Shown piece after piece: positions 1 through 14,199 of a DNA stretch of 14,199 bases. A program made the position numbers and the translations under genes. The number at the start of each line of letters is the position of its first letter. The first letter of the stretch is position 1. The notes below the pieces were generated by a model. The model searched no databases and had not been told where the DNA came from. It saw nothing but the letters and a program-made list of their open reading frames with translations. Origin of the DNA: an uncultured Ruminiclostridium sp. (lineage in GTDB: Bacteria > Bacillota > Clostridia > Oscillospirales > Ruminococcaceae); NCBI GenBank assembly GCA_934462775.1, contig CAKSIR010000054.1, forward strand, positions 1 through 14,199, in the 5' to 3' direction.

Positions 1-42
1 GGGCGTTGCCCTAAGTACCCACCACCTTTTGAAAAAGGTGGA
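1..42. repeat. Left copy of 42-bp direct repeat with internal hairpin
   Basis: Bases 1-42 match 14158-14199 at 39 of 42 positions, in the same orientation. The second half folds as an 8-bp stem (22-29 with 34-41) around a TGAA loop. Two of the three differences between copies, at positions 26 and 37, are paired with each other: C-G here, T-A in the right copy, so the stem is kept. The copy starts at the window edge, so it may extend further left. It is probably a dispersed intergenic element; I cannot tell its copy number. Confidence 0.8.
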
Positions 43-61
43 CGAAAACTTTAAATTTGAC

Positions 62-77
62 TTTTTCGACAGTCTGA
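62..77. repeat. 16-bp motif, inverted relative to 14000-14015
   Basis: TTTTTCGACAGTCTGA at 62-77 matches the reverse complement of 14000-14015 at 14 of 16 positions. It sits next to the 42-bp repeat at the left edge and also near the repeat cluster at the right edge, so it is likely part of the same family of intergenic elements. Confidence 0.5.
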
Positions 78-97
78 GGCACCCCCACAGGGTGCCT
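77..97 (-). terminator. Hairpin downstream of the operon's last gene
   Basis: An 8-bp perfect stem (77-84 with 90-97, AGGCACCC paired with GGGTGCCT) with a 5-nt loop lies about 37 bp past the stop codon of the last operon gene. On the minus strand it is not followed by a T-run, so it is not a classical intrinsic terminator. It may act as a 3'-end stabiliser, or the adjoining hairpin in the 42-bp repeat may help end transcription. Confidence 0.4.
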
Positions 98-133
98 ATT
101 CTATATCAGTGTAACTGCACTTTGTAACGCAGA

Positions 134-1288
134 CTATTTCCACAATCCGCGGTAAATCTCCTTAACATCGTCCACCGTTACCGCCTTAACCGTATTTGCA
201 GGGCTGCCGCTTGCAACTGCGTCGGCTGCCATTTTGTCAAGAACGGCAAAGAACTTTTCCCTCGGTATTCCGTATTCCTCAAGGGTAGGAATTTCGCACA
301 GCCTGCAAAGCTCGCCGATTGCCTTTATAAGCAGTTCGGCGGCGGATTTGTCATCATCGCTGTTATCTGCGGCGCCTATCGCCCTTGCTAAGTCCGCAAA
401 GCGCTCATAAGCGCCGTCAAGGGCAAAGCTAAGACACTTTTCGAGCAGCATTGCGTTGGAAATTCCGTGTGCAACGTGGAAGTTGGCGCCGATAGGTCTG
501 CTCATTCCGTGAACAAGAGTTACGGACGCATTGTTGATGGCAACGCCTGCCTCAAATGCAGCAACGGACATTTCCTCCCTTGCCTTGAGATTTTCACCGT
601 CCTTGTATGCGATTGGCAGGTACTTGAAAATGCGCTTTACCGCCGAAATTGCAACGGTATCCGTAAGCGGCTGCGCCTTTCTGCTTGTATAGCTTTCAAT
701 CGCGTGGGTCAGTGCGTCAAGACCTGTTGCGGCTGTAATCCCCTTTGGCGAAGAAACAGTGTAGGCAGGGTCTATAATCGCAAGGTCTGGAATAAGCGGC
801 GCGCCGTTCAGCAGCATTTTAATATCGGTAGCGGTATCGGTTATTACTGTAAAACGGGTTGCCTCCGAACCGGTTCCCGCCGTTGTGGGAACCGCAGCCA
901 TAAACGGCAGACTTCCCTCAATAAGCCTGCCCATATAGTCGGCTATTCTGCCGCCCTTTGCTGCAAGAACTGCTACCGCTTTCATTGTATCAAGCGCGCT
1001 GCCGCCGCCTATTGCCGCTAAGCAGTCGCAGCCGTTTTCCTTATACACATCAAGAGCCGCGTTTACCGTTTTGTCAGTCGGCTCGCCGTGGATTTCGGTA
1101 AAGCAGGCGGTTTTTATTCCGGCTGACTCAAGAGCGGTTTTTAATTCCTCAAAGCACTTTGATTTCGATGTTACCGTACCCGAAATTATCAGCGCCCTTG
1201 TTCCCATTTCGGCGAAATACTTCTTTGCGCCCTCGATGGCGTTTTCACCCATAACCGTGCGGCGCGGCATTAAAAATTCTCTGCTCAT
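134..1288 (-). CDS. Iron-containing alcohol dehydrogenase, probable malonate semialdehyde reductase
   Basis: A 384-residue group III (iron-dependent) alcohol dehydrogenase of normal length. Seen: the nucleotide-binding GGGS motif at residues 94-97, PTTAGTGSE at 134-142, and the expected metal ligands D191, H195, H260 and H274, in the spacing of the FucO-like family. The start ATG at 1288 has an AGAGG ribosome site upstream. It is the last gene of the pyrimidine operon, 83 bp after the N-carbamoyl-beta-alanine amidohydrolase, with a hairpin in the gap. In that context the best guess is NAD(P)H-dependent reduction of malonate semialdehyde, made by the aminotransferase, to 3-hydroxypropionate. 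This substrate is inferred from position; the family also reduces many other aldehydes. Family call is firm, substrate is moderate. Confidence 0.85.
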   Translation of the reverse strand: MSREFLMPRRTVMGENAIEGAKKYFAEMGTRALIISGTVTSKSKCFEELKTALESAGIKTACFTEIHGEPTDKTVNAALDVYKENGCDCLAAIGGGSALDTMKAVAVLAAKGGRIADYMGRLIEGSLPFMAAVPTTAGTGSEATRFTVITDTATDIKMLLNGAPLIPDLAIIDPAYTVSSPKGITAATGLDALTHAIESYTSRKAQPLTDTVAISAVKRIFKYLPIAYKDGENLKAREEMSVAAFEAGVAINNASVTLVHGMSRPIGANFHVAHGISNAMLLEKCLSFALDGAYERFADLARAIGAADNSDDDKSAAELLIKAIGELCRLCEIPTLEEYGIPREKFFAVLDKMAADAVASGSPANTVKAVTVDDVKEIYRGLWK

Positions 1289-1313
1289 ATATTACCTCTT
1301 ACTTAATAATCTG

Positions 1314-1344
1314 ATAAACGGGCGAAATTGCTCCGCCCGTTTAT
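1314..1344 (-). other. Intercistronic hairpin
   Basis: An 11-bp perfect inverted repeat (1314-1324 with 1334-1344, ATAAACGGGCG) with a 9-nt loop lies between the amidohydrolase and the alcohol dehydrogenase. No T-run follows on the minus strand, so it looks like an mRNA processing or stability element, or a weak attenuator lowering expression of the last gene. Confidence 0.5.
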
Positions 1345-1371
1345 AATAAACCCGTTATTGCGTTTTGTCAA

Positions 1372-2640
1372 TCATTCGCTGTCAGCCTTGAGAACTGCGT
1401 TAAGCATTACGCTTGCACCCTCCGTGCAGTGTTCGACGCTTGAAAATTCAGGCTCGCAGTGTGAAAGACCGTCCTTGCTCTGTACGAAAATCATTGTTGC
1501 AGGCAGCATATATGCGGCAAACTGCGCGTCATGACCTGCGCCTGAGTGAATGTACTGGTGCTTTACTCCAAGCTCCTCGCAGGCGCTCTTTACATATCCT
1601 ACCAGCTTTTTATCCCAGTAAACCGTATCTCTGTTCCATGCCTTTACAACCTCGCAGGTGCAGCCGCTCCATGACTTTTCGGCGCAGCTCTTTACAATTT
1701 CAAGCACCTTCGCAAGCACCTCGGGGTTTTCGTGACGTGCGTCAAAGGAGAAATCGAAGAAATCAGGCACGCAGGTGTGTACGCATGGGTGGCAGACAAC
1801 CTCGCCGGTTGTATAAACAAGGTCGTTGTAGCCAAGCTTGTCAATTTCCTCATGGAGATAGCAGAGAGCCTGAGAAGCGGCATAGAATGCGTCGCGGCGC
1901 TTCGGCATCGGGAATGTTCCCGCATGGGTTGTCTGACCGTAGAATCTCAGACGGTAGTTGAACATACCGAGAACGCAGTCAACAACGCCTATATCGTTGC
2001 CGTTATCCTCAAGGATAGGGCCCTGCTCAATATGAGTTTCAAAATAGTATTCATAATTATCGGGAGAGAGTCTGAACTTTTTGTCGCCCTTGAAGCCGGA
2101 CTTGTCAAGCGCCTCGCCAAAGGTCTTTGTGCTGTCCAGAATTGACTGCGACTTCATCATATCCTCGTACTTGAACTTGCAGCGAATATCCTCGGGCAGA
2201 TAATCATAGCACACAATTCCCGAGCACATCATTGCAGGCGGATAGAGAGAGCCTTCCTCGTTGGTCCATATCATTGCCGTCAGCGGGTGCTTGTGTGGGA
2301 TTTTCTTTTCCGCAACCGTTTCAAGCACTTCCATAGCGGACATTACGCCTAAAATACCGTCGTAGTTGCCGCCGTTCTTTACCGAATCGCAGTGGGACGC
2401 CATAACAATACGCTTTGCGTTCGGGTCTGAGCCGGGAAGCGTTGCATACATATTGGCAACATCATCGACCTCGATAACCGCGCCGATTGCTTCCATGCGC
2501 TTTTTAAATTCATTTCGCGCCATTATCGCCTCAGGGGACAGGGAGTATCTGGTAATTCCTCCGTGTCCTGCGTCGCCGAATTTTGAAAAGGTCTTGATTT
2601 TATCTTCCATTCTTTCCTTGCTGCAAGTAAACATAGTCAT
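1372..2640 (-). CDS. pydC: N-carbamoyl-beta-alanine amidohydrolase (beta-ureidopropionase), M20 family
   Basis: A 422-residue zinc amidohydrolase of the M20 hydantoinase/carbamoylase type (family includes beta-ureidopropionase, allantoate amidohydrolase and L-carbamoylases). Visible metal-ligand motifs: SHCDS (H83), NYDG (D94), NEEG (E128/E129), ETHIEQGP (H203) and SHCEPE (H394); also GQTTHAGTFPM (H239) in the lid/dimerisation region and SGAGHDAQ at 366-373, which contributes to the substrate site. Expected reaction: N-carbamoyl-beta-alanine to beta-alanine, CO2 and ammonia, the third step of reductive uracil breakdown. The neighbouring dihydropyrimidinase and PreA favour this over allantoate or hydantoin metabolism. 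The start at 2640 has GGAG seven bases upstream; a second ATG two codons later is also possible. It follows the 137-residue protein gene by 15 bp. Confidence 0.88.
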   Translation of the reverse strand: MTMFTCSKERMEDKIKTFSKFGDAGHGGITRYSLSPEAIMARNEFKKRMEAIGAVIEVDDVANMYATLPGSDPNAKRIVMASHCDSVKNGGNYDGILGVMSAMEVLETVAEKKIPHKHPLTAMIWTNEEGSLYPPAMMCSGIVCYDYLPEDIRCKFKYEDMMKSQSILDSTKTFGEALDKSGFKGDKKFRLSPDNYEYYFETHIEQGPILEDNGNDIGVVDCVLGMFNYRLRFYGQTTHAGTFPMPKRRDAFYAASQALCYLHEEIDKLGYNDLVYTTGEVVCHPCVHTCVPDFFDFSFDARHENPEVLAKVLEIVKSCAEKSWSGCTCEVVKAWNRDTVYWDKKLVGYVKSACEELGVKHQYIHSGAGHDAQFAAYMLPATMIFVQSKDGLSHCEPEFSSVEHCTEGASVMLNAVLKADSE

Positions 2641-2655
2641 GTCCTTTCTCCGTTG

Positions 2656-3069
2656 TTATATTGTTTTTTTCGTCAGCATCTGCGCAGGGACTCTTTTGCA
2701 GTCCTCAAGCATGGTCCTGACCTCTTCTGTGGAAACGAAATAGGGAATTTCGCAGGTTTCCTCTTCGCCCTCGAAAAGCAGCTGGAACTTGTCGTCCCAA
2801 TCGGTAATGGTTATCCTTGCAACCTTTGGAAAACCGTTAAGCTTTTCCTGTATCTGCTTTTTACCCCTTACATAACCGTAAATGATTCCGTCCCACTCCA
2901 CATTATAGCTGAGTGTTTCAGCAAAGGGCCGCTTCATGTGAATTTCAACGGGGATTTCGGATATGCCGCCCTCCATGTGTCTGTATTCCGGCAGAATCAT
3001 TCTGAATTTGTCTGCGGAAATATAGTCGGAAAGGGTTACGCTTTCCGCATTTTTGTATGAATTAGCCAT
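2656..3069 (-). CDS. Unrecognised 137-residue operon protein
   Basis: I do not recognise this protein. It is soluble-looking, with no signal peptide, membrane segment or cysteine cluster (only C106 and C124). The middle (about 55-112) alternates in a way that suggests beta strands, including VEWDGIIYGYVRG and ARITITDWDDKFQLLFEG; the end (about 114-125) looks helical. It is a real gene on context: start ATG at 3069 with GGAG nine bases upstream, 22 bp after the aminotransferase stop, and only 15 bp before the amidohydrolase start. Tight packing between two pathway enzymes suggests a role in the same process, such as a regulator, chaperone or small accessory subunit, but the sequence gives no proof. 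Confidence 0.75.
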   Translation of the reverse strand: MANSYKNAESVTLSDYISADKFRMILPEYRHMEGGISEIPVEIHMKRPFAETLSYNVEWDGIIYGYVRGKKQIQEKLNGFPKVARITITDWDDKFQLLFEGEEETCEIPYFVSTEEVRTMLEDCKRVPAQMLTKKTI

Positions 3070-3091
3070 ATTGCTTCACTCCTGTCATTAG

Positions 3092-4414
3092 TCAGATTGT
3101 TTTGTCAACCTCGCTGAGGACCTCGTCCACCTTTACCATTTCCTCTTTTATCTGCTCCTCTGTGATAATAAGCGGAGGAGATACGAAAATCATATTTTCA
3201 TGAGAGTAGGTCATAAAGCCCTTTGCTTTCAGCGCGCCGATTATTTTTCCCATTACGCCGTCGGGATCCTTTCCGTAAGGAACAAGAGCTTCCTTTGTTT
3301 TCTTGTCCTTTACAAGCTCAATTGAGGAGAAAAGACCGATGTATCTTACATCGCCTACGCAAGGGTGCTTTTCCTTAAGCTGCTCAAGAATTTCGCCAAG
3401 CACCTTTCCAACCTTGTTTACGTTGTCAAGAATGTTTGCTTCCTTGTAGTAGTTTACGCAGGCAACGCCTGCTGCGCAAGCAAGAGGGTGAGCGCTGTAT
3501 GTAAGTCCGCAGGAAAGAAGATGGTCGTCAAAATAGGCTGCGATTTCCTTGCTGACAACTACGCCGCCAAGCTGAACGTATCCGCAGGTAACGCCCTTTG
3601 CGAAGCTGACAATATCGGGCTTCACTCCAAAGTTTTCAAATGCGAACATTTTGCCTGTTCTGCCCCAGCCTGCCATTACCTCGTCGCATATCATCATAAT
3701 TCCGAACTCGTCGCAGATTTTGCGCACGCCCTGCAAATATCCCTCGGGCGGAATGATTACGCCGTTTGAACCTGTGATTGTTTCCATTACGATTGCGGCT
3801 ACGCTGTCAGGACCCTCGTAAATCACCTGCTCGCGGAGCTTTGCAACATAATAATCGGCAGCCGCCTTTTCGCTCTCGAAGGTAATCGGCTCACGATAAA
3901 CGTATGGGTCAAAGAAGTGTACAAATCCCGGAATGCCTGGCTCAAGAGGATAACGTCTTGGCTCGCCTGTAAGATTTCCCGCGCCGAACGTTGAACCGTG
4001 ATAGCTTCTGTAACGGGAGAACACCTTGTTTCTTCCGGTGAACATTCTGGCGATTTTGATTGCGTTCTCGTTGGCGTCAGCGCCGCCGTTGGTGAAGAAA
4101 ACCTTTCCCATATTGTCAGGCATAAGGTCGATAATCATTTTTGCAAGCTTTGCTCTTGGTTCGCTGCCGTAGCTGGGAGAAACGTAGCAGTATTTCTCCG
4201 CCTGCTCCTTAATTGCTTCAATAATAGGACGGCAGTTGTGACCAACGTTAAGGTTTACCAGCTGACTGGACATATCGGAATAGCGGTTTCCGTCAAAATC
4301 CCACATATATATACCGTCAGCTTTTTCGATTGGAATAGGGTTGATTCCCCTCTGCTTTGACCAAGACTGCAAATTATATCTGCATTGCATCTCTTTAATT
4401 TCCTGACCGTTCAT
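3092..4414 (-). CDS. pydD: Class III aminotransferase, probable beta-alanine:2-oxoglutarate (or pyruvate) aminotransferase
   Basis: A 440-residue PLP-dependent class III (omega-amino acid) aminotransferase of full length. Seen: the cofactor phosphate loop region TNGGADANENA at 108-118, SYHG at 137-140 for ring stacking, ICDEVMAGWGRTGK at 242-255 with D244 for the pyridine nitrogen, and the Schiff-base lysine K273 in SFAKGVTCGY. Within this operon it should move the amino group of beta-alanine to an oxo acid, giving malonate semialdehyde and releasing the second pyrimidine nitrogen as glutamate or alanine. An extended pathway of this kind (PydD then PydE) is known in Gram-positive bacteria. 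The AGGA site is 11 bases from the chosen ATG, which is rather long; a nearer ATG at 4424 is out of frame. The gene follows the regulator by 50 bp. Confidence 0.87.
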   Translation of the reverse strand: MNGQEIKEMQCRYNLQSWSKQRGINPIPIEKADGIYMWDFDGNRYSDMSSQLVNLNVGHNCRPIIEAIKEQAEKYCYVSPSYGSEPRAKLAKMIIDLMPDNMGKVFFTNGGADANENAIKIARMFTGRNKVFSRYRSYHGSTFGAGNLTGEPRRYPLEPGIPGFVHFFDPYVYREPITFESEKAAADYYVAKLREQVIYEGPDSVAAIVMETITGSNGVIIPPEGYLQGVRKICDEFGIMMICDEVMAGWGRTGKMFAFENFGVKPDIVSFAKGVTCGYVQLGGVVVSKEIAAYFDDHLLSCGLTYSAHPLACAAGVACVNYYKEANILDNVNKVGKVLGEILEQLKEKHPCVGDVRYIGLFSSIELVKDKKTKEALVPYGKDPDGVMGKIIGALKAKGFMTYSHENMIFVSPPLIITEEQIKEEMVKVDEVLSEVDKTI

Positions 4415-4448
4415 AGTTGTTCATTTCCTTTCAGTATGTAAATTGTAT

Positions 4449-4468
4449 ATGATATATTGCTGTATCAT
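4449..4468. promoter_or_regulatory. Palindrome between regulator and aminotransferase genes
   Basis: A perfect 6-bp inverted repeat with an 8-bp centre (ATGATA-N8-TATCAT) overlaps the stop codon of the PucR-family gene and lies before the aminotransferase. It could be an operator for the regulator or a small RNA hairpin. The surrounding sequence is AT-rich, so chance is possible. Confidence 0.3.
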
Positions 4469-5616
4469 TTTCTGCTTAGAATTTCCTTTGCTCTCAAAGC
4501 AAGGAGAATGTTCATTTTCTGCTCATCGTTCATTTCAACGTTCATAATGTCGCGGATTATCTTCATTTTGTAATTAACGGTGTTGCGGTGTATTCCAAGC
4601 TTCTCCGCTGTAAGCTGTACGCTGCTGTTTGATTCGAGATAAACTCTGAGCGTCTGCTCGTAATCGGTTTCGTTCATGGAATCGTACCTCTCAACGTCAC
4701 CTAAAACGCCGTCAGCGTAGCTCCTCAGTATGGCTCGGTTTTCAACGCCCAGCAGCAGCTTATAAACGCCGATATTACGGTAGAGCATTGTCTGTCTTTT
4801 GTTTATCCTTGCGGCTTCAAGAGCGGATATTGCCTCGTTGTAGCAAGTTGGCACTCCTCCGTAGCCCTCGCCCTGCTCCGATACGCCTATATTCAGCTCA
4901 AAGTCGCATTCCGGCTCCGAAAGCTCTTTTATAAGCCTTTGCATTTCATCGTGAGAAGGATTCTGCCTTACTGTAATGAGCTTGTCGTCCTGGATGAACA
5001 TTGCAACTGCGCTGCGCGAGCGTTTCAGCAGCCGCCACAAACCGTACTTGCTGTTTTTGAGCAGCTGCGCAAGAGAAATGCCGTTATCCTCCACCGACAA
5101 GGCAAGTATCGTATAGGAAGCTGTTTCGGAAAAGCCTGCTTTCTGAAGCGCAGGCGCGTATTCCTCGCGCTTGTCGGGACTGAATATCAGACTGCGGAAC
5201 GCCTCGGCAATGCTTGTTTCCGCCTCCTCGTTGTCGATTATCCTGCGGCAGAAATTGTACGTTATGTCGATGATATGGACCTGCCACGGAAGCGTAAACA
5301 GCGGGAAGTCGTTCTCCTCACAGTAGACGATCACCTTTGATGAAACCGCGTCAATGTGCGGTCCCAGATTAACCACAAGACCTACTGCGTTATGCTCCTT
5401 AAGGCGCTTTACAAAAGGCATAAGCCATTCGCAGCCCACATGACCGATTCCGGTTGTAAAAACAAGCTCGTTTCCGTGGAGAAAGTCAGGAACCTCGCTG
5501 TCCTCCACCATGTGAACCCAGCGGACGGTATTGTCCATTCCGCCTTTTCCTGCAATAAGCTTCATATTGTAGTTCTTCTCCGCATTCTTGCAAAGCTGAG
5601 TAAGTGTAATGGCCAA
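4465..5616 (-). CDS. PucR-family transcriptional regulator
   Basis: A 383-residue regulator with the PucR layout: an N-terminal PucR sensor domain (about 8-125, with the typical VRWVHMVEDSEVPDFLHGNE stretch), a middle region, and a C-terminal helix-turn-helix (about 325-380, LTAEKLGIHRNTVNYKMKII). Family members such as Bacillus PucR control purine or amino-acid catabolism in response to a small metabolite. Here it sits inside the pyrimidine operon, so it probably senses a pyrimidine or pathway intermediate and controls the operon, including itself; the ligand is inferred. The start is TTG at 5616: AGGAGG lies eight bases upstream and no ATG is well placed. It begins 16 bp after the PreA gene ends. 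Confidence 0.88.
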   Translation of the reverse strand: MAITLTQLCKNAEKNYNMKLIAGKGGMDNTVRWVHMVEDSEVPDFLHGNELVFTTGIGHVGCEWLMPFVKRLKEHNAVGLVVNLGPHIDAVSSKVIVYCEENDFPLFTLPWQVHIIDITYNFCRRIIDNEEAETSIAEAFRSLIFSPDKREEYAPALQKAGFSETASYTILALSVEDNGISLAQLLKNSKYGLWRLLKRSRSAVAMFIQDDKLITVRQNPSHDEMQRLIKELSEPECDFELNIGVSEQGEGYGGVPTCYNEAISALEAARINKRQTMLYRNIGVYKLLLGVENRAILRSYADGVLGDVERYDSMNETDYEQTLRVYLESNSSVQLTAEKLGIHRNTVNYKMKIIRDIMNVEMNDEQKMNILLALRAKEILSRK

Positions 5617-5632
5617 TTCGTCCGCCTCCTTT

Positions 5633-7084
5633 TTAATCAGGTCTGGTTATTCGTTTTGAAAGTCCGATTGCATTTACGGGACAGACAAGGCGGCAAAGGT
5701 GACAGCCTACGCATTTTGCTCCGTTCAGAACAGGCTTTCTGTCCTCGCCGAAGCTTATTGCCTGATGTCCGCCGTCATAGCAGGAAACGTAACACCTGCC
5801 GCATCCGACGCATTTTTCTCTGTTGAACTTCGGAAAAACCTCTGTCTTTCTGTCAAGCTCATCGGCAGGAACAAGCTTTTTCAGCTCGGTTCCAACCAGC
5901 TCTGAAACGCTTGCTATTCCGTTATCCTTCATGTAGTGGGAAAGTCCCGAAATAAGATTGTCGATTACGCGGTAGCCGTATTCCATAACCGACGTTGTGA
6001 CCTGCACATTTGTGCAGCCGAGAGAAAGGAAATCCAGCGCGTCGCGCCATGTTTCAATTCCGCCCATTCCGCTGATTGGAACGCCTTTAAGCCCGGGACA
6101 GCCTGCCATATCGTATATGAAACGCAGCGCAATGGGCTTTACCGCCTTTCCGCTGTAACCCGAAACCGCCGTTCTGCCGCTTACCTCGGCGGAGCGGGAG
6201 GTGGTTATGCTTTTAATGGTGTTGATTGCCGCCAGACCGTCCGCGCCGCCCTCAACCGCCGCCATTGCGGGGATTTCCATGTGGGAAATATTCGGCGTCA
6301 TTTTTGCAAGCACCGGAAGCCTTGTTCCCTTTTTGGCAAGGGCGGTAAACCGCTCAACCAGGGCGGAGTCCTGACCTACGTCGCTGCCCATTCCTTTCGC
6401 GCTCATGTGCGGGCAGGAAAAGTTGCACTCGATAATGTCAGCGCCCGCTTCCTCCGAAAGCCGCGCAAGCTCGGTCCATTCCTCGTCGGTCTGCCCCATT
6501 ATCGAGGAAACAAGAACCTTGTTTGGGTAATTCTTTTTTAGCTTGCGGTATATATCCAAGTTTTCTTCAAGGGTGTGATCGCTTATCTGCTCCATGTTTC
6601 TGAATCCCACAAAGGGCGTTCCCTCTTTGGCAACAGCGTCAAACCTGGGCGAAACCTCCTTTGGCTTGTAAAATCCAATGGTCTTGTAGACCGCTCCCGC
6701 CCAGCCTTTGTCAAACGCCTTTGCAATCATTTCGTAATCGCTGGCTACTACCGAGGAACTGAGGAAAAACGGGTTTTCGCAATGAACGCCGCAAAAATCA
6801 ATTGACAGGTCAACCTCAGCTTTTTCCGTGGGAACAAGCTGCGCGGCGATTTCCTTTATGCGTATCGGAAAATCGTAGTGAATGCAGCTGTTTTCACAGG
6901 GAGCGGAGCAGTCGGCGCAGGCGCTTCCTATAAACTCCCCTGCTCCCGCGGAATTATCAAACCTTACCGCCAGCAATGCAGCGCTTGGATTGTATCCCTT
7001 GGGGCAGGCGCTCGTACAGGGAGCCTGCTTGCAAAGCAGACATCGCGCCGCCTCTTGATATATGTTCATGTTCTTGTATGCCAT
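5633..7084 (-). CDS. preA: Dihydropyrimidine dehydrogenase, PreA type with fused PreT-like iron-sulfur domain
   Basis: A 483-residue protein in three parts. Residues 1-90 resemble the N-terminal iron-sulfur domain of PreT and of mammalian dihydropyrimidine dehydrogenase, with eight cysteines (C15, C18, C23, C27; C56, C59, C63, C67). Residues about 92-400 are the FMN barrel of PreA: ECNFSCPH with the expected catalytic C224, MTPN (N265), INT (N288, T289), SGYSGKAVKPIALR and ISGMGGIETW. Residues 425-468 hold two [4Fe-4S] motifs (C425, C428, C431, C435; C458, C461, C464, C468). It should reduce uracil or thymine to the dihydro form. E. coli PreA starts at the equivalent of residue 92 and relies on PreT for NADH oxidation; no PreT FAD/NAD domain is present here. 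A GAGG ribosome site overlaps the stop codon of the dihydropyrimidinase gene 9 bp upstream, suggesting coupled translation. Confidence 0.92.
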   Translation of the reverse strand: MAYKNMNIYQEAARCLLCKQAPCTSACPKGYNPSAALLAVRFDNSAGAGEFIGSACADCSAPCENSCIHYDFPIRIKEIAAQLVPTEKAEVDLSIDFCGVHCENPFFLSSSVVASDYEMIAKAFDKGWAGAVYKTIGFYKPKEVSPRFDAVAKEGTPFVGFRNMEQISDHTLEENLDIYRKLKKNYPNKVLVSSIMGQTDEEWTELARLSEEAGADIIECNFSCPHMSAKGMGSDVGQDSALVERFTALAKKGTRLPVLAKMTPNISHMEIPAMAAVEGGADGLAAINTIKSITTSRSAEVSGRTAVSGYSGKAVKPIALRFIYDMAGCPGLKGVPISGMGGIETWRDALDFLSLGCTNVQVTTSVMEYGYRVIDNLISGLSHYMKDNGIASVSELVGTELKKLVPADELDRKTEVFPKFNREKCVGCGRCYVSCYDGGHQAISFGEDRKPVLNGAKCVGCHLCRLVCPVNAIGLSKRITRPD

Positions 7085-7093
7085 AGCCTAACC

Positions 7094-8458
7094 TCATTTG
7101 CTTTCATGCTTGGCGCATTTTACAAATTTGCCCCAGCCTCGTTCGCCCTTAAATTCTCCGTTGTCGTAAACCAATCTGCCTCTGGAATAGGTCTTTACCG
7201 GATAGCCGTGTACCTTCACTCCCTCCCAGATTGTGTGGTCGCAGTCGGAATGCATATTCGACTGACTGATTGTGAAATCCTTATTCGGGTCGTAAATAAC
7301 GATGTCTGCGTCCTTGCCTATTGCAATTTCGCCCTTATCTGTGCAGCCAAAAATTCTTGCAGGATTTGTACTGCACATCGCAACCGCCTTTTCAAACGGA
7401 ATTACTCCCTCGTTTGCCTTGCCCAGCATATACGGATACATATTCTCAATGCCTGCGCAGCCGTTCGGAATCTTGCGGAAGTCGTTCAGTCCCCAGTCCT
7501 TTTCGCTTTGCTGGAACGGGCAGTGGTCGGTAGCGATAGTGTCAATATCTCCGCGCTTGATTGCCGCCCAGAGCGAATCCTGCGCTTCCTTGTTCTTGAT
7601 CGGAGGCGAGCAGACAAAGTTTCTGCCGTCATGGCGCTTATAAACATCGCTTGTGAAGTTAAGATACTGCGGGCAGGTTTCAGCGTAAATCTCGTAGCCA
7701 TCGTCCTTTGCCTTTGTTACTGCGTCAACGCCCTGCTTGTTGGCAAGATGAACTATGTACAGCGCAGCTCCGGACGCTTTCGCAAGGGATATTGCCCGTT
7801 CATCAGCTTCTCCCTCAACAAATTCGGGACGGCTCATGTAGTGATACCAAGCGTCTGTTTTGCCCTCGCTGATGTACTTCTCGGTAAGAGTATTCACAAG
7901 CTCGTTGTTTTCTGCATGAACAGCGATCAGCGCGCCGTAATCCTTTGATTTGCAGAGAAGCTGATAGAAAACGCCGTCCTTTACGCCGAAATCGTAAACC
8001 ATAAACACCTTATAGGACGTAATTCCAAGCTCGCAGGCGTCGCCGATTGTATCGATAAGATCGCCGCCGATGTCCTTTACACCGATGTGAAAAGAGTAGT
8101 CAACCGCTGCGTCAGGCTCGGCAAGCGCGTTTCTGCGCTTGAAGGTATCGACCATGGATTCACCGAAATCCTGGAGCGCAAAGTCGAAAACTGTTGTTGT
8201 TCCTCCGCAGGCAGCCGCTCTTGTTCCTGCGAAATAATCGTCAGATGAAATCGTTCCCCCAAAAGGCATTGCAAGATGTGTGTGTGCGTCAATTGCTCCC
8301 GGAAGAACCAACATTCCGCTTGCGTCAACCACGTTTTCACATTCCATGTCCGACAAATCAGCGCCAAGAGCCGCAATTTTTCCGTCCTTTACAGCAACGT
8401 CAGCTTTGAACATTTCCGCAGCCGTTACAATCGTACCGTTTTTAATTAGCAAATCCAT
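7094..8458 (-). CDS. hydA: Dihydropyrimidinase
   Basis: A cyclic amidohydrolase of about 454 residues that opens dihydrouracil or dihydrothymine to the N-carbamoyl-beta-amino acid. Numbering from an upstream in-frame ATG at 8464, the binuclear metal site is complete: H61 and H63 in DAHTHL, the lysine to be carboxylated K152 in SYKVFMVYDFG, H183 in VHAEN, H239 in IVHL, and D313 in ATDHCPF. Y157 and the PNG at 333-335 match substrate-binding positions of the D-hydantoinase/dihydropyrimidinase family. I chose ATG 8458 because AGGAGG is eight bases upstream, whereas ATG 8464 would be only two bases from it. It is the first catabolic gene after the transporter, separated by 145 bp containing two hairpins. 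PreA and the carbamoyl amidohydrolase next door favour pyrimidine over hydantoin as substrate. Confidence 0.93.
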   Translation of the reverse strand: MDLLIKNGTIVTAAEMFKADVAVKDGKIAALGADLSDMECENVVDASGMLVLPGAIDAHTHLAMPFGGTISSDDYFAGTRAAACGGTTTVFDFALQDFGESMVDTFKRRNALAEPDAAVDYSFHIGVKDIGGDLIDTIGDACELGITSYKVFMVYDFGVKDGVFYQLLCKSKDYGALIAVHAENNELVNTLTEKYISEGKTDAWYHYMSRPEFVEGEADERAISLAKASGAALYIVHLANKQGVDAVTKAKDDGYEIYAETCPQYLNFTSDVYKRHDGRNFVCSPPIKNKEAQDSLWAAIKRGDIDTIATDHCPFQQSEKDWGLNDFRKIPNGCAGIENMYPYMLGKANEGVIPFEKAVAMCSTNPARIFGCTDKGEIAIGKDADIVIYDPNKDFTISQSNMHSDCDHTIWEGVKVHGYPVKTYSRGRLVYDNGEFKGERGWGKFVKCAKHESK

Positions 8459-8496
8459 AATCATTACCTCCTGTAAATTACTGTGAATGTATATTC

Positions 8497-8533
8497 ATCG
8501 GAAAGTCATCATCGCTGATGACAACTTTCCGAT
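8497..8533 (-). other. Strong hairpin before dihydropyrimidinase
   Basis: Nine base pairs (8497-8505 with 8525-8533), a 3-nt bulge on one side, then six base pairs (8506-8511 with 8516-8521) around a 4-nt loop. It lies in the leader of the dihydropyrimidinase gene, about 25 bp before its ribosome site. No T-run follows on the minus strand. It may be an mRNA end-protecting or processing structure separating transporter and enzyme messages. Confidence 0.5.
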
Positions 8534-8537
8534 AAAC

Positions 8538-8559
8538 CCGGAGGACTGCTGCCCTCCGG
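8538..8559 (-). other. Hairpin after substrate-binding protein gene
   Basis: A 7-bp GC-rich stem (8538-8544 with 8553-8559, CCGGAGG with CCTCCGG) and 8-nt loop, about 45 bp past the stop of the binding-protein gene. Only a short T-stretch (GTTTATC) follows on the minus strand, so at best it is a partial terminator. Such structures often keep binding-protein mRNA levels higher than those of downstream genes. Confidence 0.45.
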
Positions 8560-8603
8560 CTATCGTCGGGGAAAAGAAGTATCACAAATGAATAGAAGCT
8601 GTC

Positions 8604-9791
8604 TTATTTCTTGAACATATCGTTCTTGTAAACAAGTACCAGACCTGAACGCTGATAAACCTGAGCAACCTCGAGAAGCTCCATGCCGCCTGCGTTAGCG
8701 TTGATAAGGTTTGAAACCCATGTTACGCCGAAATCAACCGTACCGTTGTAAACCGCTGTTGTTTCGGAGATGTCGCCGCCGCCGCTTACGATTGTAACGT
8801 CAAGACCAACCTCGTCATAGTAGCCCTTTGCCTTTGCAACATAATAGCCCATGAACTGAGCCTGCGGCAGCCACTTAAGCTGAACGGAAACCGCTGTCTT
8901 TTCGGGAGCGCCGTCTGTTTCGGGGTCGTATGCAAGATATGCTGTGCTTCTGATGTCGTCAAGCGTCATTGTTGACAGTTTATCCTTTGCGGCTGCGTCC
9001 TCAAGAAGAATGTACTTCTTTGCAAGGTCGAGCGTCTGCTGCATTGCGCTTTCGTCCATATTGCCTACTGTTTCGGCTGAAACAGTGTTGCCGTTCATAT
9101 CGGTTGTTACCAGCTTTGCAACCTCGGAGGCCATATATGCCTGGTGGTCGGCTGAAACGGAGGAGCCTGCCTGGAATACAATTTCAGCTGCTTCCTCAGG
9201 GTTTGCACAAGCATAAGCCCAGCCCTTCATAGAAGCTGTTACAAAAGCCTTTACCGTGTTAGGGTTTGCTTCTGCGAACGCCTTTGAGCAGAACAGGTTA
9301 TCCTCTAACATTGCTACGCCCTCGTCGTTCATATCAATTACGCTGACTGTATCGCCGTAGCCGTAACCGCCGTCATAGCTGTTCTTTACAAGGCCAAGCT
9401 CGTTATAGGTCATTGCGGACGCAAGAGTTACAGCGTCGCTGTCGAACTGGTCCATTGTGAAGTCCTGTGTAATGTAGTCGGTTGGCAGACAGTACTTTGT
9501 TAGAAGCGCCTGAATTTCGTACTCGTTGCCAAGTCCCCAGTTGCCTACCTTGCTGTCTGCCGACGCCGCTTTGATGATTTCCTCCGAGGACATCATGCCT
9601 GTGCTTTCCTCAGCTTCCGTATCGGCTGCCGATGTGTCTGCCGCCGTTTCTGCTGTGCCGGCAGGAGCGGCTGTTGTTGTTGCCGCTGCGGTTGTGTCAG
9701 CAGGAGTTGAGCTGCCGCAGGCTGTAAGCTGTGCGCATACAAGAGCTGCCGCCATAATTGCGAGAAGTGATTTCTTTCTTGTCTGTTTCAT
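8604..9791 (-). CDS. Circularly permuted NMT1/THI5-like substrate-binding lipoprotein
   Basis: A 395-residue ABC substrate-binding lipoprotein, presumably for a pyrimidine-like compound. Residues 1-25 are a lipoprotein signal (KKS, hydrophobic stretch, LTAC lipobox, lipidated C25); 26-68 are a Thr/Ala/Glu linker. The rest is in an unexpected order. Residues about 69-287 match the part that normally comes second in this family (KVGNWGLGNEYE, SAMTYNE, VIDMNDEGVAMLED, WAYACANPEEAAEIV, ending LTLDDIRSTAYL-like). After a short linker (288-299), residues 300-395 match the usual start of the mature protein (VSVQLKWLPQAQFMGYYVAK, KGYYDEVGLDVTIV, DFGVTW, VAQVYQRSGLVLV). The protein ends where the family normally crosses to the second lobe. 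The frame is open throughout. ATG 9791 has AGGTAGGT upstream. It follows permease 2 by 44 bp. Family call is firm; ligand is inferred. Confidence 0.88.
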   Translation of the reverse strand: MKQTRKKSLLAIMAAALVCAQLTACGSSTPADTTAAATTTAAPAGTAETAADTSAADTEAEESTGMMSSEEIIKAASADSKVGNWGLGNEYEIQALLTKYCLPTDYITQDFTMDQFDSDAVTLASAMTYNELGLVKNSYDGGYGYGDTVSVIDMNDEGVAMLEDNLFCSKAFAEANPNTVKAFVTASMKGWAYACANPEEAAEIVFQAGSSVSADHQAYMASEVAKLVTTDMNGNTVSAETVGNMDESAMQQTLDLAKKYILLEDAAAKDKLSTMTLDDIRSTAYLAYDPETDGAPEKTAVSVQLKWLPQAQFMGYYVAKAKGYYDEVGLDVTIVSGGGDISETTAVYNGTVDFGVTWVSNLINANAGGMELLEVAQVYQRSGLVLVYKNDMFKK

Positions 9792-9835
9792 TTTAGTTAC
9801 CTACCTTTCAGTTTTTATGTTTAAGCTTTCGCCTA

Positions 9836-10639
9836 CTACCGTGTTTTTCTGCGCTTTAAAACAAGCTTTTCAACTATCATCAGTATGACGTACATTATTA
9901 TTCCTATGGCACAGGCAACCGCTATGTAAGCCCATGCCGTCGGGTACTGACCCTTGATGATGTTTTCCCTTATCTGCCTGCCGACTCCCACCGTTTCCTC
10001 TGCAAAATATTCAGTTACAAGTGCGCCGATAACGCTTGCGGGAACGCTGACTCTGAGCGCGGTGAATATGTAAGGAATACTGTTGGGAAGCCTGAGCTTA
10101 GTAAATACAGTTATCTTTTTTGCGGCGTAGGATTTCATTAAATCCTCGGAAAAGGGCTTTAACTCGGTAAGTCCTCTGAATGCGTTTACGCTCATTGCCG
10201 CCGTGCAGGAAATTGTTACCACCAGTATCTTTGCAACCGTACTTCTGACGCTTACATCGCTGCTTAAATCTCTTGTCCAGTTGTTGATAACCGGAGCAAG
10301 CGCTACCAGCGGAATCGCGTTAAAAGCTGAAACTATCGTAAGTCCTCCGGCGCCCCATTTGGAAAATACCGTTGCCACTACTGCAATGCCGTAACCGAGT
10401 ATTGAGCCGAAAATCAGTCCGCCCAGCGCAACTGTAACCGTGATTTTCACATGACCCATAATTACATCGGAATTGGAAGAAATTATCTCGCCGATTCGCG
10501 TAGGCAGCGGAAGTGTGATCGTGTCCGTGCCTATCCATGAATGGAGTACCTCCGTCTGCCAGAGAATTACAATGACAGCTCCGAACAGAAGCGGAAGCAC
10601 AGCGCTTGAAATGCCGTTAAGCAGCCGTTTTGTTTTCAT
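9836..10639 (-). CDS. ABC transporter permease (second of pair)
   Basis: A 267-residue inner-membrane permease of the BPD_transp_1 fold used by nitrate/taurine/NMT1-type importers. Hydrophobic segments are visible at about 12-28, 66-92, 100-118, 136-153, 194-210 and 236-258. The cytoplasmic EAA-type coupling loop is at about 170-191 (YAAKKITVFTKLRLPNSIPY), the site that contacts the ATPase. It starts 13 bp after the first permease stops and has GGAGG upstream of ATG 10639. It likely pairs with the first permease as a heterodimer. Confidence 0.92.
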   Translation of the reverse strand: MKTKRLLNGISSAVLPLLFGAVIVILWQTEVLHSWIGTDTITLPLPTRIGEIISSNSDVIMGHVKITVTVALGGLIFGSILGYGIAVVATVFSKWGAGGLTIVSAFNAIPLVALAPVINNWTRDLSSDVSVRSTVAKILVVTISCTAAMSVNAFRGLTELKPFSEDLMKSYAAKKITVFTKLRLPNSIPYIFTALRVSVPASVIGALVTEYFAEETVGVGRQIRENIIKGQYPTAWAYIAVACAIGIIMYVILMIVEKLVLKRRKTR

Positions 10640-10652
10640 TTTTCCACCTCCG

Positions 10653-11471
10653 TCAATCCTGTGGTTTTCTGCGCTTGTACGGGCAGAGAAGCTTTTCGAT
10701 AACTCCCATTACCCAGTAGCTCAGAATACCGATTATCGCGCTTATAAGAACTATGTCCCAGAAAACAAGTCTTGTCATGCCGCCTTTTAAGGACTGTGAA
10801 AGCATACAGCCAAGTCCGTTTCCTCCCTGAAGGGTGTCAACCAGAATTGACGCCGTTATCGCCATTGGAGCCGATATTTTCAGTCCCGTAAAGAAGTACG
10901 GGATACAGGCGGGAATGAGCGTTTTTGTGTAAAGCTGGAACTTGTTTGCCGCGTATGAATACATCAGCTCATGCTTTTCCTTTTCAACTGCCTTGAAGCC
11001 TGCAAGGACGTTTGTTGAAACAGGATAAAACGTAAGTATTGCGGCTATTACAATTCGCGATGTGTTTATATCTCCTGTGATCGCCAATATAATCGGCGCC
11101 ATGCCCAAAATCGGTATCATCTGAATAAGCATCAAATAAGGGAACGCGATTTTTTCAACTATTCCCGAAAGGTTCATCAGCAGCGCCAGTATGTATCCTA
11201 CCACCGTTCCTATCAGAAAGCCGATTCCCGCACGAAGCAGCGTTTCCTGACAGCTCTGACCGATAAGCTCGGACATTGTAAGCTGACCGCTGACCTTGTT
11301 GTCTGAGAAAAAAGACCCTGCAATCTGCCACACATGGGGCAGAACGTTTATAGGTGTTCGCTTGGTTGCCTCAACTATAAAAGCGAATATTTCCCACACA
11401 ACGATTATTCCTATTACCCAGACCACCGTTACCATCTGTTTAGAGGTAAGAATCTGTTTAAGTTTTCTCAT
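10653..11471 (-). CDS. ABC transporter permease (first of pair)
   Basis: A 272-residue membrane protein of the same permease family as its downstream neighbour. Hydrophobic segments lie at about 13-33, 80-100, 108-130, 138-156, 195-212 and 236-256. The EAA-type loop is at about 171-193 (YSYAANKFQLYTKTLIPACI), for docking to the ATPase. The start ATG 11471 has GGGAGG five bases upstream, and the gene begins 12 bp after the ATPase ends, so the transporter genes are co-transcribed. The two permeases are clearly related but diverged, pointing to a heterodimeric channel. Confidence 0.92.
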   Translation of the reverse strand: MRKLKQILTSKQMVTVVWVIGIIVVWEIFAFIVEATKRTPINVLPHVWQIAGSFFSDNKVSGQLTMSELIGQSCQETLLRAGIGFLIGTVVGYILALLMNLSGIVEKIAFPYLMLIQMIPILGMAPIILAITGDINTSRIVIAAILTFYPVSTNVLAGFKAVEKEKHELMYSYAANKFQLYTKTLIPACIPYFFTGLKISAPMAITASILVDTLQGGNGLGCMLSQSLKGGMTRLVFWDIVLISAIIGILSYWVMGVIEKLLCPYKRRKPQD

Positions 11472-11483
11472 AGCCGCCTCCCG

Positions 11484-12257
11484 TCAGACTCCCTCAAAGC
11501 TGCCGCGGACCTTTGCAACAAGCTCCGTAAATTCCGCTGTATTCCTCATATCCATTGTCCTCGGACGGGGCAGGTTAATATCGACTACCGCCGAAAGTCT
11601 GCCCGGATGCGGAGAAAGCACGCACACCCTATCCGAAAGGAATACTGATTCCTGAATGTTATGGGTTACAAAAATAATGGTTTTATTGGTTTTGCGCCAG
11701 ATTTTCAGCAGATCCATGTGGAGCTTTTCACGAGTAAATTCGTCCAATGCAGAAAACGGTTCGTCCATAAGCAGTATCTCAGGCTGAAGCGCCAGCGCTC
11801 TCGCAATTCCCACTCTCTGCTGCATACCGCCCGAAAGCTGATTAGGATAGTGGTTTGCGAAATCCGTAAGCCCTACCAGTTCGAGCATTTTATCCGCCCT
11901 TTCCAGACGCTCTGCCTTTGGAATGTGCATTATTTCAAGAGGAAGCATCACATTCTTTTTAACGGTTCTCCAATCGTAAAGCACCGCGCTTTGGAATACA
12001 ATTCCGTAGCGCTGTTTAAGCCGCGCCTGTCTTGGAGTTTCGCCGCCAACGGTGATCTTTCCCTGCGTAGGCTGAAGCAAATCTGCCATGATTCTCAGCA
12101 GTGTGGTCTTGCCGCAGCCTGACGGACCGAGCAGCGAAATAAATTCGCCCTTCTGAATGTCAAGTGAAACGCTTGTAAGCGCTGTAACATCTTTTCCGTC
12201 GGTTGTTTTGTAGGTCATGCCGATGTTATCAAGCATGATTTCTGTCTGAGTTCCCAT
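11484..12257 (-). CDS. ABC transporter ATP-binding protein
   Basis: A 257-residue ATPase of the nitrate/sulfonate/taurine (SsuB/TauB-like) class that energises the importer. Numbered from an upstream ATG at 12266: Walker A GPSGCGKTT at 47-55, Q-loop Q92, signature LSGGMQQR at 144-151, Walker B ILLMDEP at 164-170, D-loop SALD, and switch histidine H202. There is no C-terminal regulatory domain. Three in-frame ATGs occur close together (12266, 12263, 12257); I chose 12257 because AAAGG directly touches the first one and is about nine bases from the third. It is the first gene of the operon, and its leader carries a promoter and a terminator-like hairpin. Confidence 0.93.
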   Translation of the reverse strand: MGTQTEIMLDNIGMTYKTTDGKDVTALTSVSLDIQKGEFISLLGPSGCGKTTLLRIMADLLQPTQGKITVGGETPRQARLKQRYGIVFQSAVLYDWRTVKKNVMLPLEIMHIPKAERLERADKMLELVGLTDFANHYPNQLSGGMQQRVGIARALALQPEILLMDEPFSALDEFTREKLHMDLLKIWRKTNKTIIFVTHNIQESVFLSDRVCVLSPHPGRLSAVVDINLPRPRTMDMRNTAEFTELVAKVRGSFEGV

Positions 12258-12284
12258 AGCCATCATCCTTTCAAAGCCTGAAAT

Positions 12285-12325
12285 AAAAAAGCAGACAATG
12301 TTGTCATCTTCGACATCATTGTCTG
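12285..12325 (-). terminator. Leader terminator/attenuator candidate
   Basis: A 9-bp perfect stem (12292-12300 with 12317-12325, CAGACAATG with CATTGTCTG) is extended, after one mismatch, by TGTC/GACA around a 6-nt loop. On the minus strand it is followed at once by CTTTTTTATTT, and then by the ribosome site of the ATPase gene. It lies about 45 nt after the predicted transcription start. The shape is that of an intrinsic terminator inside a leader, so it may control how much of the operon is transcribed. I see no matching antiterminator stem. Confidence 0.6.
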
Positions 12326-12376
12326 TTTAAAATGAATTTTTCATATCTTTTTCTTGCGTTTTTATCTTATGTGCTT

Positions 12377-12405
12377 ATTATAGCAAAGCATGATTATATT
12401 GTCAA
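12377..12405 (-). promoter_or_regulatory. Sigma-A promoter of the pyrimidine operon
   Basis: On the minus strand TTGACA (12405-12400) and TATAAT (12382-12377) are both perfect consensus and are separated by exactly 17 bp. Transcription should start near 12370, giving a leader of roughly 110 nt before the ATPase start. It is the only strong promoter I see for the eleven-gene run. Confidence 0.85.
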
Positions 12406-12416
12406 GCGTGCAATAT
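12396..12416. promoter_or_regulatory. Operator candidate overlapping the -35 box
   Basis: A perfect inverted repeat ATATTG-N9-CAATAT covers most of the -35 hexamer. A protein bound here would block the otherwise very strong promoter. The PucR-family regulator in the operon is one candidate, but a global nitrogen regulator is equally possible. Confidence 0.4.
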
Positions 12417-12600
12417 CAGCAAACGCAAATATGTGAATACTGCTTTATTTGTTTCAGTATATTCCATATTATTGTGCAAATTTTACACAGCTATTTCTCC
12501 AAAGCACAGAATTCGTGCTGAAATTTAATTGTTAAGCATAACAGGTATTGTGCTGACGCACAGCTTAAAATGAATTTTATTTATTTGTAAATTGCATTTT
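12417..12600. other. AT-rich intergenic region upstream of operon promoter
   Basis: No gene is seen here. It holds several short symmetrical sequences that could be protein-binding sites: a GAATACTG/CAGTATATTC pair at about 12435-12465, AGCAC-N7-GTGCT at 12503-12519, and TGTGC-TGAC-GCACA at 12549-12562. None matches a binding site I can name. Confidence 0.3.
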
Positions 12601-12635
12601 TTAAAAAACAAAAGGAGCAGCCAACCGGCTGCTCC
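12601..12635 (-). terminator. Intrinsic terminator of the right-hand alcohol dehydrogenase gene
   Basis: A perfect 9-bp GC-rich stem (12614-12622 with 12627-12635, GGAGCAGCC with GGCTGCTCC) and 4-nt loop. On the minus strand the stem is followed by TTTTGTTTTTT. It begins about 57 bp past the stop codon, the classical form and place for a terminator, and it insulates the alcohol dehydrogenase from the operon promoter. Confidence 0.92.
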
Positions 12636-12692
12636 CATCGTTTTATTATTTTGCGTTTTTACTATCAAAGCCGCTTACATTTACCGCTGTAA

Positions 12693-13856
12693 TTAAAGCG
12701 AAGCTTCAAGAATTTCCAGTATATCGTTTTCCGTAAGAGGAGCCCAAGCGTTTTCAAGTCCCTCATTGACCGCAATATGGTTTGCCATTTCCGCAAGCCT
12801 TGAATTGTCAATTCCAACATCGCGCAGGCGCATTGGTATTCCGAAATCCTCAAACAGCTTGTAAGTGCAGGCGATTGTTTTATCGGCAATTTCCACTTCA
12901 GATAAGGTTGGGTCAATGCCGAAAATATGAGTGCCGAAGCTTACAAAACGTTCTATTGTCTTTTCGTTCAAAATGTGCTTCATCCATCTTGGAGTGATTA
13001 TTGCCAGCCCCTCGCCGTGGGTAATGTCGTAATAGCCGCTGAGAGCGTGTTCAATTCCGTGACACGGCCAGCCTGACGGACTGTTTCCAATCGAGAAAAT
13101 TCCGTTGCAGGCAAGAGAACAGTCAACCATGAACTCTCCCCTTGCGTTGTAGTTATCAGGCTCTGCCAATGCGATTTTTGCATTTTTTATAAGGCTTTTT
13201 ATTGCCGACTCGCTCATTCCGTCCGTCAAATCCGAATGTGATTCGCAGAAGTAGCCCTCAATAATGTGATTGATAGCGTCGGCAGCGCCTGCGGCAGTCT
13301 GCTTTTTTGAAACGGAGAATGTATATCTCGGATCAAGAATTGAAGCAACCGGGAAAAGATGTTTGTCAACATATCCGACCTTGTCGTTGGTTTCTGTTCT
13401 TGAAATAACGCAGCCGCAGTCGTATTCGGATCCTGTTGCAGCAAGAGTAAGCACGTCAACCATAGGCAAAGCCTTTTCGGTCTTAACCTTAAAGGTGATA
13501 AGATCCCACGTTTCGCCGTCATAGAGCGCTCCTGCGCAAATTGCCTTTGAACAGTCAAGCACGCTTCCGCCGCCTACTGCCAGTACAACATCTACGCCTT
13601 TTTCCTTGCAGATTTTTACGCCGTCAACAACGCTTGTCGAGTATTTGGGATTAGGCTCAATTCCGCCAAGCTCGTATACCTCAAAATCAGCAAGCAGCGA
13701 TTTAACCTTGTCGTAAAGTCCGATTTTCTTAATACTTCCGCCGCCGTATGTGAGAAGTACCCTCTTGCCTATCGGCTTTAAAACGTTTGGCAGACTTTCA
13801 ATTGAATCCTTGCCGAAAATCAGCTTTGTCGGGGTGCAGTATGTGAAATTTTCCAT
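12693..13856 (-). CDS. Iron-containing alcohol dehydrogenase, butanol dehydrogenase/YqhD-like
   Basis: A 387-residue iron-type alcohol dehydrogenase of the BdhA/YqhD branch, full length. Seen: the family opening FTYCTPTKLIFGK, VGGGSVLDCSKA at 94-105, TLAATGSEYD at 137-146, and metal ligands D193, H197 (ADAINHIIEGYF), H266 and H280 (CHGIEHALSGYYDITHGEG), the last two 14 residues apart as in YqhD. It probably reduces aldehydes with NAD(P)H. It differs clearly from the alcohol dehydrogenase at the operon end. It has its own promoter and terminator, so any link to pyrimidine breakdown is by proximity only. The start at 13856 has GGAGA four bases upstream. Confidence 0.92.
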   Translation of the reverse strand: MENFTYCTPTKLIFGKDSIESLPNVLKPIGKRVLLTYGGGSIKKIGLYDKVKSLLADFEVYELGGIEPNPKYSTSVVDGVKICKEKGVDVVLAVGGGSVLDCSKAICAGALYDGETWDLITFKVKTEKALPMVDVLTLAATGSEYDCGCVISRTETNDKVGYVDKHLFPVASILDPRYTFSVSKKQTAAGAADAINHIIEGYFCESHSDLTDGMSESAIKSLIKNAKIALAEPDNYNARGEFMVDCSLACNGIFSIGNSPSGWPCHGIEHALSGYYDITHGEGLAIITPRWMKHILNEKTIERFVSFGTHIFGIDPTLSEVEIADKTIACTYKLFEDFGIPMRLRDVGIDNSRLAEMANHIAVNEGLENAWAPLTENDILEILEASL

Positions 13857-13906
13857 AATATCTCCTTTTTTAACAACGCTTACTATTACGATTTCAATCT
13901 AAGGTT

Positions 13907-13935
13907 ATTATATCACTTTTATTCCATTTTTTCAA
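13907..13935 (-). promoter_or_regulatory. Sigma-A promoter of the right-hand alcohol dehydrogenase gene
   Basis: On the minus strand TTGAAA (13935-13930) and a perfect TATAAT (13912-13907) are separated by 17 bp. Transcription should start near 13900, about 44 nt before the start codon. No long leader structure follows, so the gene may be expressed constitutively. Confidence 0.8.
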
Positions 13936-13963
13936 TCACTTTTTCACTCAGTTTAACCGACGC

Positions 13964-14000
13964 GTAATAAAAATCGCTGTTGAATTTATCAACAGCGATT
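13964..14000 (-). terminator. Terminator of a gene beyond the right edge
   Basis: A perfect 12-bp stem (13972-13983 with 13989-14000, AATCGCTGTTGA with TCAACAGCGATT) and 5-nt loop. On the minus strand it runs into TTTTTATTA, a suitable T-run. It would stop transcription from a minus-strand gene lying to the right of the window, just before the alcohol dehydrogenase promoter. Confidence 0.7.
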
Positions 14001-14015
14001 CAGCTTGTCGAAAAA
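14000..14015. repeat. 16-bp motif, inverted partner of 62-77
   Basis: TCAGCTTGTCGAAAAA; its reverse complement matches 62-77 at 14 of 16 positions. It overlaps the left arm of the next hairpin (14008-14038), so it is part of the structured intergenic element. Confidence 0.5.
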
Positions 14016-14198
14016 CGCGCCACTGGCGCCTTTTTCGAGGATTATGTTGCGAAAATTTTTCACTTGTGGGGCGCTTTTTTTCTTGAAAAAAGTGCCCCAC
14101 ACCCCTGCAAAAAAGCGCTTTACAAAGGGATTTTCGCAATCTGCGGATTGCGACTTAGGGCTTTGCCCTAAGTACCCACCACTTTTTGAAAAAAGTGG
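14008..14198. repeat. Tandem hairpin array
   Basis: Five inverted repeats follow one another: 14008-14038 (14-bp stem with one mismatch), 14066-14100 (15-bp stem with one G-T pair), 14134-14153 (8 bp), 14153-14173 (9 bp) and 14179-14198 (8 bp). Two share the pattern of a T-run, TTGA, and an A-run ending in AGTG. No protein is encoded. This looks like a composite intergenic repeat or an RNA-structured 3' end rather than a simple terminator. Confidence 0.65.
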
Positions 14199-14199
14199 A
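14158..14199. repeat. Right copy of 42-bp direct repeat
   Basis: Matches 1-42 at 39 of 42 positions. The hairpin at 14179-14198 is preserved by a paired change relative to the left copy. The copy ends at the window edge and may continue. Confidence 0.8.

Follow-up and report, generated by a model that had tools for sequence, protein, structure and literature searches.

The 14,199-nucleotide stretch of DNA analysed here (the window), from an uncultured Ruminiclostridium sp., raises the question whether the two modules of an NMT1/THI5-like substrate-binding protein can stand in exchanged order, and by which route such an order could have arisen. According to the translated sequence the minus-strand ORF at 8604..9791 encodes a lipoprotein of 395 aa, and the initial annotation had described it as a circular permutation with swapped pieces and the signal peptide still in front. 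Translation confirmed the ORF, lipobox and linker as given there, and the proposed junction positions (about 9587 and 8892-8933) proved about right by profile alignment. The signal peptide and lipobox (QLTAC) occupy residues 1-25 (9717..9791), with Cys25 presumed to be lipid-modified, and are followed by an Ala/Thr-rich linker that leads from the lipid anchor to the domain (residues 26-66, 9594..9716) and appeared as no-confidence coil in a first structure model. Profile, 4nmy alignment and structure model place the C-module (VGNWGLGNEYE ... LDDIRSTAYL), which comes second in unpermuted relatives, at residues 67-287 (8931..9593). Residues 288-299 (8895..8930) form a fused junction, where alignments with canonical C-ends and linkers suggest an old C-terminus joined to an old pre-domain linker. 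The N-module (VSVQLKWLPQAQF ... QRSGLVLVYKND), first in unpermuted relatives, lies at residues 300-395 (8604..8894) as judged from profile, Pfam NMT1 and model; VSVQLKWLPQAQFMGYYVAK ... QRSGLVLVYKND marks the same module.

The Pfam NMT1 profile (PF09084) matched the window protein with 102.8 bits (cut-off 20.5) in two stretches, the better of which aligns residues 311-391 to positions 2-82 of 216, so that the start of the profile falls at the end of the protein. The NMT1 matches came in swapped order without a single co-linear one, as the initial annotation had anticipated. Likewise, residues 300-367 align to positions 7-73 of the chain of PDB 4nmy and residues 82-213 to positions 113-243, and in a 305-position profile of unpermuted relatives, trained on 57 of 58 loci with the truncated L029 left out, residues 79-260 correspond to 105-283 and residues 300-391 to 3-94. 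This swapped pattern was found in all 22 permuted loci and in 173/173 distinct database proteins among the matches listed, the window's own included (best 120 of 4172 and best 120 of 6486 from two protein searches, pooled), and each of the 58 unpermuted loci, 57 of which had trained the profile, gave one co-linear match. As a control, the unpermuted Clostridium relative L027 was co-linear with both 4nmy (6-258) and Pfam NMT1. We also compared local alignment scores against doubled and single unpermuted references (15 of the 58). The doubling ratio had means of 1.68-1.79 in 23/23 permuted proteins, compared with a mean of 1.001 and a maximum of 1.011 in controls (105 unpermuted and 253 permuted pairs). 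Both parts are homologous to one reference, their order is exchanged and doubling brings a gain, and the profile, 4nmy and doubling tests together uphold the claim of a permutation behind a retained signal peptide. It is virtually certain that the domain of the window protein is a circular permutation of the NMT1/THI5-like fold. By score the protein belongs to PF09084, and it departs from the usual N-to-C order of the profile; since the Pfam cut-off ignores order, it is a variant inside this family.

A search of genome contigs, which the initial annotation had suggested, yielded 138 stretches that encode a relative, and among the best 80 of these the swapped order recurred in 22 loci, the other 58 having the N-module first; the 173 listed proteins tell the same story. 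Identity to the window modules is 64-92% (C) and 77-99% (N) in permuted loci and at most 48% (C) and 59% (N) in unpermuted ones, with no overlap, and the permuted protein is highly conserved. Among the carriers are two strains of Ruminococcus bromii (L012, L015), Oscillospiraceae and other Clostridia, two assemblies from Spirochaetota and one from Acholeplasmatales, the last with two copies (L021 and L022). Whole-genome samples were searched at E ≤ 1e-20. In the order of R. bromii 11 of 394 genomes matched, 7 permuted and 4 unpermuted by the order of matched pieces. In its class 10 of 391 matched: 6 are permuted over full length, and one of these six, G747, has an unpermuted copy as well; G572 is cut by a contig end and three are unpermuted only. 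Genome G001 enters both counts. Of seven genomes from around the Spirochaetota locus L017 three gave a match, two of them with full-length permuted genes and the third at the end of a contig; of 150 genomes around the Acholeplasmatales locus only the starting genome matched. As the other 149 sampled genomes of that order gave no match at E ≤ 1e-20, the presence of L021 and L022 in this assembly suggests transfer or mis-binning.

Many of these relatives come from metagenome assemblies, where two fragments could have been joined in the wrong order by assembly or binning. Against such an artefact, the same order is found in sequences diverged to 64-99% identity per module, in 22 loci including the two R. 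bromii strains, and in the interior of two long contigs (2.69 Mb in G115, 3.53 Mb in G635). Chance and assembly error are excluded by this recurrence in many independent contigs, long ones among them; we give a misjoined assembly a negligible probability and regard the order as inherited. Ribosome-binding sites were seen by eye ahead of most of the 32 permuted-gene starts. A few matches are irregular: the permuted-protein match at G166:C24:17031-18014 contains one TAA stop, and that in G776 also spans a stop codon (at L096 the reading frame closes together with the final residues). The database protein P0124 joins the start of the operon ATPase to a permuted binding domain and is probably an assembly chimera or a deletion. 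The lipobox pattern is present in 29 of 32 permuted proteins. The three exceptions belong to two Spirochaetota loci, L017 and L019, and to L096, whose genome falls in the order of L017. Permuted order is therefore independent of lipid tethering; the three proteins of this group without lipobox look soluble and periplasmic.

In trees of re-joined binding proteins the permuted forms make up one clade, in one case with 23 of 81 rows (support 100/99) and in a second with 30 of 53 rows (support 100/100). Unpermuted Clostridia lie nearest to this clade and the Alphaproteobacteria, the chosen outgroup, lie outside, so that the permuted order looks derived; the tree tool warned of long branches meeting between permuted and alphaproteobacterial rows. 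C-module and N-module trees calculated apart show the same split between permuted and unpermuted forms (quick trees, 94 and 93). A joined tree of TM1, TM2 and ATPase, the permease and ATPase genes of the same operons, whose alignment owes nothing to the permutation, places 25 permuted operons in one clade (45 rows, support 100/100). The permuted order is conserved and, in these trees of the proteins sampled, of single origin. That the permutation arose several times independently in the NMT1/THI5-like family might be read from the enzyme genes of the permuted operons, which do not form one clade, and from quick trees that need 2 order changes for TM1 alone (the odd row being L013, whose stretch is cut) and 3 for the ATPase alone. 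We consider this highly improbable, as the binding-protein, separate-module, TM2 and joined permease/ATPase trees each give one permuted clade and the junction motifs are common to the permuted proteins.

All genes of the operon lie on the minus strand. Upstream of the binding protein are an ABC ATPase of the SaoA/TauB kind (11484..12266; NCBIfam NF040729, 228.9 bits, below the cut-off of 360) and the permease subunits TM1 (10653..11471; NCBIfam matches below cut-off) and TM2 (9836..10639; a weak NCBIfam match below cut-off). Downstream follow a dihydropyrimidinase, HydA (7094..8464; TIGR02033, 480.2 bits, cut-off 393.25), a PreA-like dihydropyrimidine dehydrogenase subunit (5633..7084; NF006183, 551.5 bits, cut-off 335), a PucR-type regulator (4465..5616; PF07905 and PF13556 above cut-off), an aminotransferase that is a candidate beta-alanine aminotransferase, its specificity being inferred (3092..4414; NF004718, 558 bits, cut-off 472), and a hydantoinase/carbamoylase family amidase as candidate beta-ureidopropionase (1372..2640; TIGR01879, 334.4 bits, cut-off 204; NF006771, 435.7 bits, cut-off 399). 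An iron-containing alcohol dehydrogenase is found at 134..1288 (family matches below equivalog cut-offs) and a second one at 12693-13856, which precedes the ATPase gene in the same orientation. A 137-aa protein at 2656-3069 has no Pfam or NCBIfam match; homologues with 27-59% identity occur in 10 of the 22 permuted loci. The intergenic region between the binding-protein gene and hydA contains two strong hairpins (8493..8559, minus strand; RNA fold of 8480-8603, -49.2 kcal/mol, z -6.5), and inverted repeats were noticed by eye past the stop codon of several permuted genes. Such repeats commonly accompany binding-protein genes whose expression exceeds that of the remaining operon.

In 22/22 permuted loci the first gene detected upstream of the binding protein codes for a TM2 homologue, and a HydA homologue with 62-84% identity is present in 18 of them; of the remaining four, L001 and L017 have no detected HydA homologue, L002 has a fragment and L019 one of 42%. 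In L002, TM1 and ATPase follow the binding protein and are encoded on the opposite strand, through either a local inversion or a scaffold error. Reductive pyrimidine breakdown leads from uracil via dihydrouracil and N-carbamoyl-beta-alanine to beta-alanine and on, and we take the gene cluster of the window, by known pathways, to serve this route. PreA, dihydropyrimidinase and carbamoylase all exceed curated cut-offs. No PreT family appeared among the matches listed for the ten window proteins scanned, and at its N-terminus the PreA-like protein matches Fer4_20 weakly (23.8 bits, below the cut-off of 25.8). The neighbouring operon genes make a pyrimidine-type ligand reasonably likely, that is, a pyrimidine base or an early reductive product (uracil, thymine, a dihydropyrimidine or a hydantoin-like ring).

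The unpermuted relatives from Clostridium and other Clostridia (L023-L027, L081, L082, L084, L093) are 53-59% identical to the window protein in the N-module and 44-49% in the C-module. They share with it the lipobox and the permeases and ATPase upstream (in L025 the ATPase lies beyond the stretch examined), and differ in having the usual module order and one co-linear profile match. Searching with the window proteins by tblastn, we found the ten-gene order PucR-AT-ADH-ATPase-TM1-TM2-SBP-HydA-PreA-HyuC both in permuted loci (L020, L087, L092, L098, L099) and in unpermuted Clostridium loci (L023, L024, L026, L027), and because of this common order both forms of the binding protein seem to do the same job. 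In a tree of HydA and PreA the enzymes of Clostridium branch within the set from permuted operons, beside L020, L087, L092 and L098, and the AU test rejects a topology that unites all permuted operons (p 0.0001, 24 vs 7 rows). Median identities, calculated for nine permuted and four Clostridium loci, are higher within the permuted group than to Clostridium for the C-module of the binding protein (70 vs 48%) and TM1 (63 vs 47%), and about equal for HydA (65 vs 65%), PreA (59 vs 60%) and ATPase (68 vs 65%). Leaving out L019 with its distant HydA homologue does not change the picture (HydA 66/66, PreA 60/60). As the HydA and PreA tree conflicts with the transporter tree, transporter and enzyme genes were exchanged as separate blocks within an otherwise fixed gene order.

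Two main models for the origin of permutations, duplication and fission-fusion, are set out in a review (PMC3320104), and the fused junction bears on the choice between them. In L011, L017, L019 and L020 it retains an apparent old C-terminus (YWEAA.../YIEAA...): the canonical ends ...TSKYWEEATK (L027) and ...DTSYWEAATK (L028) resemble the internal sequence ...DASYWEAAEASDG... of the permuted L017, and a further likeness is seen in ...DSTYWDAAMADG... (L020) and ...DNQYIEAATSSEDG... (L011). Moreover, EK stands shortly ahead of the QLKW block in 32/32 permuted proteins, as in the canonical pre-domain linker ...DGELEKVTLQLKWLP. Retention of the old C-end and the old linker fits an end-to-end fusion, hence tandem duplication and trimming, which we consider the probable route as far as sequences can tell. 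The ancestral gene would have been duplicated in tandem, the first copy would have lost its N-module behind the signal peptide and the second its C-module, and the old ends would have been fused. The initial annotation had favoured this route; the composition of the junction speaks for it, but we found no remnant of the duplication in the 600-base flanks of permuted genes at E ≤ 1 and saw no partly duplicated intermediate among the loci examined. Alternatively, two separately encoded parts may have resulted from a fission and been re-fused, without tandem duplication. The cut lies at the lobe crossover or close to it (profile 94 to 105); by fold inference this leaves each part near a structural unit and would suit such a history, but none of the loci examined has separate parts (L089 is cut by a contig end), and a junction of old C-end and old linker is what full-length copies fused end to end would give. 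Fission and re-fusion is accordingly the unlikely option of the two.

How would the permuted protein work? A first model, from 16 near-identical permuted rows, reached a pLDDT of 41 only. Structure prediction, which the initial annotation had also proposed, then gave a confident AlphaFold2 model of the permuted domain (pLDDT 95.5, pTM 0.92). Its alignment had 82 rows, 60 of them pieces cut from unpermuted relatives, and most of the C-pieces ended in a stretch of about 20 misplaced residues. In VIA-align 4nmy and Thi5 match the model over residues 1-224 only (residues 1-223 align to 4nmy 98-301), and OpuAC over residues 6-329 with an rmsd of 4.6 Å. OpuAC was also the best full-length match in Foldseek, though a weak one (TM 0.41/0.49, rmsd 12.9 Å). 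The model shows the two alpha/beta lobes of a type II substrate-binding protein, and retention of the bilobed fold is predicted with high confidence. By the known type II fold the old N- and C-ends should lie on one lobe, and the closing of the hinge may be affected. Lobe II would be one continuous stretch that comes first, and lobe I one continuous stretch that comes second. The lobes would be covalently joined only once, and the other crossover strand (RSGLVLVYK) would be a free C-terminus that completes the hinge non-covalently; the last strand corresponds to model residues 319-324, i.e. residues 384-389 of the protein. Counted from the beginning of RSG, the C-terminus follows after 10-16 residues in 30 of 32 permuted proteins, after 19 in L018 and after 21 in L002. 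As it comes right after the strand that continues into the second lobe in unpermuted relatives, the hinge would keep its strands with a single covalent link. The lipid anchor would be shifted from lobe I to lobe II.

Most likely ligand binding between the lobes, closure and hand-over to the transporter are all retained in the permuted protein; the transporter would be formed by TM1, TM2 and the ATPase encoded just upstream. The lipobox and the neighbouring permease and ATPase genes are those of an ABC-importer binding lipoprotein, and on these sequence grounds the protein is very likely a functional importer component. The PucR regulator in the operon could point to a protein that no longer serves import and acts as a sensor or scavenging lipoprotein, yet the permease and ATPase genes are the immediate upstream neighbours of the binding-protein gene and have a phylogeny in common with it, and we regard such a change of role as highly improbable. 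As a whole, the locus is in all likelihood explained by the substrate-binding lipoprotein of an ABC importer with a genuine, inherited permutation of the NMT1/THI5-like fold.

Permuted and normal forms with 44-59% identity per module exist in the same kind of operon, partly with the same gene order, and in named strains, namely of Ruminococcus bromii (permuted) and Clostridium beijerinckii (unpermuted). The two orders of one protein can be compared for folding, hinge motion, tethering and transport, which makes them a natural test of tolerated rewiring, and the pair allows a search for missing intermediates. For annotation the case is a warning, as profile tools give two partial matches for one whole protein.

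By sequence Thi5, 4nmy and 3ix1 are the nearest solved structures, and all of them are unpermuted. The initial annotation knew of no natural permutation in this family; this holds for NMT1/THI5 as far as the open-licence literature goes, where we found no report, but natural permutation is described for other binding proteins (PMC2395249, PMC4990184). Like the window protein, TpMglB-2 (Tp0684) of Treponema pallidum is a binding lipoprotein with a natural permutation and has relatives among Gram-positives of the gut; its authors showed that it binds D-glucose and changes shape, and proposed a 'Type Ic' (PMC4990184). It differs from the window protein in its type I fold and glucose ligand. The permutation there concerns only the order of strands in the N-lobe and brings in a fourth crossover, and the alignment of the permuted part to the normal order is poor (13%; PMC4990184). 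We rejected membership of the window protein in 'Type Ic', as no type I profile was found at E ≤ 1 in the Pfam scan. OpuAC is among the betaine-binding proteins reported as circular permutants in the CPSARST paper (PMC2395249). Assignment of the window protein to the OpuAC family by sequence was also rejected, the Pfam scan at E ≤ 1 giving only NMT1, NMT1_2 and New_glue; OpuAC of Bacillus subtilis has 12-13% identity to it and belongs to another sequence family, the likeness being one of topology only. Permutation at the first lobe crossover may be a repeated route in type II proteins, by which the NMT1-like clade would have reached an OpuAC-like strand order independently; continuous lobes and a free hinge strand, or else the tether moved to the other lobe, might tune the opening and closing of the flytrap, and the permease pair and the permuted receptor could then have diverged together, forming one exchangeable cassette in a fixed pyrimidine operon. 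In view of the weak Foldseek superposition on OpuAC we hold this as a speculative and rather doubtful extension. Natural permutants have often been found by structure comparison after sequence likeness was lost; in PMC2395249 the betaine-binding permutation was inferred between structures with less than 24% identity, whereas the modules of the window protein still share 44-59% with their unpermuted relatives.
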